In this document: one piece after another, positions 1 through 64,000 of the stretch
How the letters are laid out: each line of letters starts with the position of its first letter
Numbering within the stretch: the stretch's first letter is position 1
Assembly: GCF_003148805.1 (NCBI RefSeq)
Contig: NZ_QGGX01000007.1
Span: 186,001-250,000, forward strand
Direction of reading: 5' to 3'
Source: Aminobacter sp. AP02
Lineage (GTDB): Bacteria > Pseudomonadota > Alphaproteobacteria > Rhizobiales > Rhizobiaceae
DNA length: 64,000 nt
Notes under the pieces: generated by a model
The model's database searches: none
What the model was told of the DNA's origin: nothing
Seen by the model: only the letters and a program-made list of their open reading frames with translations
Made by a program: the position numbers and the translations under genes

Positions 1-441
1 CTGCCCGAGATCGGCATCTATATAGATGCCTTCACCACCGGCGTGGTCGCCCTTTCGGTCGCCGGCGGCGCCTTCACCTCTGATGTCATCCGCTCGGGCA
101 TCCTGGCAATCGACCCCGGAATTATCGAGGCCGCGCAGGTCAGTGGGCTCAGGAAAAGCACGATCTTCCGCAAGATCATTCTGCCGATCGCGCTCCGCGC
201 CTCGGTGCGGCCGCTGGGTTCGGTTTTCATCAACCTGATCCTGACGTCGTCGATCCTGTCGACCATCACGCTCAACGAACTGACCGGCTCGGCCAAGATC
301 GTCGCCTCCAACACCTTCAGGCCGTTCGAGGTCTATTTCGTACTTCTGGTGGCCTATGCCGCGCTGACATATGCCGTCTCGATCATCATCGGCATGCTCC
401 ACCGCTATCTCAACCGCAACCAGTCGGAGGGGGCGGTCTGA
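1..441 (+). CDS. Amino-acid ABC transporter permease (5' partial)
   Basis: The reading frame is open from the first base of the window, so the N-terminus is missing; 146 residues are visible. It is an inner-membrane permease of the HisM/GlnP family. The EAA-loop region is recognisable (GIIEAAQVSGLRKSTIFRKIILPIALR), which contacts the ATPase, and hydrophobic segments lie before and after it. The stop codon overlaps the start of the next permease (TGATG), which indicates translational coupling. With the second permease, ATPase and periplasmic binding protein downstream, it forms a polar amino-acid type importer. The substrate cannot be read from the sequence; the neighbouring asparaginase-like hydrolase suggests an Asn-linked or isoaspartyl compound (inference). 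Confidence 0.9.
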   Translation: MPEIGIYIDAFTTGVVALSVAGGAFTSDVIRSGILAIDPGIIEAAQVSGLRKSTIFRKIILPIALRASVRPLGSVFINLILTSSILSTITLNELTGSAKIVASNTFRPFEVYFVLLVAYAALTYAVSIIIGMLHRYLNRNQSEGAV

Positions 442-1112
442 TGCGCTACGGGGATTTCACGCCGTTCGACATTGTCCTGCTTTTGCAAGGCTTGGGCGTA
501 TCGCTCGCGCTGTTTGTCTCGACCACGTTGATCGGGCTTGTCATCGGCACGATCTGGGCAGTCATCCGCTTCTACCGCGTGCCGGTATTGACGCAGATCG
601 TCACCTTTGTCGCCGAGTTGCTCAAGAACTCGCCGGTGCTGGTGCAGCTGTTTCTGGTGTTCTTCGGCCTGCCCGCCTTCTTCAAGATCAACGTCACGCC
701 GACCGAGGCGGCAGTCATCACCCTGTCCGGCAACAGTGCCGCCTTCATCTATGTCATCGCCGTTTCGGCGATCGAGTCGGTCGGCAAAGACCAGCTGGAG
801 GCCGCGCGTGTTTTCGGCTTGACCCGCTGGCAGATCCTGCGCCGGGTGATCGCCCCGCAAGCGGCTGCATTTGCCATCGGCCCGCTCACCGGGCTGCTGG
901 TCAACCAGCTGCAGGTCACCTCGCTGATTTCTGTGATCGGCGTCATGGACCTGACCAAGGTCGGCAACATCCTCAACCTGCGCACGCTGAAGCCGTTCAT
1001 CGTCTGGACCGCCGTCGGCGCGCTCTACTACCTGACCGCGAAGCTGGTCGCCTACGCCGGAGGCCGCTTCGAAAAGCGGCTCAGGGCGCACACGGCATGG
1101 AGAGGCCTCTGA
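441..1112 (+). CDS. Amino-acid ABC transporter permease, second subunit
   Basis: A 223-residue HisQ/GlnP-type inner-membrane permease with about five hydrophobic segments. The N-terminal part carries the family motif LLKNSPVLVQLFLVFFGLP (residues about 60-78), and the EAA loop follows at about 115-135 (LEAARVFGLTRWQILRRVI). Its ATG overlaps the preceding stop codon, and its own stop overlaps the ATG of the ATPase gene (TGATG again). The three genes are therefore tightly coupled. It should pair with the first permease as a heterodimer, as is usual for PAAT-family importers. Confidence 0.93.
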   Translation: MRYGDFTPFDIVLLLQGLGVSLALFVSTTLIGLVIGTIWAVIRFYRVPVLTQIVTFVAELLKNSPVLVQLFLVFFGLPAFFKINVTPTEAAVITLSGNSAAFIYVIAVSAIESVGKDQLEAARVFGLTRWQILRRVIAPQAAAFAIGPLTGLLVNQLQVTSLISVIGVMDLTKVGNILNLRTLKPFIVWTAVGALYYLTAKLVAYAGGRFEKRLRAHTAWRGL

Positions 1113-1843
1113 TGATCAGCGTATCGGGCGTGCGCAAATCCTTTGGCGCGGCCACCGTGCTCAACGGCGTAGACCTCGAAATCCGCCAGGGCGAGGTCGT
1201 CTCGGTGCTGGGCTCGTCGGGCTCCGGCAAGTCGACGCTCATCCGCTGCATCAACGGTCTGGAGAAGATCGACGCGGGCAAGATCACCGTCGACGGCTTC
1301 GATGTCTCCAAGCCGCGCGAGCTCAGTGAGGCGCGAAAACGCTCGGGCACGGTGTTCCAGCTGTTCAACCTTTACCCGCACATGACCGCCGTTCAGAACA
1401 TCGCCCTGGCTCCGGTCGAAGTGCTGAAGGTGCCGCGCAGGCAGGCCGAGGATGAGGCGCGTGAGCTGCTGCGGTCGGTCGGCTTGTCCGAGCGCGCCGA
1501 GGCCTATCCCTCGCAGCTCTCCGGCGGCCAGCGCCAGCGTGTCGGCATCTGCCGGGCACTCGCGATGAAGCCGAGCTATCTCCTGCTCGACGAAGTAACG
1601 AGCGCGCTCGATCCTGAGATGACGTCCGAGGTGCTGTCGATCCTCGCCGCACTCGCCAAGACCGGCACCACCATGGTGTTCGTCACCCACGAGATCGAGT
1701 TCGCGCGCTCCATCTCCACGCGCATTGCCTTCCTCGACAAGGGCCAGCTGATCGCCGACCTGCCTACCGCCGAGTTCTTCTCCGACAAGGGCATGGCCTT
1801 GCCGCGCGTGGCTCAATTCCTCTCCAAGATGCGTAAAGACTGA
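1112..1843 (+). CDS. Amino-acid ABC transporter ATP-binding protein
   Basis: A 243-residue GlnQ/HisP-type ATPase that powers the two upstream permeases from the cytoplasmic face. Visible motifs are Walker A GSSGSGKST, the Q-loop (FQLFNLYPHMT), the signature LSGGQRQRV and Walker B LLLDEVTSALDPE, followed by the switch histidine in VTHE. The ATG at 1112 is preferred because it gives the same TGATG overlap as the gene before; an in-frame ATG at 1097 would add five residues. The next gene begins two bases after its stop. Confidence 0.95.
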   Translation: MISVSGVRKSFGAATVLNGVDLEIRQGEVVSVLGSSGSGKSTLIRCINGLEKIDAGKITVDGFDVSKPRELSEARKRSGTVFQLFNLYPHMTAVQNIALAPVEVLKVPRRQAEDEARELLRSVGLSERAEAYPSQLSGGQRQRVGICRALAMKPSYLLLDEVTSALDPEMTSEVLSILAALAKTGTTMVFVTHEIEFARSISTRIAFLDKGQLIADLPTAEFFSDKGMALPRVAQFLSKMRKD

Positions 1844-1845
1844 AA

Positions 1846-2769
1846 ATGATCCTGCTTGCCAATTCCGAGGCCTGGCCCGGCTTCTCCAAGAGCGTCGACC
1901 TGCTGAAGGCCGGCCGCCACGGCATCGATGCCATGGTCGCCGGCATCAGCGAGGTCGAGCGCGAGGTCAAGGTGCGCTCCGTCGGCTTCGGCGGCTGGCC
2001 CAACATGCTCGGACGCATGGAGTTCGACGCCGGCGTCATGGACGGCACCACCCGCGAAGTGGGTTCGGTCGGCGCCGTGCCCGACACGCTGCCGGTGGCG
2101 GCACTCGCCCATGAGGTGATGAAGCGCCTGCCGCATGTCATGCTCACGGGTGAGGGCGCCCGCCGCTTCGCCACCGAGATCGGTTTCCCCGTTGACGAGA
2201 CGCTCTACGAAGACAGCAAGCGCGTCTGGTGGAATCGCCTCGAAAAGGAGCTTACGCCGGAAGAGCTGGCGCAGTTCCCCGACATTCCGCTGGCCCCGCT
2301 CAGCCGCACCATCACCGATCCGGAGCGTGTTCGCGACACCACCGTGTTCCTGTCGCAGGACAGTCTTGGCGGCCTCAACGTCGTGACCTCGACTTCGGGC
2401 TGGGCCTGGAAGTATCCCGGCCGGCTCGGCGACTCGCCGATCCCGGGCGCTGGCTTCTACGCCGACAGTCGCTTCGGCGCCGCAGCCTGCACCCATACCG
2501 GCGAAATGACCATGCGCTGCGGCACCGCGCGCACCATCGTGCTTGCCATGCGCCTCGGACACACGCTGGAGCAGGCGATAGCGCTCGCGGTCGAGGAACT
2601 GCTCGAGCTCAAGCAGGGCTTCCTGGCCGGCGTCGTCATCCATGCGCTCGACGCACATGGCAACCACAAGGTCGTCAGCCTGAATTGCGAAGAACAGATC
2701 AAATACTGGTTCTGGGATACCGACATGCCAGAGCCGGAACACCGCTTCGCCGAACCTTTCACATCCTAG
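1846..2769 (+). CDS. Glycosylasparaginase / isoaspartyl peptidase family Ntn hydrolase
   Basis: A 307-residue member of the N4-(beta-N-acetylglucosaminyl)-L-asparaginase family (peptidase family T2). Such precursors self-cleave before a threonine that becomes the N-terminal nucleophile. The alpha-subunit hallmarks are present (VGFGGWPNMLG, DAGVMDGTT). The predicted cleavage site is D164/T165. Spacing to TSTSG (181-185), GRLGDSPIPGAG (192-203) and T216 matches the human enzyme: T165, T183, R193, D196 and T216 fall where T206, T224, R234, D237 and T257 are. The position of human G258 is H217 here. There is no signal peptide, so it should act in the cytoplasm, unlike lysosomal AGA. It sits between the ATPase and binding-protein genes of the ABC operon, so its substrate is probably what the transporter imports (inference). 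An isoaspartyl-dipeptidase role is the main alternative. Confidence 0.85.
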   Translation: MILLANSEAWPGFSKSVDLLKAGRHGIDAMVAGISEVEREVKVRSVGFGGWPNMLGRMEFDAGVMDGTTREVGSVGAVPDTLPVAALAHEVMKRLPHVMLTGEGARRFATEIGFPVDETLYEDSKRVWWNRLEKELTPEELAQFPDIPLAPLSRTITDPERVRDTTVFLSQDSLGGLNVVTSTSGWAWKYPGRLGDSPIPGAGFYADSRFGAAACTHTGEMTMRCGTARTIVLAMRLGHTLEQAIALAVEELLELKQGFLAGVVIHALDAHGNHKVVSLNCEEQIKYWFWDTDMPEPEHRFAEPFTS

Positions 2770-2789
2770 AAACCCGAGGGAGGGAAAAA

Positions 2790-3587
2790 ATGAAGAACCT
2801 GATTGCGAAACTGGCAGGCATGGCGCTTGCCATCGGCCTTGCGGCCACGGGCGCGGCCCAGGCCGGCAAGATCGACGAGATCCGCGAGCGCGGCACCGTG
2901 CGCATCGGCGTGTCGCTCGGCGGCGAGCCGATCGGCTTCCGCGACGCCCAGAACAACCCGGTCGGCTATGACGTCGACGTTGCCACCAGGCTCGCCGAGA
3001 AGCTTGGCGTGCCGGTCGAGTTCGTCGATGTGTCGGGCGACGCCCGTATCTCGATGCTGGTCTCGGGCCAGATCGACATCGCGGTTGCCAACACCTCGGC
3101 GACACTCGAGCGCGCAAAGTCGGTGGATTTTTCGATCCCCTACAACCGCGCCGGTCTGCGCATCATCGTCCAGAAGGATGCCGGCATCACCAAGATGGAA
3201 GACCTCGCCGGCAAGAAGATCGTCGTCGGCCGCGGCTCGACGGGCGAGACCTTTATCAAGACCGCTGCCCCGCAGGCCGAGCTCGTCTACACCGATACCT
3301 TCGCGCCCGAGGGCGTGCTGCTGCTCCAGCAAAAGCGTGTCGACGCGGCGATCGAAGACTCCTCGCTGCTCGACTACCTCGCCACCAAGAACGAGAACCT
3401 GGTGACGCTGCCCGGCCTCTACTCCAACGACCCGATCGGCATCGCCGTTGCCAAGGGCGACGAGGGCTTCGTCCGCTGGATCGACATGTTCGTGTCGGAC
3501 TACATCCAGAGTGGCGCCTATGAGGCGAACTACAAGAAGTGGTGGGGCGAGAAGGCCAACCCGCCGGCACTGACCCCGCTCTGGTAA
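2790..3587 (+). CDS. Amino-acid ABC transporter substrate-binding protein
   Basis: A 265-residue periplasmic binding protein of SBP family 3. A signal peptide runs from MKNLIAKLAG to about AAQAG (cleavage near residue 24). The mature part opens with the typical KIDEIRERGTVRIGVSLG and includes GYDVDVATRLAEKLGV, the ligand-contact stretch around VSGDARISMLVSGQIDIAVANTS, and a C-terminal YKKWWGEKANPP. An AGGGAGGG stretch ends four to five bases before ATG 2790 and supports that start. It is the last gene of the ABC operon and ends just before a palindromic repeat that may stop transcription. The ligand cannot be told from the sequence. Confidence 0.94.
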   Translation: MKNLIAKLAGMALAIGLAATGAAQAGKIDEIRERGTVRIGVSLGGEPIGFRDAQNNPVGYDVDVATRLAEKLGVPVEFVDVSGDARISMLVSGQIDIAVANTSATLERAKSVDFSIPYNRAGLRIIVQKDAGITKMEDLAGKKIVVGRGSTGETFIKTAAPQAELVYTDTFAPEGVLLLQQKRVDAAIEDSSLLDYLATKNENLVTLPGLYSNDPIGIAVAKGDEGFVRWIDMFVSDYIQSGAYEANYKKWWGEKANPPALTPLW

Positions 3588-3592
3588 CATCT

Positions 3593-3722
3593 GTTGAGGG
3601 GACCTTCTCCCCGTAAGGATGGGAGAAGGAAGCCGGCCGCAACGCGGGCACCAATGAAGAGAGCCGCAACGCCGACGCCCCCTCTCCCCGTTCTTCACGG
3701 GGAGAGGGTAAGGGTGAGGGGC
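3593..3722. repeat. Intergenic palindromic element, copy 1 (RIME-like)
   Basis: The region holds two hairpin-forming blocks. The second is a perfect 12-bp stem (3680-3691 with 3697-3708, arm CCCTCTCCCCGT) and a 5-nt loop. The first, near 3602-3630, is an imperfect version with the CTTCTCCCCGT core. The same core recurs at 57000-57132 and 63660-63778, so this is a dispersed repeat. Its length and mosaic palindromes resemble rhizobial RIME elements. It lies between the ABC operon and the convergent lacI-type gene and may act as a terminator for both. Confidence 0.7.
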
Positions 3723-3749
3723 AGCTCGGTTTTGGTCGTCAGGCTTGTC

Positions 3750-4748
3750 CTACGACGTCGCCCGCGGCACGAAGAAGGTCGGCACCGTCACTTCGGCCTC
3801 GCCATTGGCAAACTCGCCAGGTCGGGCGAGGAAGCGCAGGATCTCGCCGACATAAGTCTTCTTGTCGTAGCCGATCGACGAGATCGGATAGGCCTCGAAG
3901 TCGGTCAGCGACAGGTTGTCGAAGCCGTAGAGGCGAAAGCCCTCGGGCCTGTTGCCGGGAAAGGCATCGCGGTGAACATCCATGATCCCCATGGCCATGG
4001 CGTCGGAGGTGCAGAACACGGCGTCGGTCGCCGGCCATTCCGGCGATTGCGCGACGTGGCGGCCGCTCTGGTAGGAATAGTCGCCCCGCAGTTCGGCAAT
4101 CAGGCGGATGCCGCGCTGCTCCATCTCGGACTTGTAGTTGGCAATGCGCGACCGCTCGACCGGCGACGATACGCGTCCCGTCACGAGTGCTGCAGTCGCA
4201 ACACCCTTGCCGGCTGCGTCGGCGACGGCTTCGGCGATGCCGATCGCCTCGTTGGGCACGACCGAGGGGGACGAGCCGTCATGCATGCCGTTGAGCATCA
4301 GCACGTCGTCGCTGCGGAACATCTTGCGCACGCTTTCGGCGTCGGCGAAGTCGGAGAAAACCAGTGCAGCATCGACATGATAGGCAACGCCGTTGCGCAG
4401 GAATTCCTCGATCCTTTCGACCGAGCCGACCCGCAGGAAGATGACCTGCTTGCCGATAGACTGTATGTCGCTGATCAGAAGGTCGAACAGGTCGAGGTCG
4501 GAGAAGTCGTGGATGTGGTTGACGATCACCGCGATCAGGTTGACCGTCTTGGTCGTCAGGCTGCGGGCGAGCAGATTGGGCTTGAAGCCGAGTGTTTGGG
4601 CTGCTTCAAGCACACGCGCCCGCTTGTCGGCCGACACCGGGCGGTTTTCGCTCGACAGCGCCCGCGAGGCGATCGCGCGCGATACGCCGGCCAGCTCCGC
4701 GACATCGGCGATTGTCGGCTGGGTGCGTCGTTTGCGCGAACTGTCCAT
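3750..4748 (-). CDS. LacI family transcriptional regulator
   Basis: A 332-residue repressor-type regulator. The N-terminal LacI helix-turn-helix is clear (TIADVAELAGVSRAIASRALS, residues about 11-31), followed by the hinge region NLLARSLTTKTVNLIAVIV and a periplasmic-binding-protein-like effector domain with the DAVFCTSDAMAMG segment. The relatively long insert between helix and hinge and the weakly conserved second half place it in the FruR/PurR-like sugar-responsive group, but the effector cannot be named. It points toward the ABC operon's end and is divergent from the ROK kinase gene, so the 78-bp space upstream could hold its operator. No clear palindrome was found there. Confidence 0.9.
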   Translation of the reverse strand: MDSSRKRRTQPTIADVAELAGVSRAIASRALSSENRPVSADKRARVLEAAQTLGFKPNLLARSLTTKTVNLIAVIVNHIHDFSDLDLFDLLISDIQSIGKQVIFLRVGSVERIEEFLRNGVAYHVDAALVFSDFADAESVRKMFRSDDVLMLNGMHDGSSPSVVPNEAIGIAEAVADAAGKGVATAALVTGRVSSPVERSRIANYKSEMEQRGIRLIAELRGDYSYQSGRHVAQSPEWPATDAVFCTSDAMAMGIMDVHRDAFPGNRPEGFRLYGFDNLSLTDFEAYPISSIGYDKKTYVGEILRFLARPGEFANGEAEVTVPTFFVPRATS

Positions 4749-4826
4749 GAGGGCCTTTGCGAGTCTTGAAATTCGGGCGCCGTGGCCAGACGTCCCGCGG
4801 CTATCATCTATTCGGGAACTGATTTC

Positions 4827-5741
4827 ATGCTTACCTGCTTCGACATTGGCGGTTCAACGATAAAAAGCGCCCGTGCCCGCTCGGCCGGCGAAATCGAGAT
4901 CATCGACCGTGTGGCGACGCCGCTGGACGATTTTGGCGCCTTCGCAGCCGTCATCGCCGAGCGTGTCGCGCTTGACCGGAACGCCACTAAAGGCGTTTCG
5001 ATTTCGATCGCCGGCGTGGTCGATCCGGCCAGCGGCAGCCTGAAATGCGCCAACATCCCTTGCGTCGACGGTCGCATCATTGCCGCCGACCTCGAAGCCG
5101 AAATCGGCACGCCGGTATGGATTGCCAACGATGCCGATTGCTTTGCGCTCGCCGAGGCGACCAGCGGGGCAGGGCGCGGCCATCGCAACGTGTTCGGCAT
5201 CATCCTGGGCACTGGCGTCGGCGGCGGCCTCGTCATCGACGGCCGCATCGTGGCGGGTGCCGGCGGTTACGCCGGCGAGTGGGGACACGGCCAGGCGCTG
5301 GCGACGCGCGTCGGCACACCACCGGTCGAAGTCCCGCATTTTGCCTGCGGCTGCGGCCAGTCTGGCTGCGTCGACACCATCGGCGGCGCGCGCGGGGTGC
5401 AGAAGCTGCACCACTTGTTGTGCGGCGAGGTGCTCTCGAGCACCGAGATCATCGACCGCTGGCGTGAAGGCGAAGCACGCGCACGCCGTACCATGGACAT
5501 CTATCTCGAATTGGTCGGCGTGCCGCTGGCGCTGACGATGAACATCATCGGCTCGTCGATCGTTCCGGTCGGGGGCGGGCTGTCCAACGTGCCCGAGCTG
5601 ATCGCCGCCCTCGACAATGAGGTGCGCGGCCGCACGCTTCGGCGCGCGCAAAGCCCTTTGCTGGTTAAGGCAGCCTTGACCACCGAACCGGGCCTGATCG
5701 GCGCCGCTGCCCTCGGTATCCAGGAGCTGACCCATGCCTGA
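4827..5741 (+). CDS. ROK family sugar kinase
   Basis: A 304-residue ROK-family protein, probably an ATP-dependent hexose or N-acetylhexosamine kinase acting in the cytoplasm. It has the ATP-binding DIGGSTIKS at residues 6-14, the catalytic NDADC segment near 110, LGTGVGGGLVIDG, the EWGH motif, and the zinc-binding CGCGQSGCVD motif near residue 175. ATG 4827 is chosen because it starts directly at the family's first strand; an upstream in-frame start at 4782 would add 15 unsupported residues. The gene overlaps cutC by 8 bp and is divergent from the LacI-type gene. That arrangement suggests a small sugar-catabolic unit, possibly for amino sugar released by the upstream hydrolase (inference). 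Confidence 0.9.
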   Translation: MLTCFDIGGSTIKSARARSAGEIEIIDRVATPLDDFGAFAAVIAERVALDRNATKGVSISIAGVVDPASGSLKCANIPCVDGRIIAADLEAEIGTPVWIANDADCFALAEATSGAGRGHRNVFGIILGTGVGGGLVIDGRIVAGAGGYAGEWGHGQALATRVGTPPVEVPHFACGCGQSGCVDTIGGARGVQKLHHLLCGEVLSSTEIIDRWREGEARARRTMDIYLELVGVPLALTMNIIGSSIVPVGGGLSNVPELIAALDNEVRGRTLRRAQSPLLVKAALTTEPGLIGAAALGIQELTHA

Positions 5742-6456
5742 GATATTGCTCGAAGTCTGCGTCGACAGCCCGCAAAGCCTGGCAGCGGCGATCGAAGGCG
5801 GTGCCGACCGCATCGAATTGTGCGCGGCACTTGAGACCGGAGGCCTCACGCCATCGCCTGGCCTCATGGCGCTTGCCGCCAAGGCGCCAATCCCGGTCTA
5901 TGCGATGATCCGTTCGCGCCCTGGCGATTTCGTCTTCGACGATGCCGACATGACAACCCTGCTCGCTGACATCGACGCGGTGCGCGCTGCCGGTCTCGAA
6001 GGTGTGGTGCTTGGCGCAAACAGGGCCGACGGCACGCTTGATCGCAAAGTCCTCTCGCGTCTGGTGGGCAACGCAAAGGGTCTCGGCATGACGCTTCACC
6101 GCGCCTTCGATCTCGCCGGTCCGGATTTCGCACCTTCCATCGAGCTTGCGGTAGAACTTGGCTTCGAGCGTATCCTGACATCTGGTGGCGAAACGTCCGC
6201 GCTGAAGGGCCTCGACAGGCTGGCGGAATGCTTCGACAAAGCGCGTGGCCGCATCGCCATCATGCCGGGGTCGAGCGTCAATCTCGACACGGTCGACGCC
6301 ATCCGGTCACGGCTGCCTCTGGCTGAAATCCACTCGTCCTGCTCGGCCGCTGCCGATGCGACGAACCTGAAAGCGCTGGAACTCGGCTTCGTTGCGCCAC
6401 GACCCAAGCACACCGATGCGAACATCGTCAGGAAAATGAAGGCCGCCCTCGGCTAG
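5734..6456 (+). CDS. cutC: CutC family protein (copper homeostasis protein CutC)
   Basis: A 240-residue TIM-barrel protein with the family signature at its N-terminus (EVCVDSPQSLAAAIEGGADRIELC) followed by GGLTPSPGLM and, later, TSGGE and MPGSSVN. The family name comes from a copper-tolerance phenotype in E. coli, but its biochemical role is unsettled and a metabolic enzyme role is possible. Its start overlaps the ROK kinase gene by 8 bp, so the two are co-translated, which fits a role in carbohydrate metabolism. The stop codon overlaps the stop of the convergent spoVR gene within the four bases CTAG. Confidence 0.92.
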   Translation: MPEILLEVCVDSPQSLAAAIEGGADRIELCAALETGGLTPSPGLMALAAKAPIPVYAMIRSRPGDFVFDDADMTTLLADIDAVRAAGLEGVVLGANRADGTLDRKVLSRLVGNAKGLGMTLHRAFDLAGPDFAPSIELAVELGFERILTSGGETSALKGLDRLAECFDKARGRIAIMPGSSVNLDTVDAIRSRLPLAEIHSSCSAAADATNLKALELGFVAPRPKHTDANIVRKMKAALG

Positions 6457-8009
6457 ACCTTCTCGGCCAGTTCCTTCGACGAGAACTCGTAGAGCGTCTT
6501 GTCGGTTGCGGCGTCGACCCCGACAATGCTGACCTCGTGGCCCCACAGGCGCTGGATGTAGCGGATCGTTTCGTTGCGGGTCTCTTCCACCAGCGTCGCG
6601 CCATTGTGGACGGTATGCTTGATGCGCAGCTTGCGGTCGCCCTTGAGGTCGGCATCCACGGCCTGGATATCGGGCTGGGTCGCCCCGACGTCGTAATTGT
6701 CGGCGAGCCGCGAGCGCACCCGCTCATAACCGCGCTCGTCGTGGATCGCCGTTACCTCGTAATACGGGTCGGAAGCTTCTTCCTGCAGTGAAAACAGCCG
6801 CATGTCGCGGATCAGCGCCGGGCTTAGGAACTGCCGGATGAAGGATTCGTCGCGATGGGTCGCCCATGCGTCGAGCAAGGTTCCGCACCAGTCGCCATTG
6901 CCGGCGAAATCCGGGAACCAGTCGCGGTCTTCGGCGGTCGGCGCCGTGCAGATGCGCTGGATATCGCGCATCATGTTGAAGCCCAGCGTGTAGGGGTTGA
7001 GGCCGCCATAGCGCGGGTCGTCGAAGCTGGGTTGAAACACCACGTTGGAATGGTTCTGCAACACCTCCAGCATTGAGCCTTCGCTGATCTGGCCCTTGTC
7101 GTAGAGGCGGTTCATGATCGTGTAGTGGACGAAGGTGGCGCAGCCTTCGTTCATCACCTTGGTCTGGCGCTGCGGATAGAAATACTGGGCAATGATGCGC
7201 ACGATGCGCAGGATTTCCCGTTGCCAGGCCTTCAGCACGGGGCTGTATTTTTCCAGGAAGTAGAGCAGGTTTTCTTCAGGGTATTCGATCGCCGATTGCC
7301 GTTCCGCAAGATCGGCCTGCGGTTCGCGGGGCGCCGCGATCTCGGCGGCCTGCGGCAAGGTTCGCCAGAGGTCGCTGAACGTGCGCTCCTCGTGCTCTAG
7401 CCGCTCGCGGATGCGCGCCTGCTCGCGCACGACCGAAAGGCGCGGGCGCCGCCGGTAGCGGAACACGGCTTGCGGCATCAGCGCGTGCGCGGCATCGAGC
7501 ACGGCCTCGACCGCGGCTGGGCCATATCGTTCCTCGCAGCGCGCGATGTAGCTCTTGGCGAACTCCATATAGGGCAGAATGGCGCCGGCATCGGTCCATT
7601 GCTGGAACAGGTAGTTGTTCTTGAAGAAGTGGTTGTGGCCGAAGGAAGCGTGCGCGATCACCAGCGCCTGCAACGCCATGGTGTTTTCTTCCATGAGATA
7701 GGTGATGCAGGGGTTGGAGTTGATTACGAGCTCGTAGGCGAGCCCCATGCGCCCTTTGCGATAAAGGTTCGACTCGTGGACGAAATGTTTTCCGAAGGAC
7801 CAGTGCTGGTACATCAGCGGCATGCCGATGGAAGAGTACGCATCGAGCATCTGCTCGGACGAGATCACCTCGATCTGGTTGGGGTAGAAGTCGAGGCGAA
7901 GTTCGTCGACGGCGATCTCCTTGATCGCGTCATAGGCGCGTGACAGGTCGTCGAAGTTCCAGTCGGAGCTCGTAAACAGCAGCGAAGAGGTTTTCGCGCG
8001 CTTTTCCAC
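6453..8009 (-). CDS. SpoVR family protein
   Basis: A 518-residue SpoVR/YcgB family protein, named after a Bacillus cortex-formation gene; in proteobacteria it is linked to stress and stationary-phase survival. Family features include PNQIEVISSEQMLDAYSSIGMP, MYQHWSFGKHF, INSNPCITYLMEEN and NEGCATFVHY in the middle. It is the third gene of the prkA-yeaH-spoVR unit, starting 9 bp after the yeaH stop. The biochemical activity is unknown. The gene ends in a four-base overlap with the convergent cutC. Confidence 0.95.
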   Translation of the reverse strand: MEKRAKTSSLLFTSSDWNFDDLSRAYDAIKEIAVDELRLDFYPNQIEVISSEQMLDAYSSIGMPLMYQHWSFGKHFVHESNLYRKGRMGLAYELVINSNPCITYLMEENTMALQALVIAHASFGHNHFFKNNYLFQQWTDAGAILPYMEFAKSYIARCEERYGPAAVEAVLDAAHALMPQAVFRYRRRPRLSVVREQARIRERLEHEERTFSDLWRTLPQAAEIAAPREPQADLAERQSAIEYPEENLLYFLEKYSPVLKAWQREILRIVRIIAQYFYPQRQTKVMNEGCATFVHYTIMNRLYDKGQISEGSMLEVLQNHSNVVFQPSFDDPRYGGLNPYTLGFNMMRDIQRICTAPTAEDRDWFPDFAGNGDWCGTLLDAWATHRDESFIRQFLSPALIRDMRLFSLQEEASDPYYEVTAIHDERGYERVRSRLADNYDVGATQPDIQAVDADLKGDRKLRIKHTVHNGATLVEETRNETIRYIQRLWGHEVSIVGVDAATDKTLYEFSSKELAEKV

Positions 8010-8018
8010 CTTGCACCC

Positions 8019-9335
8019 TCAACCGCGTTTTGCTGGCGCCGGAGCCTTGGCGAACAGCTCGTGAAAGACGGGATAGATGTCGGACGGCTTGGCGATGCGC
8101 GTCATCGCGAAGTTCGGCCATGCGGCACTCACCTCGCGATAGGCGTTCCACAACGAGGTGCCGTTGTCGGCATGGCGGAACATTTCGCTTTCGCGTTCGT
8201 CGATGATCTCGACATAGGCGTAGTACTGGCACAACGACATCAGCGTGTTGTCGAGTATCGACACGCAGCGCTCGGAATCGTTGGGGATGTTGTCGCCGTC
8301 GGAAGCCTGCGCGGCGTAGATGTTCCAGTCCTTGGCGGGATAGCGCTCGCGGATGACACGCAACATTTCGTCGAGCGCGGTGGAAACGACAGTGCCGCCG
8401 CTTTGGGTGCTGTAGAAGAATGTGTCCTCATCGACCTCCGAGGCCTCGTGGGTATGGCGGATGAAGACGATGTCGGTCTTTTCGTAGCGCCGCTTCAGAA
8501 ACAGGTGCAACAGCACGAAGAAGCGCTTGGCCAGATCTTTTTCGCGCTCGCCCATCGAGCCCGAAACATCCATCAGGCAAAACATCACCGCATTGGCGTT
8601 GGGCACCGGCTGCGGCTCGAAGCGGTTGAAGCGGATGTCGATGGGGTCGATGTAGGGAATCAGCTTGCGGCGGCGCGCGAGCGTCGCATGTTCCTCGCGC
8701 AGCTCTGCGATACGTTGCTGAGTGGCGGCGCTAGGCCGCCTTTCACCCTCCAGCTTGAGAAGTTCTGCCGCGATGGCGTCGATCTCGGCCTGTCGCGGAC
8801 GCCTGAGCGCGATGCGGCGGCCGAAGCTGTTGAACATCGTTCGCCCGACGCTGATGCTGGTCGGATTGCCGCTCATCGTGTAGCCGGCGCGGCGCGGCCT
8901 GAACGTCACCACTTCCTTGAGGTTGAGCTTCACCAGGTCGGGCAGCTCGAGATCCTCGAAGAACAGGTCGAGCACTTCCTCGCGCGACAGGGCGAACTGG
9001 AAATCGTCTTCGCCATCGCCCGACGCCGATGGCTCCGACCCCTTGCCGCCGCCCGCCGCCGGCCTTGGGATACGGTCGCCGGTGCCGAAGGTCTTGTTGC
9101 CGGGAAGGACCTCCTCCCGGCGGCCCGAATGCGGTGCGCGTTGAAAGGTCGGCTCGCCGATGCCTTTGCGTGGGATCGGGATGATCTGGTCCTGGTCGGC
9201 CGTTCCGATCTTGCCGGACTTGATCCGGTCGTTGATCGCCCGTTTCAGCTCTTCGCGGGCGCGCCTCAGGAAACGCTGCCTGTTGCCAAGGCTCTTGTCC
9301 TTGGGATTGAGGCGCCGATCGATGAAGTTCGGCAT
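8019..9335 (-). CDS. yeaH: YeaH/YhbH family protein (DUF444, VWA-like)
   Basis: A 438-residue DUF444 protein. The N-terminus MPNFIDRRLNPKDKSLGNRQRF is typical of the family. A von Willebrand A-like fold is indicated by the MIDAS-type DxSxS at D256-S258-S260 (CLMDVSGSMGE). The low-complexity stretch near residues 94-110 (GGGKGSEPSASGDG) looks like a linker. It lies between prkA and spoVR, 22 bp after the former and 9 bp before the latter. In this conserved trio it is thought to work with the kinase-like AAA+ protein PrkA, comparable to MoxR/VWA pairs (inference from architecture). Confidence 0.94.
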   Translation of the reverse strand: MPNFIDRRLNPKDKSLGNRQRFLRRAREELKRAINDRIKSGKIGTADQDQIIPIPRKGIGEPTFQRAPHSGRREEVLPGNKTFGTGDRIPRPAAGGGKGSEPSASGDGEDDFQFALSREEVLDLFFEDLELPDLVKLNLKEVVTFRPRRAGYTMSGNPTSISVGRTMFNSFGRRIALRRPRQAEIDAIAAELLKLEGERRPSAATQQRIAELREEHATLARRRKLIPYIDPIDIRFNRFEPQPVPNANAVMFCLMDVSGSMGEREKDLAKRFFVLLHLFLKRRYEKTDIVFIRHTHEASEVDEDTFFYSTQSGGTVVSTALDEMLRVIRERYPAKDWNIYAAQASDGDNIPNDSERCVSILDNTLMSLCQYYAYVEIIDERESEMFRHADNGTSLWNAYREVSAAWPNFAMTRIAKPSDIYPVFHELFAKAPAPAKRG

Positions 9336-9357
9336 GTGGGTCCCCGTCGCTCCCCGC

Positions 9358-11307
9358 TCAGCCTGCCTTGTTGACCCGCATGTACCAATCGACGAGACGC
9401 CTGACCTGCCGCTGCGTGTAGCCGCGCTCGGTCATGCGTTCGACGAATTCGGCATGCTGCTTTTCGGTGGTGCTGTCACGCTTGGCGCCGAAGCTGATCA
9501 CCGGCAACAGGTCCTCGACCTGGCCGAACATCCGTTTTTCGATCACCTCGCGCAGCTTCTCATAGCTGGTCCAGGACGGGTTGCGGCCGTTGTTCTTGGC
9601 ACGTGCCCTCAGCGTGAACTTCACCACCTCGTTGCGGAAGTCCTTCGGGTTGGCGATGCCGGCCGGCTTTTCGATCTGCGACAGTTCGGAATCGAGGATG
9701 CCGCGGTTGAGGATCTGGCCTGTGTCGGGGTCCTTGTAGTCCTGGTCCTCGATCCAGGCGTCGGCATAGGCGATGTAGCGGTCGAACAGGTTCTGGCCGT
9801 ATTCGCTGTAGGATTCGAGATAGGCCTTCTGGATCTCGTGGCCGATGAACTCGGCGTAGCGCGTGGCGATCTCGGACTTGATGAAATCGAGATAGGACTG
9901 CTCGATCTCGCTTGGGAACTGCTCGCGCTTGATTGCCTGTTCGAGCACGTACATCAGGTGAACCGGATCGGCGGCGATCTCCTTGGTATCGTAGTTGAAC
10001 GTCTCCGACAGCACCTTGAAGGCAAAGCGCGTGCTGACGCCGGTCATGCCTTCGTCGACACCGGCGGCGTCGCGATACTCCTGCATCGACTTGGCCTTGG
10101 GGTCGACGTCCTTCAGGTTCTCGCCGTCATAGACGCGCATCTTGGTGTAGAGCGGCGAGTTCTCGTGCTCGGTCAGGCGCGTCGAAACGGTGAAGCGGCT
10201 CAAGATGTCGAGCACCTCGGGCGCGCATGGATTGCTCACCAGTTCGCTTTCGCGCAACAGCTTTTCGTAGATCTGCCGCTCTTCGGTGACGCGCAGGCAG
10301 TAGGGCACCTTGACCACCAGGATGCGGTCGAGGAAAGCCTCGTTGTTCCTGTTGCTCTTGAACTGCAGCCATTCCGACTCGTTGGAGTGGGCAAGCACGA
10401 TGCCTTGATAGGGGAAGGCGCCAAAACTCTCGGTGCCGTTGTAATTGCTCTCCTGGGTCGCGGTCAGCAACGGGTGCAGCACCTTGATCGGCGCCTTGAA
10501 CATCTCGACGAATTCGAGAAGCCCTTGCGTCGTGCGGTTCAGGCCGCCGCTGTAGGAGTAGGCGTCGGGATCGGACTGGCTGAAATTTTCGAGCTTGCGG
10601 ATGTCGACCTTGCCGACCAGGGCGGACACGTCCTGGTTGTTTTCGTCGCCGGGTTCGGTCTTGGCGATGCAGATCTGGCGCAGCCGCGACGGCATCAGCT
10701 TGACCACGGAGAACTTGGAGACATCGCCGCCGATTTCTTCGAGCCGCTTGGCCGCCCAGGGCGAAATCAGGCCGTTTAGCCGGCGTCGGGCAATGCCATA
10801 CTTGTCTTCGAGCAGGTCGGCCATGCGTTCCGGATGGAACAGGCCAAGGGGTGATTCGAAAATCGGGCTGACTTGGCCATTGACCTTGAGCGTGTAGATC
10901 GGCCGCTCCTCCATCAGCTTCTTCAGCCGCTCTGCGAGCGACGACTTGCCGCCGCCGACGGGGCCGAGCAGATACAGGATCTGCTTGCGCTCTTCGAGGC
11001 CTTGGGCGGCGTAGCGGAAGTAGCCCACGATGCGCTCGATCGTGTCTTCCATGCCGTAGAACTCGGCAAATGCCGGATATATCTTGATTGTTCGGTTGGC
11101 GAAGATCCGCCCTAGCCGGGCGTCGGCGCTGGTATCGACCAGAGTGGGGGCGCCAATGGCGTCCACCATTCGTTCGGCAGCCGTGGCATACATGGCTGGC
11201 TGATCGCGGCAAGCGAGCAGATATTGCTGAAGGCTCATCTCCTCGGTTGTCTGACTGGAGTAGATTTCCGAGAAGAGATTGAAGACGTCGGATTCACGTG
11301 TTTGCAT
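9358..11307 (-). CDS. prkA: PrkA family serine protein kinase / AAA+ ATPase
   Basis: A 649-residue PrkA (YeaG) protein. The N-terminal AAA+ domain contains Walker A GPVGGGKSS at residues 115-123. The C-terminal part is the PrkA kinase-like domain, with KRDSTTEKQHAEFVERMTERGYT near the end. Family members are reported to act as serine kinases or as AAA+ remodelers in nitrogen and nutrient stress. It is the first gene of a leftward operon with yeaH and spoVR. A match to the alphaproteobacterial general-stress sigma factor (EcfG) promoter lies about 65 bp upstream, so stress induction is likely. The next gene on the other side is divergent. Confidence 0.95.
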   Translation of the reverse strand: MQTRESDVFNLFSEIYSSQTTEEMSLQQYLLACRDQPAMYATAAERMVDAIGAPTLVDTSADARLGRIFANRTIKIYPAFAEFYGMEDTIERIVGYFRYAAQGLEERKQILYLLGPVGGGKSSLAERLKKLMEERPIYTLKVNGQVSPIFESPLGLFHPERMADLLEDKYGIARRRLNGLISPWAAKRLEEIGGDVSKFSVVKLMPSRLRQICIAKTEPGDENNQDVSALVGKVDIRKLENFSQSDPDAYSYSGGLNRTTQGLLEFVEMFKAPIKVLHPLLTATQESNYNGTESFGAFPYQGIVLAHSNESEWLQFKSNRNNEAFLDRILVVKVPYCLRVTEERQIYEKLLRESELVSNPCAPEVLDILSRFTVSTRLTEHENSPLYTKMRVYDGENLKDVDPKAKSMQEYRDAAGVDEGMTGVSTRFAFKVLSETFNYDTKEIAADPVHLMYVLEQAIKREQFPSEIEQSYLDFIKSEIATRYAEFIGHEIQKAYLESYSEYGQNLFDRYIAYADAWIEDQDYKDPDTGQILNRGILDSELSQIEKPAGIANPKDFRNEVVKFTLRARAKNNGRNPSWTSYEKLREVIEKRMFGQVEDLLPVISFGAKRDSTTEKQHAEFVERMTERGYTQRQVRRLVDWYMRVNKAG

Positions 11308-11675
11308 GGCACCCTCACAATGCCGAAGTCACGACTGAGTGTATCACCACTTCGACTCTTTGCCTTCATCTCAACTTCCCTGAACAGCCAAAGTTCCGCA
11401 CAGAATGTCGTGATCGTACATTTACCGTGATCGAGTTGATCAGCCGTCCGATGCGGACGTCGATCCGCAATCGCCAGCACTCGTTTTCCCACGACGGACA
11501 GGGCAACCTTCGGCTGTATTCGTTGCGGGAGACACCGGCGCGTTGGCGCCGCGCCAGCGCAATCCTCGGGCGCTGCGTCTTGCGCGTCATCTAAATCCGT
11601 ATCGCGGGACGCAGAGACATTCTCTGGTACATGAACTTGCGCTAGACCACTGGCCGGCTAACGCGTGGAGGGGAC
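11308..11675. other. Intergenic region between prkA and the AI-2E-type gene
   Basis: This 368-bp divergent spacer should hold promoters for both neighbours. I see one EcfG-like promoter on the minus strand and a GGAGG ribosome site just before 11676. Several open frames cross it, but none has a coherent protein signature. No repeat or RNA gene was recognised. Confidence 0.6.
11373..11397 (-). promoter_or_regulatory. Candidate EcfG-type general-stress promoter for prkA
   Basis: Read on the minus strand, GGAAC (11397-11393) and GTT (11375-11373) are separated by 17 bases. This is the spacing of the alphaproteobacterial EcfG/RpoE2 promoter (GGAAC, 16-18 bases, cGTT). The base before GTT is A instead of the usual C. 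The -10 box lies 65 bp from the prkA start. The operon's stress role fits, but the match was found by eye only. Confidence 0.5.
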
Positions 11676-12722
11676 ATGCCAACTCAGGGTGAGGGTCGGA
11701 TGATCGGACATCTGGCAACAGGTATTCTGGTCCTGGCGCTCATGCATTTTGCGCAATCGATCTTCGTGCCGCTGGTCTTTTCGCTGTTTCTGATCGCCCT
11801 TGTCTGGCCAGTCCAGTTCGCGCTGCAACGCAAGTTGCCGAAGCTTCTGGCGCTCCTCATTACGATCACTGTCACCATTGCCATCGTCCTTGCCGTCGGC
11901 TCCGCGGTGATCTGGGGTTTCGGCAAGCTTGGCCAGTGGCTGTTTGCCAACGCTGGACATTTTCAGGCCGTCTACACCGATTGGACCGATTGGCTGGAAG
12001 GGCATGGCGTCGCCGTCGCCGGGCCGCTCGCCGATCGTTTCGACATGAACTGGCTGGTCCGTTTCACCCAGACCATTGCCGGGCGGCTCAATAGCTTTGC
12101 CGGTTTCGCCATACTGGTCTTCATTTTCGTCATGCTTGGCTTGCTCGAGGTCGAGGACTTCAACCGGCGCCTCCAGTCGCCAAACGCCCAGCCCCAGGGG
12201 CAGCGGGTATTGCTGGCCAATCGTGAGATCGGTGCCAAGCTGCGCCGCTTCATGGTCGTGCGCACCTTTGCCAGCATTCTCACAGGGCTTGTCGTCTGGG
12301 GCTTCGCGCTCGTTGCCGGGCTGGAACTGGCGACTGCATGGGGCGCCATCGCCTTCGCGCTCAATTACATCCCCTTCCTCGGGCCGTTCGTCGCCACGAT
12401 GTTTCCCACCATGTTTGCCATCGCCCAGTTCGAATCCTGGCAGATGGCGGTTGTGGTCTTTCTCGGGCTCAATCTCATCCAGTTCATCATCGGCAGCTAT
12501 CTTGAACCGCTGCTCACCGGTGCCTCGCTTGCAATCTCGCCATTCGCGGTCATCTTCGCGGTGTTCTTTGGCAGCTTCCTGTGGGGCATTTCGGGCGCGT
12601 TCCTGGGCGTGCCGGTGCTGATCGCCTTCATCGTCTATAGTGGCCAGTCACCCTCGACCCGCTGGCTGGCGACGTTGCTCTCGGGAAAACCTGTGGGCGA
12701 ATCGGATGGCTCGGCCTCCTGA
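11676..12722 (+). CDS. AI-2E family transporter
   Basis: A 348-residue membrane protein of the TqsA/PerM-like AI-2E exporter family. About seven to eight hydrophobic segments can be seen. The soluble middle part (residues about 90-135) is followed by the conserved ALNYIPFLGPFVATMFP near residues 228-244 and a C-terminal LGVPVLIAFIVY. ATG 11676 follows a good GGAGG site, while ATG 11700 would be a shorter alternative. Family substrates are varied (autoinducer-2, Na+/H+ exchange), so the cargo is not known. It stands alone, divergent from prkA. Confidence 0.9.
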   Translation: MPTQGEGRMIGHLATGILVLALMHFAQSIFVPLVFSLFLIALVWPVQFALQRKLPKLLALLITITVTIAIVLAVGSAVIWGFGKLGQWLFANAGHFQAVYTDWTDWLEGHGVAVAGPLADRFDMNWLVRFTQTIAGRLNSFAGFAILVFIFVMLGLLEVEDFNRRLQSPNAQPQGQRVLLANREIGAKLRRFMVVRTFASILTGLVVWGFALVAGLELATAWGAIAFALNYIPFLGPFVATMFPTMFAIAQFESWQMAVVVFLGLNLIQFIIGSYLEPLLTGASLAISPFAVIFAVFFGSFLWGISGAFLGVPVLIAFIVYSGQSPSTRWLATLLSGKPVGESDGSAS

Positions 12723-12826
12723 AAATCCGTCCGCGACAGATCGTGGCACTCGACGCTGCGGCCCGCATCCGGCTATGAACTTGGACCGCAAAATCGCGGA
12801 AAGCTTTGCATGGAAGGATCGCTGTC

Positions 12827-13258
12827 ATGAAGGCACGCATCAAATGGGTTGAAGGTCGCACCTTCGTTGGCGAATCCGGCAGCGGGCATAAGATCGTGCT
12901 CGGAACCGCCGCCGAGCCAGGTGGCCAGACGCCCGGCCCAAGCCCGATGGAACTGATGCTGATCGGTGCCGGCGGCTGCTCTGCCTATGACGTCGTCCAC
13001 ATCCTCGAGAAGGGCCGCGAAGCGATCGAGGATTGCACCGTCGAGCTCGATGCCGATCGCGCCGAGACCGACCCCAAGGTCTTCACCCGCATCCACATGC
13101 ATTTCGTGGTCAAGGGCCGCAGCCTCGCACCGGCCAAGGTCGAGCGCGCCGTCAACCTGTCCATCGAAAAGTACTGCTCGGCATCGGCCATGCTCGCCAT
13201 GTCGGCCAAACTGACCCATGACTTCGAGGTCGTCGATACGGCGTCTGCTCAGGCTTGA
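12827..13258 (+). CDS. OsmC family protein
   Basis: A 143-residue OsmC/YhfA-like protein. Two conserved cysteines are present: one in GAGGCSAYDVVHIL (about residue 47) and one in IEKYCSASAML (about residue 115). These match the peroxidatic and resolving positions of the family, so hydroperoxide reduction is possible. The GGKGTGPSPMELML-like motif appears as GGQTPGPSPMELMLI. ATG 12827 is preferred over 12806 because a GGAAGG site lies about 10 bp upstream. It is transcribed after the AI-2E-type gene with a 104-bp gap, so it may have its own promoter. Confidence 0.9.
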   Translation: MKARIKWVEGRTFVGESGSGHKIVLGTAAEPGGQTPGPSPMELMLIGAGGCSAYDVVHILEKGREAIEDCTVELDADRAETDPKVFTRIHMHFVVKGRSLAPAKVERAVNLSIEKYCSASAMLAMSAKLTHDFEVVDTASAQA

Positions 13259-13269
13259 GTTCAACAAAC

Positions 13270-13336
13270 CGGTAGCCAGCTACCGCCTTCAAGGCTTACC
13301 CTGAATGCAGCAACATCTGTTGCCGCATTCAGGGTA
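13270..13336. repeat. Two consecutive hairpins after the OsmC gene
   Basis: The first hairpin has a perfect 7-bp stem (13270-13276 with 13279-13285). The second is larger: a perfect 12-bp stem (13297-13308 with 13325-13336, arm TACCCTGAATGC), one A/C mismatch, then five more pairs closing an ATCT loop. No T-run follows, so it is not a classical terminator. It could still stop transcription after the OsmC gene or protect an mRNA end. Confidence 0.55.
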
Positions 13337-13402
13337 GCCGAATTTGGAGATGACGATCCTCATCATGCGGGCTGCGGCCTGCCAAGTAATCTGGAGCCTG
13401 AC

Positions 13403-13771
13403 ATGAAACATCACATCGTGTGGGCAACAATTGCGGCTGTTTGGGCGGGAGCGCTTGGGCAGGCCCTGGCCGAACCGCTCAACACCATGGACGAGGTCGG
13501 CGCAGCGCTCTTGAACTGCTGGAGCGCGCCACCTGGCAGCCAAGGGTCGTCTGTCACCTTGGCCTTCAGCTTCAAGCGGGATGGCACGCTGATGGGCAAG
13601 CCGAGGCCGACAGCGATCAGCGTCAACGGTGACGAGAAGATGCGAAAGGCCTTTGTCGACGCAGCCGTAGCGGCCGCTCAACGCTGCACGCCATTGAGCT
13701 TTTCCCCCACGATCGCCTCAGGCATTGCGGGCAATGTCTTCACTTTGCAGTTCGCGTCGCCGGCCATTTGA
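13403..13771 (+). CDS. Hypothetical secreted protein, TonB-C-like
   Basis: A 122-residue protein with an apparent signal peptide (MKHHIVWATIAAVWAGALGQALA, cleavage near residue 23), so a periplasmic location is likely. The mature part has a single pattern of alternating strand and helix: NCWSAPPGS, SVTLAFSFKRDGTL, AFVDAAVAAAQRCTPLSF. This resembles the TonB/TolA C-terminal fold, and the two cysteines could form a disulfide. I do not recognise a specific function. It has no obvious operon partner and is convergent with the next gene. Confidence 0.75.
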   Translation: MKHHIVWATIAAVWAGALGQALAEPLNTMDEVGAALLNCWSAPPGSQGSSVTLAFSFKRDGTLMGKPRPTAISVNGDEKMRKAFVDAAVAAAQRCTPLSFSPTIASGIAGNVFTLQFASPAI

Positions 13772-13824
13772 AAGCAAGCTCCCGCAAGACCTTTGGTCGG
13801 AATCGGAATGAGGCGGCGCACGCC

Positions 13825-13855
13825 AGCCACCCCGTTTGTCAATCGCGGGGCGGCT
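13825..13855. terminator. Possible bidirectional terminator between convergent genes
   Basis: A 10-bp stem with one A/C mismatch (13825-13834 with 13846-13855, arm AGCCACCCCG) encloses an 11-nt loop and is followed on the plus strand by GTGTTT. It lies between two convergent genes, where a terminator is expected. The short T-tract makes this a weak call. Confidence 0.4.
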
Positions 13856-13897
13856 GTGTTTCCGGGCAGCCAGAATTCGGCAAATTGGTCGCGCGAA

Positions 13898-14482
13898 CTA
13901 TTGCGCGTGCACCATCTTGGTCGGCGCTTCCAAAATGCTGAAATCGGACCCGTCGCATGTCACATCGGGGTTCGTGGGGCTGAACATCCCCAGCGGGTTG
14001 TCCTTGAACAGCCAGGCATGAAGATCGTAGTGGACGAAGTCTTTCGGAATAAGCGGTTCGTGCCCTTCCATCGGGCCCTGGAAGGGCTGGCCAAACAGGC
14101 TTGGCCGCTCCTTGGCGGCGGCAAGCGGAACCAGCCACTCGGCAGCCACCAGGCGCAGTTTCTTGCCGTCGGGCTCATAGATCAGCACGTTTGGCTTGGT
14201 GGGATCAGGCGGGCCCTGCAGCGTGACGTTGACGAAGTGAATCCCCATGGCTCCCTTGGGATAGTCCATGGCCCCCTCGATCTTTTCGCCGCTGTAGTGA
14301 ACGCAGCCAACAGTCGAGAGATAGAGGTCACGCACCGCTACATACGGATCCTGGTACTTCTCCAGCGCCTTGCGCGCGGCGTCGATTTCAGCCTTTTTCG
14401 GTTCCTCCGCCAGGGCCGGTGCGGCACCCCAAAAACCAGCCAGAGCAATGACGGCGCAACGAACGAGACTTGCAGTCCTCAT
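13898..14482 (-). CDS. Conserved hypothetical periplasmic protein
   Basis: A 194-residue protein with a clear signal peptide (MRTASLVRCAVIALAGFWGAAPALA). The mature part has an acidic, helix-rich start (EEPKKAEIDAARKALEKYQDP) and then a compact domain with VGCVHYSGEKIEG, GAMGIHFVN and EPLIPKDFVHYDLHAWLFKDNPLGMFSPTNPDVTC. The His/Cys-rich pattern (VHY, DLHAW, two cysteines) could bind a metal, but this is a guess. ATG 14482 is chosen because it follows a strong GGAGGAA site and starts the signal peptide; the longer frame from 14641 adds unrelated residues. No function is assigned. Confidence 0.8.
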   Translation of the reverse strand: MRTASLVRCAVIALAGFWGAAPALAEEPKKAEIDAARKALEKYQDPYVAVRDLYLSTVGCVHYSGEKIEGAMDYPKGAMGIHFVNVTLQGPPDPTKPNVLIYEPDGKKLRLVAAEWLVPLAAAKERPSLFGQPFQGPMEGHEPLIPKDFVHYDLHAWLFKDNPLGMFSPTNPDVTCDGSDFSILEAPTKMVHAQ

Positions 14483-14842
14483 GGCAGTTCCTCCAATTTG
14501 TGTTTCGCATAAGCAATACAGACAATCTGGACGACGCCGTGAATGTCGCTCCGTTCGCGCCCCTTTGCAAACGGTTCGGTGCGCGGCGTGCGGGCGCGAG
14601 CGGCAGGTAGGCGAGAGCGACCTGTCCGTGATCGGATGCACCCGTCAGGTCATGAGGAGTGGAAGGAAGTGTGCTTCTTCTGGCGCGCGGCCATGACGAG
14701 CATTGTTGAGGTTGGGGTCATCGGCGCGCTTGGGGGCGACAGCGGAGAGGTCGGCTCCAAGGCAACGCGCCCGGCATCTCGCAAGTCAATGCCGGGCGCG
14801 ATCTCCATCTGTCCGGCTTTTGCGCCGGAGGAATGGATACGG
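14483..14842. other. Intergenic region with no supported gene
   Basis: This 360-bp stretch separates the periplasmic protein gene from the small lipoprotein gene, both on the minus strand. Open frames here show no coherent protein signature. The only structure seen is a 12-bp-stem hairpin at 14766-14800. Confidence 0.5.
14766..14800 (-). terminator. Hairpin downstream of the small lipoprotein gene
   Basis: A perfect 12-bp GC-rich stem (14766-14777 with 14789-14800, arm CGCGCCCGGCAT) encloses an 11-nt loop. It lies 43 bp past the lipoprotein stop on the minus strand. The following bases (TTGCCTTGG) make only a weak T-tract, so termination is possible but not certain. Confidence 0.4.
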
Positions 14843-14971
14843 CTATTTGTAGATCGGTGCGGGCGTGACGACAGGCGGCGGAGCCTTTCCTTTGCCCTTG
14901 CCAATGGTGCCGCAGGCGCTCAACCCGACGACAGCGAACATTGCGACCAGTACAATCAGAATCTTGCTCAT
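14843..14971 (-). CDS. Small lipoprotein, 42 residues
   Basis: The minus strand encodes a 42-residue peptide beginning MSKILIVLVAMFAVVGLSAC. The hydrophobic segment followed by LSAC is a lipobox, so the mature product would be a 23-residue lipid-anchored peptide starting at C20 (CGTIGKGKGKAPPPVVTPAP). A strong AGGAGAGG ribosome site lies just upstream of the ATG. The size, Gly/Lys then Pro-rich tail and ending APIYK recall small entericidin-like or LptM-like lipoproteins, but no family is certain. Its start is 24 bp after the stop of the 99-residue gene on the same strand. Confidence 0.8.
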   Translation of the reverse strand: MSKILIVLVAMFAVVGLSACGTIGKGKGKAPPPVVTPAPIYK

Positions 14972-14995
14972 TGCAGTCCTCTCCTTTGCTGAGTA

Positions 14996-15295
14996 CTAGG
15001 CTATATTTTCCAGTTCGCCGTCTTCATGGTAAATATGCGACGGCAGGAAATCATTCGACTGCATCCAGTCGCAAACAATGTCGGCTATTAACTCAGCCTT
15101 GGTCATGCCTACCTCAGCTGCAAGTGATGTCACCGCATGATCGACCTTCGTATCGATTTTCATGAATTCATTGTCGCGAAGCATGATTGCAGCACGCAGT
15201 AGAAGATCTCGTAAATATTCTGGTGAAGCGCTGTCGATTGCTTTGGCTGTTGAATCCAATATTTCGACGAACGTCTGACTTTGTGCCAGCATCAT
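14996..15295 (-). CDS. Hypothetical protein, 99 residues
   Basis: The product is a mostly helical, soluble, acidic protein (MMLAQSQTFVEILDSTAKAI at the start, ending HEDGELENIA). The middle, DHAVTSLAAEVGMTKAELIADIVCDWM, resembles the helix pairs of ribbon-helix-helix or small regulatory proteins, but no named family is recognised. Base composition is lower in GC than the neighbours, which could mean recent arrival. A GTGAGG sequence precedes the first ATG; a second ATG follows directly at 15292. Whether it is expressed is uncertain. Confidence 0.55.
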   Translation of the reverse strand: MMLAQSQTFVEILDSTAKAIDSASPEYLRDLLLRAAIMLRDNEFMKIDTKVDHAVTSLAAEVGMTKAELIADIVCDWMQSNDFLPSHIYHEDGELENIA

Positions 15296-15648
15296 GACGC
15301 CTCACATCGAGCCCTGTTTGTCAGCGTATCAAACTTTGGCCTGTGCTCAACAAATTACATTAGAGATGATTAATGCAGCCTTCAGGAAATCGGAATCAGC
15401 AGGCAAAGGGCGAAGCCGCCAAGGCGGGCGAGAGCCCGGGGCCTCCGATCGAGACGCACGCTCGTCCCGGCCAGTGCATGGCAGCAGGTCGAACCAGGCG
15501 TAGGCAGCTAAATCGAGCCAAGGGAGAAGCCGGGGATCATCGGCGCGGTAGCAGGCGTGGCAAGCTATCGTCGGGAGTTGCCACAACGGCGTCAAATGCG
15601 CCAAGGATGCCGAACCGTGCCAATTTATCAAATGGAATCAATGCGATA
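15296..15648. other. Intergenic region between a small gene and tRNA-Ser
   Basis: This 353-bp stretch has patches of lower GC (around 15330-15370) and no open frame with a recognisable product. I see no repeat of the tRNA 3' end here that would mark an integrated element. Confidence 0.5.
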
Positions 15649-15738
15649 TGGCGGAGAGAGCGGGATTCGAACCCGCGATACGGTTCCCCGTATACACACT
15701 TTCCAGGCGTGCGCCTTCAACCACTCGGCCACCTCTCC
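15649..15738 (-). tRNA. tRNA-Ser (anticodon GGA)
   Basis: A 90-nt class II tRNA on the minus strand. The acceptor stem pairs GGAGAGG with TCTCTCC (last pair G-U), discriminator G, and an encoded CCA at 15649-15651. The anticodon loop reads CTGGAAA, giving GGA for serine codons UCC/UCU. A long variable arm (TATACGG...CCGTAT) and the T-loop GGTTCGAATCC are present. All parts expected of a bacterial tRNA-Ser are there. Confidence 0.95.
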
Positions 15739-15740
15739 GC

Positions 15741-16112
15741 ATACGCGCCTTGCGCCGGCCGGTTTCGCCGGGCTGGTTGGGAGTGCGCGCATCTCCTGGG
15801 CGTTGTTTTGCGACTCTGAAAGAGCCGGCACTCGGGTGCGGTCAACCTGCCGCCCCCCATCCGCCTGCCGCCGAACACGATGTCGTGCGTCCGGCTGCCG
15901 GGCTCATCTAGTCGATCCTGCGGCACTTGCCAAGCGCTGACGTGGCAAATCTTGCAGCGGGCGTTGGCCTTGCCGGCAAAATACGAAAAGAGCGCAGCCC
16001 AGTCGTCGCCGGCCGTGGAAATCGAGCCGCATGTTTCCCGGCTTCCTTGTCATGGGCCGCCGCTTTGCCGCAGATTGGAATTGCGCGGGAAATCCGCTGT
16101 CGAGGGGAAGCG
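15741..16112. other. Intergenic region after tRNA-Ser
   Basis: This 372-bp region carries the upstream side of the minus-strand tRNA gene and the leader of the membrane-protein gene at 16113. Overlapping open frames on both strands show no protein signature. Nothing else was recognised. Confidence 0.45.
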
Positions 16113-16805
16113 ATGCCGGCACGAACGCAATCGAACGCCTGGGGCGCGGTGGGCTGGCTGCCGGTGGTGTGGCTTTGCCTGGTCATGGCCCTCAGCGCGC
16201 GGGGTTTCGACCAGAGCCTCGTCGTCATGCAAGGTTTTGACCTGCCGGACGCCGCCCTCTACCTGGTCTATGCCTCGATGATCGTGGCCGTGGTGACGAT
16301 TCTCTGGGGCCTGTATCTGCTCAGCCTTGCCTTCAGCCGCTCGACACGGTTCCGGCGCGCATTCATCTTGTGGCAGTTGACCATCATGGCCTTCCTGCTC
16401 GCCAAGCAGGTCTATGTGCTGGTCGCGCCGAATTTCGCCTTCAGCATCGAGGGTCTCGCCTGGGACGGTGGCGAGATCGTTATCGGCCTGCTGCTGATCT
16501 TTCTGGTTGGCCGAACGGACAAGGGGGAGACCCTGTTCGGCAGCGACCAGCGCGCCCGCCCGAGCTTGCTTGTCTCGGCCATCGCCGCTGTGCTTGGCGT
16601 CGTCGTTGGCGGAGCCGTCGGCGCGGGTGTCGGGCTTGCGGGCGGCAGCGCGATCTCCGAACTCACGGATATGAGCTGTTTCGAGGGTGCCTGCGGCTAC
16701 TTCGTGGTGCTGGTCGGTCTTGCAGCCATGCTGGTCGGTGCCATCGGCGGCGGCATCTTCGCTGTATGGCGCGTCAATCGCCGCAAGCCGAGTGCGGCCG
16801 CGTGA
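16113..16805 (+). CDS. Multi-pass membrane protein of unknown function
   Basis: A 230-residue integral membrane protein with about six hydrophobic segments: WGAVGWLPVVWLCLVMALSA, YLVYASMIVAVVTILWGLYLLSLAF, FILWQLTIMAFLLAKQVYVLV, IVIGLLLIFLVG, LLVSAIAAVLGVVVGGAVGAG and YFVVLVGLAAMLVGAIGGGIFAVW. The Gly-rich fifth segment and the RVNRRKPSAAA tail are distinctive. The layout recalls DUF2569-type proteins, but I cannot confirm this. ATG 16113 follows a GAGGGGAAG ribosome site and is better supported than the longer frame from 15927. Confidence 0.8.
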   Translation: MPARTQSNAWGAVGWLPVVWLCLVMALSARGFDQSLVVMQGFDLPDAALYLVYASMIVAVVTILWGLYLLSLAFSRSTRFRRAFILWQLTIMAFLLAKQVYVLVAPNFAFSIEGLAWDGGEIVIGLLLIFLVGRTDKGETLFGSDQRARPSLLVSAIAAVLGVVVGGAVGAGVGLAGGSAISELTDMSCFEGACGYFVVLVGLAAMLVGAIGGGIFAVWRVNRRKPSAAA

Positions 16806-16896
16806 GCCATTCGCCTGTCAATTCGCCGTGTCCGCGATTGCGCTGGCACGCCACCCATCCTATTTCTCGTCTCGAAACTGATATCCAGGACAGCTG

Positions 16897-17217
16897 ATGA
16901 TCCGCTTCGTGTTCCGTCTCGCCGCTGCGATCGCGCTTTCGGTGGCCGTCATCATGGCGGTGCTCGATGCCACGCGTACCGTGGCCGTGTCCCGGCTGGT
17001 GATGACGCCGCTCGATACGAGCTGGTCGACGGCGTCGCCGAGCACGCTTGCCGCTACCGAGACGTTTGTCAGCGACAGGGCAAGCCCGGCGTTGTGGGAC
17101 TCCGTCGTCATGCCGGTGCTCAACCTGCCCGGCTTCGCAGTCTTCGCCGTCCTTGCTTTCCTGCTTTACGCAATTGGCCACAGGCGCCGTCCGGGCCGCT
17201 TCACTGCCGAGGTGTGA
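16897..17217 (+). CDS. Small membrane protein with two transmembrane segments
   Basis: A 106-residue protein with hydrophobic segments at about 4-23 ([20 protein letters not shown]) and 75-95 ([20 protein letters not shown]), joined by a Ser/Thr-rich loop and ending in a basic tail ([12 protein letters not shown]). It should sit in the inner membrane with the loop on the periplasmic side. No function is recognised. It follows the other membrane-protein gene after 91 bp and precedes msrA by 52 bp, so it may be in one transcript with either. Confidence 0.75.
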
Positions 17218-17269
17218 AACCGCGCGCGCGGTTTCATCGTATCGGCAAGGGATAAAGGGAGAATTTGCC

Positions 17270-17935
17270 ATGTTTTTCCTGAGCGACATGCTGAACAAGA
17301 AGCTCAAGATGCCGGCACCCGGCGAGGCGCTGCCCGGCCGCGAGCGGCCGATCCCGACCGCTTCCAAGCACTACGTATCAAAGCGCCCGCTCAAGGGGCC
17401 GTATCCCGAAGGGTTTGAGACGGCGATGTTCGGCCTCGGCTGCTTCTGGGGTGCGGAGCGGCTGTTCTGGCAGACGCCGGGCGTGTGGGTCACCGCTGTG
17501 GGATATGCCGGCGGGCTCACGCCCAACCCGACCTATCAGGAAACCTGCACAGGCCTCACCGGTCATGCCGAGGTCGTGCTGGTGGTGTTCGATCCCAAGG
17601 AAGTATCTTATGCCGCGTTGCTGAAGATATTCTGGGAGGCGCACGACCCCACGCAAGGTATGCGTCAAGGCAACGATGTCGGCACGACCTATCGCTCGGC
17701 GATCTATACCTTCTCCGAAGGCCAGCAAGCCGAAGCCATTGCCTCGCGCGATGCCTATCAGGCAGCGCTCAAGGGTGCTGGCCGCGAAAAGATCACCACC
17801 GAGATCGAGCCGGCGCCTGAGTTCTACTTCGCCGAGGAAGACCACCAGCAATATCTGGCCAAGAATCCCTATGGCTATTGTGGGCTGAAGGGCACCGGCG
17901 TTGCTTGCGCGATCCCCCAGCCGGCGGCCGTTTAG
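17270..17935 (+). CDS. msrA: Peptide-methionine (S)-S-oxide reductase MsrA
   Basis: A 221-residue enzyme that reduces methionine-S-sulfoxide in proteins, repairing oxidative damage in the cytoplasm. The catalytic GCFWG motif has its cysteine at residue 58. Other family features are [28 protein letters not shown] and the [11 protein letters not shown] tail with likely resolving cysteines. An N-terminal extension of about 50 residues ([15 protein letters not shown]...) precedes the core, as is usual for the longer MsrA group. The start at 17270 follows AAGGGAGAATTTGCC; the longer frame from 17048 overlaps the preceding gene. Confidence 0.96.
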
Positions 17936-18130
17936 GCATACGTTTCACGATCCATTTGCAACGCCTGTGCATTTTTCCAAAAGGTCAAGATTCCGCGTGA
18001 ATTTTGTCTTGGCCCGTGCAAGATATGCCAATGCGCAGGGGGAGCTAAGCCCCTGCCATGTGCTGTGCGCGGGCCCGAGGAACGGCTCGCGCGGCAATCG
18101 CAAAAAGACAACCGACAGGGTGTGGATCAC

Positions 18131-19120
18131 ATGAAACGTATCGTCCTCGGCCTTCTGGCGGCCACCGCCATGTGCCTTCCGGCGCTCGCTGCTGATGTTC
18201 AGCCGGCGCTGCTCTATGATCTCGGTGGCAAGTTCGACAAGTCGTTCAACGAAGCGTCCTTCAACGGCGCCGAGAAGTTCAAGGCCGAGACCGGCATTCC
18301 TTACGTCGAGTTCGAAGTCTCCAACGCCTCGCAGCGCGACCAGGCGCTTCGCCGCTTCGCCGAGGATGGCCGCAACCCGATCGTCATGGCGGGCTTTGCC
18401 TGGTCCGAGGCTCTCTCCAAGGTCGCTGCCGACTATCCGGACCTCAAGTTCGCCATCATCGACATGGTCGTCGAGCAGCCCAACGTGAAGTCGATCGTGT
18501 TCAAGGAGCATGAAGGCTCCTACCTCGTCGGCGTCATGGCTGCCCTTGCTTCCAAGTCCAAGAAGGTCGGCTTCGTCGGCGGCATGGATGTTCCGCTGAT
18601 CCGCAAGTTCGGCTGCGGTTATGTCGGCGGCGCCAAGGCTGCCGGTGCCACCGAAGTGATCCAGAACATGACCGGCGACACGCCTGCTGCCTGGAACGAC
18701 CCGACCAAGGGCGGCGAAATCACCAAGACCCAGATCTCGCAGGGCGCGGACGTCATCTACGCTGCGGCCGGCGGCACCGGCGTCGGCGTGCTCCAGGCTG
18801 CTGCTGACGGCGGCAGGCTCGGCATCGGCGTCGATTCCAACCAGAACGGCCTGCAGCCGGGCAAGGTGCTGACCTCGATGCTCAAGCGCGTCGACGTTGC
18901 CGTCTACAATGCCTTCATGGATGCCAAGAACGACAAGTTCGAAGGCGGCATCAACAATCTCGGCCTCAAGGAAGGTGGCGTCGACTACGCCATGGACGAC
19001 AACAACAAGGCGCTCGTCACCGACGAGATGAAGGCTGCCGTCGAAAAGGCCAAGGCCGACATCATTGCCGGTACCGTCCAGGTGCATGACTACACCTCGG
19101 ACGACAAGTGCCCCTATTGA
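18131..19120 (+). CDS. BMP family ABC transporter substrate-binding protein (nucleoside uptake)
   Basis: A 329-residue periplasmic binding protein of the basic membrane protein (BMP/PnrA) family, which binds purine and other nucleosides. A signal peptide is seen (MKRIVLGLLAATAMCLPALAA). Family features include LLYDLGGKFDKSFNEASFNGAEKF, the aromatic-poor ligand region VSNASQRDQAL, KVGFVGGMDVPLIRKFGCGYVGGAK and GVDSNQNGLQPGKVLTSMLKRVDVAVYNA. The cognate ATPase and permeases start about 850 bp later, beyond a VOC gene and an opposing slyX. A strong hairpin after the stop should end or reduce its transcript. Confidence 0.92.
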   Translation: MKRIVLGLLAATAMCLPALAADVQPALLYDLGGKFDKSFNEASFNGAEKFKAETGIPYVEFEVSNASQRDQALRRFAEDGRNPIVMAGFAWSEALSKVAADYPDLKFAIIDMVVEQPNVKSIVFKEHEGSYLVGVMAALASKSKKVGFVGGMDVPLIRKFGCGYVGGAKAAGATEVIQNMTGDTPAAWNDPTKGGEITKTQISQGADVIYAAAGGTGVGVLQAAADGGRLGIGVDSNQNGLQPGKVLTSMLKRVDVAVYNAFMDAKNDKFEGGINNLGLKEGGVDYAMDDNNKALVTDEMKAAVEKAKADIIAGTVQVHDYTSDDKCPY

Positions 19121-19139
19121 TCCTTGCCTGAATGAAGCG

Positions 19140-19166
19140 CGCCGCCGGACCCCAGGTCCGGCGGCG
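19140..19166 (+). terminator. Terminator-like hairpin after the BMP gene
   Basis: A perfect 12-bp stem (19140-19151 with 19155-19166, arm CGCCGCCGGACC) closes a 3-nt loop 19 bp after the stop codon. It is very stable but followed by TCGATCATTG, not a T-run. It could act as an attenuator or mRNA end that keeps binding-protein levels above those of the downstream genes. Confidence 0.55.
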
Positions 19167-19202
19167 TCGATCATTGTGGCCCAGTCCTCGGGACGGCAGT
19201 CG

Positions 19203-19574
19203 ATGTTCACCGTGACCGGAATTGGCGGCTTTTTCTATCGCGCCAGGGATCCCCTGGCGCTCGCTGCCTGGTACGAAAAGCACCTCGGCATCTCGGACAT
19301 TTCGCGTGAAGTCTGGAAACAGCAGGCGGGGCCGACGATCCTTGCGCCGTTCAGCCGGGACACCGAATATTTCGGCCGCCCGGAGCAGCAATGGCTGATC
19401 AATCTGCGCGTCGATGACCTCGATGCCGCGATGGCCGACCTGAAGGCTTCAGGCATCGCGGTGGAAACGCGGGCGGAGTGGGACTCGGAGGTCGGCCGGT
19501 TTTGCCGGATCCACGATCCCGAGGGCAATCCGATTGAGCTGTGGCAACCCTCCGACGCCGCCGGTCTGGCCTGA
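19203..19574 (+). CDS. VOC superfamily (glyoxalase/bleomycin resistance-like) protein
   Basis: A 123-residue two-module VOC protein: FTVTGIGGFFYRARDPLALAAWYEKHLGI opens the first beta-alpha-beta module and INLRVDDLDAAMADLKASGI the second, ending RIHDPEGNPIELWQPSD. The glutamate in IELW and His/Gln positions could bind a metal. These proteins have many roles (lyases, dioxygenases, drug binding), and the substrate is unknown. It lies between the BMP gene and the ATPase of the nucleoside transporter. Confidence 0.85.
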   Translation: MFTVTGIGGFFYRARDPLALAAWYEKHLGISDISREVWKQQAGPTILAPFSRDTEYFGRPEQQWLINLRVDDLDAAMADLKASGIAVETRAEWDSEVGRFCRIHDPEGNPIELWQPSDAAGLA

Positions 19575-19595
19575 ATCTTGGCCGGAATTCGAGGC

Positions 19596-19805
19596 TTACC
19601 AGTGGGGCGGCTTGGTCACCGGCGTGTCGGGCGCGGTCTGTTCCTCGAGTACCAGGAAGCGCTCGGTCAGCGCATCGAGCTTCTTCTGCATGCGCTCGAT
19701 GGTCTTCCACTGTTCGGCGATCTGGCCGGAAAGCTCATCGATCGTGTGCTCCTGTTCGGCGGCGCGTATTTCCAGCGTCGTCAGCCGGTCATCGGGCGTG
19801 GTCAT
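19596..19805 (-). CDS. slyX: SlyX family protein
   Basis: A 69-residue SlyX protein of unknown role. It consists almost wholly of one coiled-coil helix (DDRLTTLEIRAAEQEHTIDELSGQIAEQWKTIERMQKKLDALTERF) followed by a proline-rich tail ending in TKPPHW, a family hallmark. It is on the strand opposite to the nucleoside transporter genes, 21 bp after the VOC gene end (convergent). Confidence 0.88.
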   Translation of the reverse strand: MTTPDDRLTTLEIRAAEQEHTIDELSGQIAEQWKTIERMQKKLDALTERFLVLEEQTAPDTPVTKPPHW

Positions 19806-19972
19806 GGGCGATCCTCATTGGGCGTTCACATCGGTCGTCGCATCGAAATCGGCTACGGTCGGGCCAATTCCATGGGGCAGCAAGGCGAGCCGATTGGCAG
19901 GGCAGTATCGGCGTGCTAGCTCTTTCGGCAAGCCATAACAAGAACATAAGAAACCTGAGGTGGGACGGTCGT

Positions 19973-21505
19973 ATGGCGGAAGCAGCTATCGAACTGATCG
20001 GCATCAACAAGAGCTTTGGTGCTGTCCGCGCCAACCGCGACATCGCGCTCGAAATCCCGCGTGGCACCATCCACGGCATCATCGGCGAAAACGGCGCCGG
20101 CAAATCCACGCTGATGTCGATCCTCTACGGCTTCTACCAGGCCGACAGCGGCGAAATCCGGGTCAATGGCAAGCCGACAGCGATCAAGACACCGAACGAC
20201 GCGATTGCCGCCGGCATCGGCATGGTCCACCAGCACTTCATGCTGGTTGAGAACTTCTCGGTGCTGGAAAACGTTATCCTCGGCGCCGAAGGCGAGGCAC
20301 TGCTCAACAGGTCGATATCGAAGGCGCGCTCCGAGCTGCGCCGGCTGGAGCAGGAGTATGGCCTCGAGGTCGATCCCGATGCGCTCATCGAAGAGCTGCC
20401 GGTCGGCCTGCAGCAGCGCGTCGAAATCCTCAAGGCGCTCTATCGCGGCGCCGAGATCCTGATCCTCGACGAGCCGACCGGCGTTTTGACACCCGCCGAG
20501 GCCGACCATTTGTTCCGCATCCTCCAGCAGCTCAAGGAGCAGGGCAAGACGGTGGTGCTGATCACGCACAAGCTGCGCGAGATCATGGCCATCACCGACA
20601 ATGTATCGGTCATGCGCCAGGGCACGATGGTCGCCACCCGCAAGACCAGCGAGACGACGGTCGAGGAACTGGCCGAACTGATGGTGGGCCGCCGCGTGCT
20701 TTTGCGCGTCGAAAAAGGCGAGGCTTCGCCCGGCGACGTCAAGCTTTCGGTCAAGAACCTCACGGTCAAGGACTCGCGCGGCGTCACCATGGTCGACGAC
20801 GTTTCCTTCGACATCCGCGCCGGCGAAATCGTCGGCATCGCCGGTGTCGCCGGCAACGGCCAGTCCGAGCTGATGGAGGCCGTTTCCGGCATCCGCAAGG
20901 CGGTTTCGGGCACGGTCATGCTCGACGGCAAGCCGATCGACCTGACCGGCCAGGCCGACCCCGGCGAGTTGCGTGACCGCGGTCTCGCCCATGTACCGGA
21001 AGACCGCCATCATGTCGGCCTCGTGCTCGCCTTCGACGAGAGCGAGAACTCGATCCTCGGCTATCATGACAAGCCGCAATATCTGAAGGGGCCGTTCCTC
21101 AATCTCGACGCAATCCAGAAGGACGCGCAGGAAAAGATCGAGAAATACGACATCCGCCCGGCAAATCCCAAGCTCAAGACCGCCAATTTCTCGGGCGGCA
21201 ACCAGCAGAAGATCGTGCTCGCCCGTGAGATCGAACAGGATCCCGGCGTGCTGATCGTCGGCCAGCCGACCCGCGGCGTCGATGTCGGCGCCATCGAATT
21301 CATCCACAAGCGGCTGATCGCCATGCGCGACCAGGGCAAGGCCGTGCTGCTGATCTCGGTCGAGCTCGACGAGATCCGCTCACTGTCCGACCGCATCCTG
21401 GTGATGTTCGCAGGCCGCATCGTCGGCGAGCGTGGGCCCGAAACCAGCGAAGGCGAGCTTGGTCTGCTGATGGCCGGCGTCGAGCACAAGGAAGCCGCCG
21501 AATGA
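19973..21505 (+). CDS. Nucleoside ABC transporter ATP-binding protein (double ATPase domain)
   Basis: A 510-residue protein with two ABC ATPase domains in tandem, as in the RbsA/NupA type. The first half has Walker A GENGAGKST and Walker B LILDEPTGVL; the second has the degenerate GVAGNGQSE, the signature FSGGNQQK and VGQPTRGVDVGA. The first signature is degenerate (LPVGLQQR). It powers uptake by the two permeases that follow; the gene for the first overlaps its stop by 4 bp (ATGA). The preferred start is ATG 19973, preceded by CTGAGGTGGGA; the longer open frame from 19541 overlaps the VOC and slyX genes. Confidence 0.95.
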   Translation: MAEAAIELIGINKSFGAVRANRDIALEIPRGTIHGIIGENGAGKSTLMSILYGFYQADSGEIRVNGKPTAIKTPNDAIAAGIGMVHQHFMLVENFSVLENVILGAEGEALLNRSISKARSELRRLEQEYGLEVDPDALIEELPVGLQQRVEILKALYRGAEILILDEPTGVLTPAEADHLFRILQQLKEQGKTVVLITHKLREIMAITDNVSVMRQGTMVATRKTSETTVEELAELMVGRRVLLRVEKGEASPGDVKLSVKNLTVKDSRGVTMVDDVSFDIRAGEIVGIAGVAGNGQSELMEAVSGIRKAVSGTVMLDGKPIDLTGQADPGELRDRGLAHVPEDRHHVGLVLAFDESENSILGYHDKPQYLKGPFLNLDAIQKDAQEKIEKYDIRPANPKLKTANFSGGNQQKIVLAREIEQDPGVLIVGQPTRGVDVGAIEFIHKRLIAMRDQGKAVLLISVELDEIRSLSDRILVMFAGRIVGERGPETSEGELGLLMAGVEHKEAAE

Positions 21506-22644
21506 GCACCCCTTACGCAAAACTGCCGGCCTGGGCCGACTACGGCCTCATTCCGCTCATCAACCTGCTCGTCGCATTCGCGGTGGCCGGTCTCGTCGTG
21601 CTGCTGGTCGGCGAAAACCCGCTGCGCGCCGCCGTCATCCTCGTCGAAGGCGCCTTCGGCAGCGGCCAGGGCCTCGCCTACACGCTCTACTATGCCACCA
21701 ACTTCATCTTCACCGGCCTTGCCGTTGCAGTCGCGTTCCATTGCGGCCTGTTCAACATCGGCGGCGAGGGCCAGGCCTATATCGCCGGTCTTGGGATCGC
21801 CATCGTTGCCCTGTCCTTCGACAGCATCTTGCCTTGGTGGCTGACCTTTCCGCTGGCGATCCTTGCCTCTGCCCTTATGGGGGCATTGTGGGCATTGATT
21901 CCGGCCTATCTCCAGGCCAAGCGGGGCTCGCACATCGTCATCACCACCATCATGTTCAACTTCATCGCCGCCTCGGTGATGGTCTACATGCTGGTCAACG
22001 TGTTGAAGCCGGCCGGCTCGATGGCGCCGCAAACGCGCCAGTTCCTAGAAGGCGGGCAACTGCCCAAGCTCGGCTGGTTGCTGGCCGAATTCGGACTCAA
22101 GGTCAGGCCATCGGCGCCGCTCAACATCTCCTTCCTGCTCGCGCTGGTCATGGCATTCCTCGTCTGGGTGCTGATATGGCGCACCAAGCTTGGCTATAAG
22201 ATCCGTACCTTCGGCTTCAGCTCCAAGGCGGCGCGCTACGCCGGCATTTCTGAAACGCGCATCATCATCGTCACCATGCTGATCTCGGGTGCGCTGGCAG
22301 GCATGATGGCGCTCAATCCGATCATGGGCGACCAGCACAATGTGCCGCTCGATTTCGTTGGCGGCGCAGGCTTCGTCGGCATTGCCGTTGCGCTGATGGG
22401 CCGCTCGCATCCGGCCGGAATCGTGCCCGCTGCGATCCTGTTTGGCATGCTCTACCAGGGCGGCGCCGAACTCGCCTTCGAGATGCCCAACATCTCCCGC
22501 GACATGATCGTCATCATCCAGGGCCTGGTGATCCTGTTCGCCGGCGCGCTGGAGAACATGTTCCGCCCGACGATCCAGGGCATTTTCGCGAGCTTCAGTC
22601 CGCGATCGGTCGGAATTTCGGCGACCAAAGGGGAGCGTGCCTGA
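21502..22644 (+). CDS. Nucleoside ABC transporter permease, first subunit
   Basis: A 380-residue permease of the branched-chain/BMP-linked (NupP/YufP) type with eight or more hydrophobic segments. Family features are GLAVAVAFHCGLFNIGGEGQAYIAGLG and the cytoplasmic loop LGYKIRTFGFSSKAARYAGISETR, which is the ATPase contact. The ATG overlaps the ATPase stop (ATGA), and the second permease starts one base after this stop. The two permeases form a heterodimeric channel with the BMP protein as receptor. Confidence 0.94.
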   Translation: MSTPYAKLPAWADYGLIPLINLLVAFAVAGLVVLLVGENPLRAAVILVEGAFGSGQGLAYTLYYATNFIFTGLAVAVAFHCGLFNIGGEGQAYIAGLGIAIVALSFDSILPWWLTFPLAILASALMGALWALIPAYLQAKRGSHIVITTIMFNFIAASVMVYMLVNVLKPAGSMAPQTRQFLEGGQLPKLGWLLAEFGLKVRPSAPLNISFLLALVMAFLVWVLIWRTKLGYKIRTFGFSSKAARYAGISETRIIIVTMLISGALAGMMALNPIMGDQHNVPLDFVGGAGFVGIAVALMGRSHPAGIVPAAILFGMLYQGGAELAFEMPNISRDMIVIIQGLVILFAGALENMFRPTIQGIFASFSPRSVGISATKGERA

Positions 22645-22645
22645 A

Positions 22646-23617
22646 ATGGAATTCATAGACGCGCTCATCAACATCCTGAACTCGACGATCCGCGTTTCGG
22701 TGCCGCTGTTGCTCGCCTGCCTGGCCGGCCTCTATTCCGAACGCGCCGGCGTCTTCGACATCGGCCTGGAAGGCAAGATGCTCGCCGGTGCCTTTGCCGG
22801 CGCGGCTGCCGCTGCCGTCTTTGCCTCGGCGTGGATCGGCCTGCTCGTCGCGGTCCTGGTTTCGATCGGCATGGCGCTGGTTCACGGCTTTGCCTCGATC
22901 ACCCATCGCGGCAACCAGATCGTGTCGGGCGTGGCGATCAACTTCATCGCCGCCGGCTCGACCATCATCCTTGGCCAGGCTTGGTTCCAGCAGGGCGGAC
23001 GCACGCCCTCGCTGCCACCCGAGGCCCGTTTCGGCGCCATCAACCTGCCCGGCGCCGATGCGCTGCGCGACGTGCCTGTCATCGGCCAGCTCTATTCCGG
23101 GTTGCTGTCGGGCCATTCGCTGCTGACCTACGTCGCCTTCCTGGCCGTGCCATTCACCTGGTGGGTGCTGTTTCGCACGCGCTTTGGCCTGCGCCTGCGC
23201 GCCGTCGGCGAAAACCCCGCCGCAGTCGATACCGCCGGTATCTCGGTCGCCTGGCTGCGTTACCGTGCCGTCATCTGTACCGGCATCCTGACCGGGCTCG
23301 CCGGCTCCTACATGGCGCTCGCCCAGAATGCAGGCTTCGTCAAGGACATGACCGCCGGACGCGGCTACATCGCGCTGGCGGCATTGATCTTCGCCAAGTG
23401 GAAACCCGTGCCGGCGATGTTCGCATGCCTGCTGTTTGGCTTCCTCGACGCGCTGTCGATCCGACTGCAGGGCTCGCCGCTGCCGGTCATCGGCAAGGTG
23501 CCGGTTCAGTTGATGCAGGCGCTGCCCTACGTCCTCACCGTCATTCTGCTCGCAGGTTTCATCGGCAAGGCCATCCCGCCGCGCGCTGGCGGCGTGCCTT
23601 ATGTGAAGGAGCGCTGA
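22646..23617 (+). CDS. Nucleoside ABC transporter permease, second subunit
   Basis: A 323-residue permease partner (NupQ/YufQ type). Motifs include RVSVPLLLACLAGLYSERAGVFDIGLEGKMLAGAF, HRGNQIVSGVAINFIAAGST and the EAA-like GLRLRAVGENPAAVDTAGISV. ATG 22646 is preferred because GGGGAG lies about 10 bp upstream; a GTG at 22637 would overlap the previous stop. The operon then continues, after a 40-bp-arm inverted repeat, with cytidine deaminase, purine nucleoside phosphorylase and thymidine phosphorylase, which makes nucleosides the likely cargo. Confidence 0.94.
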   Translation: MEFIDALINILNSTIRVSVPLLLACLAGLYSERAGVFDIGLEGKMLAGAFAGAAAAAVFASAWIGLLVAVLVSIGMALVHGFASITHRGNQIVSGVAINFIAAGSTIILGQAWFQQGGRTPSLPPEARFGAINLPGADALRDVPVIGQLYSGLLSGHSLLTYVAFLAVPFTWWVLFRTRFGLRLRAVGENPAAVDTAGISVAWLRYRAVICTGILTGLAGSYMALAQNAGFVKDMTAGRGYIALAALIFAKWKPVPAMFACLLFGFLDALSIRLQGSPLPVIGKVPVQLMQALPYVLTVILLAGFIGKAIPPRAGGVPYVKER

Positions 23618-23631
23618 GCGTGATCGAATTT

Positions 23632-23730
23632 ACCCCCACCCCTAACCCCTCCCCACAAGGGGGAGGGGAACAATGCAGCGCCACCGCCAAGTTCCCCTCC
23701 CCCTTGTGGGGAGGGGTTAGGGGTGGGGGT
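23632..23730. repeat. Perfect inverted repeat with 40-bp arms before cdd
   Basis: The left arm (23632-23671) and right arm (23691-23730) are exact reverse complements over 40 bases with a 19-nt spacer. Each arm itself contains a smaller hairpin (CCCCTCCCC then GGGGGAGGGG around ACA). A diverged second copy is at 52376-52479. It is a mobile or dispersed intergenic element and sits just upstream of the cdd ribosome site, so it may alter expression within the nucleoside operon. Confidence 0.85.
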
Positions 23731-23753
23731 GCTCATTCAGACAGGTGTCTGCG

Positions 23754-24146
23754 ATGAGCCACGACCTGTTCGAAGCGGCGACCGCCGCCATGGCCAAGGC
23801 CTACGCGCCCTACTCGAAATTCCCGGTAGGCGCGGCACTCCGCACCGAGGATGGCCGGGTCTTCTCAGGCGCCAATATCGAGGTCGCGTCCTATCCGGAG
23901 GGCTGGTGTGCCGAGACCACCGCCCTTGGCCATTACATCATGGCCGGCGGCGGCAAGATCACCGAAATCGCCGTGGTCGCCGAACGCATGGCCCGCATCA
24001 CGCCATGCGGCGGCTGTCGCCAGAGGCTGGCCGAATTCGCCAGCGCCGACACCAAGCTCTATCTCTGTGACGATGCCGGTATCGTAGAAACGGTGACCAT
24101 GGGCCAGATGCTGCCTTATGGCTTTGAAGGCGAGATTCTCAAATGA
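23754..24146 (+). CDS. cdd: Cytidine deaminase
   Basis: A 130-residue zinc enzyme that deaminates cytidine and deoxycytidine to uridine and deoxyuridine. The active-site motifs are visible: CAETTA (zinc-binding Cys plus catalytic Glu) near residue 53 and PCGGCRQ near 85. SKFPVGAAL and GANIEVASYPEGWCAE are typical. ATG 23754 follows AGGTG at 23743-23747 and is preferred over GTG 23745. Its stop overlaps the start of the purine nucleoside phosphorylase gene by 4 bp. Confidence 0.95.
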   Translation: MSHDLFEAATAAMAKAYAPYSKFPVGAALRTEDGRVFSGANIEVASYPEGWCAETTALGHYIMAGGGKITEIAVVAERMARITPCGGCRQRLAEFASADTKLYLCDDAGIVETVTMGQMLPYGFEGEILK

Positions 24147-24949
24147 AGGAAGCCATCGACCGCCTCGTTGAGCAGCTTGACGGGTTGGCGCCTGCCACAG
24201 CCATGGTGCTGGGTTCGGGTCTCGGCGGCCTGGTCGACGAGGTCGAAAACGCCATCCGCATTCCTTATGCCGCCTTGCCCGGCTTCCCCAAGGGGGGCGT
24301 CACCGGCCATGCCGGCGAACTCGTGGCTGGCATCTTCGGTGGCCAGCCAGTGATCATGATGGCTGGCCGCGCCCACTACTACGAACGGGGCGATGCGTCC
24401 GCCATGCGCCCGGCACTCGAGACGTTGGCCGGTATCGGCGTCACCCAGCTGGTGCTGACCAACGCCGCCGGCTCCGTCGATCCAGAGATGCTGCCCGGCT
24501 CGATCATGATGATCGAGGATCACATCAATTTCTCCGGCACCAATCCGCTGTTTGGCGAACCGACAGACCGTCGTTTCGTCGGCCTGACCGAGGCTTATGA
24601 CGCGCGCCTGCGCAAGTCGTTCGAGGCAGCCGCCGCGGCAGCCGGCATCGAGCTGCACAAGGGCGTCTACATGTGGTTCTCGGGCCCGTCCTTCGAGACC
24701 CCGGCCGAGATCCGCATGGCGCGGATGTTCGGCGCCAACGCGGTTGGCATGTCGACGGTTCCTGAAGTGATCATCGCCCGCTTCCTCGGTCTCAAGGTGC
24801 TTGCCTGCTCGGTCATCACCAACCTTGCCGCCGGCATGACGGGGGCCGAGCTTTCGCATGGCGAGACCAAGGACATGGCGCCCATCGGCGGCGGTCGCCT
24901 CGCCACCGTGTTCCGCAAGATGTTCGAGAAAGACATGCCTAATGAGTGA
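24143..24949 (+). CDS. punA: Purine nucleoside phosphorylase (class I, trimeric)
   Basis: A 268-residue phosphorylase that splits purine nucleosides into base and ribose-1-phosphate. It has the phosphate-binding GSGLGG (residues about 25-30), GRAHYYERG, LTNAAGSV, and the ligand-contact region GPSFETPAEIRM. The late SVITNLAAGM segment is also typical of the class. The start overlaps cdd (ATGA). Together with the transporter and deoA it completes a salvage route for imported nucleosides. Confidence 0.94.
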   Translation: MKEAIDRLVEQLDGLAPATAMVLGSGLGGLVDEVENAIRIPYAALPGFPKGGVTGHAGELVAGIFGGQPVIMMAGRAHYYERGDASAMRPALETLAGIGVTQLVLTNAAGSVDPEMLPGSIMMIEDHINFSGTNPLFGEPTDRRFVGLTEAYDARLRKSFEAAAAAAGIELHKGVYMWFSGPSFETPAEIRMARMFGANAVGMSTVPEVIIARFLGLKVLACSVITNLAAGMTGAELSHGETKDMAPIGGGRLATVFRKMFEKDMPNE

Positions 24950-24983
24950 GGATTGGGCGGCACCCGGCGCGAGCGCCCGCTAG

Positions 24984-26303
24984 ATGCTCCCCCAGGAGAT
25001 CATCCGCCGCAAGCGCGACGGCAAGCCGCTCGCCTCCCAAGAGATTGCGGCTTTCGTCAAGGGTATCGCTGCGGGTACGGTCTCGGAAGGCCAGGTCGCG
25101 GCATTCGGCATGGCGATCTTCTTCAACGGCATGAATCGCAGCGAAGCAGTAGCGCTGACGCTTGCCATGCGCGATTCCGGCGACGTGCTCGACTGGTCGG
25201 AACTGCCCGGACCGGTCACCGACAAGCATTCCACCGGCGGTGTCGGCGACAACGTCTCGCTGATGCTGGCGCCCATCGTTGCCGCCTGCGGCGCCTATGT
25301 GCCGATGATCTCCGGGCGCGGCCTCGGCCATACCGGCGGCACGCTCGACAAGATGGACTCGATCCCCGGTTATGCCAGCCAGCCGGATCTTGCGCTGTTT
25401 CGGCGTACGGTCCGCGAAACCGGCTGCGCCATCATAGGCCAGACCGCCGACCTCGCCCCCGCCGACAAGCGTTTTTACGGTATCCGCGACGTCACCGCGA
25501 CCGTCGAATCCGTGCCACTGATCACCGCCTCGATCCTTTCGAAGAAGCTCGCCGCCGGGCTCCAGTCACTGGTGCTCGACGTCAAGATCGGCAACGGCGC
25601 CTTCATGGAAAGCGCGCGCGACGCCGCAGCACTTGCCACCAGCCTGGTCGAGGTCGCCAATGGCGCGGGTCTCAAGACCACGGCCCTCATCACCGGCATG
25701 AACGAGCCGCTGGCCTCCGCAGCCGGCAACGCGGTCGAAGTCACCAGTGCGGTCGATTTCCTCACCGGACGTTTCCGCGACCCACGCCTCGAGCAGGTGA
25801 CGCTCGCGCTTGCCGCCGAGATGCTTGTGTCAGCTGGCATCGCTGCGTCCAACAAGCAGGCATCCCGCCTGGCACGCGCGGCGTTGGATGACGGCCGTGC
25901 CGCCGAGATCTTCGGTCGTATGGTTGCTGTCCTTGGTGGCCCCAGGGACTTCATGTCCAGGCCGCAGCATCATTTGCCCAGGGTTGACATCGAACATGCG
26001 GTGAAGGCTCCCCGCAGTGGCTTTGTGTCCGGCATTTCCACGCGCGATGTCGGCCTGGCGGTTGTTGCCCTCGGCGGCGGGCGCAAGCGGCCGCAAGACA
26101 AGGTCGATCACGCTGTCGGCATCACGAGGCTGTTGCCTGTCGGAGCAGAGGTCAAGACTGGCGAGCCACTCGCGCTGATACATGCCCGCAAGGGCTCAGA
26201 CGCGGAGGCCGCGGCCGCCGTGGTGCGTGCTGCCTACAGTTTCGGCGACATCAAGCCTGTCGCCGCCAAGGCAATCGTCAGGCGGATTTCACCGCGCGGC
26301 TAG
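24984..26303 (+). CDS. deoA: Thymidine phosphorylase
   Basis: A 439-residue pyrimidine nucleoside phosphorylase of the DeoA family that releases thymine or uracil from deoxynucleosides. The signature DKHSTGGVGD (about residue 84) and MISGRGLGHTGGTLDKMDSIPG are intact; the C-terminal domain has the family GGGRKRPQDKVDHAVG. It starts 34 bp after the punA stop. The enzyme's deoxyribose-1-phosphate product would need a phosphopentomutase and deoxyribose-phosphate aldolase encoded elsewhere, as neither is in the window. Confidence 0.95.
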   Translation: MLPQEIIRRKRDGKPLASQEIAAFVKGIAAGTVSEGQVAAFGMAIFFNGMNRSEAVALTLAMRDSGDVLDWSELPGPVTDKHSTGGVGDNVSLMLAPIVAACGAYVPMISGRGLGHTGGTLDKMDSIPGYASQPDLALFRRTVRETGCAIIGQTADLAPADKRFYGIRDVTATVESVPLITASILSKKLAAGLQSLVLDVKIGNGAFMESARDAAALATSLVEVANGAGLKTTALITGMNEPLASAAGNAVEVTSAVDFLTGRFRDPRLEQVTLALAAEMLVSAGIAASNKQASRLARAALDDGRAAEIFGRMVAVLGGPRDFMSRPQHHLPRVDIEHAVKAPRSGFVSGISTRDVGLAVVALGGGRKRPQDKVDHAVGITRLLPVGAEVKTGEPLALIHARKGSDAEAAAAVVRAAYSFGDIKPVAAKAIVRRISPRG

Positions 26304-26320
26304 GCAGTGTGCCAAGCCGC
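26296..26320. terminator. Hairpin between convergent deoA and MFS genes
   Basis: A 10-bp stem with one A/A mismatch (26296-26306 with 26310-26320) closes a GTG loop and overlaps the deoA stop codon. It sits between convergent genes. No T-run follows, so its role as a terminator is uncertain. Confidence 0.3.
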
Positions 26321-26337
26321 GGGGTCAATGAAGCGAA

Positions 26338-27552
26338 TTACGCCGTGCGCTTCGGGCCGAGGACGAAGACGGCGAGTGCCGCGAGCAAGGTAGCCATCCC
26401 GCTATAGGCGAAGGCGCTGCCAACGCCGGAATTGTCGACCAGGAGGCCGCCGAAAACGGCTCCCATCGCAATCGCCACCTGGAAGGTTGCGACCATCAGG
26501 CCGCCGGCACTTTCCGCCTGTTCGGGAGCGGCGCGCACCATCCAAGTCTGCACGCCGACCGGCACCGCTCCGAAGGCAAAGCCCCAGGCTGTGACAGCGA
26601 CGATCGAGACCGCAGGCGCTGCCCCGTCCAGCAGGAGTGCAAGTGCGGCTATCGCGATCAACAAGGGAGCGAGCGTCACGGCCGCCTTGAGGCTGCGTTC
26701 AGCCATGAAGCCGCCGGCAAAATTGCCGAAGAAGCCACCTATGCCGAAGGCGAGCAGCACCAGCGAGATGGTCTCGATGTCGAATGCCGGAACCTGTTCC
26801 AGAAAGGCCCTGATATAGGTGAAGCCGGCAAAATGCCCGGAGGCGGTCAGAAGGATCACCAGCAGTCCGACCTTGATCATCGGGTTCTTCGAAACATCGA
26901 GCAGCGCGCGGAAGCTGGCCACACCCAACGGAGGCAGCTTGGGGAGGGTCGCGAACTGGACGATCAGGGTGACGACGCCGACCATGGCTGCGAGCATGAA
27001 GGCGGTGCGCCAGCCCCAGACTTCGCCGACATAGGCCCCGACAGGGGCCGCGCAGACTGTGGCGACGGAAACGCCGGTCAGGATGATGGACATGGCGCGC
27101 GGGAAGACATCGCTCGGCACGACCCGCATCGCGATCGCCGCCGACATGGACCAGAAGCCGCCAAGCGCTACGCCAAGCACGACGCGCGCGAACAACAGGG
27201 AAGGCAGCGACCACGCAATGGCGGCCAGTACGCTAGAAGCGATCAGCAAAAGTGTCAGGCCCAGCATGACGTGCCGGCGGTCGATGCGCTTGGTGGCGAT
27301 CGCCATGGTGGGTGCCGCTATCGCGGCGACAACCGCCGTCGCCGTCACCGCCTGGCCGGCGGTGCCTTCGGTGATGCCAAGGTCCTGCGCCAGCGGCGTC
27401 AGCAGGCTGGCCGGCAGGAATTCTGCGGTGACAAGTCCGAATACGCCGAGCGCAAGGGAGACGACAGCTCCCCATGCTGGATCGGATCGCTCCTGGGGTG
27501 TCGATGGGGCGAGCGAAATGCCGTCCATAGCGGCTGTCGCAGGTTCGATCAT
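26338..27552 (-). CDS. MFS transporter (DHA1-type exporter)
   Basis: A 404-residue major facilitator with about 12 hydrophobic segments. The N-terminal half has LALGVFGLVTAEFLPASLLTPLAQDLGITEGTAGQAVTATAV and the loop TKRIDRRHVML, the shape of the arabinose-efflux/DHA1 family (AraJ/YdhP-like). It is probably a drug or metabolite exporter of the inner membrane. It is divergent from the AraC-type regulator at 27624, with 71 bp between the starts, so it is probably controlled by that regulator. Confidence 0.9.
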   Translation of the reverse strand: MIEPATAAMDGISLAPSTPQERSDPAWGAVVSLALGVFGLVTAEFLPASLLTPLAQDLGITEGTAGQAVTATAVVAAIAAPTMAIATKRIDRRHVMLGLTLLLIASSVLAAIAWSLPSLLFARVVLGVALGGFWSMSAAIAMRVVPSDVFPRAMSIILTGVSVATVCAAPVGAYVGEVWGWRTAFMLAAMVGVVTLIVQFATLPKLPPLGVASFRALLDVSKNPMIKVGLLVILLTASGHFAGFTYIRAFLEQVPAFDIETISLVLLAFGIGGFFGNFAGGFMAERSLKAAVTLAPLLIAIAALALLLDGAAPAVSIVAVTAWGFAFGAVPVGVQTWMVRAAPEQAESAGGLMVATFQVAIAMGAVFGGLLVDNSGVGSAFAYSGMATLLAALAVFVLGPKRTA

Positions 27553-27600
27553 GGTCAGTCTCCGATTGAATGCAGTGCAAGGTGGGAGTGACCGTCTGGA

Positions 27601-27617
27601 GTTTCCATGCTAGAAAC
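27601..27617. promoter_or_regulatory. Short inverted repeat in the MFS/AraC divergent spacer
   Basis: GTTTC and GAAAC (27601-27605, 27613-27617) flank a 7-nt spacer just 6 bp before the AraC-type start. A longer imperfect pair (GGTCAGTCTCC near 27553 and GGGAGTGACC near 27584) surrounds the promoter area. Either could be an operator for the divergent pair; the evidence is only the symmetry. Confidence 0.3.
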
Positions 27618-27623
27618 GCCAAC

Positions 27624-28583
27624 ATGAATGATCGTTCGTCCAAACTTCCGATTGCTGGCGATCCACTGACCGACATCCTGCGTGGCTTGCGCCTCGAAGG
27701 TGTCGAGTACGGTCGCTGGGAGTTGAAAGAGCCGTGGAACATCGAATATCCGGCCCAGGCCACGGCGCGTTTTTACTTCGTCGGCCAGAAGGCCTGCTGG
27801 CTGCGGCAGCCTTCAGGCGAGTGGGTGGAGCTCGAATGCGGCGATGCCGTGCTTCTGCCGCGCGGCGTGGCACATGCGCTTGCGAGCGAACCGGGCGCCA
27901 AATCGTCGCCAATCAACGGCTACGAGATCCAGCAGATCTGCGAGAAGGTCTTTTGCCTGTCGACCCAAGGCTGCCGGCCCGGAACGCTGCTGTTCTGCGG
28001 CAGCATGTACTTCAACCTCGACGGACTCCACCCGCTGCTCGGCATGATGCCCGACGTCATGCGCACCACCGAGCTCGAGGCCCATGATCCCGGCATCACG
28101 CATCTGCTTGAGACCATGGCGCGCGAGGTCAAGCTCGAGCGCGTCGGTTCCGCCGGCATCGTTGCCCGCCTTGCCGACGTGCTTGCCGCCATAATCATCC
28201 GCTCGTGGGTCGAACGCGGTTGCGGCGATTCGAGCGGCTGGATCGCTGCCGTCAGGGATCCGAAGATCGGCAAGGTGCTGGCTGCGGTCCATCTCGAGCC
28301 AAGCCGCGACTGGTCGGTCGAGGTACTGGCCCGCATGATGGGGGCCTCGCGCTCGGGTTTCGCCGAGCGCTTTGCGGCCATTGTCGGTGAAACGCCGGCG
28401 AAATATGTCACCCAGGTCAGGATGCATCAGGCGCGGCAGTGGCTGGTTCGCGACCGGCTCAAGATCTCGGTTGTCGCTTCCCGGCTGGGTTATGAATCCG
28501 AAGCCGCCTTCAGCCGTGCCTTCAAGCGCGTCATCGGGTTGCCGCCCGGCCATTTCCGCAGTGCAGATCAGGCAGCGGGTTAG
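27624..28583 (+). CDS. AraC family transcriptional regulator with cupin domain
   Basis: A 319-residue regulator. The N-terminal half is a cupin-type sensor (FYFVGQKACWLRQPSGEWVELECGDAVLLPRGVAHALA), and the C-terminal half holds the two AraC helix-turn-helix units (WSVEVLARMMGASRSGFAERFAAIVGETPAKYV and LKISVVASRLGYESEAAFSRAFKRVIGLPPGHFR). ATG 27624 starts the coherent protein; the frame from 27570 adds residues from the promoter region. It is divergent from the MFS gene and probably controls it. The effector is unknown. Confidence 0.92.
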   Translation: MNDRSSKLPIAGDPLTDILRGLRLEGVEYGRWELKEPWNIEYPAQATARFYFVGQKACWLRQPSGEWVELECGDAVLLPRGVAHALASEPGAKSSPINGYEIQQICEKVFCLSTQGCRPGTLLFCGSMYFNLDGLHPLLGMMPDVMRTTELEAHDPGITHLLETMAREVKLERVGSAGIVARLADVLAAIIIRSWVERGCGDSSGWIAAVRDPKIGKVLAAVHLEPSRDWSVEVLARMMGASRSGFAERFAAIVGETPAKYVTQVRMHQARQWLVRDRLKISVVASRLGYESEAAFSRAFKRVIGLPPGHFRSADQAAG

Positions 28584-28648
28584 AGCATTCCACCCAAATG
28601 TGGGGCCGGTCTTCCAACAAGATCATGCTTCGCTGGAATGTCTGGTGA

Positions 28649-29191
28649 TCACTGTACCAGAAGCAGCGCGCCGTTCTCGACCTGGTATTTCTTCAGCCGC
28701 GACAGGAAACTCATGCCGATCAAGGTGCCGTCGAGCGCCTGGTCTTCGAGCACGACCACCGGCACGTCGTCGACGCTGATCCGGCCGATCTGCAGCCTGT
28801 CGATGCGGGCGAGTGCGGCCCGCGCCGTGCCGTTGGCGGTATTGACCTTTTGGGTGAAGTCGGCGGCTGAAACCTTGACCCCGGCCCGCCGCGCCGTCGA
28901 CATGTTGATCGCAACCAGGGTGGCGCCGGTGTCGACCATGGCGTCGACCTCACGGCCATTGAGCTTGAAGCTCGCTGTGAAATGGCCGCGCATGTCGGCG
29001 TCGATCGTGATGCGTCGGCCCGCAGTCGTTGCCGTGGCAGCGCTCGCCTCGATTGGCCCAGGCGCGGGGGTTTCGCTGCCGGCGCTCATCCCGAGCAGGG
29101 CCTGCACCATGCCGCCGTGTTTCTCGTAAAGCGATGGCAGCGCCGCCGACGCGCTGGCACAAAGGCTGAAAATGATGATCTTGCGCAGCAT
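28649..29191 (-). CDS. Retropepsin-like aspartic protease (TIGR02281-type)
   Basis: A 180-residue protein with a signal peptide or anchor (MLRKIIIFSLCASASAALP), a low-complexity linker and then a clan AA domain. The catalytic motif DTGATLVAIN has its aspartate at residue 87, and the second half holds VVVLEDQALDGTLIGMSFLSRLKKY. One such domain per chain implies a homodimer, as in retroviral proteases. It should act in the periplasm. Biological substrates of the bacterial family are largely unknown. It stands alone between the AraC-type gene (convergent) and upp. Confidence 0.88.
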   Translation of the reverse strand: MLRKIIIFSLCASASAALPSLYEKHGGMVQALLGMSAGSETPAPGPIEASAATATTAGRRITIDADMRGHFTASFKLNGREVDAMVDTGATLVAINMSTARRAGVKVSAADFTQKVNTANGTARAALARIDRLQIGRISVDDVPVVVLEDQALDGTLIGMSFLSRLKKYQVENGALLLVQ

Positions 29192-29285
29192 GGTGACGCC
29201 TCGAATTCAGGCGTCACCCTAGGCGGCTGATGGTGATCGCGCCTTTAACGGCGCAGCCCCATCGTCAAAGGCGGTAAATGCCTGG

Positions 29286-29912
29286 TTATTTGGTGCCGTA
29301 CATGCGGTCGCCGGCGTCGCCGAGGCCAGGGATGATGTAGCCCTTCTCATTGAGCTCCCGGTCGATCGAGGCGGTGAACACCGGCACGTCGGGATGCGCC
29401 TTGGTGAAGCGCTCGATACCCTCTGGCGAAGCGAGCAGGCACAGGAAGCGCAGGTTGGTGGCGCCGCGTCCCTTCAGCTTGTCGATGGCGGCGATCGCCG
29501 AATTGGCGGTTGCCAGCATCGGGTCGACGACGATCACCAACCGGTCGCCAAGGTCGCTCGGCGCCTTGAAGAAATACTCCACCGCCTCGAGCGTCTCGTG
29601 ATCGCGGTAGAGCCCGACATGGGCGACACGCGCAGCCGGCACCAGATCGAGCAGGCCCTCGAGCAAGCCGTTGCCGGCGCGCAGTACCGAGGCGAATACC
29701 AGCTTCTTGCCTTCGAGCGTCGGCGCTTCCATCGTCTCGATCGGCGTTTCGATCATCTTGGTGGTCAATTCGAGGTCACGCGTCACCTCATAGCCGAGCA
29801 ACAGCGAGATCTCGCGCAGCAGGCGCCGGAAGCCGGCCGTCGAGGTTTCCTTGTCGCGCATGATGGTCAGCTTGTGCTGGACAAGCGGATGGTCGACGAC
29901 GGTCACGGTCAT
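29286..29912 (-). CDS. upp: Uracil phosphoribosyltransferase
   Basis: A 208-residue enzyme that converts uracil and PRPP to UMP, salvaging the base released by thymidine/uridine phosphorylase. It starts with [33 protein letters not shown] and has the PRPP-binding [14 protein letters not shown] (about residue 125) and the C-terminal [17 protein letters not shown]. It is on the minus strand, 101 bp after add, so add-upp may be one transcript. Confidence 0.96.
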
Positions 29913-30013
29913 GGCTTACACTCCTGGAACTCGGGTAATTGGCGGCATTCTATCGGCTGGCCGCCCGCCAACCAATGACTTGCCGCCTTGAACCACAGTT
30001 TTGTCGCCCGAAC

Positions 30014-30988
30014 TCAGCGTTTTTGGCCGTCAAGACGGGCAAGAAGCGCAGCTTTGGTCTTCTTGTCGACGAAGGCCGCCTCGATCGCCGTCCTCGTGAT
30101 TGCCGACAATGCCTTGTCGTCCATGCCGAAATGTTCGGTTGCGATATCGTATTCGCGCTTCAGGCTCGTCCAGAAATAGGGCGGATCGTCGGAGTTGAGC
30201 GTCACCTTGCAGCCGGCGTCGCGCAGCTTGGGGAAGGGGTGGTCGCCAAAATTGTCGAACACCTTGAGCGCGATGTTGGAGCCGGGGCAGATCTCCAGCA
30301 CCACACCTTCGTCGGCGATGCGCTTGACCAGGTCAAGGTTTTCGATGGCGCGCACGCCATGGCCGATGCGCGAGGGGCGGATGTGGTCGAGTGCTGCAGC
30401 GACGCTTTCCCATCCCAGAAGTTCGCCGGCATGAATGGTGATGCCCAAGCCTGCTTCGCGGGCGATCTCGAAGGCGCGCACGTAGTCCTCGAACTCGCCC
30501 ATGCGTTCGTCGCCGGCGACGCCGAAACCGGTCACCAGGGGGTGCCCGCATTTGGCGGCGAAACGCGCCGCGGCCTCGATCGATTCGACGCCGACATGGC
30601 GCACGCCGGTCACGATCATGCGGGCCTCCATTCCGGTCTTGGCCTTGGCGCGGGCCATGCCTTCGCCTAGCGCGTTGGTGTAGGCCATGGGCGACAGTCC
30701 GGCCTTGATCGCATGGTCGGGCGATGTGAACACTTCCGAATAGATCGCACCGTCGCGGGCCAGGCTCGTCAGGTAGTGTTCCGACAGCCTGGCATAGTCG
30801 TCTTCGGTGCGGAAAAGGTCGGCGGCAAAGTCGTAGGCGGCAAGAAACGAAGTGAAATCGTTCCACACGAAGGAGCCGTCCTTGATGAAGGGCGAAACGT
30901 CCTTGTTGTATTTTTGGGCCTGGCGGATGACGAGCTCTGGTGCAGCTGCACCTTCTATGTGGCAGTGCAGCTCGGCTTTCAAAGGCAT
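30014..30988 (-). CDS. add: Adenosine deaminase
   Basis: A 324-residue zinc-dependent deaminase converting adenosine to inosine, which PNP can then cleave. The metal-binding HCH (residues 8-10, in AELHCHIEG), the ITIHAGE segment, [10 protein letters not shown] and LNSDDPPYF are all present. ATG 30988 follows CGAGGAACAGAG and begins the family N-terminus; an upstream start at 31039 would add 17 basic residues. It is divergent from ubiE and followed by upp on the same strand. Confidence 0.95.
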
Positions 30989-31098
30989 TCTCTGTTCCTC
31001 GTCGTGTCGGCGCGGGCGCGGCCGAAAACCGCGCCTCAAACAATAGCGCCCGCTGGTGTGATCGGCTATGGTCCCGCCGGATTTGATTGGACAAGAAA

Positions 31099-31875
31099 AT
31101 GTCAGAACAACGGACGACAGCTGTCGGCGGCATGGAAACTTCTTACGGTTTCCGAAATGTCGGCGCGGGCGACAAGCAGGGCCTGGTCAACGAGGTCTTC
31201 CACAAGGTCGCCAACCGCTACGACATGATGAACGACCTGATGTCGGGCGGTCTGCACCGGGTGTGGAAGGACGCCATGGTTGCCTGGCTCAATCCGCCCA
31301 AGCGTCCGGGTTGGAAAGTGCTGGACGTTGCCGGCGGCACCGGCGATATCGCCTTCCGCATCATCGATGCCTCGCAGGGCAACGCGCACGCCACAGTGCT
31401 CGACATCAACGGCTCGATGCTTGGCGTCGGCCGCGAGCGTGCCGAAAAGCGCGGCCTTGCCGACAAGACCGATTTCGTCGAGGCTAACGCCGAGGAACTG
31501 CCCTTCGCAGACGAGACCTTCGACGCCTATACGATTGCCTTCGGCATCCGCAACGTGCCGCGCATCGATGTCGCGCTGTCGGAAGCGTACCGTGTACTCA
31601 AGCCGGGCGGGCGCCTGCTTTGCCTCGAATTCTCCGAGGTCGAGATGCCGCTGCTCGACAAGGTCTACGAGGCCTGGTCGTTCAATGCCATCCCGCGCAT
31701 CGGCCAGGCTGTCACCGGTGACGGCGAGCCCTATGCCTACCTCGTCGAATCGATCCGCAAGTTTCCCAACCAGCAGAACTTTGCCGCGATGATCACGCGC
31801 GCCGGCTTCGACCGCGTCACCTTCCGCAACTACACCGGCGGCATCGCAGCCCTTCACTCGGGCTGGAAGCTTTGA
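31099..31875 (+). CDS. ubiE: Ubiquinone/menaquinone biosynthesis C-methyltransferase
   Basis: A 258-residue SAM-dependent C-methyltransferase of the ubiquinone pathway. The N-terminal signature [44 protein letters not shown] is complete, and the SAM loop [12 protein letters not shown] lies near residue 75. The later [25 protein letters not shown] and [16 protein letters not shown] segments are family motifs. ATG 31099 (MSEQRTT) is chosen over the TTG at 31087. It is followed 13 bp later by ubiB. Confidence 0.97.
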
Positions 31876-31888
31876 GAGACGGCGCGCG

Positions 31889-33463
31889 ATGAGCAGTCTC
31901 GGAGCGTCTTTCCGGCTCGCGCGCGCGGGCTGGGTGCTGGTGCGCGAGGGCGTGGTCGCGGCGTTGCCGGGAGACCAGCTCACGGGCCTGCCGAAATTTG
32001 GCTGGCAGGTCGCCAAGCTGTTCACTCGCCGCCGGGCCAGGAAAAGCGTGCGCAGTGATCGACTCGCCAATGCGGTCGCCCGGCTCGGGCCGTCCTACGT
32101 CAAGCTCGGCCAGTTCCTGGCGACGCGCCCCGACGTCGTGGGCGACGACATCGCGCTCGACCTCGCACTGCTCCAGGACAGCATGGCGACCTTCCCGATG
32201 TCGGAAGCCGTCGAGGCCATCGAAGGTTCGCTCGGCCGCAAGGTCTCCGACCTGTACATTCGCATCGACGAGCCGGTGGCCGCAGCCTCCATCGCCCAGG
32301 TTCATCCGGCTGAGGTCGATACGCCGGATGGTCCGCGCAAGGTCGCGGTCAAGGTCATCCGCCCCGGTGTACGCCGCCGCTTTTTCCAGGATCTCGAAAG
32401 CTATTTCCTCGCCGCCCGGCTGCAGGAGCGCTTCGTCCCGTCGAGCCGCCGGCTGCGCCCGGTCGAGATCACGGAGACGATGGCCCAGACCACCAAGATC
32501 GAGATGGATTTCCGGCTCGAGGCGGCCGCCTATTCCGAGCTTGGAGAAAACACCAAGGACGATCCCGGCTTCCGCGTGCCGGCCGTCGACTGGGAGCGCA
32601 CCGGCCGCGACGTGCTCACCATGGAGTGGATCGACGGCGTCAAGCTCAACGACATCGAAGGGCTTCGTGCCGGCGGCTACGATCTCAAGGCGATCGCCGC
32701 GACGCTGGTCCAGTCGTTCCTGCGCCACACCTTGCGCGACGGCTTCTTCCATGCCGACATGCACCCCGGCAACATGTTCGTCGACGCCAAGGGCGACATC
32801 GTTGCCGTCGATCTCGGCATCTCGGGCCGGCTCGGCAAGAAGGAGCAGCGCTTCCTCGCCGAGATCCTCTACGGCTTCATCACCCGCAACTACATGCGTG
32901 TCGCCGAGGTCCATTTCGAGGCCGGCTACGTGCCGCGCCACCACAATGTCGCGGCTTTCGCCCAGGCCATCCGCGCCATCGGCGAGCCGATCCACGGCCA
33001 GCCGGCGGAAACCATTTCGATGGCCAAGCTTCTGACCTTGCTGTTCGAGGTCACCGAACTGTTCGACATGGAAACGCGGCCCGAACTGGTGCTGCTGCAA
33101 AAGACGATGGTCGTGGTCGAAGGCGTTGCCCGCACGCTCGATCCGGCTTTCAACATGTGGAAGACCGCCGAACCCGTCGTTGGCCACTGGATCGCCGGCA
33201 ATCTGGGCCCGCAGGGCCTTCTGATCGACGCTCGCGATGGCCTCGGCGCTCTGATGTCGCTCGTCCGCCAGGCTCCCGATCTCGCCGCCCGCACCGAGCG
33301 GCTGTCGCGCCAGATCGACGCCATGGCCGAAAACGGCCTGCGCTTCGATCCCGAGACCGCCAGGGCGATCGGCAAAGCCGAAGCGCGCCACACGCGATCC
33401 GGCCGCATAGCGCTGTGGGTGATTGCGCTGACGTTGGTCTACATCGCCTGGCAACTGCTCTGA
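31889..33463 (+). CDS. ubiB: UbiB (ubiquinone biosynthesis ABC1-type atypical kinase)
   Basis: A 524-residue UbiB/ABC1 family protein needed for ubiquinone synthesis. Its atypical-kinase motifs are KLGQFLATRPD (KxGQ), the Ala-rich AAASIAQVH that replaces the glycine loop, HADMHPGNMF and VDLGISGRLG. Two hydrophobic segments at the C-terminus (IALWVIALTLVYIAWQLL) anchor it in the inner membrane. It is co-transcribed with ubiE. In related genomes coaBC often follows, but here a toxin-antitoxin pair is in between (knowledge-based, not checked). Confidence 0.96.
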   Translation: MSSLGASFRLARAGWVLVREGVVAALPGDQLTGLPKFGWQVAKLFTRRRARKSVRSDRLANAVARLGPSYVKLGQFLATRPDVVGDDIALDLALLQDSMATFPMSEAVEAIEGSLGRKVSDLYIRIDEPVAAASIAQVHPAEVDTPDGPRKVAVKVIRPGVRRRFFQDLESYFLAARLQERFVPSSRRLRPVEITETMAQTTKIEMDFRLEAAAYSELGENTKDDPGFRVPAVDWERTGRDVLTMEWIDGVKLNDIEGLRAGGYDLKAIAATLVQSFLRHTLRDGFFHADMHPGNMFVDAKGDIVAVDLGISGRLGKKEQRFLAEILYGFITRNYMRVAEVHFEAGYVPRHHNVAAFAQAIRAIGEPIHGQPAETISMAKLLTLLFEVTELFDMETRPELVLLQKTMVVVEGVARTLDPAFNMWKTAEPVVGHWIAGNLGPQGLLIDARDGLGALMSLVRQAPDLAARTERLSRQIDAMAENGLRFDPETARAIGKAEARHTRSGRIALWVIALTLVYIAWQLL

Positions 33464-33488
33464 GACCGCCACGCGGTTTGACGCAGGT

Positions 33489-33521
33489 GCTGTCAATGAC
33501 TACATTGCAGTCAATGACAGC
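33489..33521. promoter_or_regulatory. Candidate operator of the toxin-antitoxin pair
   Basis: GTCAATGAC occurs twice (33492-33500 and 33510-33518), 18 bp apart, which is close to two helical turns. The ends also form inverted arms (GCTGTCA at 33489-33495 and TGACAGC at 33515-33521). It lies just upstream of the antitoxin start. Ribbon-helix-helix antitoxins bind such repeats for autorepression. Confidence 0.6.
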
Positions 33522-33533
33522 ATGGAGGCGTCC

Positions 33534-33809
33534 ATGGCTACCCTCACCATCAGAAACGTGCCCGAAGATGTGAAGCAGGCTCTGCGCGTCAAGGCCGCGC
33601 AGAACGGCAATTCGCTCGAAGAGGCTCTTCGCCAGATCCTTTCGGATGAGGTCGCTGCGCGGGATGTGCCGGCGTCGCGCATCAGCGCGGACGAGATTAT
33701 GCGTCGTGCCGCGGAGCTTGCGTCCGATCCGCCGACAGACAACCGCTACAAGTATTATTCACAGAAAGAGCTGAGCGATGCGCTTAGCGGCGAGTATGAG
33801 GGGATCTGA
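33534..33809 (+). CDS. FitA-type ribbon-helix-helix antitoxin
   Basis: A 91-residue antitoxin. The N-terminus ATLTIRNVPEDVKQALRVKAAQNGNSLEEALRQILSDEV is a textbook FitA/VapB-like ribbon-helix-helix domain; the C-terminus (DNRYKYYSQKELSDALSGEYEGI) should bind and inhibit the PIN toxin. GGAGG at 33524-33528 supports ATG 33534; an in-frame ATG at 33522 is possible. The stop overlaps the toxin start (TGATG). Autoregulation through the repeats immediately upstream is likely. Confidence 0.9.
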   Translation: MATLTIRNVPEDVKQALRVKAAQNGNSLEEALRQILSDEVAARDVPASRISADEIMRRAAELASDPPTDNRYKYYSQKELSDALSGEYEGI

Positions 33810-34210
33810 TGGTTGTCGACACCTCGGTCATCGTTGCGATTGCGCGCGGTGAGCCCGAGGCGCTGGCGTTCAGCAAGATGCTGGAGCAGACGCCGAACAA
33901 GCTGATGGCTGTTCCGACCTATCTCGAATGCGTCTTCGTGCTGGCAGGCATAGCGCCAACAAAGGGCCTGGAGTTTCTGCGAGGTTTGGTCGCCGACACG
34001 TTGATCACGCTCGTGCCCTTTGGCGAACAGGAATTGGAGGCCGCCGTCGCGGCAAGGATGCAGTACAGCCGCGGTTCTGGCCACGCAGCGAAGCTCAACT
34101 TCGGCGACTGCTTCGCCTATGCGCTGGCCAAGACCCGAAACGTCCCGCTGCTTTTCAAGGGCGACGATTTCATCCATACCGACATCGAGCCGGCGCTAAG
34201 GCCGGCCTGA
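33809..34210 (+). CDS. PIN-domain ribonuclease toxin (VapC/FitB family)
   Basis: A 133-residue PIN-domain RNase. The acidic metal-binding residues are in place: D4 (MVVDTSVIVAI), E40 (PTYLECVFVL), D100 (NFGDCFAYALA) and D119/D120 (FKGDDF). The order and spacing match VapC toxins, which cut specific RNAs such as tRNA or rRNA. All catalytic positions appear intact, so it should be active. It is translationally coupled to the antitoxin and followed 18 bp later by coaBC. Confidence 0.92.
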   Translation: MVVDTSVIVAIARGEPEALAFSKMLEQTPNKLMAVPTYLECVFVLAGIAPTKGLEFLRGLVADTLITLVPFGEQELEAAVAARMQYSRGSGHAAKLNFGDCFAYALAKTRNVPLLFKGDDFIHTDIEPALRPA

Positions 34211-34228
34211 GAATACGGCGGACCAGGC

Positions 34229-35446
34229 ATGATCCTCAACGGCAAGCGCATCCTGCTCATCATCGGCGGCGGCATCGCGGCCTACAAGTCGCTCGACCTC
34301 ATCAGGCGTTTGCGCGAGCGCGGCGCTTCGGTGCGGGCGGTCATGACATCTGCCGCGCAGGAGTTCGTCACGCCACTGTCGGTCGGCGCACTCACCGCCG
34401 ACCACGTATTTTCCGATCTCTTCGACCGGCAGGACGAGCACGACATCGGCCACATCAGGCTGTCGCGCGAAGCCGACCTTTTGGTCGTGGCACCCGCCAC
34501 CGCCGACCTGATGGCCAAGCTCGCCAATGGCCACGCCAACGACCTAGCCTCCACGGTGCTGCTCGCCACCGACAAGAAGGTGCTCTTGGCGCCTGCCATG
34601 AACCCGAAGATGTGGTCGCATCCAGCCACGCGGCGCAACCGCGCCACGCTCGAAAAGGACGGTACCCATTTCGTCGGTCCAAAGAGCGGCGAGATGGCCG
34701 AAAGCGGCGAGGCCGGCGAGGGCCGCATGGCCGAGCCGCTGGAGATCGTTTCGGCCATCGAGGCGCTGCTCGACGTCGGGCCAAGGCCGCTTTCGGGCAG
34801 AAAGATCATCGTCACCTCGGGCCCGACGCACGAACCCATCGACCCGGTGCGCTACATCGCCAACCGCTCGTCGGGCAAGCAGGGCCATGCCATCGCCGCG
34901 GCCCTGGCCAGGCTTGGCGCCGATGTGCGCCTTGTCTCCGGTCCGGTCACCATCGCCGACCCGGCGGGCGTGAACACGGTCCATGTCGAGAGTGCGCGCG
35001 AGATGCGCGACGCGGTCGAGCAGCTTTTGCCTGCCGATGCCGCGGTGTTCGTCGCCGCCGTCGCCGACTGGCGCACCGACAATGCCGCCGGCGAGAAGAT
35101 CAAGAAGGTGGCGGGCGAAGGACCTCCTGCACTGCAAATGGTTGAAAACCCCGACATCCTTGCCGGTGTCGGACATCACAAGCAGCGGCCCTACCTTGTT
35201 GTCGGCTTCGCCGCCGAGACCCAGGACGTGCTCAAGAACGCCCAGGCCAAGCTGGCAAAAAAGGGTGCCGATTTCATCGTCGCCAACGATGTCAGCCACG
35301 AGGGCGGCGTCATGGGTGGCGATCGCAACCGCGTTCGCATCGTCAGCGGGGGCGGTGTCGACGAATGGCCGGATCTCTCCAAGCAAGAGGTCGCCGCGCG
35401 GCTGGCGGCGCTTGTCGCCGAAAGGCTGAAGACAATCACCGTCTGA
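34229..35446 (+). CDS. coaBC: Bifunctional phosphopantothenoylcysteine decarboxylase / phosphopantothenate-cysteine ligase
   Basis: A 405-residue CoaBC (Dfp) protein of coenzyme A synthesis. The N-terminal flavin decarboxylase half has GGGIAAYKSLDLIRRL, PATADLMAKLANGHANDL and APAMNPKMW. The C-terminal ligase half begins near residue 190 with VTSGPTHEPIDPVRYIANRSSGKQG and includes VAAVADWR and the conserved KKGADFIVANDV near residue 350. It is the first gene after the toxin-antitoxin pair. The usual dut neighbour is not seen; a GST gene follows. Confidence 0.96.
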   Translation: MILNGKRILLIIGGGIAAYKSLDLIRRLRERGASVRAVMTSAAQEFVTPLSVGALTADHVFSDLFDRQDEHDIGHIRLSREADLLVVAPATADLMAKLANGHANDLASTVLLATDKKVLLAPAMNPKMWSHPATRRNRATLEKDGTHFVGPKSGEMAESGEAGEGRMAEPLEIVSAIEALLDVGPRPLSGRKIIVTSGPTHEPIDPVRYIANRSSGKQGHAIAAALARLGADVRLVSGPVTIADPAGVNTVHVESAREMRDAVEQLLPADAAVFVAAVADWRTDNAAGEKIKKVAGEGPPALQMVENPDILAGVGHHKQRPYLVVGFAAETQDVLKNAQAKLAKKGADFIVANDVSHEGGVMGGDRNRVRIVSGGGVDEWPDLSKQEVAARLAALVAERLKTITV

Positions 35447-35547
35447 GCCGCCTCGCTTCGGCAACATAGTGTTCACCGATTGGGTGCTTGGAGACTTCTC
35501 CCGCGCGTGCGAGGGGAGGGCATCAACATTCGGAGTTTCCCCGCGAA

Positions 35548-36153
35548 ATGAAGCTTTTCTACATGCCCGGCGCCTGCTCGTTGGCCCCGCACATCGTCGC
35601 CAACGAAGTTGGCATCGACCTCGAGCTAGTCAAGGTCGACGGCAAGACCAAGACCACCGAAGCCCAGCAGGACTTCCTCGCCACCAACCCCAATGGCTAC
35701 GTTCCGGCGCTGGTGCTCGGCGACGGCGAGCTGATGACCGAATCTTCCGTTCTGGTGCAGTACCTCGCCGACCAGAAGCCCGAGAGCGGCCTTATGCCCA
35801 AGGCCGGCGACATGGCGCGCTACCGTGTCCAGCAGTGGCTGGCCTTCGTCGCCACCGAACTGCACAAGGTCTTCGGCGCGTTCTTCAAGCCCAACACGCC
35901 CGAGGCCACCAAGGAAATCAACCGCGAGCTGCTCGCCAAGCGCCTCGCTTATGTCGACGGCAAGCTCGAAGGCCGCTCCTACCTGATGGGCGATGCCTTC
36001 ACCGCCGCAGACGCCTATCTCTGGACGATCCTCGGCTGGGCCAAGCACGTCGGCATCGACCTGTCGTCCTTTGCCAACATCCAGCGTTATCTCGGCACTG
36101 TGGCCGCCCGCCCGGCGGTACAGAAGGCTCTGCGCGCCGAAGGCCTGGCTTGA
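35548..36153 (+). CDS. Glutathione S-transferase (beta-class-like)
   Basis: A 201-residue GST. The N-terminal thioredoxin-like domain MKLFYMPGACSLAPHIVANEVG places the beta-class cysteine at residue 10; NPNGYVPALVLGDGELMTESSVLVQYL carries the cis-proline and glutathione-binding SS. The helical C-terminal domain has MGDAFTAADAYLWTILGWAKHVGIDLSSF. It conjugates or reduces substrates with glutathione in the cytoplasm. ATG 35548 begins the conserved domain; no strong ribosome site is obvious. A strong terminator lies 54 bp after its stop. Confidence 0.92.
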   Translation: MKLFYMPGACSLAPHIVANEVGIDLELVKVDGKTKTTEAQQDFLATNPNGYVPALVLGDGELMTESSVLVQYLADQKPESGLMPKAGDMARYRVQQWLAFVATELHKVFGAFFKPNTPEATKEINRELLAKRLAYVDGKLEGRSYLMGDAFTAADAYLWTILGWAKHVGIDLSSFANIQRYLGTVAARPAVQKALRAEGLA

Positions 36154-36206
36154 TCCTTGCCTGACCTGCCGCTGCCATCGCGGCAGCCTCGAACCTGACG
36201 ATCGAC

Positions 36207-36241
36207 GGCCCTCAGGCAACCGCCTGGGGGCCGTTTTGTTT
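36207..36241 (+). terminator. Rho-independent terminator after the GST gene
   Basis: An 11-bp stem (36207-36217 with 36222-36232, one G-T pair) with the loop AACC is followed by GTTTTGTTT. This is a complete intrinsic terminator and separates the GST gene from the kdp operon. Confidence 0.9.
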
Positions 36242-36391
36242 ATGGAATTCCTATTTCTTTCCGCGCCCCGCGCTCTCGAACCTTAATGCGGTTCGGGACC
36301 ACATTGTCTCCTGAAATCCCAGCGTATCGGCCCCAAGACCTATCCGGTCTTCGGCAAGCACGATGCGTCAAGCAGATGCCACGTCCAACGT

Positions 36392-36408
36392 CGTCAGCTG
36401 AGCTGACG
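36392..36408. promoter_or_regulatory. Palindrome upstream of the kdp operon, possible KdpE site
   Basis: CGTCAGCT and AGCTGACG form perfect 8-bp arms around a single G. It lies 72 bp before the first small ORF and 185 bp before kdpF. Response regulator KdpE, encoded in the same locus, must bind upstream of kdpF, which makes it a candidate binding site; the match to any KdpE consensus was not tested. Confidence 0.45.
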
Positions 36409-36479
36409 CCGTTGTTTCGCGTGGCTCATGGTCTTTTGCGCCACGGTGCAAGGCCGCAACGGAACAGGAGCCTTCGAAG

Positions 36480-36560
36480 ATGGACATCTTCGTTCTCGCC
36501 ATAGGCGTCGTCTTCTTCGCCTTGTGTTTTGCCTACGTCAAAGCCTGCGACATCCTCTGA
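36480..36560 (+). CDS. Small membrane peptide before kdpF, 26 residues
   Basis: ATG at 36480 opens a 26-codon frame encoding MDIFVLAIGVVFFALCFAYV then KACDIL. It is a single hydrophobic helix with a short polar C-terminus. An AGGAG site lies about 10 bp upstream, and the frame ends 16 bp before kdpF. The same position upstream of kdpF is reported in my memory to hold a similar short peptide in other alphaproteobacteria, but this could not be checked here. Its size and place suggest a regulatory or accessory subunit of the Kdp pump (inference). Confidence 0.7.
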   Translation: MDIFVLAIGVVFFALCFAYVKACDIL

Positions 36561-36576
36561 GCGGAAGGACGCAAAC

Positions 36577-36666
36577 ATGTTGCTCGAATACATTCTTGGC
36601 GGCGCAGTGACCGTGTTCCTGCTTGCCTATCTGACCTACGCGCTCATCCGCCCCGAACGGTTCTGA
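36577..36666 (+). CDS. kdpF: K+-transporting ATPase subunit KdpF
   Basis: A 29-residue peptide, [20 protein letters not shown] then YALIRPERF, a single transmembrane helix with the characteristic YALIRPERF ending of KdpF. It stabilises the KdpABC complex in the inner membrane. An AGCGGAAGGA site precedes the ATG. kdpA starts 31 bp after its stop. It lies too close in size to the detection limit of gene finders and is easily missed. Confidence 0.92.
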
Positions 36667-36697
36667 CCGTCCAGCGCTCGCACGGAAAGTTTCCCAA

Positions 36698-38401
36698 ATG
36701 ACCATCAATGGCTGGATACAGATCGCCGCGTTCTGCGGAGTTATCATTCTGCTCGTGAAGCCGCTCGGCGGCTACATGACCCGCGTCTTCAGTGGCGAAC
36801 GCACGCTTTTGTCGCCCGTTCTCGGCCCCGTCGAGCGTGTGCTCTACCGGCTCGCCGGCACCAGCGAGCGCGAGGACCAGCACTGGACCGGCTATGCCGC
36901 TGCCATGCTGTCGTTCAACATCGCCGGCTTCCTGCTGCTTTACATGCTGCAGCGGTTCCAGGGCTCGCTGCCCTTCAACCCGGCTGCCATGGGTGCTGTG
37001 CCGCCGGAACTCTCCTTCAACACCGCCGTCAGCTTTGTCACCAACACCAACTGGCAGAACTACGGCGGCGAAAGCACGATGTCTTATCTTGTGCAGATGG
37101 CCGGCCTGACCGTCCAGAATTTCGTTTCCGCCGCCACCGGCATCGCCGTCGGCATGGCGCTGATCCGCGGCTTTGCCCGCGCCTCGGGCAAGTCGATCGG
37201 CAATTTCTGGGTCGACCTGACCCGTTCCACGCTCTACGTGCTGCTGCCGCTCTGCGTCGTGCTGACGCTCGCCTATGTCTGGCTCGGCGTGCCGCAGACG
37301 ATCGGCTACTATGTTGCGGCGACCACTGTCGAGGGCGCCCAGCAGACAATCGCCGTCGGCCCGGTTGCCTCGCAGCTGGCCATCAAGATGCTCGGCACCA
37401 ATGGCGGCGGCTTCTTCAACGCCAACTCCGCGCACCCGTTCGAAAACCCCGACGCCATCTCCAACTTCATCCAGATCGTGTCGATCTTTGCCATTGGCGC
37501 GGCGCTGACCAACGTCTTCGGCCGCATGGTCGGCAACCAGCGCCAGGGCTGGGCGATCTTCGCCACCATGGGCATCCTGTTTGTCGCTGGCGTTGCCGTC
37601 ACCTACTGGGCCGAAGCCGCTGGTAACCCGCTGGTCCATGCGCTCGGAATCGACGGTGGCAACATGGAAGGCAAGGAAGTGCGCTTCGGCATTGTCCTGT
37701 CGTCGCTCTTTGCTGTGGTCACCACCGCCGCCTCCTGCGGCGCGGTCAACGCCATGCATGGGTCGTTCACCGCACTTGGCGGCCTCATCCCGCTCATCAA
37801 CATGGAGCTCGGCGAAGTCATCGTCGGCGGCGTCGGCGCCGGTTTCTACGGCATCTTGATGTTCGTCGTCATCGCCATCTTCGTCGCTGGCCTGATGGTT
37901 GGGCGCACGCCGGAATATCTCGGCAAGAAGATCGAGGCCAAGGAGATCAATATGGCGGTGCTGGCCATCCTGTGCCTGCCGCTCGCCATGCTCGGCTTCA
38001 CCGCGATCGCGGTGCTGATCCCTAGTGCCGTGGCGTCCGTCGGCACACCCGGCCCGCACGGCTTCTCCGAGATCCTCTATGCCTACACCTCAGGCGCCGC
38101 CAACAACGGCTCGGCCTTCGGCGGCCTGACCGGCAACACGCCCTGGTACAACATCACAATTGGCCTCGCCATGCTGATGGGCCGCTTCCTGGTCATCATC
38201 CCCGCATTGGCAATCGCCGGTTCGCTGGTCACCAAGAAAACGGTACCCGCTTCCGCCGGCACCTTCCCGACCGACAGTGCGCTGTTCGTCGGCCTGCTTG
38301 CCGGTGTCGTGGTCATCGTTGGCGGCCTGACCTTCTTCCCGGCACTTGCCGTCGGCCCGATCGTCGAGCACCTCGCCATGATCGTCGGCCAGACCTTCTG
38401 A
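36698..38401 (+). CDS. kdpA: K+-transporting ATPase subunit KdpA
   Basis: A 567-residue channel-like subunit that forms the potassium pathway of the Kdp pump. The family selectivity-filter-like loops are visible, for example [36 protein letters not shown] and [14 protein letters not shown]. About ten hydrophobic helices place it in the inner membrane. Length is normal for the family. It is followed 37 bp later by kdpB. Confidence 0.98.
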
Positions 38402-38438
38402 TGCAGCGCCGCAAAACTAAAGGACTGGAGTCTCTCAC

Positions 38439-40511
38439 ATGAGTGCCCACAAATCCGCGAGCCTGCTCGACGCTCGCATCATCCTCCCCGCCGTCGGCGA
38501 CGCGTTCAAGAAGCTTGACCCGCGCAGCCTGTCCAGGAACCCGGTCATGTTCGTCGTCGCCGTCGTTTCGGCGCTGACCACCGTTCTGTTCGTCAAGGAT
38601 CTGGTCACCGGCGCGGGCGGCCTCGGCTTCTCGTTCCAGATCATCCTGTGGCTGTGGTTCACCGTGCTGTTCGCCAACTTCGCCGAGGCCGTCGCCGAAG
38701 GCCGCGGCAAGGCTCAGGCAGACTCGCTGCGCAAGGCGCGCACCGAAACCCAGGCCAAGCTGCTCGATGGGGAAAGCCGTACCGCCTACAAGATGGTGCC
38801 GGGCACGGCCCTCAAGGTCGGCCAGGTCGTGCTCGTCGAAGCCGGCGACATCATCCCTTCCGACGGCGAAGTCATCGAAGGTGTCGCCTCCGTCAACGAA
38901 GCCGCCATCACCGGTGAATCGGCTCCCGTCATTCGCGAGTCCGGTGGCGACCGCTCGGCCGTGACGGGTGGCACGCAGGTACTGTCCGACTGGATCCGCG
39001 TGCGCATTACCGCTGCCGCCGGCTCGACCTTCCTCGACCGCATGATTTCGCTGGTCGAGGGTGCCGAGCGCCAGAAGACGCCGAACGAAATCGCGCTCAA
39101 CATCCTGCTTGCCGGCATGACGCTGATCTTCGTTCTCGCCGTCGCCACCATCCCGAGCTTCGCCACCTATGCCGGCGGCTATATCCCGGTCATCGTGCTG
39201 GTCGCGCTGTTCGTCACGCTGATTCCCACCACCATCGGCGCGCTTCTCTCGGCCATCGGCATTGCCGGCATGGACCGTCTGGTGCGCTTCAACGTGCTTG
39301 CGATGTCGGGCCGCGCCGTCGAGGCAGCAGGCGACGTCGACACGCTTCTGCTCGACAAGACAGGCACCATCACGCTCGGCAACCGCCAGGCCACCGAGTT
39401 CCGCCCGGTCAAGGGCGTCACCGAACAGCAACTGGCCGACGCAGCCCAGCTGGCCTCGCTCGCCGACGAAACGCCCGAAGGCCGCTCGATCGTCGTGCTC
39501 GCCAAGGAACGTTATGGCATCCGCGCCCGCGATATGGGCACGCTGCACGCCCATTTCGTGCCCTTCACCGCCCAGAGCCGGATGAGCGGCGTCGATTTCG
39601 ACGGCTCCTCCATCCGCAAGGGTGCGGTGGATTCGGTGCTCGAATACGTCAGGTCCTGCGCCGCGTCGGCTTCAGGCACGCGTGTCGACACGGAAGCCGT
39701 GCGTGGTATCCAGGCGATCTCCGACGAGATCGCCAAGCTCGGCGGCACCCCGCTTGCGGTTGTTCGCGATGCCCGCCTGCTCGGCGTCATCTACCTCAAG
39801 GACATCGTCAAGGGCGGCATCAAGGAACGCTTCACCGAGCTGCGCCGCATGGGCATCCGCACCGTGATGATCACCGGCGACAACCCGATGACGGCAGCCG
39901 CCATCGCAGCCGAAGCCGGCGTCGACGATTTCCTCGCCCAGGCGACGCCGGAGAACAAGCTCGGCCTCATCCGCGAGGAGCAGGCCAAGGGCAAGCTGGT
40001 CGCCATGTGCGGCGACGGCACCAACGATGCCCCGGCACTCGCCCAGGCTGACGTCGGTGTCGCGATGAACACCGGCACTGTCGCAGCGCGTGAGGCCGGC
40101 AACATGGTCGACCTCGATAGCGACCCGACCAAGCTCATCGAGATCGTCGAGATCGGCAAGCAGTTGCTGATGACCCGTGGCGCGCTCACCACCTTTTCGA
40201 TCGCCAACGACATCGCCAAGTATTTCGCCATCATCCCGGCGATGTTCCTGGCCTTCTACCCGCAACTCGGCGCGCTCAACATCATGGGGCTGGTAACGCC
40301 GCAGAGCGCCATCTTGTCGGCGATCATCTTCAACGCGCTGGTCATCGTCGCCCTCATCCCGCTGTCGTTGAAGGGCGTGAAGTACCGGGCGATCGGTGCC
40401 GGCTCGCTGCTCCGCCGCAACCTGCTCGTCTACGGCCTCGGCGGCATCATCGTGCCCTTCATCGGCATCAAGGCCATCGACATGGCGATCAACGCCATCG
40501 GCCTCGTGTAA
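38439..40511 (+). CDS. kdpB: K+-transporting P-type ATPase catalytic subunit KdpB
   Basis: A 690-residue P-type ATPase. The phosphorylation motif DKTGT starts at D306, the actuator-domain TGES appears as ITGESAPV, and the hinge [10 protein letters not shown] is intact. The nucleotide domain contains the KGA motif ([11 protein letters not shown]). It hydrolyses ATP to drive potassium uptake through KdpA at low external potassium. It precedes kdpC by 12 bp. Confidence 0.98.
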
Positions 40512-40523
40512 AGGACCTTCATT

Positions 40524-41093
40524 ATGTTGAAGCAACTCAGGCCTGCACTTGTCATGATCGCGGCGCTCACCGTCATCACCGGCCTCATCTATCCCCTGGG
40601 CATGACCGGCATCGCGCAAGCGCTGTTTCCCCATCAGGCCAATGGCAGCCTGGTCGTCAAGGACGGCAAGGTCGTCGGCTCCGAGCTGATCGGCCAGGCC
40701 TTCACCGGCGAGCGCTACTTTCATGGCCGCCCCTCGGCCGCCGGCGACGGCTACAATGCCGCCGGCTCCAGCGGCTCCAACCTCGGCCCGACCAGCGCCA
40801 AGCTGATCGAACGCATCAAGACCGAGGCGGACACGCTCAAGCAGACCGATCCTGGCGCGCCGGTGCCGATGGATCTGGTCACCGCATCGGGCAGCGGCCT
40901 TGATCCGCACCTGTCGCCCGAGGCCGCCTACTTCCAGGTGGCACGGGTGGCCAAGGCGCGTGGCGCCAACGAAGCTGTCATCCGCAGCCTCGTCGACCAG
41001 TATGTCGAGGCACGAGAACTCGGCTTCATGGGCGAACCGGTGGTCAACGTGCTCAAGCTCAATTTGGCCCTCGACGCAGCGGTTGCGCCCTGA
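40524..41093 (+). CDS. kdpC: K+-transporting ATPase subunit KdpC
   Basis: A 189-residue single-span subunit. The N-terminal transmembrane helix ([27 protein letters not shown]) is followed by a periplasmic domain with [28 protein letters not shown] and [17 protein letters not shown], the family hallmarks, and [21 protein letters not shown]. It holds the KdpA-KdpB complex together. kdpD begins 56 bp downstream. Confidence 0.97.
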
Positions 41094-41149
41094 CAAGGTC
41101 GCGCCGGAGTTCCAGCAGAACTCCGGCGCGCCAGACTGTAAAAGAACAG

Positions 41150-43873
41150 ATGCCAGACGATATCAGGGACAAGGAAGCCAGGCCTTCGCCGGACGCGCTG
41201 CTTGAGACAGCCGAGCGTGAAGGACGAGGCCGTCTGAAGATCTTCCTCGGTGCTGCCCCCGGCGTCGGCAAGACCTATGAGATGCTGATGTCGGGCCGTG
41301 CCCGGCTCGCCGACCACACCGACGTCGTCATCGGCGTGGTCGAGACCCATGGCCGGCGCGAGACCCAGGCGCTGGTCGAAGGCTTCGAGGTCATCCCGCG
41401 CAAGGCGGTCGACTACAAGGGCCGCAAGCTCGACGAGATGGACCTCGACGCCATCATCGCGCGCAGGCCGGCACTGGCCCTTGTCGACGAACTTGCCCAC
41501 ACCAACGCGCCCGGCAGCCGCCATCCCAAGCGTTATCTCGATGTCCAGGAACTGCTGACCCAGGGCATCGACGTCTACACCACGCTCAACATCCAGCATG
41601 TCGAGAGCCTCAACGATATCGTCGCCCAGATCACCCGCGTTACCGTGCGCGAGACGGTGCCGGACTCGATCATCGACCGCGCCGACGACGTCGAGATCAT
41701 CGACCTCACGCCCGACGACCTGATCAAGCGCCTGCATGAAGGCAAGGTCTATGTCCCGAGCACGGCGCGCCGCGCCATCGAGAACTACTTTTCGCCAGGC
41801 AACCTGACGGCCCTGCGCGAACTGGCACTGCGCCGCACCGCCCAGCGCGTCGACGAACAGCTTCTCACCCACATGCAGGCCCATGCCATCGAGGGGCCTT
41901 GGGCCGCCGGCGATCGCCTGCTTGTCGCCGTCGACGAGGATCCGCGCGGTGCTTCGCTGGTTCGTTACGCCCGCCGCCAGGCCGACCGCTTGCGCGCGCC
42001 GTGGGCGGCGATCCATGTCGAGACCTCGCGTTCGGCCAATCTGCCAGATGCCGACAAGGACAGGCTCGCCGCCACCATGCGCCTGGCCGAACAGCTCGGC
42101 GGCGAGGCGGTCACCATTCCTGGGCAGTCGGTCGCCGAAGACATTGTCCGCCATGCCAGCACCCACAATTTCACCCACATCGTCGTCGGCAAGGCGAGCA
42201 AGCCGCGCTGGCGCGAATATTTCGAAGGCTCGGTCACCCACGCTCTGATCCGCCAGGCCGGCAACATCAGCGTCCATGTCACTTCGGGTAGCGAGCAGGA
42301 TGCGGCCCTCGCTGCGCAGGGCGTGAAGACGGCTCCCCAGCGCCGGCGTTTCGATCCGTGGCCTTATCTGACGACAGCGCTCCATGTCGTTGGCGCGCTC
42401 TTTGTCGGCATTGCGTTGCAGCAGTTCCTCGACGTTCGCAACATCGCCCTGGTCTTCCTGATGGCGGTGCTGAGTTCGGCCGTGACGTTCGGCCTGTGGC
42501 CGGCATTGTTCGCTTCCTTGCTCAGTGCCGTCGCCTATAATTTCTTCTTCCTTGCGCCGCTCTACACGCTCGACATTTCCGACCCCGAAAGCGTTGTCGC
42601 GCTGCTGTTTTTCCTCATTGTCGCGGTCATCGCCTCCAATCTGACCGGACGTGTCCAGCGCCAGGCTGCCGCCGCACGCGAGCGTGCGCGCATGACCGAG
42701 GACCTCTATCTCTTCTCGAAAAAGCTCGCCGGTACCGGCACGCTCGACGACGTGCTTTGGGCAACCGCCTTCCAGATCGCGTCGATGCTCAAAGTCCGCG
42801 TCGTGCTGCTTTTGCCCGAGGACGGCACCATCGCAGTCAAGGCCGGCTATCCGCCCGACGATACGCTTGTCGATGCCGACATCGCCGCCGCCAAATGGGC
42901 CTGGGAGCACAACCGCGCCGCCGGCCGTGGCGCCGACACCTTGCCAGGCGCCAAGCGCCTTTATCTGCCACTGCGCACCGGGCGCATGGCGGTCGGTGTC
43001 GTTGGTCTCGACAATGACCGCCAGGGCCCGCTTCTGACGCCCGAACAGCAACGCCTGTTCGATGCCCTCGCCGACCAGGCGGCAGTCGCCATCGAGCGTA
43101 TTCAACTTGTCGCCGACGTTGACCGCGCCCGCCTTGCCGTCGAGGCCGACAGGTTGCGTTCGGCGCTGCTGACGTCGATCTCGCACGATCTCAAGACCCC
43201 GCTCGCCAGCATCATGGGAGCTGCCGGCGCGTTGCGCGAATTCGGCGTTTCGTTGCCAGAGGAGGGCAGGGCCGAGCTTGTCTCGACCGTGCTCGACGAA
43301 TCCGAACGGCTCAACCGTTTCATTGCCAATCTGCTCGACATGACCAAGATCGAGTCGGGCGCCATGGAGCCCAACTACGCGCTCCACTACCCCGGTGACA
43401 TCGTCGGCAGCGCGCTCCGCCGCGCCGCCAAGATCACTGCCAATCACAAGCCCGAAGTCGACATGCCGGCCGACCTGCCGATGCTGAAGCTCGACCCGGT
43501 GCTGTTCGAGCAGGTGTTGTTCAACCTGCTCGACAACGCCGCGAAATATGCCCCCGAGGGATCGACCATCCGCATCCGCGGCTGGGCCGACAGTGCGTCG
43601 GTTGCGATCCAGATCATGGACGAAGGCCCGGGCATTCCGCAGGCCGATCTCGAACGCGTCTTCGATACGTTCTATCGCGTGCGCAAGGGCGATCATGTCC
43701 GCGCCGGCACCGGGCTCGGCCTGTCGATCTGCCGTGGTTTCGTCGAGGCGATGGGCGGCACCATTGTCGCCTCGAACCGTGCCGACCGGCCCGGCGCGGT
43801 CTTCACCATCACCATGCCGGTACCGGCCGAGCGGCCAAACTTGGACGGACCAAACTTGGACGGAATTGCATGA
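41150..43873 (+). CDS. kdpD: Sensor histidine kinase KdpD
   Basis: A 907-residue kinase. The N-terminal KdpD domain has Walker A GAAPGVGKT near residue 29 and Walker B DELAHTNAPGS near 110. A USP-like domain, four transmembrane helices at about 400-495, and a GAF-like region follow. The catalytic part has the phospho-accepting H679 in SISHDLKTPLASI, then NLLDNAAKYAPEG and the GTGLGLSICRG ATP lid. It senses potassium limitation or turgor and phosphorylates KdpE. The gene overlaps kdpE by 4 bp. Confidence 0.97.
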   Translation: MPDDIRDKEARPSPDALLETAEREGRGRLKIFLGAAPGVGKTYEMLMSGRARLADHTDVVIGVVETHGRRETQALVEGFEVIPRKAVDYKGRKLDEMDLDAIIARRPALALVDELAHTNAPGSRHPKRYLDVQELLTQGIDVYTTLNIQHVESLNDIVAQITRVTVRETVPDSIIDRADDVEIIDLTPDDLIKRLHEGKVYVPSTARRAIENYFSPGNLTALRELALRRTAQRVDEQLLTHMQAHAIEGPWAAGDRLLVAVDEDPRGASLVRYARRQADRLRAPWAAIHVETSRSANLPDADKDRLAATMRLAEQLGGEAVTIPGQSVAEDIVRHASTHNFTHIVVGKASKPRWREYFEGSVTHALIRQAGNISVHVTSGSEQDAALAAQGVKTAPQRRRFDPWPYLTTALHVVGALFVGIALQQFLDVRNIALVFLMAVLSSAVTFGLWPALFASLLSAVAYNFFFLAPLYTLDISDPESVVALLFFLIVAVIASNLTGRVQRQAAAARERARMTEDLYLFSKKLAGTGTLDDVLWATAFQIASMLKVRVVLLLPEDGTIAVKAGYPPDDTLVDADIAAAKWAWEHNRAAGRGADTLPGAKRLYLPLRTGRMAVGVVGLDNDRQGPLLTPEQQRLFDALADQAAVAIERIQLVADVDRARLAVEADRLRSALLTSISHDLKTPLASIMGAAGALREFGVSLPEEGRAELVSTVLDESERLNRFIANLLDMTKIESGAMEPNYALHYPGDIVGSALRRAAKITANHKPEVDMPADLPMLKLDPVLFEQVLFNLLDNAAKYAPEGSTIRIRGWADSASVAIQIMDEGPGIPQADLERVFDTFYRVRKGDHVRAGTGLGLSICRGFVEAMGGTIVASNRADRPGAVFTITMPVPAERPNLDGPNLDGIA

Positions 43874-44562
43874 CCAACGCTTCGGTGAAGATCCTGATCG
43901 TCGACGACGAGCCGCCGATCCGCAAGCTGTTGCGCGTCGGTCTGTCGACGCAGGATTACGCCATCCTTGAAGCGCCGGCTGCAAAGCCGGCCATGGTGAT
44001 GGTCAAGGCCGAGAAACCCGACCTCATCCTGCTCGACCTCGGCTTGCCCGACATGGGCGGCCACGACCTGCTCGCCATGTGGCGCCAGGAGGGCCTTGAG
44101 GTGCCGGTCATCATCCTGTCGAGCCGCACCGACGAGGCCGGTATCGTCAAGGCGCTCGAACTCGGCGCCGACGACTACGTGACAAAACCTTTCGGCATGA
44201 ACGAATTGGCCGCGCGCATCCGCACCGCCCTTCGCCACCGCCTGCAGCAGCAGGGCGAAAAGCCGGTGTTCCAGACCGGCGAACTGTCGGTCGACCTGGT
44301 CAAGCGCATCGTCAGGCTGGGCGGCCAGGAGGTGAAGCTCTCGCCCAAGGAATACGACATCCTGCGCGTGCTGGTTCAGCATGCCGGCAAGGTCTTGACC
44401 CACCGCTACCTGCTCGAGCATGTCTGGGGCGGCTCGGCCGACGTGCAGTATCTCAGGGTCTATGTCCGCCAGTTGCGCCAGAAGATCGAAAAGACCCCCG
44501 ACGAGCCGCAATACATCACCACCGAAACCGGCGTCGGCTACAGGCTGCGCGAGGCTGATTAG
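43870..44562 (+). CDS. kdpE: Response regulator KdpE
   Basis: A 230-residue OmpR-type regulator. The receiver has the acidic pair in VDDEPP, phospho-accepting D56 in ILLDLGLPDM and the conserved lysine in DYVTKPFGMNEL; the C-terminal winged helix ends YLRVYVRQLRQKIEKTPDEPQYITTETGVGYRL. It activates the kdp operon upstream when phosphorylated by KdpD. A candidate palindromic site lies upstream of kdpF. Convergent with gyrB. Confidence 0.97.
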   Translation: MTNASVKILIVDDEPPIRKLLRVGLSTQDYAILEAPAAKPAMVMVKAEKPDLILLDLGLPDMGGHDLLAMWRQEGLEVPVIILSSRTDEAGIVKALELGADDYVTKPFGMNELAARIRTALRHRLQQQGEKPVFQTGELSVDLVKRIVRLGGQEVKLSPKEYDILRVLVQHAGKVLTHRYLLEHVWGGSADVQYLRVYVRQLRQKIEKTPDEPQYITTETGVGYRLREAD

Positions 44563-44611
44563 CGCCGCCATCGCACCGCCGGCGCTGGTTTCATTGGCAA
44601 GACGCCTGCCT

Positions 44612-44652
44612 TGAAAACGAAATCGCCCCCTCCGTGTTACGGAGAGGGCGAT
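44612..44652 (-). terminator. Rho-independent terminator of gyrB
   Basis: A 14-bp stem with one mismatch (44622-44635 with 44639-44652) and a 3-nt loop lies 22 bp past the gyrB stop. On the minus strand it is followed by TTTCGTTTTC, a T-rich tail. It may also reduce read-through from kdpE on the other strand. Confidence 0.85.
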
Positions 44653-44674
44653 GAAGTTTGTCCGAACGAGCGTC

Positions 44675-47624
<2,950 letters not shown>

Positions 47625-49526
47625 ATGCCCACCACAAGACCATTGAAGGCCAGCGACAAAGTTTCAAATCCGATCGTTTCGGGCGAATTGGCGGGGCTTA
47701 TCGAGGCGCTCGACTGGTCGTCGACATCGATCGGCCCTATCGCTTCCTGGCCGGCGGTGGTGCGCATGACGATCCGCATCATGCTGGCTTCGGCCATGCC
47801 GATGTGCCTGCTCATCGGCCGCAAGGGCGTGATGATCTACAACGACGCCTATCGCGATATTGCCGGCGGCCGGCACCCGGACTGCCTGGGTACGTCGGTG
47901 TTCGACAGCTGGCCCGAAGTCGCGGAGTTCAACCATGTCGTCATGGAGCGCGTCTTTTCTGGGGAGACGTTGACCTTCGAGGACCAGGAGTTGGTGCTTC
48001 TGCGCAATGGCAGGCCCGAGCGCGTCTGGCTTGAACTCGACTACAGCCCGCTGCTCGACGACGATGGCGAAGCTGTCGGCGCGCTTGCCCTCCTGTCGGA
48101 AACCACAAAGCGCGTGCGGGCGGAAAGAGCACTTGCCCGTAGCGAGGAACGCCTGTCGCTGGCGCTGGAGGCGTCGGGCATCGTTGGCACCTGGGAACTC
48201 GACGTGACCAGCAGACTGGTAACTGCTGATGCGCGTTTCGCCGAAATGTTCGGCGTCGAGGTTGCGGACGCCGAACAGGGCATTTCGGACGACACCTTCT
48301 TGCGGCGCGTCCATCCCGCCGATCGCGATTTGGTCCTGCGCAAGACGGAAGAGGCGATCGCCACCCGTGGCGGTCTTCGAACCGAGTATCGTCTCATTGA
48401 TGGCGACGGCGGTATCCGCTGGGTTCTCGCAACCGGCAGGTTCTTTGGCAATGCCCTCGGCGGCAATCCGCGCCTGCCGGGCGTTGTCATCGACATCACA
48501 GAGCGCAAGGCGGTCGAGGCCGCGTTGGCGGCCAGCGAGGCCGGCTTCCGTACGCTTGCCGACACAATGCCGCAGATGGTCTGGTCGACGCGGCCCGACG
48601 GCCACCACGACTACTACAACGCCCGCTGGTACGAATTCACAGGCGTTCCACAGGGCTCGACCGATGGCGAGGCCTGGAACGGCATGTTTCATCCAGACGA
48701 CCAGGACCGTGCCTGGGAGCTGTGGCGCCATTCGCTGGCGACCGGCGAGCCTTACCAGATCGAATATCGCCTGCGCCACGCCAGCGGCGAATATCGCTGG
48801 ACGCTTGGCCGTGCACTGCCCATCCGCAACGAGGCCGGGGAGATCATCCGCTGGTTTGGCACCTGCACCGACATTCACGAAACCAAGCTGGTTGCGGAGG
48901 AGCGCGAGGTTGTCGCGCATGAGCTCAGCCATCGCATCAAGAACATTTTTTCCGTGCTCAACGGCATCATCAGCCTTTCGGCACGCTCGTATCCCGACAT
49001 CAAGCCGCTGGCTGATGAGCTCCGGCAGCGCATCAGCGCCATGGGAAAAGCACATGATTTCGTGCGTCCGCACAGTCAGGCGTCGCGGCCGCAAGGCAAT
49101 CAGTCGTCGCTGCGGGCGCTGGTTGAGCTGTTGCTCGCGCCGCATGTTGGCGAAGTGCCCGGCCGCTTCGCATTCAATGGCGACGACGCCACAATCGACG
49201 ATGGTGCCGCGACCCCGCTGGCGCTGCTGTTTCATGAGCTTGCCACCAATGCGGCGAAATACGGTGCGCTGGCCGAGGCCGATGGCCGCGTGGTCATCGA
49301 CGCCGCTCGCGCCGGCGATCAGTTTCACATCGTCTGGAGGGAAACGGGCGGTGCACCGGTGTCGGGTCCGCCCCCTGGCGAAGGATTCGGCAGCCGCCTG
49401 ATCACGCTCAGTGTCCAGGGGCAGCTTGGCGGTAGGCTTGAGCGCCGCTGGCTCCGCGACGGCCTCGAGGTCGAGATCGTCGTGCCGGCCTGCCAGTTGG
49501 ACCGCTCAACGACGCTTCGCCGCTAG
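47625..49526 (+). CDS. PAS-domain HWE-type sensor histidine kinase
   Basis: A 633-residue kinase without an obvious membrane anchor, so likely cytoplasmic. It has three PAS-like modules: about 40-165 (with MIYNDAYRDIAGGRHPDCLG), 175-300 (with SGIVGTWELDV and VIDITERKAVEAAL) and 305-425 (with ADTMPQMVWSTRPDGHHDYYNARWYEFTG). The phospho-accepting H436 is in ELSHRIKNIFSVLNG, the HWE/HisKA_2 type; the ATP-binding part has HELATNAAKYGAL and WRETGG. ATG 47625 is preferred; its ribosome site is weak. A single-domain response regulator lies convergently downstream and is a candidate partner. Confidence 0.9.
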   Translation: MPTTRPLKASDKVSNPIVSGELAGLIEALDWSSTSIGPIASWPAVVRMTIRIMLASAMPMCLLIGRKGVMIYNDAYRDIAGGRHPDCLGTSVFDSWPEVAEFNHVVMERVFSGETLTFEDQELVLLRNGRPERVWLELDYSPLLDDDGEAVGALALLSETTKRVRAERALARSEERLSLALEASGIVGTWELDVTSRLVTADARFAEMFGVEVADAEQGISDDTFLRRVHPADRDLVLRKTEEAIATRGGLRTEYRLIDGDGGIRWVLATGRFFGNALGGNPRLPGVVIDITERKAVEAALAASEAGFRTLADTMPQMVWSTRPDGHHDYYNARWYEFTGVPQGSTDGEAWNGMFHPDDQDRAWELWRHSLATGEPYQIEYRLRHASGEYRWTLGRALPIRNEAGEIIRWFGTCTDIHETKLVAEEREVVAHELSHRIKNIFSVLNGIISLSARSYPDIKPLADELRQRISAMGKAHDFVRPHSQASRPQGNQSSLRALVELLLAPHVGEVPGRFAFNGDDATIDDGAATPLALLFHELATNAAKYGALAEADGRVVIDAARAGDQFHIVWRETGGAPVSGPPPGEGFGSRLITLSVQGQLGGRLERRWLRDGLEVEIVVPACQLDRSTTLRR

Positions 49527-49588
49527 TTTTGGGCGACCAAGGGCGTACGGCATAGGCCTGAGCGCCCTTGCATCATCAATTGGCTCCG

Positions 49589-50035
49589 TCAGGCTCTCGC
49601 CTCGAGACCGTCTTCGGGATCGTTGGAATTATCAGCCGCAAACAGCTTCAGCCGCGCTGGCGGTTCGGCGGGCAAACGGTGGCGGCGTGCAACCGCGTAT
49701 CGCACCGCTTGGCGCAATTCATCGTCAATCACCGGCTTGGGTAGCACTCCGATCGTGCCGGGAACGCCGTCGCCGAGTTGCGATGGATTGGCAGTCATGA
49801 ACAGGACCGTCACGCCGAATTTCTCGGCCAGAATTCTGCCCAGCAAAGGTCCGGTGGGTCCGTCCCGGAGATTGAGGTCAACGAGCGCCACTTCGGCATG
49901 CTGCGCCAAGTCGAGTGCGCTCGTCGAATCCATGGCGATGCCGACCGGACGGTGCCCGAGCTCTTCGATCATGCTTTCGATTTCGGTGGCAACGAAAATC
50001 TCGTCTTCGACAACCATGATGTTGCAGTTCGTCAT
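49589..50035 (-). CDS. Single-domain response regulator
   Basis: A 148-residue receiver protein with no output domain. The acidic pair is in VVEDEIFVATEIESMIEELG, phospho-accepting D53 in VALVDLNLRDG, and the late part has TANPSQLGDG and the lysine of LPKPV. The C-terminal tail after residue 115 is basic and proline-rich (RRHRLPAEPPARLKLF). ATG 50035 starts the receiver directly; the frame from 50167 adds an unrelated stretch. It converges with the HWE kinase gene, a common rhizobial arrangement of HWE kinases and short regulators. Confidence 0.9.
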   Translation of the reverse strand: MTNCNIMVVEDEIFVATEIESMIEELGHRPVGIAMDSTSALDLAQHAEVALVDLNLRDGPTGPLLGRILAEKFGVTVLFMTANPSQLGDGVPGTIGVLPKPVIDDELRQAVRYAVARRHRLPAEPPARLKLFAADNSNDPEDGLEARA

Positions 50036-50171
50036 GTCACTCTTACACGCGTATTCCCTGTTTCCCGGTCGTTGGCCTAACGCTGCCACCAGCGATAGGT
50101 TGCACGTGAATCCGTTGATTTCTGGCAAAGATAATGCCGTTGCCCCGGGGTTTGGCCCGGGTGGCAATCGT

Positions 50172-50741
50172 TCATGCAGCCCGCAGGGGCTTCAGCGCCA
50201 CGCTCCAGCGGAACAGCTCGTCGAGCATTACCTTGGCGCTGTCGTCGATCAGTGCGTTCGACTTGAACTCGCCGTTCTCGTCGAGATGCTGGGTGAAGGC
50301 CGGGATCGCGATTGCCTCGGGGATCGGCATGATCTTGACGGTGGTCAGCAGCATCTTTTCCGACTGCACGGCGCGCAGGCCGGCCGAAACGCCGCCATAG
50401 CTCAGGAAGCCGGCTGGCTTGTAGTTCCATTCGCGGGAGAGATAGTCGATGGCGTTCACCAGCGCGGGCGCCGCGAAGTAGTTGTATTCGGGCGTCACGA
50501 ACACGAAGGCGTCGGCGGGATTGATCGCTTCCGACCACTGCTTGGTGTGCTCGTTTTCGTATTGGCCCAGGCGCGGGTGCTTGGGTTCGTCGAAGATCGG
50601 CAGGCCGAAGGCGTCGATATCGGTGATCACGGGTTCGAACTTGCCGTGCTCGCGCGCATAGGCTTCGAGCCAGCGCGCGAAAACGGGGCCGACGCGGCCA
50701 GGCCGGGTGCTGGCGACGACGATGTTGAGCTGGTGTTTCAA
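50172..50741 (-). CDS. NADPH-dependent FMN reductase
   Basis: A 189-residue flavodoxin-like reductase of the NAD(P)H-dependent FMN/quinone reductase family. The FMN-binding loop ASTRPGRVG (about residues 10-18) and the PEYNYFAAPALVNAIDYLSREWNYKPAGFLSYGGVSAG segment are present. A TTG at 50741 is chosen because AAGGA lies 9 bp upstream and the protein then starts MKHQLNIVVASTRP; the same frame also begins with a TTG at 50771. It may act in quinone detoxification or azo reduction. Divergent from the P450 gene. Confidence 0.85.
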   Translation of the reverse strand: MKHQLNIVVASTRPGRVGPVFARWLEAYAREHGKFEPVITDIDAFGLPIFDEPKHPRLGQYENEHTKQWSEAINPADAFVFVTPEYNYFAAPALVNAIDYLSREWNYKPAGFLSYGGVSAGLRAVQSEKMLLTTVKIMPIPEAIAIPAFTQHLDENGEFKSNALIDDSAKVMLDELFRWSVALKPLRAA

Positions 50742-50923
50742 GATTTTCAGTCCTTGGTGCAAGGTATACAATGGTAACTGTCGGGGACATAGTCGCCGGA
50801 ACCCTCCAGTGGCAAGAAGGCACTTTCCGGTAACCCAATCACATCCGGGTTACCTCGGCATGTCGGCCGCATGGACGCCTGCATCCCCTGCGCCTACATT
50901 GCGCCTGTGAGGCAGAGCATTTG

Positions 50924-52294
50924 ATGGATACCAGACCAGAACCCTTCGTTCCCCCGGCGCCGACACCGCGAGCCACGCCGCCCTCGACACTGGAGATGAT
51001 GCGGATCGTCTACCGCAACCCGCTCGAGCTGTGGGGCGAGCCTTCCTACAACGAGCCATGGATTTCGGTCACGGGCATTGGCGGCCCCTTGGTCATCGCC
51101 AACGATCCCGGCCTCATCCGCCACGTCCTGGTCGACAATGCCAGGAACTACAAGATGGCGACGGTCCGCCAGATGATCCTGCGCCCGATCCTGCGCGATG
51201 GGCTCCTGACCGCCGAGGGCGATGTCTGGAAGCGCTCGCGCAAGGCCATGGCGCCGGTCTTCACGCCGCGCCACATCTTCGGTTTCGCCAGGCCGATGCT
51301 TGCCTGCACGCTCGACTTCGTCAAACGTTACGACGACGTCTCCGACCCGGTCGACGTCGCCCACGACATGACCATGCTGACCTACGATATTCTGGCCGAG
51401 ACGCTGTTTTCGGGCGAGATTTCAGGCGAGCCGGGCAGCTTTGCCCATGAGATCGACCGTCTTTTCGAGACCATGGGCCGCGTCGACCCGTTCGACTTTT
51501 TGCGGGCGCCGGAGTGGCTGCCGCGATTGACGCGCCTGCGCGGCCGCAAGACCATGGCCTATTTCCGCAAGATCGTCACCGATACGGTGGCGATGCGCAG
51601 CGAGAAGCTCGCGCGTGACGCCGACAGCGCGCCGGAGGATTTCCTGACCCTGCTTTTGCGCGCGGAAGGCCCCGACGGGCTGTCGCGCCAGGAGATCGAA
51701 GACAACATCATCACCTTCATCGGCGCTGGCCACGAGACCACCGCACGTGCGCTCGGCTGGACCATCTACTGCCTTGCCGAGGCGACCTGGGAGCGTGACC
51801 GCGTCGAGCAGGAGATCGATGGTGTGCTTGCGCGCGAGCCCGACCCGGTCAAGTGGCTCGACGCCATGCCCTATACCCGCGCCGCCTTCGAAGAGGCGCT
51901 CCGCCTCTATCCGCCGGCGCCCTCGATCAACCGCGAGCCGATCGTCGAGGACGAATACAAGGGCTTCAAGATTCCGCGCAAGGCGCAGGTGCTGGTCATG
52001 CCCTGGACGGTGCACCGCCACCGCAAGCTCTGGGACAGGCCCGACGCCTTCATGCCCGAGCGTTTCCATCCCGAAAACCGCGACAGGATCGACCGCTACC
52101 AGTACCTGCCGTTCGGGGCTGGCCCGCGTGTCTGCATCGGCATGAGCTTCGCCATGCAGGAAGCGATCATCGCGCTCGCCATCCTGCTCTCCCGCTTCCG
52201 CCTCGACACCACCGCCGAAACCAGACCATGGCCGGTGCAGAAACTGACCACTCAGCCGCAGGGTGGCCTGCCGATGCGGGTAACGAGACGTTAG
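50924..52294 (+). CDS. Cytochrome P450
   Basis: A 456-residue soluble P450. The oxygen-binding I-helix motif GAGHETTARA lies near residue 270, the ExxR motif is in FEEALRLYPPAP, and the heme-ligand Cys404 is in FGAGPRVCIGMSFA. Length and motif order are normal. No ferredoxin or ferredoxin reductase gene is adjacent, so redox partners must come from elsewhere. The substrate cannot be deduced; the fold is close to fatty-acid/terpenoid hydroxylases of class I. ATG 50924 is preceded by GTGAGGC; a TTG at 50921 would add one residue. Confidence 0.93.
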   Translation: MDTRPEPFVPPAPTPRATPPSTLEMMRIVYRNPLELWGEPSYNEPWISVTGIGGPLVIANDPGLIRHVLVDNARNYKMATVRQMILRPILRDGLLTAEGDVWKRSRKAMAPVFTPRHIFGFARPMLACTLDFVKRYDDVSDPVDVAHDMTMLTYDILAETLFSGEISGEPGSFAHEIDRLFETMGRVDPFDFLRAPEWLPRLTRLRGRKTMAYFRKIVTDTVAMRSEKLARDADSAPEDFLTLLLRAEGPDGLSRQEIEDNIITFIGAGHETTARALGWTIYCLAEATWERDRVEQEIDGVLAREPDPVKWLDAMPYTRAAFEEALRLYPPAPSINREPIVEDEYKGFKIPRKAQVLVMPWTVHRHRKLWDRPDAFMPERFHPENRDRIDRYQYLPFGAGPRVCIGMSFAMQEAIIALAILLSRFRLDTTAETRPWPVQKLTTQPQGGLPMRVTRR

Positions 52295-52303
52295 GCGGCC
52301 TCA

Positions 52304-52363
52304 TCCTGAGCCTGTCGAAGGATGGGGCAAGCGTCCTGAGCCTGTCGAAGGATGGGGCAAGCG
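52304..52363. repeat. 30-bp unit repeated twice in tandem
   Basis: A 30-base unit that opens TCCTGAGCCTGTCGAAGGAT occurs twice without gap (52304-52333 and 52334-52363), exactly identical. The unit's CCTGAGCCTGTCGAAGG core is a frequent dispersed repeat in alphaproteobacterial genomes (from memory). It lies directly after the P450 stop. Confidence 0.8.
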
Positions 52364-52375
52364 CCACGCCGACGC

Positions 52376-52479
52376 CTCCCTCCCCCTTGTGGGGAGGGAT
52401 AAAGGGTGGGGGTAAATCGAGGGGCGACGACGCTTGGGGCACCCCCATCCCTAACCCCTCCCCACAAGGGGGAGGGGAA
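52376..52479. repeat. Imperfect inverted repeat, second copy of the cdd-upstream element
   Basis: The left arm starts near 52376 (CTCCCTCCCCCTTGTGGGGA) and the right arm occupies 52441-52479. The arms are reverse complements with several mismatches, and the right arm nearly equals the arm at 23632. The element ends 20 bp before the acylphosphatase start. It confirms that the sequence at 23632-23730 is a dispersed family. Confidence 0.75.
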
Positions 52480-52499
52480 TCCTCGCGGTAGGAGGCCTC

Positions 52500-52784
52500 A
52501 TGCCAGACGACCAGAAAGCCGTTCTCGTCCGCATATCAGGCCACGTCCAAGGCGTCAGCTTCCGCGTCTGGACGCAGCGCGAGGCAAGGCGTCTCGGCCT
52601 GAATGGCTGGGTCCGCAATGAGCGCGACGGTTCCGTCACCGCCCTGATTTCAGGCCCGGAAGAAGCGGTCGCGTCGATGCTGGAAGCGTTCTGGCAGGGG
52701 CCGCCGGGCGCCGAAGTCAGGAGCATCGTACCGGAGCCGGCCGATCCGTCCGGCGTGGCCGCAGGCTTCGATATCACCGGCTGA
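52500..52784 (+). CDS. acyP: Acylphosphatase
   Basis: A 94-residue enzyme that hydrolyses acyl phosphates such as carbamoyl or acetyl phosphate. The catalytic arginine is in VQGVSFRVW and the asparagine in [15 protein letters not shown], both conserved. It is preceded by a GTAGGAGG site and the repeat region. Whether it has a physiological role beyond general metabolite repair is not known. Confidence 0.95.
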
Positions 52785-52850
52785 CAAGTACACGTCGGGT
52801 CGTGTTCGCGCGCATGCCGGCTGATCGTGGGGCAGCGGCCGCAATGACTG

Positions 52851-52912
52851 GTGCTTCCTCTCCCCGGGCAGGGGGAGAGATGGTTCGCGCAGCGAACCGG
52901 AGTGGGGGTGCT
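52851..52912. repeat. Intergenic palindromic repeat between acyP and the DUF3297-type gene
   Basis: An 8-bp stem (52858-52865 with 52872-52879, arm CTCTCCCC) and a 7-bp stem (52882-52888 with 52892-52898, arm GGTTCGC) lie next to each other. The core CTCTCCCC resembles the other intergenic palindromes of this window but is not the same copy. It is followed by GGAGTGGGGGTGC. Confidence 0.55.
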
Positions 52913-52941
52913 TACCGCCTACGCCTGGCGGCAAGCCGCTA

Positions 52942-53172
52942 TCACGGCTTCGGGAACGGCTCGACAGTGCCCTTGAGCTTGATGGTGATCGGCTCGCCGT
53001 AGCGGTCCTTGGACTTGCCGGCCGGCACGCGGATCCAGCCTTCGCTGACGCAATACTCGCTCACGTCCTGGCGCTCCTTGCCGTTGAACAGGATGCCGAC
53101 GCCCGCCTGCAGCGCCTCGGCGTTGAAAAACGGGCTGCGCGGGTCGTTGCTCAGGCGGTCGGGAAGGGACAT
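52942..53172 (-). CDS. DUF3297 family protein
   Basis: A 76-residue protein beginning MSLPDRLSNDPRSPFFNAEAL then QAGVGILFNGKERQDVSEYC and ending PITIKLKGTVEPFPKP. The DRLS-DPRSPFF start and FNGKER-V-EYC-SEGWIRV core are typical of the DUF3297 family, whose role is unknown. ATG 53172 is chosen over 53178 because GGAG lies at a suitable distance. It has no nearby partner on the same strand. Confidence 0.85.
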   Translation of the reverse strand: MSLPDRLSNDPRSPFFNAEALQAGVGILFNGKERQDVSEYCVSEGWIRVPAGKSKDRYGEPITIKLKGTVEPFPKP

Positions 53173-53336
53173 GGCCATCTCCAGTAACTCAGGCGCCTTC
53201 CGGCGCGAACCTTCATTTCCCGCATCGCGAGCTTTGCGAGGCCTGTTAAGGGCATTGGCGCCGAGCGTAAAGGCCTCGCCGCATCTGCTATGCAATCAGA
53301 ACCGTTTTTCGGCATGCGCGATGCGCGGGATCGAGC

Positions 53337-53708
53337 TCAATTCCGCCCGTAAAACGCGTTCTCGACATGCACCGGCCAGCGCCACGGCAGCACCGCCACC
53401 ATGTCGAAGCGTACCGACAGCCGGCCATAGTCGGGCTGGCGGGCGAGCCATAGGTCGGCGGCGCCCTCGATGCGCCGCTCGGAGCCATGGGCCACCGCCT
53501 CCATCGCCTCAACAAGTGTTTTCCGCGCCTTCACCTCGACGATCAGCACCAGGTCGCCGCGCCGGGCGATCAGGTCGATCTCGCCGAGCTTGGTCTTGTA
53601 GCGCCGGGCAACGATGCGAAAACCCTTGAGCATCAGCGCCAATGCCGCCAGCCACTCGCCGCGATGTCCGAGGCGCTGTGCTTTCTGGCGGCCAAGGCGG
53701 TCAGTCAT
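53337..53708 (-). CDS. yraN: YraN family protein (UPF0102)
   Basis: A 123-residue nuclease-like protein of the endonuclease/Holliday-junction resolvase fold group. The typical motifs are [34 protein letters not shown] and [11 protein letters not shown]. The E-D-ExK arrangement suggests metal binding, but no activity is established in this family. It follows rsmI by an 8-bp overlap (starts at 53708, rsmI ends 53701), the usual order in this group. Confidence 0.92.
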
Positions 53709-54600
53709 CCGACCCTTCGCGCAGTTCCAGCAGGCGGCGATAGAGAGCTGGCTTTTGCCCGCCGGTCATGCGCGCTGCTTCCGCTGCCGCCTTCGATGCC
53801 GGCATCTCCTTGGCCAGCGAAAGCAAGAGCTTGTCGACATCCTCGGCCGTCTCGGCCCGCTCCTCGGGCGGCGCCACGCAGATGACGATCTCGCCCTTGG
53901 GCGTGTCCGCCTCGGCATAATGCGCGGCGAGCTCAGCCAGCGTGCCGGTGCGGATTTCCTCGAACGCCTTGGTCAGTTCGCGGCCGATCGCCGCCTGCCT
54001 GATCCCGAGCACGTCGGCCATGGCCGCGAGCGTATCGGCCAGCCGGCGCGGCGATTCGAAAAAGATCAGCGTACCCGGCACGGCCTTCACTTCCTCAAGG
54101 CGCGTCCGCTTCTGGCCGTCCTTCACCGGCAGGAAGCCGGCGAAGAAAAACGCATCCGACGGCAGGCCCGAGGCGGTAAGTGCGGCAAGCACCGCCGAGG
54201 CACCGGGAATCGGCACGACGCGGATGCCGCGCTCCTGTGCCTGCCCGACAAGGCGAAAGCCGGGGTCGGAAACCAGCGGCGTTCCGGCGTCCGAAACCAG
54301 TGCCACGCTGCGGCCGTTCTCCAACGCCTCGATCAGCCGTGGCCCGGCTTCGCTGGCATTGTGCTCATGATAGGCGGTCGGCCGCTGGCGGATGCCGTAG
54401 CGGTCGAGGAGGACGCGCGTCACCCTCGTATCCTCGCAGGCGACATGGTCGGCCGCAGCCAGCGTTTCGAGCGCCCTGAGCGTGATATCACCCAGATTGC
54501 CGATCGGCGTCGCCACCAGATAGAGCGCGGGCGTCAGCGGCCGCGCCGCGATTTCGGTCTGGCCGATGACATAGACCCGCTTGTTTTCGTTGTTCTGCAC
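53701..54600 (-). CDS. rsmI: 16S rRNA (cytidine(1402)-2'-O)-methyltransferase
   Basis: A 299-residue tetrapyrrole-methylase-fold enzyme that methylates C1402 of 16S rRNA. The family motifs [38 protein letters not shown] and [16 protein letters not shown] are present. It is followed by yraN in an 8-bp overlap. The divergently placed penicillin-binding-protein activator gene found next to it in many genomes is absent here. Confidence 0.95.
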
Positions 54601-54817
54601 GCCGCCTCTCTTTCAGCCTTTCATTGGCATGGCGCCGAAGCACATGCAAAAGGATGTGATCGCTTTTGCCTTGGCTTTGCCACAGTGCGGGAAACAAATC
54701 GCCGCCGCGGATCGGAAACACAGCGATTCGTAAACAGAGGCAATCGTACTGGCCATGTCCCATCGCTTCGACGCCTTCATCTCCCGCCTTGACGCAGCCA
54801 CCAAGGCGGCACCACCC

Positions 54818-55249
54818 TCACGCCTTGTAGGCGACCAGCACCGCTCCCGCCGCGATCAGCGCGACGCCGAGCCAGTTCGCCGTGCTAAGTCGCTCGCCAA
54901 GGAAAATGACGCCAAACACCGCAACAAGAACGACGCTTAGCTTGTCGATCGGCGCCACCTGCGCCGCGTTTCCGAGCTTCAGCGCGCGGAAGTAGCACAG
55001 CCACGACGCTCCCGTGGCGAGCCCCGAGAGCACCAGAAACAGATAGGTCTTGCGCGAGATTTCGCCCAGCGGCTGGAACTGGCCGGTGGCGGCGATGATC
55101 GCGCCGAGCACTAGAAGGATCACCACCGTACGAATCAGCGTGGCGAAGTCGGAATTGATGTTTTCGATGCCGACCTTGGCGAAGATCGCCGTAAGTGCTG
55201 CGAAAACAGCGGAAAGTATCGCCCAGAATTGCCAGGTTTCGTAGGTCAT
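54818..55249 (-). CDS. EamA-type small membrane transporter
   Basis: A 143-residue protein with five hydrophobic segments and one EamA domain (half the size of normal ten-helix DMT transporters). The segments include FWAILSAVFAALTAIFAKVGI, TLIRTVVILLVLGAIIAA and TYLFLVLSGLATGASWLCYFRAL. Such short forms act as dimers. The tail LGVALIAAGAVLVAYKA ends in the membrane. It is probably an inner-membrane exporter; the substrate is unknown. Divergent from the GNAT gene. Confidence 0.85.
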   Translation of the reverse strand: MTYETWQFWAILSAVFAALTAIFAKVGIENINSDFATLIRTVVILLVLGAIIAATGQFQPLGEISRKTYLFLVLSGLATGASWLCYFRALKLGNAAQVAPIDKLSVVLVAVFGVIFLGERLSTANWLGVALIAAGAVLVAYKA

Positions 55250-55350
55250 GTCTGGCTCCGTGATTATGATCTGTTGGCCGCTGGATATTTGCTCATGCGC
55301 CTTGTACCAGTCGCCGCCTCTTCGAAAGTCCCGAATAGGCAGCAGGCACC

Positions 55351-55818
55351 ATGACGCACAAGACGTATTCCATCTCCGATCTTCGCGACAGGCCGGAATT
55401 CGCCGCCGATGTCGCCGACCGCATCTGGAATGCGTGGTGGCGTGACGACGGCCACGAACTCGCTTTCATCAGGGGCCTTGTGGACGAGAATTTTGCCTCG
55501 ACCGGCCCGCGGGCGCTCGTCGCCCATGATGGCGACAGCTTCCTCGGCACGGCGCATCTGATCGACAACGATCTTGAATCACGGCCCCAATATTCGCCGT
55601 GGGTCGCGGCGGTCTGGGTCGATGAAGCCGCCAGAAAATCCGGTATCGGCGCGGCGCTGGTGCGGGCAGGTGCCGAGGCCGCGTTCGGCCAAGGCTTCGA
55701 CACCGTCTATCTCTGCGCAAAACCAGCCAAGTCTGCCTTCTACGAGCGGCTGGGCTGGCAGCGGATCGAAGAGGACGTCGAAGGCCTCAACGTGTTTTTG
55801 ATGAAGCGCCCGGCCTGA
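55351..55818 (+). CDS. GNAT family N-acetyltransferase
   Basis: A 155-residue acetyltransferase. The core acetyl-CoA binding region is in AVWVDEAARKSGIGAALVRAGAEAAFGQGFDTVYLCAKPAKSAFYERLGWQRI, where RKSGIGAAL holds the pyrophosphate loop. The acceptor is unknown. It lies between the divergent EamA gene and the convergent hemW. Confidence 0.9.
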   Translation: MTHKTYSISDLRDRPEFAADVADRIWNAWWRDDGHELAFIRGLVDENFASTGPRALVAHDGDSFLGTAHLIDNDLESRPQYSPWVAAVWVDEAARKSGIGAALVRAGAEAAFGQGFDTVYLCAKPAKSAFYERLGWQRIEEDVEGLNVFLMKRPA

Positions 55819-55821
55819 TCG

Positions 55822-56979
55822 CTACCGCGCCAGGTCGGCAACCACCGCGTCGAGCACGATCATGCCTTCGGGCGTGGCGCGCAGGCGCGAATTGCCGATC
55901 GGCGCCACCAGGCCCTCGCCCTGCAGGATCGACAGCCGCGCCGATGACAGCGACTTGCCTGACAGCACCTCGTAGCGCGCGAGGTCGATGCCCTCGACAA
56001 GCCTGAGGCCCATCAGCAGGAATTCGTCGGCCTCTTCCGAGCGGTTGAGCATCTCGCCACCGGTGATGCCGTGGCCGCGTTCCTCGACCAGTTCGGCCCA
56101 GCGTTCAGGCAACCGTTCAGCAATCGTCACCACCCGGGTGCCGTTTTCGACAAAGCGGCCATGCGCGCCAGGGCCAACGCCGACGTATTCGCCGTATCGC
56201 CAGTAGGTCAGGTTGTGGCGGCTCTCGGCGCCCGGCTTGGCGTGGTTGGAAATCTCGTAGGCTGGCAGGCCGTGCGCCGCCGTCACCTCTTGGGTGATCG
56301 CATACAGCTCCGCAGCGTGCTCGCCATCCGGAATCTCGAACTTGCCGGCGTTGTAGAGCTGGAAGAAGCGCGTGCCTTCCTCGATTGTCAGCTGGTACAG
56401 CGACAGGTGGTCGACGGCATAGCTGATCGCCTGCTCAAGCTCGGCGGCCCAGGCGTCGGGTGTCTGGCCGGGACGGGCGTAGATCAGGTCGAACGACAGG
56501 CGCGGGAAGATTTCGCGCGCGAGCCCGATGGCATGCAGCGCTTCGGGAACATTGTGGAGCCGGCCAAGAAAGCGCAGATCGGCGTCGTTCAGCGCCTGCA
56601 CGCCGAGCGACACCCGGTTGACGCCGGCTGCGCGATAGCCGCGAAAGCGTTCTGCCTCCACCGACGAGGGGTTGGCCTCGAGCGTGATCTCGGCATTGCC
56701 GGCAATCGTCCAGTTGGCGGCGATCGCATCGAGTACCGCCCCCACCGTCTCGGGTTTCATCAGCGACGGAGTTCCGCCGCCCAAAAAGACGCTCGTCACC
56801 TCGCGCGGACCGGTGCGGGCGCGCATCGTCGCAAGCTCGGTGGCGAAGGCGCGGGCGAAGCGCTCCTGGTCTACCGGCTGGTGGCGGACATGGCTGTTGA
56901 AGTCGCAGTAAGGGCATTTGGCCGCGCAAAACGGCCAGTGCACATAGACGCCGAAGCCGGGCGAACGGTCGTGCATCAT
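55822..56979 (-). CDS. hemW: HemW (radical SAM heme chaperone, coproporphyrinogen III oxidase-like)
   Basis: A 385-residue radical-SAM protein. The iron-sulfur cluster motif is CAAKCPYC (residues about 18-25, in VHWPFCAAKCPYCDFNSH), which matches HemW. It then has GGGTPSLM, ANPSS, and EISNHAKPGAESRHNLTYW. HemW is regarded as a heme chaperone and not a true coproporphyrinogen oxidase. It is the last gene of the leftward rph-VOC-rdgB-hemW group, separated from rdgB by a palindromic repeat. Confidence 0.94.
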   Translation of the reverse strand: MMHDRSPGFGVYVHWPFCAAKCPYCDFNSHVRHQPVDQERFARAFATELATMRARTGPREVTSVFLGGGTPSLMKPETVGAVLDAIAANWTIAGNAEITLEANPSSVEAERFRGYRAAGVNRVSLGVQALNDADLRFLGRLHNVPEALHAIGLAREIFPRLSFDLIYARPGQTPDAWAAELEQAISYAVDHLSLYQLTIEEGTRFFQLYNAGKFEIPDGEHAAELYAITQEVTAAHGLPAYEISNHAKPGAESRHNLTYWRYGEYVGVGPGAHGRFVENGTRVVTIAERLPERWAELVEERGHGITGGEMLNRSEEADEFLLMGLRLVEGIDLARYEVLSGKSLSSARLSILQGEGLVAPIGNSRLRATPEGMIVLDAVVADLAR

Positions 56980-56999
56980 CGCGCGATCCTCGAAGCCTG

Positions 57000-57132
57000 G
57001 CGCCGCCCCTCATCCCCCTGCCGGGACCTTCTCCCCGTGAACGGGGAGAAGGAGGCTGGCCGCAGCCGCGCCGCTCTTCCTTCTCCCCGTTCACGGAGAG
57101 AAGGTGCCCGAAGGGCGGATGAGGGGCGGCGC
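57000..57132. repeat. Intergenic palindromic element, copy 2 (RIME-like)
   Basis: Perfect 16-bp outer arms (57000-57015 with 57117-57132, arm GCGCCGCCCCTCATCC) enclose two hairpins. The first is perfect, 12 bp each side of GA (57027-57038 with 57041-57052, arm CCTTCTCCCCGT). The second, near 57078-57113, is a near-copy. It splits the rdgB-hemW spacing and may terminate transcription between them. Same family as 3593 and 63660. Confidence 0.85.
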
Positions 57133-57158
57133 TGGTGTTCCAAGGGCAATAACATTCC

Positions 57159-57806
57159 TTACGCCGAACCGAGCATGGCGCGGGCGAATTTCTGGAAGGC
57201 CCGCGCCCGGTGCGACAGGGCATCCGCCTGGCCGGGCTTCCAGCCGTGCTTTTCCTCGGCGCTCATCTCGCCGAAGGTCTTGTCGAAGCCATCGGGCAAG
57301 AACACCGGGTCGTAGCCAAAGCCCTTTTCGCCGCGCGGTGGCCACACCAGGTTGCCCTCGGCCTCGCCACGGAAATATTCGGCGTGCCCGTCCGGCCAGG
57401 CCAGGCAGATGACGGCGACGAAGCGGCCGGTTCGCTGGTCGGAAGCCTTTGCGCCGCGTTCCTGCATGGCGTCTTCGGTGCGCTGCATCGCCATGGCGAA
57501 GTCGCGCGTGCCGTCGGGTCTCTCGGCCCAGTTGGCGGTGTAGACGCCCGGTGCGCCGTCGAGCGCGTCGACGACAAGCCCGGAATCGTCCGACATAGCC
57601 GGCAGTCCCGTCGCGGTCGCCGCGGCAAGCGCCTTGATGTAGGCGTTTTCCTCAAAGGTCGTGCCGGTTTCGTCGGGCTCCGGCAGGCCGTATTCCTTGG
57701 CCGATTTGGCGGCGATGCCGAACGGCGCCATCAAGTCGGCGAATTCGCGCAGCTTGCCGGCATTGTGGCTGGCGATCACGATCTCATTTTCGGCAAGCTT
57801 GCGCAT
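57159..57806 (-). CDS. rdgB: XTP/dITP pyrophosphatase (non-canonical purine NTP)
   Basis: A 215-residue nucleotide house-cleaning enzyme that removes ITP, dITP and XTP. Family motifs: [15 protein letters not shown] near the start, [10 protein letters not shown], the active-site [23 protein letters not shown] and the [15 protein letters not shown] loop. ATG 57806 forms a TGATG overlap with the VOC gene stop; the in-frame ATG at 57818 would add four residues. Confidence 0.95.
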
Positions 57807-58234
57807 CAAAGGCCCCATATTCTCGGCTCGGCGATTTCAAGCGAATTGCCTGATGGATCGCGGAAATAGATGGAGCGGCCGCCCTTCAATTGCTTGTCGG
57901 GGGAGGGCCACTCGAAATCGGCTTCGATGGCGATGCCTTCGCCTTCGAGCCGCGTCTTCCATTGATCGACTTCTTCGGCGGTCGCCGAAAAGCACAGATG
58001 TCCCTGACCCGTCGTGCCATGTGGTGGCACCGGCAGCCTGGCATCGGGCTTCGGTGGTTGCCGAGTTGCTTCCGCGTTGAACAAGAGCAGCACGCCTCGT
58101 CCGCAGCGGAAGAACACATGCCGCCCGGGCACCTTGGCGATCCGCTCCAGCCCCATCACCTCGCCGTAGAACGCCTCGGCGGCGTCAAGGTCGGTGACAT
58201 AGAGTGCGGATTCGAGGATCGCCGAGGGCCGCAT
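57806..58234 (-). CDS. VOC superfamily protein (glyoxalase-like)
   Basis: A 142-residue VOC-fold protein with the two module starts [24 protein letters not shown] and [22 protein letters not shown] and the ending [18 protein letters not shown]. The conserved E in SLEIAEP and H in GQGHLCF could bind a metal. The role is unknown. It lies between rph (11-bp gap) and rdgB (TGATG overlap), so it is made with those house-keeping genes. ATG 58234 is preferred; an upstream start at 58300 would overlap rph. Confidence 0.9.
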
Positions 58235-58244
58235 GGCGAATGTC

Positions 58245-58961
58245 TCAGCCCACCGCCATCTTCTGCAGGTCGACCAGCCGGGTAATGCCCTTGCGGGCAA
58301 GGCTCATCAGCGACAGGAACTCTTCTTCCGAGAAAGGCAGGCCTTCGGCGGTGCCCTGGATCTCGACGATGCCGCCCTTGCCGGTCATGACGAAATTGGC
58401 GTCGGTGCCGGCCGAGGAGTCTTCGACATAGTCGAGGTCGATCACTGGCTGGCCGTCATGGATGCCGCACGAGATCGCCGCGATATGGTCTTTCAGCACC
58501 TTGTCGACGCTGACCATCTGGCGCGCTTCCATCCAGCGCAGGCAGTCGTAGAGCGCGATCCACGCGCCGGTGATCGAAGCGGTGCGAGTACCGCCGTCGG
58601 CCTGGATCACGTCGCAGTCGACGGTGATCTGGCGCTCGCCCAGCGCCTGCATGTCGACGACAGCGCGCAAGCTGCGGCCGATCAGCCGCTGGATTTCCTG
58701 CGTGCGTCCGCCCTGCTTGCCGGCCGAAGCCTCGCGGCGCATACGCTCGCCGGTCGAGCGCGGCAGCATCCCGTATTCGGCCGTCACCCAGCCCTTGCCG
58801 GAGTTGCGCATCCAGCCCGGCACCTTTTCTTCAAGGCTCGCGGTGCACAAGACATGGGTGTCGCCGAACTTCACCAGGCACGAGCCTTCGGCATGCTTGG
58901 AAACGTTGCGCTCGAAGGAGATGGCGCGCATTTCGTCGGGTTGGCGTTTGGAAGGGCGCAT
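58245..58961 (-). CDS. rph: Ribonuclease PH
   Basis: A 238-residue phosphate-dependent 3'-5' exoribonuclease that trims tRNA precursors. The start [20 protein letters not shown], the catalytic region [29 protein letters not shown], and [18 protein letters not shown] are all intact. ATG 58961 is chosen over 59030, where the longer frame has no family features. It is first in a leftward group with VOC, rdgB and hemW, and divergent from hrcA. Confidence 0.97.
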
Positions 58962-59102
58962 ACGGCTACTTTCTATGGCGAAATCGGAAAATTGTTGCCG
59001 GCTTGTAGCTCCATGGCAGCACCAGCGCAAAGGAAAACCGGTTCCGCTGCTGGAGCTGTTGTGTTCGCAGCCGTGCGGTCTATATCATTTTAGACGGAGT
59101 CC

Positions 59103-60182
59103 ATGAAGCAGATGACCAAAGCGGTACCCGATCCCACGCTGCAATCGCTCGACATGCGCTCGCGCGACATCTTCCGGCGCATCGTCGATTCCTACCTCAG
59201 GGACGGCGAGCCGGTCGGTTCGCGCAACCTGTCGCGCATGCTGCCTTCGTCGCTGTCGCCGGCAACCGTGCGCAACGTCATGAGCGACCTGGAGCATCTC
59301 GGTCTCGTCTATGCCCCGCATATCTCCGCCGGCCGCCTGCCGACCCAAAAGGGCCTGCGCTTTTTCGTCGACGCTTTCATGGAACTCGGCGACCTCTCCG
59401 ACGAGGAGCGCCGCACCATCGAGGCACAGGTCAAGGCCTCGGGCGAGGGTGCTTCGCTGGAGCACATGCTGACCGAGGCGAGCCAGATGCTGTCGGGCAT
59501 GTCGCGCGGCGCGGGCCTCGTGCTCGCCGCCAAGAACGAGGTCGCCCTCAAGCATATCGAGTTCATCCAGCTCGAACCGACCAAGGCTCTCGCCGTGCTG
59601 GTGTCGCAGAATGGCGATGTCGAAAACCGCGTCGTCGAACTGCCGCTCGGCGTCACCGTCTCCCAGCTTCACGAAGCGTCCAACTTCCTCAACGCCCATA
59701 TCCGTGGCCGCACCCTTGCCGAGGCCCGGATCGAAATCGCCCGCATCAAGGACGAGACCAAGGCAGCCCTCGACACGCTGTCGCAGGATCTCGTCGAAAA
59801 GGGCCTTGCCGTCTGGGCTGGCGCCGAAAGCGGCCTGCCGGCACGCCTCATCGTGCGTGGCCGTGCCAATTTGCTCGAAAACGTCACCGCCCAGGCCGAC
59901 ATCGAACTGCTCAAGCACCTGTTCGAGGACATGGAAACCCAGGACGGGCTGATCCAGCTTCTCGACCTCGCCGAAGAAGGATCGGGCGTACGCATCTTCA
60001 TCGGTTCGGAGAACCGGCTGTTTTCGCTGTCGGGCTCATCTCTGGTCGTCGCGCCCTATCGCGACAAGGACGCCCGCGTCGTCGGCGCGCTCGGCGTCAT
60101 CGGCCCGACGCGGCTCAACTACGCCCGCATCGTGCCGATGGTCGACTATACGGCGCAGTTGATCTCGCGCATGCTCAGGTGA
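59103..60182 (+). CDS. hrcA: Heat-shock repressor HrcA
   Basis: A 359-residue repressor of class I heat-shock genes such as groESL. The N-terminal winged helix is in RDIFRRIVDSYLRDGEPVGSRNLSRMLPSSLSPATVRNVMSDLEHLGLVYAPHISAGRLPTQKGLRFFVDAFME; the C-terminal effector part has IGSENRLFSLSGSSLVVAPY and GVIGPTRLNYARIVPMVDY. HrcA binds CIRCE operators; none is visible in front of this gene. grpE, which often follows, is not in the window. Confidence 0.96.
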   Translation: MKQMTKAVPDPTLQSLDMRSRDIFRRIVDSYLRDGEPVGSRNLSRMLPSSLSPATVRNVMSDLEHLGLVYAPHISAGRLPTQKGLRFFVDAFMELGDLSDEERRTIEAQVKASGEGASLEHMLTEASQMLSGMSRGAGLVLAAKNEVALKHIEFIQLEPTKALAVLVSQNGDVENRVVELPLGVTVSQLHEASNFLNAHIRGRTLAEARIEIARIKDETKAALDTLSQDLVEKGLAVWAGAESGLPARLIVRGRANLLENVTAQADIELLKHLFEDMETQDGLIQLLDLAEEGSGVRIFIGSENRLFSLSGSSLVVAPYRDKDARVVGALGVIGPTRLNYARIVPMVDYTAQLISRMLR

Positions 60183-60214
60183 GATAGTCGGCTGCCCTTA
60201 CCCAGGAGGAAGCA

Positions 60215-60412
60215 ATGGCATTCGAACAGATCAAGGCCGAGATTGCGGTCCTCTTGCAGGAGATGGTCAACCAGCCCGAAGACGAGCACGAACTGCACGA
60301 GCGCCTGCGCGAGAAGCTGGCCGAATTGCGGGCGCAAGGCTTGCCCGTGCCCGCCGACCTCGTCGAACTGGAAAAGCGTCTCGACGAGGATTTCTACAAG
60401 GCAGGCGCCTGA
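60215..60412 (+). CDS. Hypothetical conserved small protein, 65 residues
   Basis: A 65-residue acidic helical protein, MAFEQIKAEIAVLLQEMVNQ then PEDEHELHERLREKLAELRAQGLPVPADLVELEKRLDEDFYKAGA. It has two amphipathic helices split by a Pro-rich GLPVPADL turn, a typical compact helical hairpin. A strong CAGGAGGAAGC ribosome site lies directly upstream. It follows hrcA by 32 bp, so it may share its transcript. No function is recognised. Confidence 0.8.
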   Translation: MAFEQIKAEIAVLLQEMVNQPEDEHELHERLREKLAELRAQGLPVPADLVELEKRLDEDFYKAGA

Positions 60413-60437
60413 GACCTACAGCGCCGTTGCACTTCGA

Positions 60438-61694
60438 TTAGCCGAACTTCCGCTGCGCATCGAGCGCAAGGCCCAGGCCCACGCTGCCGAAGGCGTCGCC
60501 CTGGACGATGTTGGCGCCCGGCACCAGCGCCAGGATGCTCTGGCGCGCCAGCGGGATGGCGGTCGAGCCACCGGTCAAGAACACCGCGGTGATGTCTTCA
60601 GCGCGCACCTGCGCTTCTTCGAGCGTATCGGCGACCGTCGCGGTCACGCGATCGACCGCGCTGCGAATGGTGTCTTCCAGCCCTTGCCTGGTCAGTGATG
60701 CATCAAAGCGCGCGCCCGGCAGCGCAACCTCGATCGTTGCTTCGTCGGCGTCGGTCAGTTCGATCTTGGCCTTTTCGACCTTGGTCGCCAAGGCATGGCC
60801 GAAACGCTGGTCGACGACCTCGATCAGCCTGTCGATCAGGTCGGGGCGCTCAGCCTCGAAGCGGATCTGGCGCAGGTCGAGCTTGGCCTTGGGCGTGTAG
60901 AGCAGGTTGATGCGCTGCCAGGTCGCGAGATCGATGAAATAACCCGCCGGCAGGTTGCGCTTGCCGTCCTTGGTCGGCGTGAGATAGCCGAGCTCGGGCA
61001 TGACATGGGCAATGCTCAGCAGGCGGTCGAAATCTGTACCGCCGATATGGACGCCGCGATTGGCCAGGATGTCGGCCTTGCGGTCGCTGGAGGCAGCCCG
61101 TTTGGGCGAGACGCGGACGATGGAAAAGTCCGACGTGCCGCCGCCCATGTCGACGATCAGCGCCAGTTCTTCGCGCGTCACCGTGCACTCGTAGTCGAGT
61201 GCGGCGGCGATCGGCTCGAACTGGAAGTCTATGTGCTTGAAGCCTTGGGCGCGGGCAGCCTTCTCAAGCTCGCTCTGGGCTGCCGCGTCGGCCTCGGGAT
61301 TGTCGTCGACGAACTGCACCGGGCGGCCGAGCACGACGTTTTCGACCGGCTCGCCGACATGGCCTTCGAGCCGATCCTTGAGGTGGCCGACAAACATGCC
61401 GATGATGTCGGTGAAGGCGATCTGGCGTGCCTTGATGCGGGTCTTTTCATGCACCAGCGAGGAGCCGAGCACGCTTTTCAGTGCGCGCATCAGGCGGCCT
61501 TCCGCACCGTCGGTGTATTCGCCGATGGCGCGGCGGCCAAGGGCGGTCTGGTTGTCTTCGAAGTTGAAGAAGATGGCCGACGGCAGCGTGACGTTTTCAC
61601 CCTCGAGCGCAACGAGGCGCGGCCGGCCGTTCTCGATAACGCCGACGGTCGAATTGGAGGTGCCGAAGTCTATGCCGCCGAAAGCCGGTCGCAT
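60438..61694 (-). CDS. Hsp70 family protein (YegD-like)
   Basis: A 418-residue Hsp70-type ATPase domain without a C-terminal substrate-binding domain. The phosphate-1 motif is GGIDFGTSNSTVGV near residue 6, phosphate-2 is LIVDMGGGTSDFS near 188, and the adenosine region is TAVFLTGGSTAIPLARQSI near the C-terminus. Full DnaK would be about 640 residues. YegD-type proteins are of uncertain role; they could be a chaperone-like ATPase. It is divergent from the LysE-type gene and convergent with the 65-residue gene. Confidence 0.9.
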   Translation of the reverse strand: MRPAFGGIDFGTSNSTVGVIENGRPRLVALEGENVTLPSAIFFNFEDNQTALGRRAIGEYTDGAEGRLMRALKSVLGSSLVHEKTRIKARQIAFTDIIGMFVGHLKDRLEGHVGEPVENVVLGRPVQFVDDNPEADAAAQSELEKAARAQGFKHIDFQFEPIAAALDYECTVTREELALIVDMGGGTSDFSIVRVSPKRAASSDRKADILANRGVHIGGTDFDRLLSIAHVMPELGYLTPTKDGKRNLPAGYFIDLATWQRINLLYTPKAKLDLRQIRFEAERPDLIDRLIEVVDQRFGHALATKVEKAKIELTDADEATIEVALPGARFDASLTRQGLEDTIRSAVDRVTATVADTLEEAQVRAEDITAVFLTGGSTAIPLARQSILALVPGANIVQGDAFGSVGLGLALDAQRKFG

Positions 61695-61906
61695 CGCCTA
61701 GTCCTGAATTTTCTGCATGAACGTGCCGCCCTCATGCTCTCGCGGGGCCGCAATGGGACAGTGCGCCTACACGACGGGGCGGCGAATGTCGATGACTTCA
61801 AGGTATTTTCCGGGAAAATGTGATCGCTGGCCCAACCCACGCGACATTCCCAGGATACCGCTTTCATGCCATATCAGCGCTGTCCAACCGGCTCCGAGCA
61901 ACTCCC

Positions 61907-62524
61907 ATGACCCTGACAGGATTCCTTGCCTATAGCGGCGCACTCGCGGTGGCTGCCGCCATTCCCGGCCCGGGCGTCACGGCACTCGTGGCGCGCGCGC
62001 TCGGCTCGGGTTTCCGCTCGTCGCTTGCCATGTCGCTTGGACTTGTGGTCGGCGACCTCACCTATCTCACCGCCGTCGTGCTTGGCTTGGCTTTCGTCGC
62101 CCAGTCCTTCGGCATGGTGTTTCTGGCGATCAAGTGGCTCGGCGTTGCCTATCTTGCCTGGCTCGCCTGGAATTTCTGGACCAGCGGCATCACGCCCGAG
62201 ACGGTCGAGGCGAAGAACGGCAGGGGCGGGTTGTTTTCGAGCTTCCTCGCCGGGCTGACCGTGACCTTGGGCAATCCCAAGACGATGATCTTCTACCTGG
62301 CGATCACGCCGACGGTCGTTGACCTGCATTCGCTGACGCTTGCCGACTATGGCATTCTCGTTGCCATCACCATCGCCGTTTTGATGATCGTGCTCGTACC
62401 GTATCTGCTGCTTGCGTCCAAGGCACGCTGGTTCCTCAAGACGCCGCGCGCGCTCAAGCTGCTCAACCGCACTGCCGCCGGGTTCATGGTGGGTGCGGCG
62501 GCTGCGATCGCTGTTCGTCAGTAG
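61907..62524 (+). CDS. LysE family amino-acid exporter
   Basis: A 205-residue inner-membrane exporter of the LysE/RhtB type with about six hydrophobic segments. Typical features are AAIPGPGVTALVARALGSGFRSSLAMSLGLVVGDLTYL at the N-terminus, the loop LAWLAWNFW and GNPKTMIFYLAI. It exports an amino acid or analogue, unidentified. ATG 61907 (MTLTGFLAYSG) is preferred over 61820, which would add a hydrophilic tail. cysK follows 145 bp later, so cysteine-related efflux is possible (inference only). Confidence 0.9.
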   Translation: MTLTGFLAYSGALAVAAAIPGPGVTALVARALGSGFRSSLAMSLGLVVGDLTYLTAVVLGLAFVAQSFGMVFLAIKWLGVAYLAWLAWNFWTSGITPETVEAKNGRGGLFSSFLAGLTVTLGNPKTMIFYLAITPTVVDLHSLTLADYGILVAITIAVLMIVLVPYLLLASKARWFLKTPRALKLLNRTAAGFMVGAAAAIAVRQ

Positions 62525-62559
62525 CGATACTGTCTGGAATTTCATTCCCTTGGATTGGT

Positions 62560-62583
62560 GTTCACGGAAACATGTTTCCGTGA
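62560..62583. promoter_or_regulatory. Perfect 24-bp palindrome upstream of cysK
   Basis: TTCACGGAAACA is followed at once by its exact reverse complement TGTTTCCGTGAA. It lies 86 bp before the cysK start and 35 bp after the LysE gene stop. A perfect, gapless operator of this length suggests a dimeric repressor binding site, but no such regulator is encoded nearby. Confidence 0.7.
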
Positions 62584-62669
62584 ATTGCCCCTAATCAGCA
62601 CGACGTCCACTCGGAATTTGCCCTGCGACACCCTATCTTCGTCGCACAAAATCTCAGGGAGCGAAATCG

Positions 62670-63650
62670 ATGAACAAGCCCGTTACCTCCACGCGCGTGC
62701 CCGGTCGTGGTCGCGTCTATGGCTCGATCACCGAGACCATCGGCGATACGCCCCTGGTGCGGCTCGACAAGTTCGCCAAGGAAAAAGGCGTGGTGGCGAA
62801 CCTCATCGCCAAGCTCGAATTCTTCAACCCCATCGCCAGCGTCAAGGACCGCATCGGCGTCGCGATGATCGAAGCACTTGAGGCTGACGGCCGCATCGTG
62901 CCGGGCAAGAGCACGCTGATCGAGCCGACATCGGGCAATACCGGCATCGCGCTCGCCTTCGCCGCCGCCGCCAAGGGCTACAAGCTGATCCTGACCATGC
63001 CCGAGACGATGTCGATCGAGCGCCGCAAGATGCTGGCGCTGCTCGGTGCCGAACTGGTGCTGACCGAAGGCGCCAAGGGCATGAAGGGCGCTATCGCCAA
63101 GGCCGAGGAGCTGGTGCAGACCATTCCCGATGCGATCATCCCGCAGCAGTTCGAAAACCCTGCCAACCCCGAGATCCACCGCGAAACCACCGCCGAGGAA
63201 ATCTGGAACGACACCCAAGGCTCGATCGACATCTTCGTTGCCGGCATCGGCACCGGTGGTACCATCACCGGCGTCGGCCAGGTCATCAAGAAGCGCAAGC
63301 CTTCGCTGCACGTCGTGGCTGTCGAGCCCGAAGGCTCGCCGGTTCTGTCGGGTGGCCAGCCCGGACCGCACAAGATCCAGGGCATAGGCGCCGGTTTCGC
63401 GCCCAAGGTGCTGGACACGACCATCTATGACGAGATCGTCAAGGTCTCCAACGAGGACGCGGTCGCCAATGCCCGCCTCGTCGCCCGCCTCGAAGGCGTG
63501 CCGGTCGGCATCTCCTCGGGTGCCGCCCTTCAAGCCGCCGTCATCGTCGGCTCGCGCCCGGAAAACGCCGGCAAGAACATCGTCGTCATCATCCCGTCCT
63601 TTGCCGAACGTTATCTTTCGACGGTGCTGTTCGAAGGCCTGGGGAACTAA
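62670..63650 (+). CDS. cysK: Cysteine synthase A (O-acetylserine sulfhydrylase)
   Basis: A 326-residue PLP enzyme that makes cysteine from O-acetylserine and sulfide. PLP binds lysine K59 in [29 protein letters not shown] is the asparagine loop and [11 protein letters not shown] the phosphate loop. [17 protein letters not shown] is the usual N-terminus. It has a strong preceding palindrome and a CAGGGAGCGAAATCG ribosome site. It is a single gene ending before a RIME-like repeat. Confidence 0.97.
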
Positions 63651-63659
63651 GCAATACTG

Positions 63660-63778
63660 CCCCTCAGCCTTACGCTCTCCCCGTTAAGAACCGGGAGAGG
63701 GGGTGTCGACGATTCCGCTTGTCCCTTCTCCCCGTCATTACGGGGAGAAGGTGCCGGCAGGCGGATGAGGGGCAGCGC
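63660..63778. repeat. Intergenic palindromic element, copy 3 (RIME-like)
   Basis: Contains a perfect 12-bp stem (63724-63735 with 63740-63751, arm CCTTCTCCCCGT) with a CATT loop, and an imperfect CTCTCCCCGTTAAG hairpin near 63674. Outer GCCCCTCA and TGAGGGGC ends match the style of the copies at 3593 and 57000. It lies between cysK and the convergent sigma-factor gene and could end both transcripts. Confidence 0.8.
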
Positions 63779-63811
63779 AACCTGTGGCCGGGTTTCTGAT
63801 TCTTCATCCGC

Positions 63812-64000
63812 TCACCGACCATCGAGGTCCGCCCGTTTTCGCTTGAGGAAAGCGCGTACAGCGTGGTCGGTCTCGAGGCCTATGGCGAGCGCATACGCCT
63901 TGTCGGCCTCTTCTGACATACCGAGGAGCGACAGAAGTTCAGCCCGCGCCGCCCAATAAGGCTGATACTGGTCGAGCCTCGCATCGCCGATGGCGTCGAG
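63812..64000 (-). CDS. ECF-type RNA polymerase sigma factor (C-terminal part only)
   Basis: The minus strand has an open frame of 62 codons that continues past the end of the window and stops at 63812-63814. The translation begins LDAIGDARLDQYQPYWAARA and ends KRKRADLDGR. This is the TPR-like C-terminal extension of the ECF42-type (DUF6596) sigma-70 factors, where LDGYQPYWAARAELLARLG is typical. The sigma-2 and sigma-4 domains lie outside the window, so function is inferred from the tail alone. Confidence 0.7.
   Translation of the reverse strand, partial: LDAIGDARLDQYQPYWAARAELLSLLGMSEEADKAYALAIGLETDHAVRAFLKRKRADLDGR

Follow-up and report, generated by a model that had tools for sequence, protein, structure and literature searches.

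KdpF (PF09604, TIGR02115), the stabilising subunit of KdpFABC, is a single-helix protein of about 29 residues whose gene neighbours kdpA in the kdp operon, and the structure papers, which work on the E. coli pump, describe the Kdp complex as having four subunits. The Clostridium acetobutylicum transcript is quoted in PMC5401905 as kdpZYABCXDE (orfZ/kdpZ), and orfZ and orfY of this organism are reportedly called small hydrophobic peptides; kdpZ of Alicyclobacillus acidocaldarius is a further comparison. CydX and AcrZ are small accessory subunits of one helix each, which stabilise or tune larger membrane complexes. A structured leader about 100 nt long, preceding kdpF, was described in a Caulobacter paper, and a 120-nt leader in an M. 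smegmatis paper.

Here we analysed a 26-residue peptide encoded just before kdpF in the window, a 64,000-nucleotide stretch of DNA from Aminobacter sp. AP02. The peptide resembles KdpF in its single helix, its size and its place in the operon, but its motif and profile differ and the two coexist in one operon. It also resembles orfZ/kdpZ, reportedly likewise a small hydrophobic ORF two genes before kdpA; homology is not established, and the phylum sampled around a Clostridium genome does contain relatives of the peptide (L248, L254–L257). The likeness to CydX and AcrZ, which have other partners, was drawn without sequence comparison. It is conceivable, as an inference, that the Caulobacter or M. 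smegmatis leader hides such a peptide ORF. No recognisable study of the peptide family was found in the open-access literature searched, most subscription papers being outside its scope.

The peptide frame and coding selection

The first-pass annotation had described a 26-residue frame with a good ribosome site, ending 16 bp before kdpF and distinct from KdpF, and both descriptions held. The frame begins with ATG at 36480, ends with TGA at 36560, encodes MDIFVLAIGVVFFALCFAYVKACDIL (26 aa) and is separated from the kdpF ATG (36577) by 16 nt. The features of the locus are as follows.

36204–36235, + strand: intrinsic-terminator-like hairpin 3' of the upstream gene (consensus match only)
36247–36289, + strand: conserved leader block (ATTCCTATTTCTTT ... 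CTCTCGAACCTTAATG), near-invariant in nine same-genus loci
36466–36470, + strand: ribosome-binding site AGGAG, 9 nt 5' of the peptide ATG, read directly
36480–36560 including stop, + strand: kdpZ-like small ORF for a 26-aa membrane peptide, predicted single-pass (frame, conservation, coding bias)
36577–36666, + strand: kdpF, 29 aa (PF09604, 4.4e-11)
36698–38401, + strand: kdpA, proposed docking partner (PF03814; aligned with solved KdpA 6hra)
36941–36943, + strand: codon of KdpA Tyr82, equivalent to Phe78 of solved KdpA (alignment and covariation)
36953–36955, + strand: codon of KdpA Arg86, equivalent to Leu82 of solved KdpA, proposed salt-bridge partner of peptide Asp2
38439–40511, + strand: kdpB (position and DKTGTIT motif, no family-library scan)
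40524–41093, + strand: kdpC (position and sequence, no family-library scan)
41150–43873, + strand: kdpD (position and sequence, no family-library scan)

Since a terminator-like hairpin follows the upstream gene and a near-invariant leader block comes next, the operon probably runs peptide-kdpF-kdpA-kdpB-kdpC-kdpD, with the peptide as first cistron. The leader block is likely to be a promoter/KdpE region, a function that is inferred. The ribosome-site stretch reads GGAACAGGAG in six of the nine same-genus loci and AGGAAAGGA in the remaining three.

In the nine same-genus operons, pN/pS was 0.15 in the peptide frame versus 0.77 and 5.9 in the other two frames, and variable columns were distributed 2/1/6 over the three codon positions; the corresponding values for kdpF and kdpA in the same loci were 0.16 and 0.10. 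The coding bias, which the first-pass annotation had proposed checking across relatives, was seen in five groups: in addition to the same-genus operons, pN/pS was 0.33 in nine loci from the family and a near relative, 0.35 in 14 Bradyrhizobium/Afipia-type loci, 0.17 in five Rhizobium-type loci and 0.45 in eight Methylobacterium-type loci. Alternative frames, computed for only the first two of these four further groups, gave 1.1–1.3 in both. The peptide frame also remained intact in the three same-genus loci that carry an insert of about 57 nt between the peptide stop and kdpF. These results demonstrate that the 26-codon frame is real and under purifying selection.

Separately, the window leader contains about 57 extra nt (around 36323–36380) resembling the inserts of those three loci (L002, L007 and L011, from three other same-genus species), with which it shares GGCCC..TTCGG.AAGCACGATGCG. 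This stretch might perhaps be a small palindromic insertion element; a repeat family was not called, the exact pattern having only one copy in the genome.

Neither the peptide nor nine diverse relatives matched Pfam or NCBIfam above cut-off, and weak matches to PsbT, PetM, COX14 and similar families, all below the cut-offs, were taken as composition. In the PDB, two KdpF and three KdpA sequences were found and no solved chain resembling the peptide. That the peptide is a diverged second copy of KdpF would fit the equal size, the one helix and the adjacent gene, together with an E value of 0.0017 in a single hhalign comparison, but the hhalign probability was only 15.6, so the similarity test was not met. 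In addition, the KdpF families PF09604 and TIGR02115 matched only the kdpF at 36577, the peptide and KdpF profiles never picked the same best frame in 144 loci, and the conserved motifs differ (D2...FFA...C[DE]RL in the peptide, YLxYAL..PExF in KdpF). We therefore regard a KdpF copy as very unlikely.

Linkage to kdp and phylogenetic spread

An iterated profile found exactly one peptide frame in each of 81 out of 129 kdp upstream regions, while the reverse strand of the 129 regions gave nothing below E = 1 (best E = 2.1, in the last round). At E ≤ 0.01, the profile gave 61 matches in 60 of 299 whole Pseudomonadota genomes, 107 of which contain kdpA, and all 61 were at kdp operons; 60 lay upstream of kdpA, and the other (G129) was at a contig end, followed by kdpF. 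Match and kdpA coordinates were compared by eye. As the profile was largely built from these 299 genomes, a second draw of 387 class genomes was used, which partly overlaps the first. In this draw, 43 of 44 matches were 133–241 nt upstream of kdpA on the same strand, the lone match away from kdp (G657) being a frame that precedes a permease-like frame. Thirty-five of the 43 matching genomes were new relative to the first draw, and in 34 of these new genomes the match is at kdp. A match was present in 42 of the 66 kdpA-bearing genomes of the class draw; 27 kdpA places had no profile match, and of the 19 read by eye at least 10 show such a peptide. In 25 named genomes of mixed phyla, 14 matches were below 1e-4, of which 13 were upstream of kdpA; the remaining one (G343) was on a different contig, and in that genome a contig end truncates kdpA. 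Three weak matches (E 0.04–0.09) in these 25 genomes were away from kdp. The counts of 61/61, 43/44 and 13/14 satisfy the test that the peptide be encoded beside kdpA/kdpF and not elsewhere, and demonstrate that it is near-exclusively linked to kdp.

The first-pass annotation had suggested searching for similar peptides upstream of kdpF in Hyphomicrobiales; conservation extended far beyond this group. Relatives were seen at named loci of Pseudomonadota, Acidobacteriota, Chloroflexota, Planctomycetota, Binatota, Myxococcota, Thermomicrobiota and Melainabacteria, and further in Deinococcota and in the phyla sampled around two genomes, one of Clostridium and one of Slackia (Actinomycetota). The family thus spans at least ten phyla, and 143 of 225 sampled kdp operons, a non-random sample, bear the peptide. 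No peptide was found in the Clostridia loci examined first (L133–L140, L211), and in the phylum drawn around L211 it was present in 5 of 13 loci (L248, L254–L257), with calls partly by eye. It was absent from the enterics and most of the Pseudomonas examined, one Pseudomonas (L158) being a bearer. In a KdpA tree of 129 rows, 97 of which bear the peptide by profile, the label changed 9 times versus 28.6 in shuffles. Since six enterobacterial and six Pseudomonas-type rows without peptide are nested inside larger bearer groups, their state was read as peptide loss; the tree was made with FastTree, has several weak branches, and its root was not inferred.

The ORF was missing from the PLSDB gene tables, which are incomplete, for plasmids of Rhizobium johnstonii 3841, Azospirillum, Deinococcus and Lichenicola, and may therefore well escape annotation. 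The peptide is a real, widespread small protein of Kdp operons that is apparently unannotated in the gene tables examined.

One alternative is that the frame acts as a leader (upstream) ORF: its translation would control expression of kdpF, and the peptide product would be functionless. In most cases the peptide is the first cistron, with its stop a few nucleotides 5' of kdpF, and the structured leader of the Caulobacter paper would also suit this explanation. Against it, across phyla the codons change but the encoded amino-acid sequence is retained, and the peptide is internal to the operon in Deinococcus radiodurans (kdpB-peptide-kdpF-kdpA-kdpC), in L101 and L106 (kdpF-peptide-kdpA) and in L110 (peptide between a KdpB-like frame and kdpA). 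Nothing would require a leader to conserve its protein sequence at operon-internal places, and the test for a leader peptide, which should always lie at the 5' end and drift freely in sequence, was not met. Furthermore, an Rfam search of the leader gave one sub-threshold match only, and the peptide covaries with a KdpA residue, as described below. A leader ORF is therefore considered very unlikely.

Other small frames were observed in kdp operons. Bradyrhizobium-type operons have a third small hydrophobic frame between kdpF and kdpA (L036, L038, L048, L053, L183 and L202; also L035, L039, L044, L182 and L184), with a pN/pS of 0.58 among six loci, which is weak to moderate coding support. In same-phylum genomes, five loci (L034, L037, L046, L047, L118) have about 250 nt between kdpF and kdpA, holding a recurring frame that ends like RAFRMGIxxxYPPFARKSxP; an Rfam scan of four of the five (L037 excluded) gave no family. 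In Rhizobium johnstonii 3841 a hypothetical protein of 51 aa is annotated between kdpA and kdpB (L119, 2914–3069), and the Clostridia loci L137 and L138 share a small hydrophobic frame of a different type 5' of kdpF.

Covariation of the peptide with KdpA Arg86

Ten columns passed the filter when KdpA of peptide bearers was set against that of three other groups (enterics, Pseudomonas and a Clostridium group). Among those within a helix, Tyr82 and Arg86 were the cleanest; they are conserved in bearers and in the three other groups are mostly hydrophobic and never Tyr or Arg. These residues end the helix before the first pore loop, and the filter residue Gln116, whose mutation is named in PMC6255902 and which is placed in the selectivity filter in PMC8385062, follows 34 residues on. 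From the TM1-pore helix-TM2 plan, this helix end is inferred to be at the outer face. A salt bridge was suggested by L143 and L150, the first bearers by profile found to lack Arg, in both of which the peptide also lacks the N-terminal acid.

In 38 later-fetched KdpA pieces, hand-picked mostly from no-peptide or divergent operons, Arg was present in 14 of 15 with an acid peptide, none of four with an acid-less peptide and three of 19 with no peptide. In 58 loci of Actinomycetota and the Cyanobacteriota phylum, which represent at most the 30 best-scoring places per draw and for which peptide and acid calls were made partly by eye and not blind to the KdpA residue, the counts were 19/19, 0/6 and 0/33. 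Pooled in ungapped register, including the rows that first suggested the salt bridge, Arg86 accompanied 129 of 130 acid peptides, 1 of 13 acid-less peptides and 5 of 82 loci with no peptide; hmmalign columns gave 127/128, 3/15 and 5/82. For seven of the 143 peptides the call was made by eye while the KdpA residue was visible; removing them gave, by subtraction, 125/126, 1/10 and 9/89. Seven loci break the rule: L286 (acid, no Arg), L167 (Arg, no acid) and L250, L122, L263, L266 and L279 (Arg, no peptide found). The later-checked L198 (Arg, no peptide) also breaks it.

Sixteen loci were excluded from the residue tables as repeat fetches of one operon or for truncated kdpA or short upstream sequence (L213–L216, L218–L220, L222–L225, L258, L260, L175, L186, L207); L186 has neither peptide nor Arg, and L207 has Arg with only 62 nt of upstream sequence. 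L029 and L035 were re-read after mis-anchoring. Eighteen loci missed by the KdpA motif were checked afterwards: L021, L125, L157, L254 and L257 have an acid peptide and Arg (the peptides of L125 and L257 and the acid of L254 being called by eye), and L127, L129, L135, L137, L138, L140, L144, L249 and L251 have neither peptide nor Arg. L226 duplicates L144, and L261 and L262 lack a kdpA frame.

The association persisted when descent was controlled with a tree built without KdpA columns 78–90. Of 12 independent pairs, acid and Arg86 changed the same way in 8.5, in opposite ways in 0.0 and without difference in 3.5 (median p 0.004). Contrasts of an acid peptide with none gave 6.4 to 0.0 of 10 (median p 0.03), and those of acid with no acid within bearers gave 5.2 to 0.0 of 6 (median p 0.06), only these six being available on well-supported branches. 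As a control, these tree-based contrasts were run for 174 conserved columns of KdpA 1–420, where Arg86 (net 8.5) and Tyr82 (6.6) led, the next column reaching 3.2. Among 10,920 peptide-KdpA column pairs ranked by MI-APC, Asp2 with Arg86 was first, position 9 with 78 second and Asp2 with Tyr82 third. These results demonstrate that the peptide covaries with KdpA and meet the test of co-evolution with a partner subunit of the Kdp complex.

The test for an antiparallel packing band was weak, with no clear band (i+j=88 ranked 32 of 1108 diagonals). KdpB columns reached an MI z of 7.7 with peptide position 19, and such z-scores can thus arise from shared descent; a scan of KdpB for a lost-with-peptide signature found nothing consistent, and covariation of KdpF with the peptide had no standout (top z 3.8). 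A single-sequence AlphaFold2 model of KdpA (pLDDT 39) was set aside.

Another possibility is that the peptide regulates the sensor kinase KdpD and is not a pump subunit. Small membrane peptides such as MgrB act on sensor kinases, and KdpF has been called a regulatory peptide in mycobacteria in the literature. The strong tree-controlled covariation with KdpA argues against this, KdpD not being included in the covariation test, and we consider a KdpD regulator unlikely. The covariation with Arg86 and Tyr82 likewise favours a subunit over a transcriptional regulator.

Proposed role in the Kdp pump

Net charge at positions 19–26 exceeded that at positions 1–5 in 130 of 143 peptides and was lower in none. 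By the positive-inside rule, the peptide, predicted to be single-pass, is therefore likely to have its N-terminus outside, an inferred topology that would place Asp2 on the Arg86 side. Together with the demonstrated coding conservation, kdp linkage and covariation, this leads us to propose that the peptide is probably a fifth subunit of the Kdp pump, docked on KdpA through Asp2-Arg86. Translation, topology, binding and function are inferred without translation, expression or binding data, and the Asp2-Arg86 contact is a strong computational prediction and not a measured fact. The first-pass suggestion of a second small subunit or regulator of the pump is supported to this extent, by conservation and kdp linkage, with the effect on the pump also inferred.

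In this model, the peptide would act as a stabilising or tuning inner-membrane subunit of the K+ pump, packing against KdpA at helix D1M1 of the first pore-lining repeat. Asp2 would pair with Arg86, close to Tyr82, at the outer face of the membrane, immediately ahead of the first pore loop. Peptide-less lineages, including the E. coli type, carry mostly hydrophobic residues instead of the Arg and usually also instead of the Tyr.

KdpA Gly279 and Trp285 of the window also differ between bearers and most non-bearers, which often have Lys or Arg there, Gly279 being retained in two of six enterics. In the sequence, both are near KdpA Arg278, the cardiolipin site of the E. coli pump (PMC8385062). 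A trade-off between lipid and peptide roles at these positions is raised as a question, not a claim.

A bolder reading, considered less likely than not, is that the ancestral bacterial Kdp had five subunits, that the peptide tunes K+ entry and that the E. coli pump is a reduced form. Here, Asp2-Arg86 would anchor D1M1 beside the first selectivity-filter loop and so set the affinity or selectivity of the KdpA mouth. If this reading were true, conclusions from the E. coli pump would not be fully transferable. If the peptide is a subunit, the four-subunit picture of the textbook high-affinity K+ pump would be that of a derived form.
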